Source of the DNA: Myxococcales bacterium
GTDB taxonomy: Bacteria > Myxococcota_A > Polyangia > Polyangiales > Polyangiaceae
Length of the DNA stretch: 37,564 nt
Direction of reading: 5' to 3'
Assembly (NCBI GenBank): GCA_023248815.1
Contig: JAHFDV010000006.1
Coordinates: forward strand, 1,658-39,221
Below, piece after piece: positions 1 through 37,564 of this stretch. The translations under genes were made by a program, and so were the position numbers. Each line of letters begins with the position of its first letter. Position 1 is the first letter of the stretch. The notes below the pieces were generated by a model that did no database searches, had not been told where the DNA came from, and saw only the letters and a program-made list of their open reading frames with translations.

Positions 1-261
1 GTCTCGCTCGCGCGCCCTCCCGTTCCGATCATCGCGTTTTCTCCCAACGAGCGAACGCGTCGCCGCATGGCGCTCTTCTGGGGCGTGATTCCGCGCGAAA
101 TGGCGCGCATCAGCGATACCGACGCACTCGTCAATTGGTGCTCGGGCGATCTCATGGCGGCGGGCCTCGCATCTCCTGGAGAACGCGTCGTTATCGTCTT
201 CGGCGCGCCGATCGGCGTGTCGGGCAGCACCAACTCGATTCGCATCCACGTCATTGGCTGA
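1..261 (+). CDS. pyk: Pyruvate kinase, C-terminal fragment
   Basis: This is the 3' end of a gene that begins before the window; frame 1 is open from base 1 and stops at TGA 259-261. The 86 visible residues match the C-terminal (alpha/beta) domain of pyruvate kinase: a PIIAFSPNERTRRRMALFWGV stretch followed by a GERVVIVFGAPIGVSGSTN-like segment, where family members carry the effector-site loop. Pyruvate kinase converts phosphoenolpyruvate and ADP to pyruvate and ATP in the cytoplasm. The catalytic barrel lies outside the window, so the integrity of the active site cannot be judged. The next gene may overlap its stop codon if a TTG start at 254 is used, but a later start is more likely. Confidence 0.9.
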   Translation, partial: VSLARPPVPIIAFSPNERTRRRMALFWGVIPREMARISDTDALVNWCSGDLMAAGLASPGERVVIVFGAPIGVSGSTNSIRIHVIG

Positions 262-376
262 GAGCTCGTCGTCCGTGAGCGACTTGGCCGCGCGTGAAGC
301 GCGCGTGAGCGATCCATTGCGGGAGACTGCGCGTGAAGTGCGCGGCGCCGACGGGGGATCCTTCGACGGCTTTCGC

Positions 377-1090
377 ATGGAGCAAAAGCTCTTCGTGTGC
401 CTCGTCGCGGTGTTCGTGTCGTGCCTGCTTCTCGGCGATGTCATCGGCGGGAAGATCATCCACACGCCGCTCGGACCGATCAGCGTCGGGATCTTGCCGT
501 TCCCCGTCACCTTCTTGCTCACGGACGTCGTGAACGATTTCTACGGACGACGCGGTGCGCGTTTTCTCACGCTCGTCGGTTTCGGCGCAGCGCTTCTCGC
601 CTGGATTGTCTTGCAGGTCTCGAATGCGCTACCGGTCGACCCCACCACGTACTTCACGCAGCCCGAGTTTCAGAAGATCTTCGGCGGTAGCGCAGTGCTC
701 TTCGTTGCGTCGATGATCGCGTATCTCATCGGGCAGTTCTTGGACATTCACGTGTTCCAATTTTGGAAAGCGCTCACGCAGTCGAAGCACCTTTGGCTCC
801 GCGCGACGGGCTCCACCGTCCTGAGTCAGATCGTCGACACGATCGCGATCAACGTCCTCTTCAATGGATATACGGCCTACTTCGCGCCTGGCTCACCGCT
901 CGCGCTGATGATGCACGAACACGGCGCAAGTGCCGTGTGGACGTGGATCTCCGCAAAGATCGGGCGCGAGTACGGCATCAAGTTGTTCGTCGCGGTCGCC
1001 CTGACGCCCGCGATCTACGCGCTTCATCACGCGATCGTGAATTGGCTCGGCCTCCGCGCGGCGCGGCATGAAGCGCGACGCGTGAAGTGA
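377..1090 (+). CDS. yhhQ: Queuosine precursor transporter, YhhQ/VUT family
   Basis: This is an inner-membrane protein of the YhhQ (VUT, formerly DUF165) family, which imports queuosine precursors for tRNA modification. About six hydrophobic segments are visible, starting with LFVCLVAVFVSCLLLGDVIGG. The family signature FPVTFLLTDVVNDFYGRRGAR is present, as is the IGQFLDIHVFQFWK segment. The frame is open from a TTG at 254, with GTGs at 275 and 305. ATG 377 gives 237 residues, close to the usual family size. The extra 41 residues upstream are low-complexity and contain CGCGTGAAG motifs like the 3' repeat, so they are probably not coding. The last residues (RHEARRVK) are encoded by the first unit of the 42-bp tandem repeat, so the C-terminus may have been rewritten by the repeat. 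The family call is firm; the start is uncertain. Confidence 0.85.
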   Translation: MEQKLFVCLVAVFVSCLLLGDVIGGKIIHTPLGPISVGILPFPVTFLLTDVVNDFYGRRGARFLTLVGFGAALLAWIVLQVSNALPVDPTTYFTQPEFQKIFGGSAVLFVASMIAYLIGQFLDIHVFQFWKALTQSKHLWLRATGSTVLSQIVDTIAINVLFNGYTAYFAPGSPLALMMHEHGASAVWTWISAKIGREYGIKLFVAVALTPAIYALHHAIVNWLGLRAARHEARRVK

Positions 1091-1256
1091 AGAGGGCGCG
1101 GCGCGCCACGAAGCGCGACGCGTGAAGTGAAGAGGGCGTGCGGCGCGCCATGAAGCACGACGCGTGAAGTGAAGAGGGCGTGCGGCGCGGCATGAAGCGC
1201 GACGCGTGAAGTGAAGAGAGCGTGCGGCGCGCCATGAAGCGCGACGCGTGAAGTGA
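1067..1256. repeat. Five-copy 42-bp tandem repeat between convergent genes
   Basis: Units begin with CATGAAG (CACGAAG in unit 2) at 1067, 1107, 1149, 1191 and 1233. The first spacing is 40 bp and the others are 42 bp; the last unit is truncated after about 24 bp. Each unit contains ACGCGTGAAGTGA, and most contain GGCGCGCC or a one-base variant. Copies differ by only a few substitutions. The array starts inside the 3' end of the transporter gene and ends four bases before the topA stop. Frequent TGA codons mean the array is not an extended coding repeat on the plus strand. Confidence 0.92.
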
Positions 1257-1259
1257 CGG

Positions 1260-4142
1260 TCAGACGTCCGTAGCGGCGTCGTCGCCCTTGGGGGCCTTCT
1301 TCGCCGTGTTCTTTTTGTCCGGGCTTTTCTTGGCGGGGCTCTTCGAAGCCGTTTTCGCTTTGGCTTTGGGGGCCTCGGAGTCGCTCGCAGCCTTCTTGCT
1401 CTTCGTCGCGGCTTTCTTGGCAGCCTTGGGCGCTGTGCTTTTCGCCGAAGCTCCCGTGCCCGTGTTGTCGCTTGCTGGAGCCGACTTCGCCTTGGCGCCG
1501 AAGCGTCCGCGGCCCTTTTTCTTCTTCGAGGGACCCATCGCTTCACGTGCGCGGATGAGCTCCATTGCTTGGTCGAGTGTGAGCTCTTCGATCGGCGTTC
1601 CTCGCGGCAACGTCGCGTTGGTCTCGCCGTCGGTCACGTACATGCCGTACTTGCCGTCGAACACCTTGAGTGACGCGAGGCCGCCTTCGCGCGCGAACTC
1701 TTTCAGCGGCGTGCGGACGACCGCTTCTTTGCCGCGGCGCATCTTCGGCTGCTTCAAGATCTCCACGGCTTTTTCCATCGTGAGAACGGCTGCGTCGCGC
1801 CACGAAGGGACATTGCGCGTGTCGGTGGCGCGAAGATACGTGCCGTAGCGGCCGAGGTTCACGGTGACGGGAACGCCCGTTTCGGGATGAGGGCCGAGCT
1901 CGATGGGGAAGCGAAGAAGTGTGAGGACATCCTCGGGGTTCACTCCCTTCTTCGGATCGAGATCGGCGGGGAGCGAGAAGCGCTTCGGCTTCTCTTCTGC
2001 CGCTACTTCGGCTTCGGTCTGCGCGAGCTCGAGGTAGTTGCCGAAGCGGCCCGAGCGCAAGAACACGTCGCGCCCGCTCACCGGATCTTTGGCGACGGCG
2101 ACGGGTCCCATCTTCTTTCGCTCGAGGAGCTCGAGCACGTGGGCGACATCGAGGTCGGCGGGCAGGGTGTCTTCGGGAATCGAGACGGTGTTCTCTTTTC
2201 CGCCTTCGCCTCTTTGAACGAAGGTCCCGTAGCGGCCGACGCGCACGACGAGCATGTCGCCATTTTCGTCTTTGCCGAGCTCGATGGCGGGGAACGCGAT
2301 GTTGGGCGTCTCCGTTTCGACCTGGGAAACGAGTCCCTTGTGATCCGCGGTGCCTTTGTAAAATTCCGAAAGGTGGTGCGCGTAGTCGCTCGTCCCGTCG
2401 GCGATGCCGTCGAGATCGTCTTCCATCTTTGCCGTGAACTTCACGTCCACGAGCTCCGAGAAGTGCTTCTCGAGCAGCTCCGTGACTGCGAATGCCGTGA
2501 ACGTCGGCACGAGCTCGTTGCCGTGCTTGAAGACGTAACCGCGGTCTTGGACGGTGCTGATGATCGAGGCGTACGTACTCGGACGACCCACGCCGACTTC
2601 TTCGAGTCTGCGCACGAGCGTCGCTTCCGTGAGGCGCGCTGGCGGCTTCGTCTTGTGCTCCATCGGCTTCACTTCCGTCGGCGTGAGCTCCATTCCCTCT
2701 TTGAGCGAAGTCGGAAGGAGCGACTCCTGCCCGCCGAGCTCTGCTTCGGGATCATCCGAGCCTTCGACATACGCGCGGAGGTAACCGGGAAACGTGATCT
2801 GCTTGCCGCTCGCCGAAAAACGAAGTGCGCCTTCGTTGCTTTGAACTTCGACTTGCACCGACGTGCGCTCGACGCGCGCGGGCACCATCTGACACGCAAT
2901 CGTGCGCTTCCAGATGAGCTCGTAGAGACGGAACGCGTCGGGGTCGAGGAGCTTGCGAACGTCTTCTGGGCGACGTGAGAGATCCGTCGGACGGATCGCT
3001 TCGTGCGCTTCTTGCGCGTTCTTCGACTTGTTCTTGTAACGCGCGGCTTCTTTCGGAAGGTATTCCTTGCCGTAGAGATCGGCGATGACGACGCGTGCTT
3101 GATCGAGGGCGCGCTCGGAAAGCGTGAGGCTGTCCGTACGCATGTAGGTGATGAGACCCGTGCGTTCACCGCCGCCGAGCTCGACACCTTCGTAGAGGCC
3201 TTGCGCGATCTGCATCGTGCGTTTCGACGTGAAACGCAGTTTGCGGTTCGCTTCCTGCTGCAGCGTCGACGTCATGAAGGGGACAGGAGGACGCTCGACT
3301 TCGGGGCGGCCTTCGACCTTGATGACTTTCCACGGGCGAGCCCTGAGAGACGTGTCGGCGAGATTGGTCGCGTGCGGGCCGTCGAGAACGACGACGTCTT
3401 TGTCGGCGAGCTCGCCCGTCGTCGAGTCGAAGTTCTTGCCGCTGGCAATGCGCTTGTCGGCGAGAGCTTGGAGGCGCGCCTTGAACGCGGGCTCCTTCGC
3501 CGTCGTGTTGAGCTCGGCTTCGAGGTCCCAATAGGTGGCGCTGCGAAAGGCTCGGCGTTCGCGTTCGCGCTCGACGAGGAGCTTCACGGCGACGCTCTGC
3601 ACGCGGCCAGCCGAGAGCTTCGGCGCGACCTTCTTCCAGAGCACCGGAGATAAGGTGTACCCGTAGAGGCGATCGAGAACGCGACGCGCTTCTTGGGCGC
3701 GAACGAGGTTCTCGTTGAGCTCGCGCGGAGACTCGACGGCGGCTCGGATCGCTTCTGGCGTCACTTCGTGGAACACGATGCGTTGGACGCGCGTCTTTTT
3801 GCTGGGCTTCAGCACCTGCACGATGTGCCAGCTGATGCTCTCTCCTTCGCGATCCTCGTCGGTTGCGAGCAGGATTTCGTCCGCGTCTTTCGCGGCTTTG
3901 CGGAGGACGTCGACGTGGCGCTTCTTGTTGTCCGGGACGATATAGAGGGGCTCGAAGTTCTCGTCGACGTTCACGCCGAGCTTCGCCCACTTGATCTTCT
4001 TGTACTCGTTCGGAATTTCGTCGGCACGCTCGGGCAAGTCGCGGACGTGCCCGAAGCTCGCCAGCACGTTGTACTTACCGCCGAGGTATCCCGCGATCGT
4101 TTTGGCCTTCGCCGGCGACTCTACGATGACGAGCGCGGTCAT
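1260..4142 (-). CDS. topA: DNA topoisomerase I
   Basis: This is a type IA topoisomerase that relaxes negative supercoils. The protein has 960 residues. The TOPRIM domain is N-terminal, with ALVIVESPAKAKTI at 3-16 and the acidic triad D95, D97 and E99 in TDEDREGE. The catalytic tyrosine is Y333 in GLITYMRTDS. No tetracysteine zinc fingers are seen. Instead the C-terminal part carries several Topo C-terminal repeats (VGRYGTFVQRGE, LGRYGTYLRA, DGKYGMYVTDGE), as in actinobacterial TopA. The last about 90 residues are Lys/Ala/Ser-rich and histone H1-like, probably a DNA-binding tail. ATG at 4142 is preceded by a G-run (GGGGGG) that may act as the ribosome-binding site. The gene is convergent with the transporter across the 42-bp repeat. 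Confidence 0.97.
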   Translation of the reverse strand: MTALVIVESPAKAKTIAGYLGGKYNVLASFGHVRDLPERADEIPNEYKKIKWAKLGVNVDENFEPLYIVPDNKKRHVDVLRKAAKDADEILLATDEDREGESISWHIVQVLKPSKKTRVQRIVFHEVTPEAIRAAVESPRELNENLVRAQEARRVLDRLYGYTLSPVLWKKVAPKLSAGRVQSVAVKLLVERERERRAFRSATYWDLEAELNTTAKEPAFKARLQALADKRIASGKNFDSTTGELADKDVVVLDGPHATNLADTSLRARPWKVIKVEGRPEVERPPVPFMTSTLQQEANRKLRFTSKRTMQIAQGLYEGVELGGGERTGLITYMRTDSLTLSERALDQARVVIADLYGKEYLPKEAARYKNKSKNAQEAHEAIRPTDLSRRPEDVRKLLDPDAFRLYELIWKRTIACQMVPARVERTSVQVEVQSNEGALRFSASGKQITFPGYLRAYVEGSDDPEAELGGQESLLPTSLKEGMELTPTEVKPMEHKTKPPARLTEATLVRRLEEVGVGRPSTYASIISTVQDRGYVFKHGNELVPTFTAFAVTELLEKHFSELVDVKFTAKMEDDLDGIADGTSDYAHHLSEFYKGTADHKGLVSQVETETPNIAFPAIELGKDENGDMLVVRVGRYGTFVQRGEGGKENTVSIPEDTLPADLDVAHVLELLERKKMGPVAVAKDPVSGRDVFLRSGRFGNYLELAQTEAEVAAEEKPKRFSLPADLDPKKGVNPEDVLTLLRFPIELGPHPETGVPVTVNLGRYGTYLRATDTRNVPSWRDAAVLTMEKAVEILKQPKMRRGKEAVVRTPLKEFAREGGLASLKVFDGKYGMYVTDGETNATLPRGTPIEELTLDQAMELIRAREAMGPSKKKKGRGRFGAKAKSAPASDNTGTGASAKSTAPKAAKKAATKSKKAASDSEAPKAKAKTASKSPAKKSPDKKNTAKKAPKGDDAATDV

Positions 4143-4187
4143 TTTCGTCCCCCCAACCCACCGCGCGACGACTTCTTCATATGATTG

Positions 4188-5249
4188 CTACGACCTCCGA
4201 AAGTGCTGAAACGGCGCCTCCACTAGCACGCCCTCCAAGGTCAGCGTCAATAGCGCGGAAGCGAGGGCAGTAGGAGATGTTTGTAATTTCAATGCGATAG
4301 CGTCGATGGAAAGTGGCTCCGAGCCGAGGATCGCGAGGAGGGCACGCTCCTCTTCGGACAGTTTGGCGAAGACGGCGGGGGAAACCGGCCGTTCGCGAGG
4401 CGGGGCGTCTTCTGGCCCCTTGGGAGGTTTTTGCGCGCGCTTACTTTGCGGGCGCGTCGCCTCCTCTTGAACCGGGCCTTCTTCGGGGAGTGGATCTTCT
4501 TCGGGCAGGTTCGCGAAGAGATCCTTCTGACCGATGGCCGTCAGTATTTCCTTCGCCGAGGCATCGGCAGATCGGAGGAGCGGAAGGGCCCCTCGCCTGA
4601 GTAGCAAATTGCAACCCCCGTGAATGGCGTCCCACGGCGAGCCCGGTACGACGAACAGGGGACGCCGCGCGTCTTCGGCCGCCCGCGCGGTAATGAGCGA
4701 TCCGGACTGCACCTTCGCCTGCACGACGACGACCGCATCGGCGAGCAGCACGAGCGCAAGGTTCCGGATGCGCGCGAGCTTGGGATGATAACCGTCTTCG
4801 TCGGGAGCGAGCGCGATGTGCCCGCAGCCGGGTGCCATCGCAATCCGGGCGAAGAGCTCCTCGTTCTCTTGCGGGTAGGTCACGTTCAACCCCGATGGCC
4901 GGAGGACGAACGTGGTGCCTCCGACGCGAAGCGCGCCCTCGTGTGCAGCCGTATCGATCCCCTTTGCGCCTCCGGACCCAACGACGACCCCTGCGCTTGC
5001 GAGCTTCGAGGCCAGACGAAGTGCGAACGCCATTCCCTCATCTGTCGCTTGGCGCGCGCCGACGATCGCGACGAAGGGGGAAAACGCTTCCTTCAAATCT
5101 CCCCTCGTCCGCACCTCGCGGTTGAGGCCGCGAAGGCGCCTTTCGATGGTTTCGGTCTTCGCCACGCGACCGGCTTCGCAAGAAGCGTGCGCCCGAAAGG
5201 TCCACGAAACCGAGGTCGAATGACACTTCGCGCGTGACCGCGCCTTCAC
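4188..5249 (-). CDS. dprA: DNA-processing protein DprA (Smf)
   Basis: DprA binds incoming single-stranded DNA and loads RecA during natural transformation. The Rossmann-like core is clear: VAIVGARQATDEG, then GSGGAKGIDTAAHEGAL, PSGLNVTYPQENEELF, SGSLITARAAEDARRPLFVV and PGSPWDAIHGGCNLLLRRGA. A Pro/Glu-rich linker (about residues 250-295) leads to a C-terminal winged-helix-like domain (ERALLAILGSEPLSIDAIA). The N-terminal SAM-like domain of long DprA proteins is missing. The longest frame starts at GTG 5249, but its first about 28 residues look unlike the family; GTG 5165 (VAKTETIERR) is a good alternative start. The gene lies upstream of topA on the same strand, 45 nt away, so the two may be co-transcribed. 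Confidence 0.93.
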   Translation of the reverse strand: MKARSRAKCHSTSVSWTFRAHASCEAGRVAKTETIERRLRGLNREVRTRGDLKEAFSPFVAIVGARQATDEGMAFALRLASKLASAGVVVGSGGAKGIDTAAHEGALRVGGTTFVLRPSGLNVTYPQENEELFARIAMAPGCGHIALAPDEDGYHPKLARIRNLALVLLADAVVVVQAKVQSGSLITARAAEDARRPLFVVPGSPWDAIHGGCNLLLRRGALPLLRSADASAKEILTAIGQKDLFANLPEEDPLPEEGPVQEEATRPQSKRAQKPPKGPEDAPPRERPVSPAVFAKLSEEERALLAILGSEPLSIDAIALKLQTSPTALASALLTLTLEGVLVEAPFQHFRRS

Positions 5250-5291
5250 GAAGCTGACCGCGGCCAGCGAGGTTTCAGGCTCTTCTTCGAA

Positions 5292-5648
5292 TCACCGCTT
5301 CTTGCCGGCCTGCATGAGGAACGCGAACGCGTCGCCGACTTCGCTCCACGTGCTCACCATCGCGGTCACGACTTTCTCTCCATGTGCCGTGACTTCGTAG
5401 ACGCGCCGCGCATGGCCGAGCGAGCCATCCGCCCACTCCGTCTTCACTTTTCCTTCTTCTCGGAGTCGTCCGAGGAGCTGATAAACCGTGCCGCGGCTGA
5501 TCGAGAGGCCGAGCTGATTCAGTGAGTCGACGATGTCGAGCCCATAGGTTGGCTCCTTTTGAAGAAGGAGCAGCACCGCGAACTCGAGCGTTCCCTTGTT
5601 GAGCTGCGCGCGCCAGGAGCCGATGTCTCTCGCGATGTTGGCCTGCAT
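5292..5648 (-). CDS. PadR-family transcriptional regulator
   Basis: This 118-residue protein is a PadR-type winged-helix regulator. The pattern LEFAVLLLLQKEPTYGLDIVDSLN, followed by ISRGTVYQLLGRLREEGKVKTEW and a GHARRVYEVTAHGEK wing, is typical, with a short C-terminal dimerisation helix. PadR proteins usually repress their own promoter and a nearby efflux or stress gene. No transporter is adjacent here, so the target is unknown. ATG 5648 is the start. A sigma70-like promoter (TTGACG, 16 bp, TACATA) lies just upstream. The dprA start is about 40 nt downstream, so PadR and dprA could share a transcript. Confidence 0.93.
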   Translation of the reverse strand: MQANIARDIGSWRAQLNKGTLEFAVLLLLQKEPTYGLDIVDSLNQLGLSISRGTVYQLLGRLREEGKVKTEWADGSLGHARRVYEVTAHGEKVVTAMVSTWSEVGDAFAFLMQAGKKR

Positions 5649-5655
5649 AGCAGGA

Positions 5656-5683
5656 TATGTAGCGATAATAGAGTGGGCGTCAA
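5656..5683 (-). promoter_or_regulatory. Predicted sigma70-type promoter of the PadR gene
   Basis: On the minus strand TTGACG (5683-5678) is followed after 16 bp by TACATA (5661-5656), 7 nt before the PadR start. This is the best consensus-like promoter in the window. Partial dyad symmetry around TATCGCTACATA could be an autoregulatory operator, but this is speculative. Confidence 0.5.
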
Positions 5684-5738
5684 GACGCTCGCGAGAAGGT
5701 CCCGCGGCGTGGCCGCCCAGGCGGAGCAGCGCGTTGCC

Positions 5739-6725
5739 TCAGTCGCACGAGACGCTGAGCTCGCCACTTTGCATGACGAGCTTGCAGCGCGAGAGCGCAT
5801 CCATTCCGAGAACACCGTCACGAGGACATCCCGGATCCCCCGCGCCGCCGATGAGGTCCAGATCCAAAAGCCACTTCCAGGCACCCACGCGAACTTCGAT
5901 GTCGTCGACGGTCTTCGCTTTGGCTTCGCCCGTGGCGACGGTCGCTTTGCGCGAGCTCGTCACGAGGGGAAGGAGCGTCTTTCCTTTCGGGCCGTCCTTG
6001 AAGAGATCGCTGCGATCAGAACCGCTGTCGACGAGGAGCCGCACGAGACTCGGCATGCCGCCGGCCTGTCCGATCATCGCCGAAAGGCCGTAGAGCTTCC
6101 CGCCCGACTCGTCTTTGCACAGCTCTTCCGCGAGGACGACGTTGTCCTTCGATTCACCGGTCGCGCTCTTCGTGCGAAGGACGACGTTCTCTCGAAAATC
6201 GATTTCGACGCGTTCTCCAGAACCTGCGAGAAGCGAGGGCGAGACGATCGCTCCGACACCGACTTCGTGGAGCGACTTCGGAAGATCTGCCGCGAAGAGA
6301 TCCCCTTTCTCGTCGTGCGAGAACCCTTCGATGCGGATCGGGGCACGCACTTTTTCGAGTCGAAAAATCTTGCCGTTGTGATCGACGGCATCGTTGCCCC
6401 CGGTCGATTCGACCTTCGCGTTGATTGTCGCGAGGAAGCGCTTCGAAAGGAGATGCGCCGTCGCGCCCGTATCGAAGAGGGCGAGGGTCGTCTTGCCTTT
6501 CACCTTCACCGTCACGAGCGGAAGCCCCGCACGCGGCAGCTTCGTCAAGGTCGCGCGATCCGCAGGCGGGGCGGGGATCGCCGCCGTTCCGGTCGTCTTC
6601 GGAGTACTTTTGATCGAACGCGCGGGACGCTTAGGTGGCGGAGACTGGCCGCAAGCGCTCGCCGTGCTCGTGAGAATGGCCAAGAGGAGTGCACTCGCAA
6701 CGGCGCGATGCCCTCCGCATTTCAT
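5739..6725 (-). CDS. Exported retropepsin-like aspartyl protease, two lobes
   Basis: This is a predicted exported protein of 328 residues. A hydrophobic N-terminal segment (ASALLLAILTSTASAC) may be a lipoprotein signal, although the lipobox is weak. Two aspartic-protease motifs are present, ALFDTGATAHLL and, about 150 residues later, LLVDSGSDRSDL. Each is followed by the usual closing segment: GVGAIVSPSLLAGSGERVEIDF in the first lobe and DGVLGMDALSRCKLVM in the second. This suggests tandem retropepsin-like lobes that could form one active site inside a single chain, as in pepsin; the fold pairing is an inference. The start ATG at 6725 has GAGGGG nine nt upstream; upstream in-frame starts at 6731, 6746 and 6749 are possible. 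The substrate is unknown. Confidence 0.75.
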   Translation of the reverse strand: MKCGGHRAVASALLLAILTSTASACGQSPPPKRPARSIKSTPKTTGTAAIPAPPADRATLTKLPRAGLPLVTVKVKGKTTLALFDTGATAHLLSKRFLATINAKVESTGGNDAVDHNGKIFRLEKVRAPIRIEGFSHDEKGDLFAADLPKSLHEVGVGAIVSPSLLAGSGERVEIDFRENVVLRTKSATGESKDNVVLAEELCKDESGGKLYGLSAMIGQAGGMPSLVRLLVDSGSDRSDLFKDGPKGKTLLPLVTSSRKATVATGEAKAKTVDDIEVRVGAWKWLLDLDLIGGAGDPGCPRDGVLGMDALSRCKLVMQSGELSVSCD

Positions 6726-6783
6726 CCGCATGGACCCCTCGTGCATCACCTGTGTATCGTACTGCCAATGTGGGCGCTCGTGC

Positions 6784-6789
6784 TAACGT
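6784..6789 (+). promoter_or_regulatory. -10-like TAACGT before a lipoprotein gene
   Basis: TAACGT (within GCTAACGT) ends 10 nt before ATG 6800, with no Shine-Dalgarno sequence between. The same GCTAACGT octamer precedes GTG 13902. It fits a TANNNT -10 element of a leaderless or near-leaderless transcript. Confidence 0.4.
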
Positions 6790-6799
6790 ACCCGGACGA

Positions 6800-7873
6800 A
6801 TGCGCGCGCGAAGTTCCCTTCGTAATTTCCTCATCCCCCTCCTCCTCGCAGGCAGCGCCGTTGCCTTTGCCGCGTGTCAGGGCTCCACCGGAACCGATGC
6901 CGACGAGTCGGGCGTTTCGAGTGACGGCGGCAAGCGTGATGGTGCGCGCGACGGCGGAAGCGGCGCACTCCAGCTGGTCGTCACGGTGGACTGGGAAGGG
7001 CGCGACCTTCTCGACGAAAATCTCCGCGCGATGGAAGAGCTCGAACGGCGATTTCCAGACGTGCGCATCACGCACTTTCTCAATGCGGCGTACTTCACGA
7101 AAATCGGGGCCGTCAAAAGCCAAGTGGCGACGCAAATCCGACGCGTCGTGCGGACGACCGACGATCGCGGGCTCCACATTCACGGCTGGAAGCGCCTTTT
7201 CGAAGCGTCTGGCGTGACGTTCCGCGACGACCCCACGTTCTGGGGAAGGCCTGGGCTCTCGAACGACTGCAACGACGACTGCGGCCACGAGGTTCCGATC
7301 AGCGCGTACACGGCCGACGAGCTCACGAAGGTGATTCGCTTCAGCGTGAGCACGCTTTCGCAAAATGGCTTTGGCCGTGCGCAGAGCTTTCGTGCAGGTG
7401 GCTGGATGGCCGCACCGAACGTTCGCGAAGCACTCGTGCACGAGAGCATCCTCTGGGAGCACTCGGCAGTGCCGCCGAAGTTCTTGAAGAGCGAGATCAG
7501 CACGATGGCGCTCTATGGTTGGGTCGATGATCTCTGGGGAGATACCGACGAGCTCTCGCAGCCTTACGCGCTCGAAGTTCAAACGGCGAGCAAAGCGAAG
7601 GCCTCGATCACCGAGATTCCGGACAACGGCGCGCTTGCCGATTACATGTACGCCTCCGAGATGACGGACGTCTTCGATGCGAACAAGGAAGCGTTCCTGC
7701 GCGACCGTTCGAAGAATGTCGTCGTGAGCATCGGCTTCCACCAGGAGACTGCGGGCAAGTACGTATCGCGCGTCGAAGAAGCGCTCACGCACATCTATGA
7801 AGCGGCGACCCGCGAGCATCTTCCCCTCGTGAGCGTCACGTCCAAAGAGATCGGCGAGCGCACGCTGCGTTGA
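6800..7873 (+). CDS. Lipoprotein related to polysaccharide deacetylases
   Basis: This 357-residue protein has a lipoprotein signal (FLIPLLLAGSAVAFAAC) followed by an Asp/Gly/Ser-rich linker. The body resembles a NodB-type polysaccharide deacetylase fold: TVDWEGRDLLDEN at the first strand (catalytic-Asp position), GLHIHGWKRL (a His-x-His metal motif), SFRAGGWMAAPNV (like the SFRAP motif) and a late VVSIGFHQET with a His. Such enzymes remove acetyl groups from cell-wall or surface polysaccharides. The similarity is by motif only, and the spacing differs from classical NodB, so the activity is unproven. ATG 6800 is chosen because the signal peptide starts there; the longer frame from 6689 is not signal-like. 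The gene is divergent from the aspartyl-protease gene across 74 nt. Confidence 0.72.
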   Translation: MRARSSLRNFLIPLLLAGSAVAFAACQGSTGTDADESGVSSDGGKRDGARDGGSGALQLVVTVDWEGRDLLDENLRAMEELERRFPDVRITHFLNAAYFTKIGAVKSQVATQIRRVVRTTDDRGLHIHGWKRLFEASGVTFRDDPTFWGRPGLSNDCNDDCGHEVPISAYTADELTKVIRFSVSTLSQNGFGRAQSFRAGGWMAAPNVREALVHESILWEHSAVPPKFLKSEISTMALYGWVDDLWGDTDELSQPYALEVQTASKAKASITEIPDNGALADYMYASEMTDVFDANKEAFLRDRSKNVVVSIGFHQETAGKYVSRVEEALTHIYEAATREHLPLVSVTSKEIGERTLR

Positions 7874-7950
7874 GGCTGTGCGTTGGTCGCACCGAGCCTT
7901 TCGCGCCTAAGTGAGCCGTCGAGGCTTCTCCGCGATCGCACAAAAGCAAA

Positions 7951-7987
7951 CAGGCGAACCATCGAGGGCTCGCCCGTTCGATTTTTA
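7951..7987. terminator. Candidate bidirectional terminator
   Basis: GGCGA at 7953-7957 pairs with TCGCC at 7970-7974, with two further C-G pairs inside a mismatch. TTTTT follows at 7982-7986 on the plus strand, and a T-rich stretch follows on the minus strand. It lies between the ends of two convergent genes (7873 and 8002). The stem is short, so support is moderate. Confidence 0.4.
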
Positions 7988-8001
7988 CGCTCGAAAAAGC
8001 G

Positions 8002-8757
8002 TTACTTGGTCTTCGAGTAGAGCTGGATGGCGTACGCGCCCGCGCCGGACTTCGCAACGACTTCGACCTTGTATTGCACGGCCATCGGGATGAGCGGGCA
8101 GGTCGGGTTGTTGTTCTGGCCGATGACGGCGTCGTTGGCAGGCATCTTGTCTTCCGCTGCGCCGACGGGGCTGTAGAGCGGCGGAGCGAGAAGGCGAATG
8201 TCGACGTTCGTGATGTTGCCGATCGGCGACGAGGCGACGATCGTGTAGCACTTGCCGCCCGTGAGCGTGATGACCTGCTGCGCGCTCTGGCCCGCCTGAA
8301 GCGTGCCCTTGATCGCTGCGCCGTCGGGAGCCATGCCGCCCTGAACGTACTTCGCCGCCGCGATCTTCACGGCTGCTTCGGAGGGATCCCCGATGCCGCC
8401 TTGGCCGATGAGTGCGCCGGCAGCCTGCTGCAACTGGCCGAGTGGATCGGTGGGGGTTCCCGTCTGCGCGGTTCCACCCGTGGTCGTCGGCGCCGTGCCC
8501 GTGGGCTGCGCCGTACCCTGCTGCGGGTATTGCTGCTGCGGATACTGACCCTGCTGTTGCGGGTATTGTCCCTGCTGCTGCTGCGGATACTGACCTTGCG
8601 CATACTGACCCTGCGGCTGCTGGCCGTTTTGCGCGTAGCCGTACTGGGGCTGTTGCGTGGAGGGATCGGTTGCCTTCTTGTCATCGCCGCCACAGCCGAC
8701 GAGCGAGGAAGATCCGAGGACGAGAACGGGCAGAAGCGTTTTGAAGGTCATGTGCAT
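8002..8757 (-). CDS. Gln/Tyr-rich lipoprotein of unknown function
   Basis: This 251-residue protein has a clear lipobox, VLVLGSSSLVGC. The mature N-terminal region is dominated by degenerate QGQYPQQ repeats (about residues 30-75), then a Thr/Gly/Pro-rich stretch. A folded C-terminal domain of about 140 residues begins near DPLGQLQQAAGALIGQGG and contains two Cys (KCYTIV and TCPLIP). ATG 8757 has GGAGG 11 nt upstream; ATG 8751 is an alternative. I recognise no family. The low-complexity stretch may be a flexible spacer that carries the C-terminal domain off the outer membrane. The DNA repeats of the QGQYPQQ stretch are imperfect, so slippage may change its length. The gene is divergent from the Cpx-like operon. 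Confidence 0.85.
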   Translation of the reverse strand: MHMTFKTLLPVLVLGSSSLVGCGGDDKKATDPSTQQPQYGYAQNGQQPQGQYAQGQYPQQQQGQYPQQQGQYPQQQYPQQGTAQPTGTAPTTTGGTAQTGTPTDPLGQLQQAAGALIGQGGIGDPSEAAVKIAAAKYVQGGMAPDGAAIKGTLQAGQSAQQVITLTGGKCYTIVASSPIGNITNVDIRLLAPPLYSPVGAAEDKMPANDAVIGQNNNPTCPLIPMAVQYKVEVVAKSGAGAYAIQLYSKTK

Positions 8758-8950
8758 TTGGACGAGTGCCTCCCGAGAAAGGTTCAAAAGTTCGGCGGAG
8801 TCTACACCTACGAAACGAACGAGCGCACGCGATCTTACAGTCGAGCGCAAGGATGAGAGCTTCGGAAGACCGCGTAACGATCCGATTTCATTCTCGAGAT
8901 TCCGGTCCGATGGAGGGCATTCGGCTCCGGTAAGGCGGTATTCGAGTGGC

Positions 8951-8989
8951 TTCACACTTCTTCACCCAAAGCCCGACGCATCCTTAACA
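8951..8989 (+). promoter_or_regulatory. Predicted promoter with OmpR/CpxR-like box
   Basis: TTCAC at 8951-8955 and at 8961-8965 form a direct repeat with a 10-bp period (GTGAA-N5-GTGAA on the other strand), the layout used by OmpR/CpxR-type dimers. The second copy overlaps TTCACC (8961-8966), which sits 17 bp before TTAACA (8984-8989), a good -35/-10 spacing. The regulator encoded at 9981 in this operon is the natural candidate to bind it. Confidence 0.5.
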
Positions 8990-9002
8990 CGGGACATCCA
9001 GA

Positions 9003-9058
9003 TTCTTTCTCGACGGACGGCGCCGCGAAGGTCGCGGGTAACGCCGAACGAGAAAGAA
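9003..9058 (+). promoter_or_regulatory. Leader inverted repeat near the ribosome-binding site
   Basis: TTCTTTCTCG (9003-9012) is perfectly complementary to CGAGAAAGAA (9049-9058), with 36 nt between. The 3' arm overlaps the purine-rich stretch just upstream of ATG 9071 (GAAAGAAGAGAAA). In RNA the hairpin could hide the ribosome-binding site of the His-rich protein. No known riboswitch is recognised. Confidence 0.4.
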
Positions 9059-9070
9059 GAGAAACCTCTC

Positions 9071-9724
9071 ATGTTTGGATTTTTGATTGGTGCGGCATGT
9101 CTCGTCGGGCTCGCGAAGGTCAGTTTTGGTCATCGCTGGCGTCATCACCATTTTCACGGCCACCGTGGCTTTGGGCATCACGGCTTTGGGCATCACGGAT
9201 TCGGTCATCACCGCGGCTTCGAGTACGGCGGCGGAGACGGATGTGGCTCGCCCTATCGTGATGGTCCCTGGAGCCGAGGCGGCTACGGACGTGGCCCGGA
9301 AGGCGCGTATGGCGAGGGGCCAGAAGGGCATGAGCGCGATGGGCTCGGCGACGAGCCGATGGACTTTCGTCGAGGCGGATTTCGCGGCTTCGGACTTCGC
9401 TCGGTTCTCGAAGAGCTCGAGCTGACGCGCGAGCAACGAAAAGCGCTTCGTGACGTACGCGAAGAGTGGAAGGACGCAGCGCGCGCCGCGAAGAAGTCGG
9501 GCCGTGTCGTAAAAGACGATCTCGCTTCGGCACTTCGCGCGGAGACCTTCGACGAAAGTCTCGTCGGCGCGAGCATCGCGAAGATCGACGACATGACCGA
9601 TGCGCTCAAGAAGTCGACACTCAGCTCTCTCGCAAAGGCGCATCAAGTGCTCGATGCGAGGCAGCGCGGCAAGCTCGCCGAAGTGCTCGAAGAAGGACCT
9701 TTCGGACGTCGCTTTCGATTTTGA
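9071..9724 (+). CDS. His-rich periplasmic LTxxQ (CpxP/Spy-like) protein
   Basis: This 217-residue protein has a short N-terminal hydrophobic segment (FGFLIGAACLVGLAKV). A His/Gly/Phe-rich region (residues 21-49) has a five-residue GFGHH period, encoded by near-perfect 15-bp DNA repeats around 9170-9215, and a Gly/Pro-rich stretch follows. From about residue 108 there is a helical domain starting SVLEELELTREQRKALRDVREEW; the LTREQ motif at 118-122 is the hallmark of the CpxP/Spy/CnrX family of periplasmic chaperones and metal sensors. The gene is first of a four-gene operon with a response regulator and histidine kinase, so it likely modulates the kinase. The His-rich segment suggests metal (Ni, Zn or Cu) binding, which is an inference. 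Confidence 0.8.
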   Translation: MFGFLIGAACLVGLAKVSFGHRWRHHHFHGHRGFGHHGFGHHGFGHHRGFEYGGGDGCGSPYRDGPWSRGGYGRGPEGAYGEGPEGHERDGLGDEPMDFRRGGFRGFGLRSVLEELELTREQRKALRDVREEWKDAARAAKKSGRVVKDDLASALRAETFDESLVGASIAKIDDMTDALKKSTLSSLAKAHQVLDARQRGKLAEVLEEGPFGRRFRF

Positions 9725-9779
9725 AAGTGGCAGCGAGAGAACGCAGACAAGTTTCTAGTCGGAGAGAAAGGCCATCACG

Positions 9780-9977
9780 ATGAGAAGAAGAGTTTTACAA
9801 ATCGCACTCGCGCTCGGCGCAGTCGCCGGATTCGCTTCCGGTTTTCATTCGCTCGGACGTTGCGCGAGCGGTCACTTCGACCGCAAGCAGGCGTTCGAAC
9901 AACACATCGCCGATGTTTGCGTCGGCGCCGCGGACCGCGCAAAAGGCGGGCCTGTGGTGAAGGACGGAGTACAGTAA
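9780..9977 (+). CDS. Small membrane-anchored or exported protein
   Basis: This 65-residue protein sits between the CpxP-like gene and the response regulator, 55 nt after the former and only 3 nt before the latter. It has a GGAGAGAAAGG ribosome-binding site. The N-terminus (RRRVLQIALALGAVAGFASGF) is a positively charged hydrophobic segment that is either a signal peptide or an anchor. The mature part has two Cys and a short Asp/Lys-rich tail. I recognise no family. Its place in the operon suggests a small accessory factor of the signalling system, perhaps one that contacts the kinase. It could also be a real gene with no regulatory role. Confidence 0.65.
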   Translation: MRRRVLQIALALGAVAGFASGFHSLGRCASGHFDRKQAFEQHIADVCVGAADRAKGGPVVKDGVQ

Positions 9978-9980
9978 GCC

Positions 9981-10661
9981 GTGCCCTCGCGAGTACTTTT
10001 GGTCGACGATGATCTCCGGCTCCACGAGCTCTTGAAGAGCTATCTCGAGGAGAACGGTTTCGTCGTCGCGAGTGCTCGCGATGGGCGTGAAGGTCTCGAT
10101 CGCGTCACGCGTGAGCCCTTCGACGTCATCTTGCTGGACGTGATGATGCCCGGCATGGACGGACTCGAGGTGTGTCGGCGCATCCGCGAAAAGAGCACGA
10201 TCCCGATCGTGATGTTGACGGCCAAGGGCGACGAAACGGATCGCGTCGTCGGGCTCGAGCTCGGCGCAGACGACTATCTTGCCAAGCCCTTCGGCCCTCG
10301 TGAGCTTCTCGCACGCATCCGCGCAGTCTTGCGACGCGCAGCCCCGACGGAAGTGTCGAAGATCATCCGCTCGGGGCCCATCGAGATCGATCTCGGCGCG
10401 CGTCGCGTCGTCAACAAGGGCGCGGACGTGGAGCTCACGGGAATCGAATTCGATCTGCTCGTCGCACTTGCCGAACGCCCAGGTCGCGTCGTCTCGCGCG
10501 AAACGTTGCTCGAGCTCGCAGGACGCAGCGATGCCCACGTCGGTGATCGCGCGGTCGACGTGCACGTCTCCCATCTTCGTCAAAAGCTCGGTGACGATGC
10601 GCGGACGCCCAAGCTCATCAAGACGGTGCGGGGAGTCGGTTATGTCCTCACGCGAGAATAA
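9981..10661 (+). CDS. OmpR/PhoB-family response regulator
   Basis: This 226-residue regulator has an N-terminal receiver domain with the acidic pair in LLVDDD (D9-D10), phospho-acceptor D53 in ILLDVMMPGMDG, T80 in IVMLTAKGD and K102 in YLAKPFGPREL. The C-terminal winged-helix DNA-binding domain (about 130-226) ends with the typical DVHVSHLRQKLGDD and IKTVRGVGYVL. All conserved catalytic positions are intact. The start is GTG 9981, right after the small protein gene. The kinase gene overlaps its 3' end by 20 nt. It most resembles CpxR-like regulators in context: the operon begins with a CpxP-like gene and a GTGAA-N5-GTGAA box. Confidence 0.96.
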   Translation: MPSRVLLVDDDLRLHELLKSYLEENGFVVASARDGREGLDRVTREPFDVILLDVMMPGMDGLEVCRRIREKSTIPIVMLTAKGDETDRVVGLELGADDYLAKPFGPRELLARIRAVLRRAAPTEVSKIIRSGPIEIDLGARRVVNKGADVELTGIEFDLLVALAERPGRVVSRETLLELAGRSDAHVGDRAVDVHVSHLRQKLGDDARTPKLIKTVRGVGYVLTRE

Positions 10662-12126
10662 GACGCCGCGCCACGGAAAGCCTTCGAGAGACGCCGGAAG
10701 GTCTTTCGGAAACAAGATCGAGGACTGGCGCGCCGCGCACGAAGAGTGGCACGCGCGTCAGGAAGATTGGATGGCTCACCGCGACGAGTGGCGTGCTCAT
10801 CGCGAACAGTGGCGCGCCCACCACGAGGCGCACCCCGACGACCGGCGCGCCCACCGTGAGGCATGGCGTGAGAGGCGGCAGAAGCTGCGCGAGTACCGCC
10901 GCGCCCATCTCGCGCTGATGCCGTACGTGCGCTTGCACATGCATCGGCGCATTTTCATGGGCCTCGCGGTGGCCATTCTATTCGTGGCGATCGCAATGTC
11001 CGTCGTCGGGCGCGTTCTCAACCCTTGGGAAACGGAAGAAAAGCGCATTCGAGACTACGTTGCGGCGGAGTTTGCAGACGACTGGAGCGACGCTGCCAAG
11101 CGGGCAGCACGCGCGCATCGTCTCAACGAAACACTGGGAATCGGCGTGCGCCTTGCCGAGAAAGACGGTGCGCTCATCGAACAGGTCGGTCCGACGTGCC
11201 GGCGTTCGTTCGACGTCGCGATCGAGAATGCGGGCGCCAAAGTCGGCGACGTGACCATTTGCTATCCGATGCAGCACGCGGCACGAAACTTCTTCATCGC
11301 GGGTGCTGCCCTCGTTCTCGCACTCTGGATGGTCGCCGGCAAAGTCGCGCGAAGGCTTGCTCGTCCGCTCGCCGAAGTGGCACGCGTGGCCGAAGAGCTC
11401 GGTAAAGGTAACCTCAAGGCACGCGCGTATCTTCCGCACGATCACGGCGAGGTCGAGGACGTGGCGCTCGCCCTCAATCGCATGGCCGAACGAATCGAAG
11501 GACAGATCCAAGATCAGCGTTCCCTTCTCGCGAGTGTGTCCCACGAGATCCGCACACCGCTCGCTCGCATGCGTTTTCTGGTCGAGCGATTGCGATCCAA
11601 AAACGAGCCGGCCGTGCTCGATGATATGGACCGCGAGGTGCTCGACATGGACGAGCTCGTCGGCGAGCTCCTCGCCGGGTCACGCATCGATTTTGGCGCG
11701 ATGGCAAAAAAGCCGATCAACGTCGCCGAGATGACGGTCGCTCTTCTCGAACGCTTCGACGAGCCACCCGAAAAACTCGCGATCGAAGGCGAAGGGCGCT
11801 CGCTCGAGGCCGATCCGACGTTGCTACGTCGTGCGCTCGCCAACTTGATCATCAATGCGCGACGTCACGGTGAAGGCCTCGAGCAGCTCGTCGTCTGTTT
11901 CAAAGACGACGTCGTGCGCTTCTCGGTGCTCGACGGAGGACCCGGATTTCCCCAAGGAGAAGAGAACGCGTTCTTCGAGCCCTTCAAGGCGAGCGGCGCC
12001 GAAGGGTCGATCGGTCTCGGACTATCGCTCGTAAGGCGCATCGCCGAAGTTCACGGCGGCAAAGCTTTTGCCGAAAACCGCGAAGAGAAGGGCGCACGCG
12101 TGACGCTCGAAATCCCGCGAAGCTGA
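10642..12126 (+). CDS. Sensor histidine kinase with Trp-heptad N-terminus
   Basis: This 494-residue kinase starts at ATG 10642 inside the end of the regulator gene, with GGGGAG just upstream. Residues 29-75 form a charged His/Trp-rich stretch with Trp at 29, 36, 43, 50 and 57 (exact seven-residue steps) and again at 75. TM1 is about 104-123 and TM2 about 217-233. Between them is a roughly 90-residue periplasmic domain with two Cys (PTCRRSF and TICYPM). HAMP follows, then HisKA with phospho-acceptor H301 in SVSHEIRTPLARM. The ATPase domain has an N-box (NLIINARRHG), DGGPGF and GSIGLGLSLVRRI. It probably phosphorylates the upstream regulator. The Trp heptad is not part of the standard CpxA/EnvZ layout. 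The frame is open further upstream, but only as a shadow of the regulator gene. Confidence 0.93.
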   Translation: MSSRENKTPRHGKPSRDAGRSFGNKIEDWRAAHEEWHARQEDWMAHRDEWRAHREQWRAHHEAHPDDRRAHREAWRERRQKLREYRRAHLALMPYVRLHMHRRIFMGLAVAILFVAIAMSVVGRVLNPWETEEKRIRDYVAAEFADDWSDAAKRAARAHRLNETLGIGVRLAEKDGALIEQVGPTCRRSFDVAIENAGAKVGDVTICYPMQHAARNFFIAGAALVLALWMVAGKVARRLARPLAEVARVAEELGKGNLKARAYLPHDHGEVEDVALALNRMAERIEGQIQDQRSLLASVSHEIRTPLARMRFLVERLRSKNEPAVLDDMDREVLDMDELVGELLAGSRIDFGAMAKKPINVAEMTVALLERFDEPPEKLAIEGEGRSLEADPTLLRRALANLIINARRHGEGLEQLVVCFKDDVVRFSVLDGGPGFPQGEENAFFEPFKASGAEGSIGLGLSLVRRIAEVHGGKAFAENREEKGARVTLEIPRS

Positions 12127-12144
12127 ACCTCGCGCGAAGCCCGC

Positions 12145-13236
12145 TCAGGGCATCGGATGCGCGAGGAAGAAATCGACGAGGGATCGCGATGCGCTGATGT
12201 CGTTCGTCGTCTTTCCCGTGACGACGAGAGGAAAGCCGCCCGGCCACGTGTGCCCACCGCCATCGATCGTGCAGAGCGTGATGTCGCTGCCTCCGCTGCA
12301 GGGACCATAGGACTCGCACGAGACGTCGCCGCTCTTGAAGACGTTCGAACCCGAAGACGTGCAGCTCTCTTGTGCACGGAAGAACGTCATGGTGCTCGCG
12401 ACGCTGCGGAACGACACCGGGCCAGCGATGCCGCTCGGTAGAAACGGCGTGCCACCCTTGTAGGGCACGACGAAATCGCTCGTGCCGTGGAAGTGCATGA
12501 TGGGGACGTTGCGTTTCGGATGACATGCGGAGTCGTCGAGTCCGAGCACGCCGCTCACGGAGCCGATCGCCGCGAAGGTTTCACTCATCTCGCAGGCGAG
12601 GCGGTACGCGAGGAAACCGCCGTTCGAAAAGCCTGCGGCATACACGCGATGAGGGTCGACGCAGAAGGTGTCGTCGAGCTCGTCCAGCAAGTCGCGCATG
12701 AAGCCGACGTCGTCGACGGCACTCGTCTGCGCCGTTCCGCAGCAGTCTCCCGCGTTCCAGCTTCGAGAGATTCCGTTGGGGTAGACGACGATGACGTTCT
12801 TCTCGTCCGCGATCTTGTTCATGCGCGAGAGGACGACCTCCTCGGACGCATTGTTGATGAATCCGTGCACGTTCAATACGAGCGCCGTGCCCAGCGTCGA
12901 ATCGTAGCTCGCCGGGACGTGGACGATGGCCTCGCGCGATCGCCCACCGGACTGCACCGAGATCGTTCGATCGCCGCCTGTCCCTTTTTTCCCCGTGCAA
13001 GTGACGGGAAGGGCGCCGGCATCCGTGCTGCCTACGGGAACGCTTGCATTGGTTCCGCTGTCCGGATCAGGATCCACCGGCGGGATCGCGCCATCGACGA
13101 CGAAGCTCCCATCGTCACGGCTCCTCGCATCGCGATCCGAGATCGTCACGTCGTCGGATCCGCTCCCGCAGCGCAGCGTGAAGGCCGTGCTCGTCGCGAC
13201 GAAGCACGTCGAAACGACCGCGCGAGAAAGACGCAT
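12145..13236 (-). CDS. Secreted LpqC/PHB-depolymerase-type esterase
   Basis: This exported alpha/beta hydrolase has 363 residues from ATG 13236. An N-terminal signal (RLSRAVVSTCFVATSTAF) and a Pro/Asp/Ser-rich linker precede the enzyme domain. That domain starts VHVPASYDSTLGTALVLNVHGF and carries the nucleophile in YAAGFSNGGFLAY (GxSxGG), the acidic residue in HFHGTSDFVVPY and the histidine in DGGGHTWPGG. These match the polyhydroxybutyrate-depolymerase/feruloyl-esterase (CE1-like, LpqC) family, secreted enzymes that cleave ester bonds in polymers or plant-derived esters. The exact substrate cannot be told. Several Cys pairs suggest disulphides. The frame extends to 13419, but the signal peptide favours 13236. 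The gene is convergent with the kinase gene, with only 18 nt between. Confidence 0.85.
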   Translation of the reverse strand: MRLSRAVVSTCFVATSTAFTLRCGSGSDDVTISDRDARSRDDGSFVVDGAIPPVDPDPDSGTNASVPVGSTDAGALPVTCTGKKGTGGDRTISVQSGGRSREAIVHVPASYDSTLGTALVLNVHGFINNASEEVVLSRMNKIADEKNVIVVYPNGISRSWNAGDCCGTAQTSAVDDVGFMRDLLDELDDTFCVDPHRVYAAGFSNGGFLAYRLACEMSETFAAIGSVSGVLGLDDSACHPKRNVPIMHFHGTSDFVVPYKGGTPFLPSGIAGPVSFRSVASTMTFFRAQESCTSSGSNVFKSGDVSCESYGPCSGGSDITLCTIDGGGHTWPGGFPLVVTGKTTNDISASRSLVDFFLAHPMP

Positions 13237-13408
13237 TCCTCTTCGAATATCACGTTCGAGCTCGAATTCGAGCACCCGATGCGGCTCGGCGCGGCTGCGG
13301 TTCAGGCCTCGGGTGGACTCAATCTTGCAATCCTTTCTTCGTACCCAAACATCGGCGGCCTTCGACGAATCCGAAGAGCCGCGCGCGCTTTCCGTCGAGA
13401 GGTCGATC

Positions 13409-13837
13409 ATGCAACGCAAGGTTTACGTACTGGTTTCACTGGTTTCGGCCGCAACGGCGTTTCTGTCGTTCCATGGATCCGTCTCTGCACAAGTGGCGGA
13501 CGACTCGGGAGTGGGCCTGTCCGATAGCGGTGGCATCGGCACAGCGGATTCGTCACTCGGGGACGCAGGCAACATCAATGACGAAGCCGGCACGGGCTCG
13601 GGCGGAGGCGGAGACGGAACCGGCGAAGGTGATGGGACCGGAGGGGGCGCGACGGGCGGCGGCGCAGGCTCCTCGACGACCTCCCCATCTGGCGACACCG
13701 TCCCCGGCGACCAAAGCGGGATGTCGAGCTGCTCGGCGAGCGCGGTACGACTCGGCTCGATGAGAACGGACATTTTCGCCTCGTTGGCGCCTTTCTTCCT
13801 CGGCGGTATCGTTCTTTTGCGCCGCAAGAAGCGCTGA
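13409..13837 (+). CDS. Gly/Asp-rich surface protein with MYXO-CTERM-like tail
   Basis: This 142-residue protein starts at ATG 13409 with GAGAGG just upstream. It has a signal peptide (VYVLVSLVSAATAFLSF, cut near SVSA). The mature part is a low-complexity Gly/Ser/Asp/Thr stretch with no predicted fold. The end has a Cys (SSC, C108), then a hydrophobic segment (FASLAPFFLGGIVLL) and a basic end RRKKR. This order (Cys, transmembrane helix, Arg/Lys cluster) is like the MYXO-CTERM sorting tail of myxobacteria, though the spacing between the Cys and the helix is unusual. The protein is probably a surface-exposed spacer or anchor. It is divergent from the esterase gene. Confidence 0.75.
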   Translation: MQRKVYVLVSLVSAATAFLSFHGSVSAQVADDSGVGLSDSGGIGTADSSLGDAGNINDEAGTGSGGGGDGTGEGDGTGGGATGGGAGSSTTSPSGDTVPGDQSGMSSCSASAVRLGSMRTDIFASLAPFFLGGIVLLRRKKR

Positions 13838-13888
13838 ACGCGAGTGCATGGTCCCCCGTCGCGATCTTCCGCGCGGGGGTGGGCATGC

Positions 13889-13894
13889 TAACGT
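13889..13894 (+). promoter_or_regulatory. -10-like TAACGT before the Cys-cluster gene
   Basis: TAACGT lies 7 nt before GTG 13902 in the context GCTAACGT, with no ribosome-binding site. It fits a leaderless start. The same octamer is at 6782-6789. Confidence 0.45.
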
Positions 13895-13901
13895 CGGCGG
13901 C

Positions 13902-14567
13902 GTGACGGACCCTTCGTCTCTCGTCAATCGTTGCGGAAGCTGCGCACGTTTCGTTCGCGTGATTGAAACGGTTGGCCGCGATGGCGTGACGCGACGCGCA
14001 GGTGAATGCTTGCTCGGCGTCTGGCCCGCGCCCATCTACGAGACGAACACATGTACGCGTTACGTCTTGCGCGGAACGATGGCGAAAGTGAACGCGCTCG
14101 CGGAGCAGTCTGCGCCGCGTCGTCGACTCACGCGTCGCGCCAATGACTCCGGTGCGAGCTCGCCCTCCTCCACCATTTCAGAATCGATCATCGAACTACC
14201 CGCGGAGTTACTCGACATGGATATGGAACAATTTCGTCAGGTGTTGCGCGAAGTCTTGCAAGACGAGCTCGGCCTCGTCGAATCACCTCTCGGCGCACGC
14301 TGGGAAGGTGGCGAGATGATCTTGAAGCCCGGTAAAGAAGGCACGGCTGAAAAGCGCATCCCCATCGAATCGGTCTTTCACAAGGTCGTGATGATTCGCG
14401 ACAAGCTGCGCGTGCTCGAACAGAAAGTGAACTCGCATCCGAAGCTCACGGACGAAGACAAAGTCCAGATGCAGTCGTACGTCACCGGTTGCTACGGAAC
14501 ACTGACGACCTTCAACGTCCTCTTCGCCGACAAGGACGATCATTTCGTGGGCCAAAAGTCGGAATAG
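13902..14567 (+). CDS. Conserved-looking Cys-cluster protein of unknown function
   Basis: This 221-residue protein starts at GTG 13902 because a TAACGT -10-like element lies 7 nt upstream and the Cys motif follows at once. The N-terminus has C11-x2-C14, C36 and C51 (NRCGSCARF, GECLLG, NTCTRY), a possible four-Cys zinc or Fe-S site. The middle is basic and low-complexity. The C-terminal about 110 residues are helical (PAELLDMDMEQFRQVLREVL, then a long segment with ESVFHKVVMIRDKLRVLEQKV and KVQMQSYVTGCYGTLTTFN). I do not recognise the family. The next gene, a stand-alone E2 acyltransferase domain, starts 8 nt downstream, so the two are probably co-translated. This protein may be a partner or scaffold for it; that is an inference. 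Confidence 0.8.
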   Translation: MTDPSSLVNRCGSCARFVRVIETVGRDGVTRRAGECLLGVWPAPIYETNTCTRYVLRGTMAKVNALAEQSAPRRRLTRRANDSGASSPSSTISESIIELPAELLDMDMEQFRQVLREVLQDELGLVESPLGARWEGGEMILKPGKEGTAEKRIPIESVFHKVVMIRDKLRVLEQKVNSHPKLTDEDKVQMQSYVTGCYGTLTTFNVLFADKDDHFVGQKSE

Positions 14568-14575
14568 AGCTCCGC

Positions 14576-15457
14576 ATGCCGAATCTTCGACTCGACGCAA
14601 AGAAGCGCGTATCGACCTTCCGCAAGATCGCGATTGGGACGTGGCAGACGAGCTACGACCCGAAGGTCTACGGGATGGTGAAGCTCGAAGCCGATCGCGT
14701 GGCGCGCTACCTCGAAGCGTTTCGCGCAGCCGGCAAGCGCGTCACGATCACGCATCTTCTCGCGAAGGTCGTGGGCCAAGTGCTCTTCGAGATGCCGGAT
14801 GCGAACGCCATTCTGCGTTTCAATCGTCTCTACCTCCGCAAAGACATCGGCATCTTTTTCCAAGTGGCGATGGAGGACGACGCCTCAGGCGAGCTCGATC
14901 TCTCGGGCGCCACGATCTTCAGCCCGCACGAAAAAAGTCTCGAGGCGATCGTGTCCGAGTTCGACGAGAGCGTGCGCAGAGTTCGGAAGCGCGAAGACAA
15001 GCTGCTCGAAGGTTCGCGCAGCCTCATGGGCCGGATTCCGGGATGGCTGCTCGGCCCCGTTCTCCGCGCCGTGAGCTTCCTTTCCTACACGCTGAATCTC
15101 GACATGCGCTGGGCAGGCATTCCCAAAGATCCTTTCGGCTCGGCGATGGTGACGAACATCGGCTCGCTCGGTCTCGAAGAGGCCTACGTGCCGCTCGTCC
15201 CTTACAGCCGCGTGCCGCTGCTCATTGCCGTCGGTCCGTTGCGAGATGAAGCGGTCGTCGAAGGCGGCCTCGTCGTCTCGAAGAAGATGCTCAGTCTCTA
15301 CGCGACCTTCGATCATCGCATCATCGACGGCGCGCACGCCGCTCGAATGGTGAAGACCTTCAGGCGCATTTTTGCCGATCCGGAAGGCGAGCTCGGACCA
15401 CTGCCTGCCGCGGAGAACCCAGAGCCCACCCTTTCCAACCCGCGGGAAGCGCGGTAG
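14576..15457 (+). CDS. Stand-alone 2-oxoacid dehydrogenase E2-type acyltransferase
   Basis: This 293-residue protein carries the catalytic domain of the E2 component (dihydrolipoamide acyltransferase). The motif FDHRIIDGAHAARMV contains the catalytic HxxxDG, and SAMVTNIGSLGLEEAYVPLV is a typical core segment. There is no lipoyl domain and no E1-binding domain, and no E1 or E3 gene is nearby. A hydrophobic insertion (PGWLLGPVLRAVSFLSYTL) lies mid-domain. It may act on an acyl-CoA outside the pyruvate dehydrogenase complex, or have lost the dehydrogenase role; this is an inference. The gene is 8 nt after the Cys-cluster gene, and a TPR-protein gene follows 69 nt later. Confidence 0.87.
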   Translation: MPNLRLDAKKRVSTFRKIAIGTWQTSYDPKVYGMVKLEADRVARYLEAFRAAGKRVTITHLLAKVVGQVLFEMPDANAILRFNRLYLRKDIGIFFQVAMEDDASGELDLSGATIFSPHEKSLEAIVSEFDESVRRVRKREDKLLEGSRSLMGRIPGWLLGPVLRAVSFLSYTLNLDMRWAGIPKDPFGSAMVTNIGSLGLEEAYVPLVPYSRVPLLIAVGPLRDEAVVEGGLVVSKKMLSLYATFDHRIIDGAHAARMVKTFRRIFADPEGELGPLPAAENPEPTLSNPREAR

Positions 15458-15526
15458 ACCGTATTCCCCTTTCGCTCACCTCTTCAGGGCCCTTTCGGGT
15501 CCGAGAGCTCACAGGAGATCCTAGAA

Positions 15527-16705
15527 ATGACGCAGTCGACCCCCGCCCCCAAAAACGAAAACAGCCCGATCGCTCCGACGTCGGGAGGTGATGGCGGAAA
15601 CATTCAAGTCAAAGGCGGAGCCGCGATTCTCGCGCCGATCTCCTCGTTCCCCAACGGCGTGCCGAGCAACGCGCTCGTGCTCATTCCGCTCGGTCCGAAC
15701 GGCGCACCCGTCGAGAAGCAAGTGATCGACGGCCCCATGGCCTTGAAAGAGGAAGACGTGTGGAAGCTCCTCGGCTTCAACGGACCCGCCGTGCAAGTGC
15801 AAGACGATCAGGGTCGCCCGATCGCGATCGGTCTCGAAGACTTGCTCTCTGGTCTCGAGAAGCATTGGACCGAAAACGGCGACGACCTCAACCGCGGTCG
15901 CATTTATGCGCAGGAGCTCATGAAGTACAACCGCGCGGCGAAGGCCGAAGGTGTGCTTTCGAAGATCGTCGCAAAGGGTGGAAGCGGCGACGATTGGCTC
16001 GGTCTCGGCATCGCTCAGCTCGCGCAAGAGAAGTGGGACAAGGCCGAAGGGACGCTTCGTGGCGCGCAGAACCTCTTGAAGACGAATCCGTATCCCTCGC
16101 TTCACCTCGCGAAGCTCTTCCAAGCGAAGAAGGATCGCGCGCAGGAGCGGGCCGCCGTCGAGCACGCGATTCAAATCGACAACAACAACGTCGATGCGTG
16201 GGCCTACTTCACGAACTACCTCCGCGAAGGAGACGACGCGAAGACGGAAGCGGCGATCAAAGAAGTCGAAGAGCTCGCGAACGCGCCCGTCAATGCGCGC
16301 ATTCCTGCGCCCTACATCGCGCTCCAAGGCTTCTTCGCAAGCGAAGATGCAACGCGTGACCGCGCGATCACCTTCGCCAAGAAGGCCGTCGATCGCGCGC
16401 CCGAGGACGTGCTCGCGCTTCTCTGCCTCTCGGCGCTCTACGGGCAGGCCGGCCAGCTCGACGAAGTCGTGAAGCTCCTCGCACCGCACGAGGCCAAGAT
16501 GGTTCGTGACGTGCGTCTCGCGCACAACTACTTCGAAGCGCTCTTCCAGGCGAAAGACATGCAGAAGATCACGGCGCTTCTCAACAAGCTCGCGACGAGC
16601 CCGAACAAAGAGGTCAAGCAGTTTGCAATCGAGCGCTCACGCGCGATCTCGCAAATGCTCGCTCAGCAGCAGCAGGCGCTTTCGGGCGCGACCGCTTCGA
16701 CCTGA
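15527..16705 (+). CDS. Tetratricopeptide-repeat protein
   Basis: This 392-residue protein has a strong ribosome-binding site (AGGAGAT) nine nt before ATG 15527. The first about 115 residues are Pro/Gly-rich, then contain a segment (DGPMALKEEDVWKLLGF) of unknown fold. From about residue 120, alpha-helical repeats typical of TPR or TPR-like domains follow (WLGLGIAQLAQEKWDKAEGTL, DRAITFAKKAVDRAPEDVLALL). The end is Gln/Ala-rich. No signal peptide is seen, so it is probably cytoplasmic and acts as a scaffold. The transcript ends at a strong terminator at 16760. Its neighbours do not tell its function. Confidence 0.85.
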   Translation: MTQSTPAPKNENSPIAPTSGGDGGNIQVKGGAAILAPISSFPNGVPSNALVLIPLGPNGAPVEKQVIDGPMALKEEDVWKLLGFNGPAVQVQDDQGRPIAIGLEDLLSGLEKHWTENGDDLNRGRIYAQELMKYNRAAKAEGVLSKIVAKGGSGDDWLGLGIAQLAQEKWDKAEGTLRGAQNLLKTNPYPSLHLAKLFQAKKDRAQERAAVEHAIQIDNNNVDAWAYFTNYLREGDDAKTEAAIKEVEELANAPVNARIPAPYIALQGFFASEDATRDRAITFAKKAVDRAPEDVLALLCLSALYGQAGQLDEVVKLLAPHEAKMVRDVRLAHNYFEALFQAKDMQKITALLNKLATSPNKEVKQFAIERSRAISQMLAQQQQALSGATAST

Positions 16706-16759
16706 TCCGTACGACCTGAATTGCAAGCATCCCTCCCATCGAGGGACGACTCCAAGAGA

Positions 16760-16793
16760 GGGCAGCGCTTTCGAGCGTTGCCCTTTCTTTTTT
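16760..16793 (+). terminator. Rho-independent terminator after the TPR gene
   Basis: GGGCAGCGCT (16760-16769) pairs with AGCGTTGCCC (16774-16783) around a TTCG tetraloop, with one G-T wobble. A T-rich run (TTTCTTTTTT) follows at once. It is the clearest intrinsic terminator in the window. Confidence 0.9.
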
Positions 16794-16817
16794 CCATGAA
16801 GGAAGCGCCCGCGATCG

Positions 16818-17228
16818 TTACTCGACCGTTAGATCCATCGGAAAGACATTCGAGGTGTGGCCGGCTTTGTCGTAGAGGCGCAGGTTCACGACGTAGTTGC
16901 CCTTTGGAGTCGCCGGAACAATCGCTCGAAACGGCACCGTTCCGGACGTCACACCCTCCCCATGCTCGATGGCGACGCGCGGACCTTCTTCGTCGTCGGA
17001 GAGGATTTTCAAGACGAGCGAGTAGCCATTGATGTCGCCATCCGGATCCGTGAACTCGACCGATGCGTCGAGGGTCGTGGGCTCATTGGCGACCGCGGGA
17101 CTGGCGAACTCTGCGTGGAGGATCGTTGGCGGTGAATCGCCATCGTCCTCTGAAGCCGAGCAACCGACGGCGGAAATTGCGAGGAGGAGAGCGAAAGGGG
17201 CGAGCGGGATAGAATTGAAGGAGCGCAT
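16818..17228 (-). CDS. Small lipoprotein with an Ig-like fold
   Basis: This 136-residue protein has a clear lipobox (LAPFALLLAISAVGC, Cys at 23) and a Ser/Glu/Asp-rich linker. The rest, about 100 residues, is beta-rich and resembles an Ig-like or fibronectin-like domain: DASVEFTDPDGDINGYSLVLK, then TVPFRAIVPATPKGNYVVNLRLYDKAGHTSNVF. The TDPDGDINGY loop may bind Ca2+. Such domains often act as adhesion or spacer modules on the cell surface. It lies downstream of the GGDEF-HDOD gene on the same strand, after a terminator, so it is probably transcribed separately. Its function is unknown. Confidence 0.75.
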   Translation of the reverse strand: MRSFNSIPLAPFALLLAISAVGCSASEDDGDSPPTILHAEFASPAVANEPTTLDASVEFTDPDGDINGYSLVLKILSDDEEGPRVAIEHGEGVTSGTVPFRAIVPATPKGNYVVNLRLYDKAGHTSNVFPMDLTVE

Positions 17229-17264
17229 TTGATAGCGAGGACGCGCCAGCCCGCGAAGATGGCC

Positions 17265-17306
17265 AAAAAAAGAGGTGCCGCCTTCGCTTTTTTGCTGCAG
17301 CGACCT
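17265..17306 (-). terminator. Rho-independent terminator of the GGDEF-HDOD gene
   Basis: On the minus strand a stem of AGGT plus GCTGC (17306-17297, one bulged C) pairs with GCGGC plus ACCT (17281-17273), with one G-U pair. TTTTTTT (17271-17265) follows just after. It starts immediately after the stop codon of the GGDEF-HDOD gene. Confidence 0.75.
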
Positions 17307-19208
17307 TCAAGGGCGAAGGCGAACTGCGCGCGACGACTTGGGCGGATTGGCTTCCTCACGAGCGACTCCCGCCTCGGCGAGATCGCGCGCAACCATCTCT
17401 GCGCGCGCGCGCGGAAGGCCGAGCGCGTCGAGTAATGCGTAGCGATCTTCGTAGAGGTCGAACGGTGTCTCGAGCTCGCCCGAAGTATCGAAGCTCGAGC
17501 CGAGCGCGACCAGCGCTTCACCTGCCATGACGACGCGAACCGTGGGAGGAGCCTCTTTTGGCGGTCCGTGATGGCTCAAGCAGACTTCGATGATCTCTTT
17601 GGGAAGACGCCACGCGCGTCCGACCTCGGCGCCGGCCGTCGCATGATGCGCCGTCACGAGGCGTTCGAGCTCGGGGCCCGTCTCGGGAGCGTGGGCGATC
17701 TTCGAGAGCACGCGATAGATGCGCGCCTCGCCGATATCGTGAAGGAGGCCCGCGAGATAGGCGTGCTCGCACGTGATGCGAAGCTCTTTGGCAGCTCGTT
17801 GAGCCGCAAATGCCGTGCTCACGCTGTGCTCGAACGACCGGCTCACTTCCGCGCGGTAACGTGGGAGCTCGCCATTCGTGCGCTCGTAGACGACCTGGAG
17901 CAACAGATCGCGTGAGGCCGCGAGACCGAGCCGCACGAGCGCCCCTTGGGTAGACACGAGCCTTGCGCCGCGCGCGTACGCTGCGGAACCGGCAATTGCC
18001 ACGAACCGTGCAGCGAGCGGCGGATCCCGCTCGACGAGCTTCGCGATCGCGGACATGTCCGTGCGCGGATCTTCGGCGAGGCGCAGCGCTTCTTGCGCGG
18101 CTTCAGGCAAGAGTGGCAGTCCCGCGCGGCCATTGGCGAGCTCACGAAGGAGGTTCGCTTCGACCTCTTTCGCGATCTGCGCGTTCGTCGAAGGCAGGAC
18201 AGCGCTTCGCAGCGCGATGACGGATGCCGCGCTTTCCTTGGCAGCAAGCACGACGCGATTTCGACCGAGGTGTTTCGCTTCGTAGAGCGCGCCGTCGGCT
18301 TCTTTGCACAGTGCCTCTACGGTCGACCGCCTTTGGCCGTCATGCATCGCAATCCCGACGCTCACCGTGACGCGGCGGTCACCGGCGAGCGCAGGGAGGT
18401 CGGCAATGGCTTGGCGCACGCGCTCGCCGGCTCTAATCGCGTCTTCGCTACGAGACGAGTTCACGAGCACGACGAATTCCTCACCGCCGTAGCGGCCGTA
18501 GCGCTCGCTGCTCGCGCATGTCTCGGCGAGAGCTCGTGCCACGCGCTTCAAAACGACGTCGCCAACGTCGTGTCCGAACGTGTCGTTCACGCTCTTGAAA
18601 TGGTCGACGTCGATGAAGAGCACCGCGAAGCTCTCGGCCCTTCTCAGCCAGTCTTCGAGCTCGGCGTTGATGAATCGACGGTTCGAGATCCCGGTGAGCG
18701 CGTCGATCGTTGCTTCGAGACGATAGGCATCGCGTTCACCTTTGAGTCGGCGTAAGCGATCTCGCTCGCGCTTGTTGCGTAGTTGCACGCGCACGCGCGC
18801 TTGAAACTCGACGGGGCGCTCTTCGAGCACGAGGCAGTCGTCCGCACCGCAGATCAGCGCGCGTGCAATCTGATCGCCATCGAGCGGGGCCCTCGAGAGG
18901 AGAAAAATGGGAACGAGCCGCGCCTGCTCTTGCGCGCGAAGTTCACCGCAAAGCTCGAAGCTCGATCCCGTCTTCTGCTCGAGGTCGATGAGCAAGAGAT
19001 CCGGTTCGAGCTCTTCGATCTCGTCTTCGACGCGCTGAGAAGGATCATGAAAAACGAGCTCGTACTCGTCCCCGGGAAGCGCGGCGCGAACGCGATCGGA
19101 AATCTCCGACGCTCCGTCGATGCAGAGGACGCGTGGCACCAGGTCCTGAGGAGGAATGCTCTCCCCGAGCGACGTCGCCGCCGGTGCGTTCGAAAACGTG
19201 ATGCGCAT
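17307..19208 (-). CDS. REC-like / GGDEF / HDOD fusion (c-di-GMP signalling)
   Basis: This 633-residue protein starts at ATG 19208 with AAGGAA upstream. Residues 25-145 are receiver-like: VLCIDGA has D-G in place of the usual acidic pair, the LLLID Asp is kept, but the conserved Lys is replaced (CLVLEERP). Phosphorylation is therefore doubtful. The GGDEF domain follows, with FIDVDHFKSVNDTFGHDVGD and an intact active site in RYGGEEF. The upstream inhibitory RxxD is replaced by ASSE, so product inhibition is probably lost. The C-terminal HDOD domain (about 363-560) keeps an HD pair in GLLHDIG and HH pairs in TAHHA and LSHHG. It probably makes c-di-GMP and passes on a signal by HDOD; the target is unknown. 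A terminator lies just downstream. Confidence 0.9.
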   Translation of the reverse strand: MRITFSNAPAATSLGESIPPQDLVPRVLCIDGASEISDRVRAALPGDEYELVFHDPSQRVEDEIEELEPDLLLIDLEQKTGSSFELCGELRAQEQARLVPIFLLSRAPLDGDQIARALICGADDCLVLEERPVEFQARVRVQLRNKRERDRLRRLKGERDAYRLEATIDALTGISNRRFINAELEDWLRRAESFAVLFIDVDHFKSVNDTFGHDVGDVVLKRVARALAETCASSERYGRYGGEEFVVLVNSSRSEDAIRAGERVRQAIADLPALAGDRRVTVSVGIAMHDGQRRSTVEALCKEADGALYEAKHLGRNRVVLAAKESAASVIALRSAVLPSTNAQIAKEVEANLLRELANGRAGLPLLPEAAQEALRLAEDPRTDMSAIAKLVERDPPLAARFVAIAGSAAYARGARLVSTQGALVRLGLAASRDLLLQVVYERTNGELPRYRAEVSRSFEHSVSTAFAAQRAAKELRITCEHAYLAGLLHDIGEARIYRVLSKIAHAPETGPELERLVTAHHATAGAEVGRAWRLPKEIIEVCLSHHGPPKEAPPTVRVVMAGEALVALGSSFDTSGELETPFDLYEDRYALLDALGLPRARAEMVARDLAEAGVAREEANPPKSSRAVRLRP

Positions 19209-19425
19209 GCGAGATTCCTTTGAATAGACGGTCCGGATCCCCAAAACTTGAGCGCCCAAGAGCCGTATTAATCAGGGGACATCGCGACGTTCGTGTCGTG
19301 AACCTAGCGAAAATCCGTGAACGGAGATTCTCACCTCCAAGCCCGCGGTCGCGAAAAGGGCAGCGAATCTGCGAGGCCCTCGAAGTCACGCGTTGTGGCA
19401 CGAATCTCGCGATGCATCGTCGAAC

Positions 19426-21048
19426 ATGAACCGCCTCCTCGTCGCCTTCACTTCGCTCGCGCTTCTTCAACTCAATGCCTGCCAACTTCCGATGAATGGA
19501 AATGGCGAACCGCTCGTCGACGAGGGCGGCGAGAATGCCAACGATCGCTCCGAAGGCGGAACTTCGGGCGAGCTCCTGAGCACGGGCGCCATGACGCTCG
19601 CCACGAACGGTCGCTACGCGCTGATGCAGCGCAATCGCGTCTCCGTCGTCTTCGACGTCGTCAACAAACGTCACACGGAGCTCTCGTTCCAAGTCGCGCG
19701 CGCGGTCTTTTCGGAGACGGAGAACACGGTCTACTTCGCGAAGGCTGACGGCACGTTGCTGGCGTTGGATCTCGCGACGAAGGCGACGAAGTGGTCGGCC
19801 TCGACGGGAGGGCTGGCGCTATCTCTTCTCTCCCTCAGCGCGGACGGGAGATCGATCATCGTCGGCACGGGCAACGACGTGCAAGTGCACGACTCGCAAA
19901 ACGGCTCGGTTCGTGGCCGTGTCGCGCTCGGAGCGACGCCTAGCTACTTCAAGAAGATTCCTGGATCGACCGACGTTCTCGTCGTCGGTGACACGACGTT
20001 CATCAATCACGCGCCGCACACGCCCGTTGCTCGCATCACGCTCTCGCAGGTGAGCCTCCAAACGATCGACGTGCCGAACTGCGTCGCTCCCATCGAAGTG
20101 TTGCCCGATGCCTCGCGCGCGCTCCTCTCGCCGACGTTCTGTGAAGAGGGCAAGGAGAGCAGCGCGACCAACGACTGGACGAACCCCGATCCCGTGAGCA
20201 TCATCGATCTCGACGCCAATGGTGGCCTTCATTTCGTGAAGAACTTGCCGGGGTTCGGACCCGTGGCGCTCTCGGAAGACGGCACGCGCGCCGTCGCCTA
20301 TCTCGACAAGACGCGAATGGACACGTCGATGTTCGACGACCCGGCGCAGGTTCCGAGCTCGAGCTCACCGAACTTCCACATCATGACCATCGATCCGAAG
20401 ACGCTCGCCTTCGAGCTCCATCCCATTGGCAACGCGCTTCCGCGGTTCGCAATGACGCGGGATGGTCGCGGCCTTCTCGTCGACGCTTCGATCAAATTGA
20501 AGACGCGCGTGAAGTTGAGCGCCAAGGCGAACGTGCAAGGCAATGTCTCGTTCACGCCGAATGGGATCAGCGGGAGTGTCACGGGTGAGGTCGACGTCGA
20601 AGCGGCGATCTTCCAAGAGAAGTCGCCCTTCGGTTACTTCGATCTCGGCACGAACGTGTTCACCGGCTTCGCGGGACCACAAGCGGGGATCGACCGCTTC
20701 GTGCAGCTCGCCGATGGTCGCACCGTCATCGCACTCGAGCGCCGCAAAGACGGCCTCGGTGGCACACCGCACCTCATCGACCTCGTCACCAAAACCGTCA
20801 CGCAACTCGCCGAGCCGTTGGGTACGGGCGTCCGTGACATCGGCCTTCTCCCAGACGGAAAAACGATGCTCGTTCGTGTGCGCATGGCCGCATCGCAGAA
20901 GGGCTCACAACTCTACAGCCGCGAAGCTGCCTACTTCTCCGCGGACTTCACGACGATCATCGGCGCGAGCATCGAGTTCGAAGAGTCGCAGCCGTTCGCC
21001 CAAGTCGATCCCGAAAACAACTGCCCAAGCTACCACGACTGCTTTTGA
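19426..21048 (+). CDS. Beta-propeller-like lipoprotein
   Basis: This 540-residue protein starts at ATG 19426 with a lipoprotein signal (LLVAFTSLALLQLNAC). Most of the rest shows repeated beta-rich segments of about 40-50 residues in the style of WD40/YVTN propellers: GRYALMQRNRVSVVFDV, NTVYFAKADGTLLALDL, GRSIIVGTGNDVQVHD, GTRAVAYLDKTRMD, and TMLVRVRMA. No catalytic motif is seen. It could be a surface-exposed binding or scaffolding module. It is convergent with the O-antigen ligase gene, with two inverted repeats between them. The family call is by repeat pattern only. Confidence 0.7.
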   Translation: MNRLLVAFTSLALLQLNACQLPMNGNGEPLVDEGGENANDRSEGGTSGELLSTGAMTLATNGRYALMQRNRVSVVFDVVNKRHTELSFQVARAVFSETENTVYFAKADGTLLALDLATKATKWSASTGGLALSLLSLSADGRSIIVGTGNDVQVHDSQNGSVRGRVALGATPSYFKKIPGSTDVLVVGDTTFINHAPHTPVARITLSQVSLQTIDVPNCVAPIEVLPDASRALLSPTFCEEGKESSATNDWTNPDPVSIIDLDANGGLHFVKNLPGFGPVALSEDGTRAVAYLDKTRMDTSMFDDPAQVPSSSSPNFHIMTIDPKTLAFELHPIGNALPRFAMTRDGRGLLVDASIKLKTRVKLSAKANVQGNVSFTPNGISGSVTGEVDVEAAIFQEKSPFGYFDLGTNVFTGFAGPQAGIDRFVQLADGRTVIALERRKDGLGGTPHLIDLVTKTVTQLAEPLGTGVRDIGLLPDGKTMLVRVRMAASQKGSQLYSREAAYFSADFTTIIGASIEFEESQPFAQVDPENNCPSYHDCF

Positions 21049-21081
21049 CCGCTTCTCCGACTTCACGATTTGAGGCGGCCC

Positions 21082-21099
21082 GGCGAACGAAGGTTCGCC
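21082..21099. terminator. Candidate hairpin after the beta-propeller gene
   Basis: GGCGAAC (21082-21088) pairs with GTTCGCC (21093-21099) around GAAG. An A-rich stretch follows on the plus strand instead of a T-run, so its use as a terminator is uncertain. Confidence 0.35.
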
Positions 21100-21141
21100 C
21101 AATAAAACAGGCACCGTCGAACAAAGTCGTGCGAGGGCGAA

Positions 21142-21187
21142 GAATCGAGATCCTCGCCTTCGCCCGTCGAGGCGAGGATCTCGATTC
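21142..21187. terminator. Perfect 18-bp inverted repeat between convergent genes
   Basis: GAATCGAGATCCTCGCCT (21142-21159) is the exact reverse complement of AGGCGAGGATCTCGATTC (21170-21187), with a 10-nt loop. It sits six bases before the end of the minus-strand O-antigen gene and about 95 nt after the end of the plus gene. It lacks a T-run. A bidirectional terminator or a protein-binding palindrome are the likely uses. Confidence 0.6.
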
Positions 21188-21192
21188 GAGCC

Positions 21193-22596
21193 TCACACCT
21201 TGAGACGCGTGTAGACAAAGAGGAACAAGAGGAGGGCCGCGTCGGCGGCGGCTACGAGCGCGATCTCTTTCGCTTTGACCTTCATCTTGAAGCGAGGGCT
21301 CTCTTCGCGCGCGACGCCGTAGAGCGCTCCCGCGAGCCCGAGGTAGATGAAGAGCATGTTGTGATACGAAAACGAGAGAAACGTGATGCCGACGGCGATC
21401 GCCGCAAAAGCCGCGACGAGTGAAAACGCGAGCGGGCGTAGATGCTCGAGGCCGGGATCGCGTGAGGTCGCGACGAGGACGGGGATCTTGACGGATACGT
21501 AGAAGAGGCTCGTCCAGAGAACCATTCCGATGAAGCCGAGCTCGGAAGCGGCGAGGAGATACGAGTTGTGCGCCGTGATGATGTGGTGGTCCGTGAACTG
21601 ATTCACGCCGACGCCGAACACGGGAAACTCTTTCACCATGTTGATGCCTTCGTAGAGTGCTTCTGTTCGTTCGATGGTCGAAGCGCGCGCTTCTTCTCCC
21701 TCGCGTCCTCCCAGCAAGAGAAGGGGAGCTCCCATGACGGCGCCGAACGCGATTCCCTTGAGCCCGTAACGGCGCACGAAATAGACTGCGAATACTGCGA
21801 GAAGAACGAGAATGCCGCCGCGCGATTGCGTCTGGATGACCACGTAGCCAGCGCCACCGACGATCGCGAGCACGCCGAGATGTCGCAGCTTGCCTCGCAA
21901 GATTCCGTAGATGCCAAGCACGAAAGCGAGCGAGGCGCCGATCGCCAGCGAGAGCTCGTTGGGGTCCGCCAAGATTCCACGCCAGCGCACGCGACCTTTG
22001 CCGATGGAGAACGTGTCGAAGGGCCCGACCTTCTCGCACATGAATTCTTTCGCGAACGACGTCGGATCGTCTTCGTCGTAGCAGGCGGCGAGCTTCGGCT
22101 CGCCTTCCCGATTGAGGCAGCTCTTGCCGTTGGGAATCCCGGTCGCGACGGTCGTGTCGTCGCGCTCGGCCTCGGGGATCTCGATGCATTGAAAATCTGC
22201 GCGCGCTTGTGCAATGCCGACGCCGATGAGAAATGCCGACACCGCGCAGAGCACGCACGCGAGAGCGACGATGCGTTTGTAGGTTCGCCCCGCAAGAATC
22301 GTGACGAGCATGAAGATCGCGGAGAAGCCGACCGTCTTCCAGATCTTCTCGAACGCATCCACCTTGATGCGTATGAACGTCGCCAAAAAGGCCCATGCGA
22401 TGAACGCCGCCAAAAACGCCAACTGCGGTGAGCGAAGCGGAAGCTTCTTCTTCCCCGAGAGCGATTCGAAGACTGCCGTGAGCACGGCGAGCACCGTGAA
22501 GACGTTCAGCAGGCTCAACGGTTGCAGCGCTGGAATGAACTCCTGCGGACGGATGAATACCGTCAGAATGAGCAGGATCGCGAAGACCGCCGACAC
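21193..22596 (-). CDS. O-antigen ligase/polymerase-like membrane protein
   Basis: This 467-residue inner-membrane protein has about ten hydrophobic segments. A large periplasmic loop (about residues 130-210) includes several Cys (FQCIE, KSCLN, ACYDE, MCEKV). The O-antigen-ligase signature region is present: VIQTQSRGGILVLL, VFGVGVNQF and TAHNSYLLAASELGFIGMVLW. Proteins of this family (WaaL, Wzy, PF04932) join or polymerise O-antigen or exopolysaccharide repeat units in the periplasm. The start GTG 22596 has a TATAGC hexamer 6 nt upstream. The gene follows the GT2 gene by 29 nt, so the two could also be in one operon. Confidence 0.87.
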   Translation of the reverse strand: MSAVFAILLILTVFIRPQEFIPALQPLSLLNVFTVLAVLTAVFESLSGKKKLPLRSPQLAFLAAFIAWAFLATFIRIKVDAFEKIWKTVGFSAIFMLVTILAGRTYKRIVALACVLCAVSAFLIGVGIAQARADFQCIEIPEAERDDTTVATGIPNGKSCLNREGEPKLAACYDEDDPTSFAKEFMCEKVGPFDTFSIGKGRVRWRGILADPNELSLAIGASLAFVLGIYGILRGKLRHLGVLAIVGGAGYVVIQTQSRGGILVLLAVFAVYFVRRYGLKGIAFGAVMGAPLLLLGGREGEEARASTIERTEALYEGINMVKEFPVFGVGVNQFTDHHIITAHNSYLLAASELGFIGMVLWTSLFYVSVKIPVLVATSRDPGLEHLRPLAFSLVAAFAAIAVGITFLSFSYHNMLFIYLGLAGALYGVAREESPRFKMKVKAKEIALVAAADAALLLFLFVYTRLKV

Positions 22597-22602
22597 GGGT
22601 TC

Positions 22603-22608
22603 GCTATA
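22603..22608 (-). promoter_or_regulatory. -10-like TATAGC before the O-antigen ligase gene
   Basis: TATAGC lies 6 nt before GTG 22596 on the minus strand. It could drive a leaderless transcript inside an otherwise co-oriented gene pair. Confidence 0.3.
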
Positions 22609-22625
22609 CCACTAGGAGCGTCTCT

Positions 22626-23666
22626 TCACGCAGTGCCAACGACGCGCGGCGGATGCACGCGTGGCGCGAGGCGATCCGGTTGCTCTTCCCAGTCCGGGTG
22701 GAGCGCATAGGAGACGAGGCCGACGGCCATGCCGACGCCGTGCGAGACGTGCAGCACGGGAAAAATCGCCCAGACAACGGGGATGAGATGTGCGCCTGCC
22801 TTGTGACCCACACGCACGGCTTCGAGGAAGGTGCCCGCGCCGTACGCGCCGAACGAGAGCCACGTGAGCGGATGAAAGGGGAGGGCACCCGCGAGAAGTG
22901 CACCCGAGGATGTCATCAAGAATGGAATGAGCGGACGGATGGTCGGAAGGCGACGGTGCTTGAGGAGCGTGCGCGCGCGACCTTTGCCGTACTTGAAGTA
23001 TTGAATCGCGAGTCCCTTGAACGAATCGCGCGGGTAGTAGTGCACGATGATCTTCTTGCTCAAGTAGATGACGCCGCCCGACTCGAGAATGCGCTGATTG
23101 ATCTCTGCGTCTTCGTTGGTGATCGCTTTCGGGTCGAAAAGGCCGATCGTCTCGAACACGCGACGGCGAAATGCGCCTGGAAACACCGTGTCGACGGGAC
23201 CTTCTTTGTCTGGCGAGCGATAGCTCGAGCCACCGACGCCCAGCGGACTCTCGAGTGCGGCTGAAAGCGCACGTTGGAACCATTGCTTCGACTTCGGTCG
23301 CGCAGCGCCGCCGACGTTCTCGGCACCCGTCTCTTCGAGCACTTCGACACAACGTCGCACGAAGTCTTCGGCGTATTCGGCGTGAACATCCATGCGAATG
23401 AGGATGTCTCCACGCGAAGCTCGGATCGCGCGGTTCATGCCTGGCGCTTGCAAGCGCTCCGGGTTGTCGATGATGCGAATGCGCGTGTCCTTGCGGCTCA
23501 TCCCCTCCAAGAGAGCGAGCGTGCGATCCGTGCTGCCACCGTCGGCGACGAGGATCTCGATGAGCTGCGACGGGTAGTCCTGCGCCGCCAGCGAAGCCAT
23601 GCATGCCTCGATGTATTTTTCCTCGTTGAAGCACGGCATGATGATGCTCACGAAGGGGAGTGCCAT
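22626..23666 (-). CDS. Family 2 glycosyltransferase (ExoA-like)
   Basis: This 346-residue GT2-type enzyme begins FVSIIMPCFNEEKYIEACMAS, followed by ILVADGGSTDRTLALLEG. The acidic metal-binding motif is DVHAEY, in the DILIRMDVH context, as in ExoA-like succinoglycan transferases. AITNEDAEINQRIL contains the ED motif. The C-terminal about 110 residues are hydrophobic and may anchor the enzyme to the inner membrane. It would add a sugar to a lipid-linked repeat unit on the cytoplasmic side; the sugar cannot be told. ATG 23666 is the start. It is divergent from the GT4 gene across 76 nt. Confidence 0.9.
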   Translation of the reverse strand: MALPFVSIIMPCFNEEKYIEACMASLAAQDYPSQLIEILVADGGSTDRTLALLEGMSRKDTRIRIIDNPERLQAPGMNRAIRASRGDILIRMDVHAEYAEDFVRRCVEVLEETGAENVGGAARPKSKQWFQRALSAALESPLGVGGSSYRSPDKEGPVDTVFPGAFRRRVFETIGLFDPKAITNEDAEINQRILESGGVIYLSKKIIVHYYPRDSFKGLAIQYFKYGKGRARTLLKHRRLPTIRPLIPFLMTSSGALLAGALPFHPLTWLSFGAYGAGTFLEAVRVGHKAGAHLIPVVWAIFPVLHVSHGVGMAVGLVSYALHPDWEEQPDRLAPRVHPPRVVGTA

Positions 23667-23672
23667 CTCCCG

Positions 23673-23678
23673 AGTGTA
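23673..23678 (-). promoter_or_regulatory. -10-like TACACT before the GT2 gene
   Basis: TACACT lies 6 nt before ATG 23666 on the minus strand. GGGAG touches the start codon and is too close to act as a ribosome-binding site, so a leaderless start is plausible. Confidence 0.4.
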
Positions 23679-23742
23679 CCTCCTCTGACGAGACGCGCGA
23701 TGGGATAGAGGAGGCGACGAATCGGTGTGATAGAAGAGATTC

Positions 23743-25047
23743 GTGCGCGCTTGGATCGTCGCTTACAGTTTCCCACCCGTCGGCGGAGCGGGTGTCCAGC
23801 GGATGTTGAAGCTCGTGAAGTATTTGCCCGAGCACGGCATCGAACCGCGCGTGCTCACGGTCGCGAATCCTTCCGTACCGATCCTCGACGGCTCGCTCGA
23901 GAAGGACTTTCCGTCGGGCCTCGAAGTCGTTCGTGCGCGTACGTTCGAGCCTGGATACGCCGCAAAAAAGGCCGCTTGGTCTGCCGAGGAAAAGGGGAAG
24001 GCCCCCTCGCTGAAGTCGTCCGTGCTCAAAAAAGCGAGCGGTCTCGCTAAGCAGTTGCTCGTCCCGGATCCGCAGCTGCTGTGGCAGCCCACCGCGCAAC
24101 TCGCGATGGCGCGCGCACTTCTTCGCGATCGACCCGACGTCGTCCTCATCAGCGGCCCGCCGTTTTCACAGTTTCTTCTGGGACCCCTCGTGCGCCTCGC
24201 GCCGAAGACGGGGCTCGTTCTCGATTATCGCGACGAGTGGAGCACTTACCGCTCCACGTACGAGATGATGGGCTCGCAGCTTCAAGAGCGCGTCGGCGCA
24301 ACGCTCGAGAGCGGCCTCGTTCGCCTTGCGCACGTCATCACGACTGCGACTGAAGAGTTCCGCGAGAATCTCCTGCGCGAGTTTCCGGCGATGCCGCTGA
24401 CCAAAGTGAAGGCCATCCCCAACGGGTACGATCGCGACGACTTTCCGCAGGTACTCCCGGAACCCCCCGAAGGCCACTTCGTGCTGACGTACGCAGGCAC
24501 GGTCTTCAAGCTCACGTCAGTGCGCGGATTTCTCCAAGGCGTGCGGCTCCTCCACGAACGCTCGCCCGAGCTCGCAAAAAAACTCCACGTGCGATTCATC
24601 GGTCGCGTCGTCGAGACGGAGCTCGATTCGTTCGAAGGTACCGAAGCACTAGGTGTCGAACGCATCGGCTACATCGAGCACTCCCGCGTGATTCCGGCCC
24701 TCGCCAGCAGCCATGAGGTTCTGTGCACGCTCGACGACGTGCCCGGTGTCGAACGGATTTACCCGGCGAAGATCTTCGAGCTCATGCACCTTCGCAGGCC
24801 CATTCTCACGCTCGCTCCGCAGGGAGCGCTCACTCGTCTGGTCGAACGTCATCGTCTCGGAACCGTGATTCCACCGCGTGATTCACAGGCGATTGCAATG
24901 CATCTCGAGTCCACACTTCGCGCGTTCACGCGAGGTGAGCACGCGTTGTCGACGCGCCCCGTCGATGTCGACCGCTATGACCGGCGCGCCCTCGCAGGCG
25001 AGTTCGCCGAGTGGATGCGAGAAGCGGCCTACCGCGCGCGCGCATGA
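23743..25047 (+). CDS. Family 4-type glycosyltransferase
   Basis: This 434-residue protein has a GT-B fold. The N-terminal domain begins WIVAYSFPPVGGAGVQRMLK, with a glycine-rich loop typical of GT4 enzymes. The C-terminal domain has LTYAGTVFKLTSVRGFLQG and YPAKIFELMHLRRPILTLAP, which contains a conserved E-x7-type sugar-nucleotide binding segment. GTG 23743 is the start. The next gene overlaps its stop by ATGA, so the two products are translationally coupled. It probably adds a sugar during repeat-unit assembly; donor and acceptor are unknown. Confidence 0.88.
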   Translation: MRAWIVAYSFPPVGGAGVQRMLKLVKYLPEHGIEPRVLTVANPSVPILDGSLEKDFPSGLEVVRARTFEPGYAAKKAAWSAEEKGKAPSLKSSVLKKASGLAKQLLVPDPQLLWQPTAQLAMARALLRDRPDVVLISGPPFSQFLLGPLVRLAPKTGLVLDYRDEWSTYRSTYEMMGSQLQERVGATLESGLVRLAHVITTATEEFRENLLREFPAMPLTKVKAIPNGYDRDDFPQVLPEPPEGHFVLTYAGTVFKLTSVRGFLQGVRLLHERSPELAKKLHVRFIGRVVETELDSFEGTEALGVERIGYIEHSRVIPALASSHEVLCTLDDVPGVERIYPAKIFELMHLRRPILTLAPQGALTRLVERHRLGTVIPPRDSQAIAMHLESTLRAFTRGEHALSTRPVDVDRYDRRALAGEFAEWMREAAYRARA

Positions 25048-26606
25048 AGCGGATTTCGACGGCGCTCGCCCTTTTGGCGGTGTTCGCGCTGCTCTGTTTC
25101 TTCGCTACTCGCGGAACGGATGGCGCGTTCATCTATCCGGTGGACGACGCCTACATCCATCTTTCACTCGCGCGCTCGCTCGCCGAACGCGGCGTATATG
25201 CCGTCAGCGGAGACGCGTTTGCCCCCGCGTCTTCGAGCATTCTCTATCCGTTCGTCCTCGCCGCTCTCTATCGCGTGACGGCACCGCTGCTCGGCCATGC
25301 GGTCCAATATCTGCCGCTCGTCGTCAATGGCGTCGCTCTCGTCGCCGTCGCACGGCTCTTCGAGACCTCCGTGCAGATCCCGTACACCAACGCCCGCTCC
25401 CATTGGGCGCGCCCCTTCGCCATGGGACCGTTCATCGCGCTACTGCTCGTACCGATCCTTCCTCTCGCGATGTCTGGAATGGAGCACACGCTGCACGTCG
25501 CGGCCGTGCTTTGGCTCGTCCGTCTCGCAATGGTGCCGGCACAGGGCCGAAGGCATTTGGTGCTTGTATTTGCGGCCGCTTCGCTCGCTGCGTCTCTCCG
25601 TTACGAGTCCATCTTCGTGGTTGCCGCTCTCGCACTCGTGCTCCTCTTGGATCGCTCGTTTCGTGCGCTCGGAGCATTGCTCGCCGGTGCAGCGCTTCCG
25701 GTCGCGCTCTTTGGGCTCTTCCTCGAGCAGCGTGCCGGGATCTTTTCCCCGGCCTCTGTTCTCTTGAAGCGCGAGCACCTCACGCTCGCGAGCGCCCCTG
25801 CCACCTTGTTCTTCAAATGGGCGCGCGAACCGCATCTCGCCGGTCTCGTCGTTGCGTTCGTCGTCGTCGCTTGGCTCACGAAGAAGAGGGCGATCGCTTC
25901 GAACGGGCGATCGTGGACGCGAGGCGTAAACGCGGAGCTGTTCGTCGCGGCGCTCGTTCTCGTCATGCACGTCACGTTCGCGAAAACGGGGTGGCTTTAC
26001 CGCTATGAGGCGTACGCGATCGTCCTCGCCCTGCGTGCCATGGCGATCACGCTCGGCGAATCGAAGATTCGGTCGCGTGCGTGCTTGCTCGCCCTCTCCG
26101 TCGCATTCTTGCCGCTGACGTTTCGCGCGGTGGTTTCGTTCCGAGCGGTCGTCCTCGCTTCACGCAACATCTTCGAGCAACAGGTGCAAACTGCACGCTT
26201 TCTCGCCTTGCTCGGGAGTCCGCGCGCCGCCCTCAACGACATCGGGGCGCCGAGCTACTTTTCGCGGGCGACCGTGAAAGACCTCATGGGTCTAGGGGAC
26301 CTCGAGGCCGCGCGTGTTCGCGAGTTTCGCATCGAGCGCGGGTTGACCCGAGAAGAAGTGCAGCAACTTTCTCGGGGAGTGGACGTTGCCGTTCTCTTTC
26401 CAGGCTGGTTCGAAGGAGCCATTCCCGAAGATTGGACGCCGCTCGAGTCTTGGACGATTTTCGACAACCGCGTGGCAGCGAAGGACACGGTCACGATCTA
26501 CGCCCCCTCTTCGCGGCAGATTCCGGGCCTTCTTTCGGCGCTCGATGCGTTTCACCCGAGCATGCCCCCGCGCGTTCAAGTCCTTCGCCTCCGCTCGCTG
26601 CCCTAG
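25044..26606 (+). CDS. Multipass membrane protein, GT-C-like
   Basis: This 520-residue inner-membrane protein has about ten hydrophobic segments. The N-terminal TM is followed by a first loop with YPVDDAYIHLSLARSLAERG, where the DD motif matches the DD/DE of GT-C enzymes that use polyprenyl-phosphate sugars (ArnT/PMT-like). The C-terminal about 140 residues form a soluble domain. Translation starts at ATG 25044, whose A and TG overlap the TGA of the GT4 gene (ATGA). It probably transfers a sugar at the periplasmic side, but the donor is unknown. The frame from 25011 is a shadow of the GT4 gene. Confidence 0.8.
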   Translation: MKRISTALALLAVFALLCFFATRGTDGAFIYPVDDAYIHLSLARSLAERGVYAVSGDAFAPASSSILYPFVLAALYRVTAPLLGHAVQYLPLVVNGVALVAVARLFETSVQIPYTNARSHWARPFAMGPFIALLLVPILPLAMSGMEHTLHVAAVLWLVRLAMVPAQGRRHLVLVFAAASLAASLRYESIFVVAALALVLLLDRSFRALGALLAGAALPVALFGLFLEQRAGIFSPASVLLKREHLTLASAPATLFFKWAREPHLAGLVVAFVVVAWLTKKRAIASNGRSWTRGVNAELFVAALVLVMHVTFAKTGWLYRYEAYAIVLALRAMAITLGESKIRSRACLLALSVAFLPLTFRAVVSFRAVVLASRNIFEQQVQTARFLALLGSPRAALNDIGAPSYFSRATVKDLMGLGDLEAARVREFRIERGLTREEVQQLSRGVDVAVLFPGWFEGAIPEDWTPLESWTIFDNRVAAKDTVTIYAPSSRQIPGLLSALDAFHPSMPPRVQVLRLRSLP

Positions 26607-26622
26607 CTTCTTTTTCTGGCCG

Positions 26623-26646
26623 AAAGGAGGGCCTCGGCGCTCCTTT
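26623..26646 (+). terminator. Candidate hairpin after the GT-C-like gene
   Basis: AAAGGAG (26623-26629) pairs with CTCCTTT (26640-26646), with a 10-nt loop. A following T-run is missing, so terminator function is doubtful. Confidence 0.3.
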
Positions 26647-26666
26647 GAAACGCGTCGCGACTCGTG

Positions 26667-26672
26667 TAGATT
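26667..26672 (+). promoter_or_regulatory. -10-like TAGATT before the Wza-type gene
   Basis: TGTAGATT (extended -10 form) ends 8 nt before ATG 26681 with no ribosome-binding site between. It fits a leaderless start. Confidence 0.45.
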
Positions 26673-26680
26673 GCCGGCCC

Positions 26681-27283
26681 ATGCGAGCTCTCGGCCGCTT
26701 TGCTGCCGCTGCGTTGTTGTTCGGTTGCACCCTCGTACCAACGAGCGGTTGTACGCCGCCTGGCGTCTACAATTGGCGGGGCGAAGCCGCCGTCGGTTAC
26801 AAGGTCGGCGTCGGGGACGTGCTCAAGGTGAGCGTCTGGAAGAAAGAAGACGTGAGCGTGCCGACCGTCGCGGTCCGTCCCGATGGCGTGATCTCGCTGC
26901 CACTCGTCGGTGACCTCACGGTCCAGGGCATGACGACTGCGCAGATCGCCCAACAGATCGCCGACAAGCTGAAGCCGTTCTACAACGAGCCTGCGATCTC
27001 GGTCTCCGTGCAGGTGCTCGAGGTCAAATCGTACCGCGTGTTCATCGTCGGCGAAGTGAACCGCGCGGGGGAGTACGCAGCCAATGCCGAGCTCAGTGTC
27101 ATGCAAGCGCTCGCGCTCGCGGGGGGCTTCACGCGCTTCGCCGATCCCGTGCACATCGTCATTCTTCGCCGCGATGCTCGCGGTGAGCGCCGCATCCCCA
27201 TCAACTACGAAGCCATCGTCGAGAAGGGCGAGCTTCAACAGAACCTCATGCTCCAAACGGGCGATACCGTCGTCGTTCCCTGA
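26681..27283 (+). CDS. Wza-type polysaccharide export lipoprotein
   Basis: This 200-residue lipoprotein is a short Poly_export/SLBB protein. The signal (FAAAALLFGC or SGC) leads to a first domain starting YKVGVGDVLKVSVWKKEDVS, with PDGVISLPLVGDLTVQG and TAQIAQQIADKL. The SLBB segment has YRVFIVGEVNRAGEY and SVMQALALAGGFTRFADP. It forms or caps the outer-membrane export channel for exopolysaccharide. It is shorter than E. coli Wza (379 aa) because the extra domains are missing. ATG 26681 has TAGATT 8 nt upstream. It is followed by the sugar-phosphate transferase gene. A co-polymerase (Wzc) gene is not in the window. Confidence 0.93.
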   Translation: MRALGRFAAAALLFGCTLVPTSGCTPPGVYNWRGEAAVGYKVGVGDVLKVSVWKKEDVSVPTVAVRPDGVISLPLVGDLTVQGMTTAQIAQQIADKLKPFYNEPAISVSVQVLEVKSYRVFIVGEVNRAGEYAANAELSVMQALALAGGFTRFADPVHIVILRRDARGERRIPINYEAIVEKGELQQNLMLQTGDTVVVP

Positions 27284-27315
27284 CCGAACGCGCGCTCCAC
27301 TGATGGCAGCGAGTT

Positions 27316-27321
27316 CATAAT
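27316..27321 (+). promoter_or_regulatory. -10-like CATAAT before the sugar-phosphate transferase gene
   Basis: CATAAT lies 5 nt before ATG 27327. It matches the consensus -10 in five of six positions. It may drive a leaderless transcript. Confidence 0.35.
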
Positions 27322-27326
27322 CCGCG

Positions 27327-28694
27327 ATGGTCGACCTTTTTCGTTCACCGCGAAGACTCCTTCTCTTCCTCTTCGAGGGAGCGCTCATCGGCACGCTCTT
27401 CATCCTCGCGTGCTGCCTCGTTCGGGGCATGCGCGGCGGCCTCACGTATCCGCACCTTCTCTCGAAGGCAGCTCTCCTCGTCGTCGTGCTCGGCGGATCG
27501 AACTACTACGCAGGCTTCTACGACCTCTCGGGATTCCGCAGCGCGCGTCAGCTCTACGCAAAATCGCTGCAGGCGCAGGTGTTCGCGGCGCTCATCATCT
27601 TTCCGATTCTCTATCTCGTCCGCGAGCTCGAAATCGGGCGCGAAATCCTCATCGCGACCTTCGCCCTCATCTCCGTCGTTCTTCCGACGTGGCGCGTTTT
27701 CTACAACTCCGTCTCCTCTACGGCGGGCTTCTTTCGTCGCGCCATCATTCTCGGTAACGGCGAGCTCGCGCAGGAGATTGCGAAGCTCGTTGCCGAATCG
27801 AGTGAGCTCGGAATCGAGCTCGTGGGGATGCTCTCCCGCGAGCGCTCGCAGGTCGACGTTCGTAGCGGCGTCATCGGCACTTACGACCAGCTCTACGAGG
27901 TCGTCATGAAGGAAGACATCAAGGTCGTCTTGGTGGCTTACCCCGATCGTCGTGGAACCTTGCCGGTCGAACAGCTTCTCGAAGTAAAGTTTCGCGGGGT
28001 CGAGGTCGAAGAGGGCGTCATCTTCTACGAGCGAATGACGGGCAAAATCTACGTACGCGAGCTCAAGCCCAGCCAGCTCATCTTTGCCGAGGGGTTCGCA
28101 CGGCGGCAAACGACGCGTCGCTTGAAGCGCATGCTCGACGTCATCTGCGCGATGGTCGGCCTCATTCTCTCTTCGCCGCTCTTCCTTCTGACGACGGTGC
28201 TCATTCGCCTCGATTCACCCGGGCCCATTTTCTATCGCCAGGTTCGCGCGGGCGAGTTCGGCCGGCTCTTCACGATCATCAAGTTTCGATCGATGCGCAC
28301 CGACGCCGAGAAGCATGGCGCGCAGTTCGCCAAAGAGAAAGACAATCGCGTCACACGCGTCGGGCGGTTCATCCGCAAGACGCGTATCGACGAGATCCCG
28401 CAATTTTGGAACGTGCTGAAGGGCGAGATGAGCATGGTCGGTCCGCGCCCCGAGCGCCCCGTCTTCATCGAGCAGCTCGAGCAGCAAGTGCCGTTCTTCA
28501 AGCAGCGCCTCTATGTGAAGCCAGGGCTCACGGGGCATGCGCAGGTCAACGCGCGCTATGGCGAGAAGCTCGAAGATCACTTCGAGAAGCTCCAGTACGA
28601 CCTCTATTACATCAAGAGCTACTCGGTGCTCTTCGACATCTCGATCTTGATCGACACGGTGAAAGTGGTGCTTCTGCGCATTGGTTCGCGGTGA
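27327..28694 (+). CDS. Polyprenyl-phosphate sugar-phosphate transferase (WbaP/WcaJ-type)
   Basis: This 455-residue protein starts the repeat-unit synthesis of exopolysaccharide by transferring a sugar-phosphate to undecaprenyl-phosphate. The N-terminal half has about four TM helices and a nucleotide-binding-like domain (RRAIILGNGELAQEIAKLV). The C-terminal bacterial sugar transferase domain (about 262-455) has RRLKRMLDVICAMVGLILSS, PGPIFYRQVRAGEFG, FTIIKFRSMRTDAE, TRIDEIPQFWNVLKGEMSM and VGPRPERPVF, the typical motifs. The product is an integral membrane protein. No clear terminator is visible in the about 275 nt that follow. Confidence 0.95.
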   Translation: MVDLFRSPRRLLLFLFEGALIGTLFILACCLVRGMRGGLTYPHLLSKAALLVVVLGGSNYYAGFYDLSGFRSARQLYAKSLQAQVFAALIIFPILYLVRELEIGREILIATFALISVVLPTWRVFYNSVSSTAGFFRRAIILGNGELAQEIAKLVAESSELGIELVGMLSRERSQVDVRSGVIGTYDQLYEVVMKEDIKVVLVAYPDRRGTLPVEQLLEVKFRGVEVEEGVIFYERMTGKIYVRELKPSQLIFAEGFARRQTTRRLKRMLDVICAMVGLILSSPLFLLTTVLIRLDSPGPIFYRQVRAGEFGRLFTIIKFRSMRTDAEKHGAQFAKEKDNRVTRVGRFIRKTRIDEIPQFWNVLKGEMSMVGPRPERPVFIEQLEQQVPFFKQRLYVKPGLTGHAQVNARYGEKLEDHFEKLQYDLYYIKSYSVLFDISILIDTVKVVLLRIGSR

Positions 28695-28969
28695 GATGCG
28701 GGTCGAGCCTCCCCGAGAAATAGATTCGTAGGTCGCGAAGTCCGCAAGCGAGGTGGACCCACTCGGATGTAGAGGAGACAGAAAAAGTCGGCCGCGAGAT
28801 CCGCGGGCTACCGATGCGCCATTCCAAACAGCGTGATTCCGACCGTCGCCGCGACGTTTTCCCCATGGTGGGCCAGGAAAGCGCCGCCTCGGATCACTTT
28901 GCCGTCAATTGCGCGGTGGCGAATTGCCGTTGGCTCTGAAACGGGTTCGCGGTAAGGTCTCGGCCCCTC
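28695..28969. other. 275-nt region before the tRNA, no gene seen
   Basis: The stretch holds no convincing gene. A weak dyad (CCGCG, loop, CGCGG) is at about 28783-28800. There is no clear terminator for the sugar transferase gene. A promoter for the tRNA should lie near its end, but I cannot pin it down. Confidence 0.4.
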
Positions 28970-29041
28970 GGTGAGGTAGCCAAGTGGTTAGGCAGCGGAT
29001 TGCAAATCCGTTACACGTGGGTTCGAATCCCATCCTCACCT
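28970..29041 (+). tRNA. trnC: tRNA-Cys (GCA)
   Basis: The cloverleaf is complete: acceptor GGTGAGG/CCTCACC (seven pairs), D arm GCC/GGC, anticodon stem GCGGA/TCCGT around the loop TTGCAAA (anticodon GCA), T arm GTGGG/CCCAT with TTCGAAT. The discriminator base is T, as expected for tRNA-Cys. The CCA end is not encoded (CCG follows). Confidence 0.97.
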
Positions 29042-29156
29042 CCGAATTCGTTTGATTTGCTGGGTATGGGCCGCTTGCGGTGTTCGGTTTTTACCGACCA
29101 TCGTAGGCGCGTCCACCGCTTCGGGCAGTCAACGCGACAGGGAGCAATGCTCTTCG

Positions 29157-30791
29157 TCAGAGCAGCTTCAGGGCAACGCGGTTCACCTTGCCGCTCGGCG
29201 TCCGGGGCAGAGCAGGAACGAAGCGTATCTTGTGCGGCACCTTGTACGTCGGCAGGAGACGTTCGCAGTGAGCGCACACGGCTGAAGCGTCTACTGGCGC
29301 CTCGTTGCTGACGACGACCACGGCAACAATGACTTCGCCGTAGGTGGCGTGCGCTTCGCCGAAGACCCCGGCTTCGAGGATGCCCTGCATCGAGCGAATG
29401 ACCTCCTCGATCTCTTGCGGCGAGACTCGGTGTCCCGATGACTTGATGAACTCTCGCTCCCGCCCCACGACGAAGATGAACCCGTCGCTGTCTAGCTTCG
29501 CGAGATCGCCAGTATGGAACCTTCCCTCGCGGAAGTGTTCCTTGGTGCTCGAATCGTCCTTGAAGTATCCGAGGGTGACGTTCGCGCCGACGCCGACGAT
29601 CTCCCCGACCTCATCGCCCCCAAAAGTCACCGACGTGCCGTCCTTACGCAACACGGCGAGGGGCGCGTCGGGTAAGCCTCGACCGATCGAACCCGGTTTT
29701 GCGTGCAGGAAGGCGGGGTCTAAAATCGACGCGGCCGCCGAGAGCTCAGTCACCCCGTAGCGCACGAACATGCGAAGCGCAGGATTCTTCACGGCGATGT
29801 TCCCGAGCGTCTTGGCGTCGAGGCTGCCCCCGGAAACCATCGCGTAGCTCACGGACTCGGGCACACACGATTCGCCCCGCGGGCTACGAAAGAGAATGTG
29901 GAATACCGTTGGAACCGCGAAGAAGCTCGTGGCGCCGACGTGCTTCATCGCCGCCGCAAGATCGCCGGGAGCACGAAATCGGTGAAAGACGAGGGCGGCC
30001 CCGGCGCGCAGGTGGGTGTGGACGACCGAAGACCCGAACGCGAAGTAGAAGGGGAGCGTGTCGAAGGCGATGTCATCTTCTTTGATGGGGCACGCGGCAA
30101 GGACGGCGCTGGTATTCGCGACGAGGTTCCGCGTCGAGAGCATTACGCCGCGCGAGCGACCAGTCGATCCAGAAGTAAAAAGTAGGAGCGCGAGTGAGAG
30201 CTCGTCGAATGGCACAGGCTCTCTCGCCGCTTCGAGGCCGAGCTCGTTCGATAGCTCTAGGACCTCGCATTGGCCCGCGACGACGGACGTGACTCGTGCA
30301 GCGTGCTCGCCCGTCGTGAAGACTAGGGCGGGGTTCGCGTCCGCGATGATGTCGGCGAGGGCGGCCTTGGGATCGGAAGCGAGCGGTGCGGGGACACCGC
30401 CGGCGTAGAAGATGCCGAGGTAGGCGGCGACCGCGTCAATCGAGTTTTCGGACACGACGAGAACTACTCGCCGCTCGTGCGTAATCTTCGTACGCACGAT
30501 GGTCGCGTACCGACGCATGAGCTCGTGCAGGGAGGCATAGGTTACGGAGTGTTCGCCATCGACGATCGCAATGGCTCCGGAATTCTCGCGCCCCTCGAGC
30601 AACCACTCCGCGAAGTTCAAGTGGCCCTCGGCCGAATCGGCGACCTCGAGAGAGCGAGCTGTTCGAGATGGGCGATAGATCGAGACGAATCCAAACGGAG
30701 CTCCGCTGAACAAGAAACGCGCACACGAAGAGTCTAACAGGACGCTCGATGCCGATGGTGCTCCGTGAAAGGTTGCGCATCTGCGCTCCAC
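29157..30791 (-). CDS. Acyl-CoA / AMP-dependent ligase
   Basis: This 544-residue enzyme of the ANL superfamily activates a carboxylic acid with ATP. Motifs: LLLFTSGSTGRSRGVMLS (AMP-binding loop), RYGVTELSAAAS, GRFHTGDLAKLDSDGFIFV (with the conserved GD) and GREREFIKSSGHRVSPQEIEE. The catalytic Lys is in RTPSGKVNRVAL at the C-terminus. The substrate is unknown: long- or medium-chain acyl, aryl or dicarboxylic acids are possible. The first about 50 residues do not look like family sequence, so the real start is probably downstream of GTG 30791. It is divergent from a methyltransferase gene. Together they may belong to an accessory module beside the tRNA-Cys. Confidence 0.88.
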   Translation of the reverse strand: MERRCATFHGAPSASSVLLDSSCARFLFSGAPFGFVSIYRPSRTARSLEVADSAEGHLNFAEWLLEGRENSGAIAIVDGEHSVTYASLHELMRRYATIVRTKITHERRVVLVVSENSIDAVAAYLGIFYAGGVPAPLASDPKAALADIIADANPALVFTTGEHAARVTSVVAGQCEVLELSNELGLEAAREPVPFDELSLALLLFTSGSTGRSRGVMLSTRNLVANTSAVLAACPIKEDDIAFDTLPFYFAFGSSVVHTHLRAGAALVFHRFRAPGDLAAAMKHVGATSFFAVPTVFHILFRSPRGESCVPESVSYAMVSGGSLDAKTLGNIAVKNPALRMFVRYGVTELSAAASILDPAFLHAKPGSIGRGLPDAPLAVLRKDGTSVTFGGDEVGEIVGVGANVTLGYFKDDSSTKEHFREGRFHTGDLAKLDSDGFIFVVGREREFIKSSGHRVSPQEIEEVIRSMQGILEAGVFGEAHATYGEVIVAVVVVSNEAPVDASAVCAHCERLLPTYKVPHKIRFVPALPRTPSGKVNRVALKLL

Positions 30792-30926
30792 GACACGAGC
30801 GTTCCTCGCGTCTCGCGCGATCGAGAATGTAGTCGGGTTCGAGAGCTAGACTCACTTGCGCTCCTTCGTGCCGAGACGACGACGGGGGCCTCCATCATCG
30901 ACCTATTTCCTCGCTCGCAAGCGGGA

Positions 30927-30932
30927 TATAGT
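30927..30932 (+). promoter_or_regulatory. -10-like TATAGT before the methyltransferase gene
   Basis: TATAGT, a near-consensus -10, ends 12 nt before ATG 30945. It implies a 5' leader of only a few nucleotides. Confidence 0.4.
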
Positions 30933-30944
30933 GCGGGTAACCAC

Positions 30945-31916
30945 ATGTCGAAGCGAATCGAGACCATCGAGAAGATCTATGGGCTGGTCAACAGTCGCGA
31001 CATTCAGGGAATCACAGCACTCGTCGGTTACGAGCTCTTGCGAAAGAGGGTGCTCTGGAATTTCACACGTATCGTAGCGAACGAACCGGACATTCGCTTC
31101 GTGGCGACGAAGCTCGTCGAGACCGGTAGTGACGTCACGTTCACGCTCTCGCTCGAAGGGACGCGCCGAGCGTACGAACCCGCGCTTCAAAAGGCTCGCT
31201 TCAAAGGATCCGACCTGCTCGACATCCGGACGGTGCTCATGGTCGACGGCTCGTCGAACTCGACGGCTTACGGTCAACATCATGTTCTCTCGCCACTGGC
31301 GGTTTCGCTGTTCGCCAAGATCGCCCCGCTTCCCGGCTTTTTTACGATCGACGACTGCGCCCATTTCACGCTCGTTCTCCGCACGCAGACGGCGTGCGGC
31401 ATGCGTGGCGACGTGCTCGAAATCGGGAGCTATTACGGCCGCTCGACGGCGGCGCTTGCTGCGTCGATGAATCCGAACGAGACCCTGATCGCGTGCGATC
31501 TTTTCGACCTCGAGGGGAGCGACGTCGACTACTCGCTCACTGGCTTCGGGCCGCCCTCCGAAGACGGATTGCGTCGGCTCATTGCGAGCGTGTGCGAGCC
31601 AGATCGTGCTCCCAAGCTCGAGACGCATCGTTGCTTCAGCTCCGAGATCCCGCTCGACGGAACACGGCGGTTCAGATTCATTCACATCGACGGGGGCCAT
31701 GACGAAGACGTCGCGATCGGAGATCTTCGTTTCTCGGCGGAGCGTCTCTTGCCGGGAGGCATCATCGTCGTCGACGACTACGCGCACATTCTGTATCCGG
31801 GCGTGACGGCCGCGGTCGATCGGTTTCTTTCGGAGCACCCGGAGTTCTATGTGATGGGAGACATGAATCGCATCGCAGAAGCCGGTCGCAAGCAGTACCT
31901 CTGCCTTCGCGCGTGA
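30945..31916 (+). CDS. Class I SAM-dependent methyltransferase
   Basis: This 323-residue protein has a methyltransferase-like core in the C-terminal two thirds. GDVLEIGSYYGRSTAALAAS is motif I (SAM-binding glycine-rich loop), LIACDLFDLEG gives the acidic residue after beta 2, and FRFIHIDGGHDEDVAIGDL and PGGIIVVDDYAHI match the macrocin O-methyltransferase/Methyltransf_24-type layout. The first about 140 residues are an extra N-terminal domain that I do not recognise. The substrate is unknown. ATG 30945 is chosen because TATAGT precedes it; the frame from 30765 lacks family similarity. The hydrolase gene follows 39 nt later, so the two may form an operon. Confidence 0.85.
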   Translation: MSKRIETIEKIYGLVNSRDIQGITALVGYELLRKRVLWNFTRIVANEPDIRFVATKLVETGSDVTFTLSLEGTRRAYEPALQKARFKGSDLLDIRTVLMVDGSSNSTAYGQHHVLSPLAVSLFAKIAPLPGFFTIDDCAHFTLVLRTQTACGMRGDVLEIGSYYGRSTAALAASMNPNETLIACDLFDLEGSDVDYSLTGFGPPSEDGLRRLIASVCEPDRAPKLETHRCFSSEIPLDGTRRFRFIHIDGGHDEDVAIGDLRFSAERLLPGGIIVVDDYAHILYPGVTAAVDRFLSEHPEFYVMGDMNRIAEAGRKQYLCLRA

Positions 31917-31955
31917 GCGACGAGGGAACGCTTCACAACCACACGGGATCCGAAA

Positions 31956-32753
31956 ATGCGCTTTGACAAGACGGCGGAGATAAACGGGATCTCGCTACGC
32001 TACGAGACCTCAGGAACAGGCGACCCCGCGATCCTTCTCCTTCATGGGCTCGGTTCGGACCCCGGTGCTCTTCGCGGCACGGTTGCCTCGCTCAGCGCGA
32101 CCTTTCGCGTCATCGTGCCCATTCAGCGCGGCCACGTTCCATCGGGAACGGTCCCTCCTTACACCAACGATCAGCTGGTCGACGACGCACTCCGTCTCGT
32201 TGAAAAGCTCGCCATCTCGAGTCTCGTTGCCGTCGGATACTCGCGCGGTGCGCAGACGGCGCTGGCTCTTGCAGCCGAGCGGCCTGACATCGTGAAAGGT
32301 GTCGTTTCCTTGGGAGGTGTATCCCATGCCGACGAAGCGACATTGCAGCAAGACCCTGCGCTCTTTGCCAGCATCGAACGCGACGGTTTGGACCGTTTCG
32401 CGGAGAACGTCGCGCGCATGTTGGTCTCGCGGAAGGGGCTCGTGACCAACCCTTCGCTCAGAGATTACGCGAAGCTCAATATGGCTCGCCATGCGCCGGA
32501 CACGATGATTCGACTTTTGCGCGACTATCATGCGGCCGATATCCGGCCTCTCCTTCCGAAGGTGAAGTGCCCGGTCGTCTTGGTCGTCGGCGCAGACGAC
32601 CAGATGTGTAGCTTGCGATCCCAAATCGAATTGAAGGCACGCCTCGAGCAGTGCGTCGTGCGAGTGCTCCCGAGCGTGGGCCATGACTACGTCGGAGAGG
32701 CCGTTGCCGAGGTCAATGCGCTCATCGCCGAATTCGTTGCCGGACTCACTTAG
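31956..32753 (+). CDS. Alpha/beta hydrolase
   Basis: This 265-residue enzyme has the full alpha/beta-hydrolase layout. The oxyanion-hole motif is LLLHGLGSD, the nucleophile Ser is in AVGYSRGAQTALALA, the acidic residue in VVGADDQM, and the His in PSVGHDY. No signal peptide is visible, so it is cytoplasmic. The substrate (ester, lactone or enol-lactone) is unknown. Its neighbours, an acyl ligase and a methyltransferase, suggest a role in a small metabolic pathway. ATG 31956 is preceded by a weak GGGAT. Confidence 0.88.
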   Translation: MRFDKTAEINGISLRYETSGTGDPAILLLHGLGSDPGALRGTVASLSATFRVIVPIQRGHVPSGTVPPYTNDQLVDDALRLVEKLAISSLVAVGYSRGAQTALALAAERPDIVKGVVSLGGVSHADEATLQQDPALFASIERDGLDRFAENVARMLVSRKGLVTNPSLRDYAKLNMARHAPDTMIRLLRDYHAADIRPLLPKVKCPVVLVVGADDQMCSLRSQIELKARLEQCVVRVLPSVGHDYVGEAVAEVNALIAEFVAGLT

Positions 32754-33066
32754 GCTCCCCGCGCGAGGCTCCGTCGCGGGTCCCGTTGATGTCCTCGTGC
32801 CGCAAGAAACAGCGCGCGGCGCTTGATTCCAGCTAGGCAGCGCGCGCTCACCTCGTGTAGACAGCGTCTCCCCGAACGGCTCGAGCGTTTGCGGCGCTCA
32901 ACGATACGAAGAGTCCTCGGCAGGAGAGACCCGTATCGGGTATGTATTGGCATGCATAATGTTGTGCCTGTATGCCTTTTATATGCATAGCCGTGTGGCT
33001 ATTCGGCATTTTGGTGCATACGCGTTGCGCTTTATGCAATTGTTGCTATTCATACTCTGAACACAC
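32754..33066. other. Intergenic region, AT-rich 3' half upstream of argC
   Basis: The first about 180 nt (32754-32935) are GC-rich with a CCCGCG/CGCGGG dyad that could terminate the hydrolase gene. From about 32936 to 33060 the DNA becomes clearly AT-richer than the rest of the window and full of TGCATA/TATGC half-sites, listed separately. A short open frame across the region (32750-32953, minus) has no coding character. Confidence 0.6.
32953..33038 (+). promoter_or_regulatory. Operator-like TGCATA/TATGC array upstream of argC
   Basis: TGCATA-N12-TATGC occurs twice, at 32953-32975 and 33015-33037, exactly 62 bp apart. A palindromic TATGCATA lies between them at 32982-32989. The sites directly precede the arginine operon. 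TGCATA-type half-sites resemble the ARG boxes described for actinobacterial ArgR, but with a different spacing, so ArgR is only a candidate binder. CATACT (33051-33056) ends 10 nt before the argC start and could be the -10. Confidence 0.6.
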
Positions 33067-34134
33067 GTGAAGACCGAAGGATCGCTCGAAAAATCAGGCA
33101 CTCGCGTGCGCGCGGCCGTGATCGGTGCGGCGGGGCTTACGGGCGTCGAGCTCACGCGCCTCCTGCTGGATCACCCAAACTTCGATCTCACGGTCGTGAC
33201 CTCGACGTCGGATGCGGGGAAGCGCGTCGACGACCTCTATCCAGGTATCGCGCGGACGAATCTCACGTACGTAGCGCCCGATCTCGAGTCGATCGCCAAG
33301 AACAACGACCTCGCGTTTCTTGCGGTGCCGCACACGGCCGCGATGGACATCGCGCCATTCCTTCTCGAGCGTGGCCTCAAAGTCGTCGACGTGTCGGCGG
33401 ACTTTCGTCTCAGCGACGCGAAGACCTACGAGAAGTGGTACGGCACGCCGCACAAGGCGCCGGCGCTTTTGGATGAAGCAGCCTACGGCTTGCCCGAGCT
33501 CTTTCCACTTTCTACGGCGCGTCTCGTCGCATGCGCTGGCTGCTATCCCACGGCGACGTTGCTTGCCGCAGCTCCCGCGATCGAAGCCAAGATCGTGACC
33601 TCACAACGCATCATCGTCGACGCGAAGTCAGGTGTCTCCGGCGCAGGTCGCGAGGCTCGGGCCGACTCGATGTACATCTCGGTGACGGAATCTATCGGCG
33701 CCTACAAGGTCGCTTCGCATCGGCACACTCCCGAAATCACGCAAGGCGTCGTCTCGCTCGGACTCGAAGGCGCGCGCATCGTCTTCTCACCGCACCTCGC
33801 GCCGATGTCGCGCGGCCTTCTCTCCACCGTCTATCTCGAAGTCGATCCCAAGATCGACACGAAGGCGGCGCTCGCGATCTACAAGGCGCGCTACGAAAAG
33901 TGCCCCTTCATCACGGTGCATCCGGCGGGACGCATGCCGAAGACCTCGGAAGTGCGCGGCTCGAACCGCGCGCACATCGGCCTCGTCGTCGACGACAACA
34001 GCCACACGCTCGTCGTTACTTCGGCCATCGACAATCTCGTGAAAGGCGCATCGGGACAGGCGGTCCAGTGCGCGAATTTGCTCTTCGGATTCGAAGAGAC
34101 GACCGGGCTCGCCACCCACGGCGCCATCGCTTGA
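33067..34134 (+). CDS. argC: N-acetyl-gamma-glutamyl-phosphate reductase
   Basis: This 355-residue enzyme reduces N-acetylglutamyl phosphate to the semialdehyde with NADPH, the third step of arginine synthesis. The nucleotide-binding loop is AAVIGAAGLTGVELTRLL, the catalytic Cys is C159 in ACAGCYPTATLLA, and HLAPMSRGLLSTVY and the conserved His region (VASHRHTPEI) are intact. GTG 33067 is the start; the first about 12 residues precede the domain. It is the first gene of argC-J-B-D-F; the gap to argJ is 10 nt. The operator-like array just upstream likely controls the whole operon. Confidence 0.97.
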   Translation: MKTEGSLEKSGTRVRAAVIGAAGLTGVELTRLLLDHPNFDLTVVTSTSDAGKRVDDLYPGIARTNLTYVAPDLESIAKNNDLAFLAVPHTAAMDIAPFLLERGLKVVDVSADFRLSDAKTYEKWYGTPHKAPALLDEAAYGLPELFPLSTARLVACAGCYPTATLLAAAPAIEAKIVTSQRIIVDAKSGVSGAGREARADSMYISVTESIGAYKVASHRHTPEITQGVVSLGLEGARIVFSPHLAPMSRGLLSTVYLEVDPKIDTKAALAIYKARYEKCPFITVHPAGRMPKTSEVRGSNRAHIGLVVDDNSHTLVVTSAIDNLVKGASGQAVQCANLLFGFEETTGLATHGAIA

Positions 34135-34144
34135 GGATTTTGTC

Positions 34145-35362
34145 ATGAAGGACACACGTTTCACGACGCGACTCGGAGGAGTGACTGCTCCCCTCGGCTT
34201 CTACGCTGCAGGCGTGAGCGCGGGCATTCGCAAGTCCGGCAAAAAGGACCTAGCGCTCATCGTCACGGACAAGCCGTCGCCGGCCGCCGCAATGTTCACG
34301 ACGAGCAGCATGGCCGCTCCGCCCGTCACGCTCTCTCGCAAACATCTCGAAGATGGGCTGCTTCGTGCGATCGTCGTCAACGCCGGTAACGCCAACGCGT
34401 GCACGGGCGACCAGGGCATCAAAGACGCAGAGGCGATGGCCGAAGCAACGGCGCGCGCCATCGACTGCAAGCCCAGCGACGTGCTCGTTTCTTCGACCGG
34501 AGTCATCGGCGTGCCCATGCCGATGAAAGTCGTTCTCGATGGAATTACGCGCGCGACGAAAGCGATCGACAAGAACGCCTGGCTCGACGCCGCCACCGCG
34601 ATCATGACGACCGACACGTACGAGAAGACGGCCGCCGTGTCGTTCCTCATCGACGACACGACGTACACCGTCGGCGGCATGGCCAAGGGCAGCGGGATGA
34701 TCGAGCCCAACATGGCGACGATGCTCGGCTTCCTCACCACCGACGCGCCGCTCGATTCCGCTGCCTGCGATGCCGCGCTCCGAGGCTCGGTCAACAAGAC
34801 GTTCAATCGCATCACCGTCGACTCCGACACTTCGACGAACGACATGTGCGTGCTCATCGCGAGTGGCGCAGCGGGCGGCGCGCCCATCACCAAAGATGAT
34901 CCGCGCTTCGAGATCGTCGCAGCGGCCATTCACGAAGTCTGTCGAGAGCTCGGCCGCATGATCGTGCGCGATGGCGAAGGCGCGACGAAGCTCATCACCG
35001 TCAACGTCTCGAACGCGGCCACCGACGAAGACGCCGTTGCCGCCGCGCGTTCGATCGCGAACTCGCCGCTCGTGAAGACGGCGATTTTCGGCAACGACGC
35101 CAACTGGGGTCGGGTGGCAGCCGCGCTCGGAAAATCCCCCGCGAAGGTGAACCCCAACAGCGTTCGGATCGAATTCGCAGGAATTCTCACGTGCGATAGC
35201 GGCACCGCGGTCCCCTTCTCCGAAGAAGACGCGGCAGCCGCGCTCGCGGGCGAAGAAGTGGAGATCGCCGTCGATCTCGGTCTCGGATTCGGCGCCGCGA
35301 CGATCTGGACGTGTGATCTCTCGTACGAATACGTCCGCATCAACGGGAGCTACCGAACGTGA
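34145..35362 (+). CDS. argJ: Glutamate N-acetyltransferase / ornithine acetyltransferase
   Basis: This 405-residue enzyme transfers the acetyl group from N-acetylornithine to glutamate, so the pathway recycles acetyl (the cyclic version). The self-cleavage site and nucleophile is T192 in KGSGMIEPNMATMLGFLTTD. NAGNANACTGDQG and SSTGVIGVPMP are also typical. GAGG lies eight nt before ATG 34145. The stop overlaps the argB start (GTGA), a translational coupling. It may be mono- or bifunctional; this cannot be told from the motifs alone. Confidence 0.97.
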   Translation: MKDTRFTTRLGGVTAPLGFYAAGVSAGIRKSGKKDLALIVTDKPSPAAAMFTTSSMAAPPVTLSRKHLEDGLLRAIVVNAGNANACTGDQGIKDAEAMAEATARAIDCKPSDVLVSSTGVIGVPMPMKVVLDGITRATKAIDKNAWLDAATAIMTTDTYEKTAAVSFLIDDTTYTVGGMAKGSGMIEPNMATMLGFLTTDAPLDSAACDAALRGSVNKTFNRITVDSDTSTNDMCVLIASGAAGGAPITKDDPRFEIVAAAIHEVCRELGRMIVRDGEGATKLITVNVSNAATDEDAVAAARSIANSPLVKTAIFGNDANWGRVAAALGKSPAKVNPNSVRIEFAGILTCDSGTAVPFSEEDAAAALAGEEVEIAVDLGLGFGAATIWTCDLSYEYVRINGSYRT

Positions 35363-36255
35363 GCGCCGACCTTCTCGCGCGCGCGCAGGACATCCTCTCG
35401 CGTGCGGGGACGGAAGGAGTTCGCGGAAAGGTCGTCGTCATCAAGGTCGGCGGCGCGTCGATCGCCGACGAAACGGTGCTCGCGCATCTCGCCGAAGATC
35501 TCGTCGTCCTGAAGCTCATGGGCACGAAGCCCGTAGTCGTGCACGGTGGCGGGCCAGACATCACCGCCCGCATGAAAGCGGCGGGCCTTCCTGTCGAGTT
35601 CGTGCGCGGCCTCCGCGTGACCTCGGAAGAAGCGATTCGCATCGTGCGCGAAGTCCTCGTCGACACGAACAACCGAGCCCTCGTCGAAGCGATCAACGCG
35701 CATGGCGACCACGCGGTGGGGCTCTCGGGCGATCGCGACAATCTCGTTCGAGCCAAAGTGCTCGATCCCGCGCTGGGACGAGTGGGGGACGTGACGGGGG
35801 TCGACGCCGATGCGCTCGCGCGCATTCTTGGCGAAGGTCGCATTCCCGTCATCGCGTGCTTGGGCACCGGTGAAGACGGAGGATCGCTCAACATCAACGC
35901 CGATCTCGTGGCCGCCGAGCTCGCACGCGCGATTCGCGGTGAGATCGTCCTCTTTCTCACGGACGTCGACGGCCTTTATCGAAACTTTCCGAACAAAGAT
36001 TCGATCATCGCCGAGCTCCCCGTCGAAGAAGCCGAACGCCTCCTCGCGAGCGGCGCGCTCGGCGCAGGGATGGCACCCAAGATCGATGCATGCGTACGCG
36101 TGATTCGCGCGGGTGCCGAGCGTGCGCGAATCGTGAACGCAAAGCGTGCAGGCGCGCTGCTCTCGGAGTTCGAGCCTTCTGCAATCACGGGAACCCGCGT
36201 CGTCGCGAAAGCCACGGGCGAGCTGAAGATCTCGACAGAAAAGGGTGCAAACTAA
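35359..36255 (+). CDS. argB: Acetylglutamate kinase
   Basis: This 298-residue amino-acid kinase phosphorylates N-acetylglutamate, the second step of the pathway. The phosphate-binding loop VIKVGGASIAD, VVVHGGGPDITARMKAAGL, AVGLSGDRDNLVRA and NINADLVAAELARAI are all present. An N-terminal helix of about 24 residues before the core (DLLARAQDILSRAG) is the feature linked to arginine-sensitive hexameric kinases, so feedback by arginine is plausible. The start is GTG 35359, which overlaps the argJ stop by four nt. The kinase ends one base before the argD ATG. Confidence 0.97.
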   Translation: MSADLLARAQDILSRAGTEGVRGKVVVIKVGGASIADETVLAHLAEDLVVLKLMGTKPVVVHGGGPDITARMKAAGLPVEFVRGLRVTSEEAIRIVREVLVDTNNRALVEAINAHGDHAVGLSGDRDNLVRAKVLDPALGRVGDVTGVDADALARILGEGRIPVIACLGTGEDGGSLNINADLVAAELARAIRGEIVLFLTDVDGLYRNFPNKDSIIAELPVEEAERLLASGALGAGMAPKIDACVRVIRAGAERARIVNAKRAGALLSEFEPSAITGTRVVAKATGELKISTEKGAN

Positions 36256-36256
36256 A

Positions 36257-37411
36257 ATGGGAGAGCTTTTCGATCGCACCGCGGAACTCGACCGCGCGTT
36301 CCACCTTCCGACCTACGCGCGAAAGAAGGTCATGTTCGTGCGCGGCGAGGGGATGACACTCTTCGACGACGACGGCAAAAAATATCTCGATTTCACGAGC
36401 GGAATCGGGGTGACGAGTCTCGGCCACGCGCACCCCAAGGTCGCAGCCGCGGTGGCTGCACAGATGACGAAGCTCGTGCACGTGAGCAACCTCTACTTCG
36501 TCGAGCACCGCGACGAGCTCGCCGCGAAGCTCATCCAGCTCTTTGGTCATCCCGGCAAAGTATTCTTTGCGAACTCGGGGGCAGAAGCCAACGAAGGCTG
36601 CTTCAAGCTCGCGCGTCGCTATGGCAAGGCGAAGCGGGGTGAGGGCGCCTCGACGATCATTTGTGCGAATGGATCATTCCATGGCCGTACGCTCGCGGCG
36701 CTTGCTGCGACGGGCCAAGCATCGAAGCAAGATGCGTTCAAGCCGCTTCCCGCCGGCTTCAAGCACGTTCCCTTGAACGACCTCGAGGCGCTCGCCGCGG
36801 CGATCACCGACGACGTCTGCGCGGTGATGGTCGAACCGATTCAAGGCGAGGGCGGCGTGTTTCCCTGCACCAAAGAATATCTGCAGGGTGCACGTAAACT
36901 CTGCGACGAGCGCGGCGTCCTGCTCATGTTCGACGAGGTGCAGACGGCATTTTATCGCACGGGAACGCCCTTCAGTTTCCAGCGCTGCGGCGTCGTGCCA
37001 GACGCAATGGCGCTCGCAAAGGCGATGGCCAACGGGCTTCCCATCGGCGCGATTCTCGCGGGCGAAAAGTGCATGGATACGCTGCAGCCGGGCGAGCACG
37101 GCTCGACGTTCGGCGGTGGTCCCGTGGTTTGTGCGGCAGCTCTCGCGACGCTCGCGGCTCATGAAGAGCAGAAGCTCGGCGAGAATGCGACGCGCGTCGG
37201 TAACTACTTTCTCGCGAAGCTCGAGGCGTTCAAAGAGTCTACGGGCCTCCTCACGGACGTTCGCGGCGCCGGCCTCATGGTCGGAGTCACGCTCAAAGAC
37301 CCCATTGCTGCGCGCGTCGTCGAAGAAGCTCGTGCCAAGGGCTTCGTGCTTCTCAACGTCGGCGATTCCATTCTCCGCTTCTTGCCACCGCTCGTCTGCA
37401 CCGAAAAATAG
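36257..37411 (+). CDS. argD: Acetylornithine aminotransferase, C-terminus cut by TAG
   Basis: This PLP enzyme converts N-acetylglutamate semialdehyde to N-acetylornithine. The visible 384 residues keep the active site: FFANSGAEANEGCFKLARR, GSFHGRTLAALA, D226 in LLMFDEVQTAFYRTG and the PLP-binding Lys K255 in DAMALAKAMANG, and STFGGGPVVCAAALATL. The start ATG 36257 is favoured over GTG 36245. The protein stops at TAG 37409-37411 after LRFLPPLVCTEK, where homologues usually run on into a final helix. The frame after the TAG stays open for 21 codons and looks like that helix. The gene may therefore be truncated by a nonsense mutation or read through. The enzyme core is present, so it might still be active. 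Confidence 0.95.
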   Translation: MGELFDRTAELDRAFHLPTYARKKVMFVRGEGMTLFDDDGKKYLDFTSGIGVTSLGHAHPKVAAAVAAQMTKLVHVSNLYFVEHRDELAAKLIQLFGHPGKVFFANSGAEANEGCFKLARRYGKAKRGEGASTIICANGSFHGRTLAALAATGQASKQDAFKPLPAGFKHVPLNDLEALAAAITDDVCAVMVEPIQGEGGVFPCTKEYLQGARKLCDERGVLLMFDEVQTAFYRTGTPFSFQRCGVVPDAMALAKAMANGLPIGAILAGEKCMDTLQPGEHGSTFGGGPVVCAAALATLAAHEEQKLGENATRVGNYFLAKLEAFKESTGLLTDVRGAGLMVGVTLKDPIAARVVEEARAKGFVLLNVGDSILRFLPPLVCTEK

Positions 37412-37477
37412 ATCGATGCAGTGCTCGCGGCGCTTTCTTCACTGCTCGCTCCTCCGAGCGCGGCAACCGGCTCTTGA
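37412..37477 (+). pseudogene. In-frame remnant of the argD C-terminal helix after TAG
   Basis: Directly after the TAG, the same frame reads IDAVLAALSSLLAPPSAATGS and then TGA. The I-D-x-x-L-x-x-L pattern is what ArgD-type transaminases have after the LRFLPPL segment. The sense codon before it would be GAG or AAG, one base from TAG. This supports a recent nonsense change, a sequencing error or readthrough. Confidence 0.7.
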
Positions 37478-37498
37478 GCTCGAACAAAGGCACCACAC

Positions 37499-37564
37499 AT
37501 GAAATCGCTCACTGGAAGAGACCTTCTCACGCTCGGCGAGCTCTCGCCGGAAGAGCTCACGCTC
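37499..37564 (+). CDS. argF: Ornithine carbamoyltransferase, N-terminal fragment
   Basis: The gene begins at ATG 37499 with AAAGG nearby and is cut by the window end after 22 codons. The visible MKSLTGRDLLTLGELSPEEL matches the N-terminus of ornithine carbamoyltransferases, where a short strand is followed by LSPEEL. The position after argC-J-B-D supports the call. This enzyme makes citrulline from ornithine and carbamoyl phosphate. The active-site motif STRT is outside the window. Confidence 0.85.
   Translation, partial: MKSLTGRDLLTLGELSPEELTL

Follow-up and report, generated by a model that had tools for sequence, protein, structure and literature searches.

The region upstream of argC in the window (the whole 37,564-nt stretch of Myxococcales bacterium DNA analysed here) is very probably the promoter-operator of an argCJBDF(R) operon, with up to five putative ARG boxes for ArgR, and forms part of a Coriobacteriia-type module in a myxobacterium-like host. 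Judged from the sequence, the TGCATA/TATGC repeats found there most likely represent ordinary ArgR sites in a row, and their spacing probably reflects the register in which they are read.

A preliminary description of this DNA had reported two exact TGCATA-N12-TATGC elements 62 bp apart with TATGCATA between them, and we reproduced all of the coordinates: the elements are TGCATAATGTTGTGCCTGTATGC (32953-32975) and TGCATACGCGTTGCGCTTTATGC (33015-33037), both exact and on the forward strand, and TATGCATA lies at 32982-32989. The second element can also be read on the opposite strand at 33016-33038, giving a perfect outer palindrome TGCATA-N12-TATGCA. The pattern had no match in dinucleotide-preserving shuffles of the whole window, and the 6.2-Mb genome contains it nowhere beyond these two sites; the random occurrence throughout the genome that had been named as grounds for discarding the motif was thus not seen. 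The local drop in GC content was also confirmed by measurement, from ∼0.62 to 0.47 across 32900-33049.

The 23-bp element described earlier is a misregistered reading, in which two adjacent ARG boxes contribute their right half-sites, TGCATA and TATGC. In the 20-bp box geometry the half-sites begin at positions 4 (left, TGCAT) and 13 (right, ATGCA); the right halves of adjacent boxes are 18 bp apart start to start and therefore give exactly TGCATA-N12-TATGC. Both the N12 spacing and the 62-bp separation arise because the boxes repeat every 20-21 bp, 62 bp being three steps (20 + 21 + 21); the left half of the middle box (box 3) accounts for TATGCATA. Streptomyces ArgR sites are likewise contiguous 20-bp boxes, equivalent to 18-bp boxes with a 2-bp gap (PMC3293853, PMC5839063). 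The non-standard spacing had been taken to indicate a different or diverged regulator, possibly looping the DNA over about six turns; the 20/21-bp lattice explains both distances and renders looping unnecessary. The resemblance of the half-sites to the actinobacterial ArgR type stands, as they are of the TGCAT type. The elements and boxes are as follows, with box coordinates given as 20-nt frames and half-sites as left/right.

32953-32975, forward strand: first TGCATA-N12-TATGC, from the right half of box 1 to the right half of box 2
33015-33037, forward strand: second TGCATA-N12-TATGC, from the right half of box 4 to the right half of box 5; matches the Coriobacteriia element over the argC -35
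32940-32959, forward strand: ARG box 1, GTATGTATTGGCATGCATAA; TGTAT/ATGCA; 9/10 half-site letters, the best of the five
32960-32979, forward strand: ARG box 2, TGTTGTGCCTGTATGCCTTT; TGTGC/ATGCC; 6/10, left half weak; 20 bp past box 1
32981-33000, forward strand: ARG box 3, ATATGCATAGCCGTGTGGCT; TGCAT/GTGTG; 7/10, contains TATGCATA; 21 bp past box 2
33002-33021, forward strand: ARG box 4, TTCGGCATTTTGGTGCATAC; GGCAT/GTGCA; 8/10; 21 bp past box 3
33022-33041, forward strand: ARG box 5, GCGTTGCGCTTTATGCAATT; TTGCG/ATGCA; 6/10, over the likely -35; 20 bp past box 4

We scored the window with a matrix built from 37 published S. coelicolor ArgR boxes (PMC5839063 Table 1) and their reverse complements, the window being excluded from the matrix, and searched for chains of boxes in 20/21-bp steps, a spacing preset from the literature. 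Whether three, four, five or six boxes were required, the best chain in the 37.5-kb window starts at 32940, and box 1 has the sixth highest score among 37,545 positions. When the AT-rich stretch around the array was shuffled 1,000 times with dinucleotides preserved, no shuffle equalled the four-box chain (z = 5.0, p ∼0.001), and among spacings of 15-32 bp the 20/21-bp spacing was clearly the best. A plain count of half-site letters also puts the array first in the window (36/50). Most of the signal comes from boxes 1, 4 and 3; boxes 2 and 5 have weak left halves and, taken singly, poor matrix scores. Boxes 1 and 4 are imperfect palindromes of the TGCAT-N4-ATGCA type, and boxes 2, 3 and 5 are degenerate. 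"Five boxes" is therefore to be read as five predicted lattice positions, at least three of which are convincing. Duplication of a longer promoter segment was rejected as the origin of the two TGCATA-N12-TATGC copies: identity at a 62-bp shift is 27/60 (12-23 at other shifts) and falls mainly within the boxes.

The array stands before arginine biosynthesis genes and would overlap their promoter, an overlap that relies on a -35 placed in box 5 by alignment; a scan with the sigma-70 consensus detected no promoter here. The putative promoter and the genes that follow are listed below.

33025-33030, forward strand: likely -35 TTGCGC, by alignment to TTGAC of Coriobacteriia promoters
33047-33052, forward strand: possible -10 TATTCA, after a 16-bp spacer
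33067-34134, forward strand: argC, with start GTG at 33067 or GTG at 33106
34145-35362, forward strand: argJ, bifunctional
35359-36255, forward strand: argB
36245-37411, forward strand: argD, ending at an in-frame TAG ∼22 codons ahead of the next stop
37499-37564, forward strand: argF, first 22 codons (MKSLTGRDLLTLGELSPEELTL; compare MQNLMGRDLLTLGDLTPEDLEA of the L003 argF), cut by the contig end

ArgC matches TIGR01850 with 397 bits (cut-off 234). The earlier proposal that this region is the operator of the arginine operon was borne out, in that argC, argJ, argB and argD follow it and the motif recurs before argC of relatives. Past the argD TAG (37409-37411) the frame continues for ∼22 codons (IDAVLAALSSLLAPPSAATGS) that are similar to the C terminus of Coriobacteriia ArgD; either ArgD is truncated here, or the TAG is a sequence error close to the end of the contig. 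The argG and argH genes are adjacent to each other elsewhere in the genome (G000:C314:7190-9807, L163). No TGCAT half-site was found upstream of argG in this genome, and the array therefore seems to serve the argC operon only.

Among known ArgR operators, that of Streptomyces argCJBDR (S. clavuligerus, S. coelicolor SCO1580) is similar in having an adjacent pair of ARG boxes 20 bp apart before argC, with TGCAT/ATGCA half-sites. Its box B2 (CGATGCACGTTTATGCAATG) resembles box 5 of the window, and a third Streptomyces box lies 62 bp from B1. The boxes listed for S. coelicolor are one plus a pair, whereas the window has five positions in one row, and the ornithine carbamoyltransferase gene of S. 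coelicolor is under its own operator, unlike here. In E. coli the ARG half-sites are TGAAT/ATTCA, and usually two boxes are present. The 18-bp boxes of E. coli resemble the array in lying 2-3 bp apart (usually 3) and in overlapping promoters, and the boxes of B. subtilis argC are 11 bp apart (PMC3293853).

The nearest argC genes were found in Coriobacteriia and Anaerosomatales-like MAGs, with top matches of 55-64% identity; a search of 59 genomes from the host's own family and order gave a best match of 50%. In the ArgC tree the window sequence falls within the Coriobacteriia group with support of 99/95 and 32 own-order sequences fall outside it, a placement that holds at group level, with a reference set gathered by similarity. 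The gene order argC-J-B-D-F is also that of the Coriobacteriia (Anaerosomatales-like) argCJBDFRG operon; in L003 the order is argC-J-B-D-F-R-G, with argR directly after argF. The argC, argJ and argD products are 59-71% identical to those of the window, and argB 49-52%.

The promoters of these relatives carry the motif as well: [TC]GCATA-N12-TATGCG brackets the TTGAC -35 of Coriobacteriia argC, with the -10 ∼17 bp further. Nine of 19 Coriobacteriia genomes contain the strict pattern, mostly once and before argC, and the remaining hits are near the level of a reversed-pattern control. Absence before argC in related species, which had been put forward as evidence against an operator, was thus not observed. 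One strict copy is present in the Coriobacteriia, unlike the two copies plus a third half-site cluster between them in the window, and their -35 is TTGAC, compared with TTGCGC here. The box register is less clear in the Coriobacteriia argC upstream regions, where the argument is the conserved motif over the -35, and chain scores from the Streptomyces matrix did not separate these regions from ArgR-less ones (p = 0.67). ArgR is present in 18 of the 19 genomes. Four of the Coriobacteriia (L001, L004, L005 and L007) also have a second conserved inverted repeat, approximately TGAAT-N15-ATTCA, ∼49 bp upstream of TGCATA, with E. coli-like half-sites.

Most members of the host's own order have no such motif before argC; these are other argC lineages in mostly ArgR-less genomes. 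ArgR was found in 4 of 41 own-family genomes and was missing from 37, the check being made within the family. Three of the ArgR-bearing family genomes have a readable argC upstream region, and each shows 3-5 YGCATA/TATGCR half-sites; the other own-order argC loci (n = 28, full upstream) have 0-1, the single exception having one. These regions include near-perfect boxes, among them TGCATATTTATGCA, CGCATAGGTATGCG and CGCATAAACATGCG, whose neighbours follow at distances of 20-21 bp, and the ArgR proteins of the three contain the GTIAGDDT motif, which is linked to arginine binding. The association of half-sites with ArgR in the host's family is suggestive, the three ArgR-positive relatives being one clade and not independent. 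These family members (L154-L156) share with the window the TGCATA half-sites and standard boxes in 20-21-bp steps before argC, and differ from it in their argC lineage, in having argJ and argB in one open frame, and in boxes that reach or overlap the likely start codon. In two of them, L155 and L156 (reverse strand), ARG half-sites extend up to or across the probable ATG of argC (GCATATG, TATGCATA), which suggests an operator at the start codon of a leaderless mRNA. The argJ and argB homologies share one long open frame of 715-920 aa in L154, L155 and L156, suggesting an argJ-argB fusion near argR in the host's family.

These comparisons bear on whether a regulator other than ArgR might use the site, that is, a dimeric protein whose 24-bp inverted-repeat site spans the -35 and is present twice to allow looping. 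The outer palindrome is indeed exact and is conserved around TTGAC in Coriobacteriia, and no ArgR was found in the genome, which is 84% complete. We nevertheless consider such a regulator quite improbable, as nearly all of the motif-bearing relatives have argR, often in the same operon, the same half-sites make up standard TGCAT-N4-ATGCA boxes in the family members that have ArgR, and the 20/21-bp lattice covers N12, the 62-bp distance and the middle TATGCATA together.

The search for an argR homologue that the preliminary description had advised came up empty: neither the Pfam profile of the C-terminal domain nor a Coriobacteriia ArgR query detected ArgR in the 84%-complete genome. This absence would be explained by that incompleteness and by the contig end, which falls 22 codons into argF, ∼0.9 kb before the expected position of argR, the next gene in relatives; we therefore read it as uninformative. 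From the gene order of the relatives, argR is predicted to lie just past the contig end. The genome likewise yielded no intact argF. A TIGR00658 match at C587, examined as argF, is pyrB (aspartate carbamoyltransferase), and a weak match to PF01316 (Arg_repressor N-terminal; G000:C626:29302-29388, L084) lies in a 146-aa ORF that has no ArgR C-terminal domain and has phage-like neighbours, and was rejected as ArgR. In the literature searched, we found no mention of ARG boxes or ArgR together with Myxococcus or Myxococcota.

With ArgR undetected in 84% of the genome, lacking in 37 of 41 family genomes, and argG devoid of upstream half-sites, one may ask whether the host has lost ArgR and the array is a relic that no longer regulates. 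We regard this as unlikely: strict half-sites have been kept in two copies despite ameliorated codon usage, which suggests maintained selection, and the missing stretch is just where argF and argR should lie.

An arg operon that has a Coriobacteriia-like argC and ends the contig could also be a misassembled or contaminating Coriobacteriia fragment. Codon usage speaks against such an artefact, which we judge very improbable: argCJBD differ from host genes by a distance of 0.062, within the range of host gene groups (mean 0.070, maximum 0.097), compared with 0.144-0.194 from Coriobacteriia arg genes. In addition, the best identity to any Coriobacteriia argC is just ∼64%. The host-like codon usage therefore points to an old transfer rather than a chimeric contig; the operon together with its operator looks to have been acquired long ago from a distant bacterial group and to be resident now.

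We propose that the Coriobacteriia-type operon and its operator would have been taken up by the myxobacterium-like host early enough for codon usage to come to match. Box spacing of 20-21 bp corresponds to two helical turns and would place the half-sites on one face of the DNA, where ArgR, expected to be a hexamer with arginine as co-repressor, could bind. When arginine is plentiful, ArgR would occupy neighbouring boxes pairwise and, by analogy with known systems (PMC3293853), keep RNA polymerase off the putative -35 inside box 5; when arginine falls, ArgR would be released and the operon transcribed. How many of the five positions take part may vary from this scheme, in which binding, arginine dependence and promoter position are all predicted.

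The mechanism is of an ordinary, known kind, and the remaining interest lies in the length of the array and in the apparent transfer of an operon with its operator into a mostly ArgR-less lineage. More tentatively, the five-box array, which exceeds the usual pair, might bind at least two ArgR hexamers cooperatively over ∼100 bp, giving a steeper arginine response, and the module, complete with its repressor, might have reached that lineage from another phylum as a self-contained operon. An apparent new motif that turns out to be a shifted reading of tandem ARG boxes helps in annotating the ArgR operators of little-studied bacteria. Were argR confirmed beside argF, the locus would be a clear case of an enzyme operon crossing phyla with its own operator and repressor.
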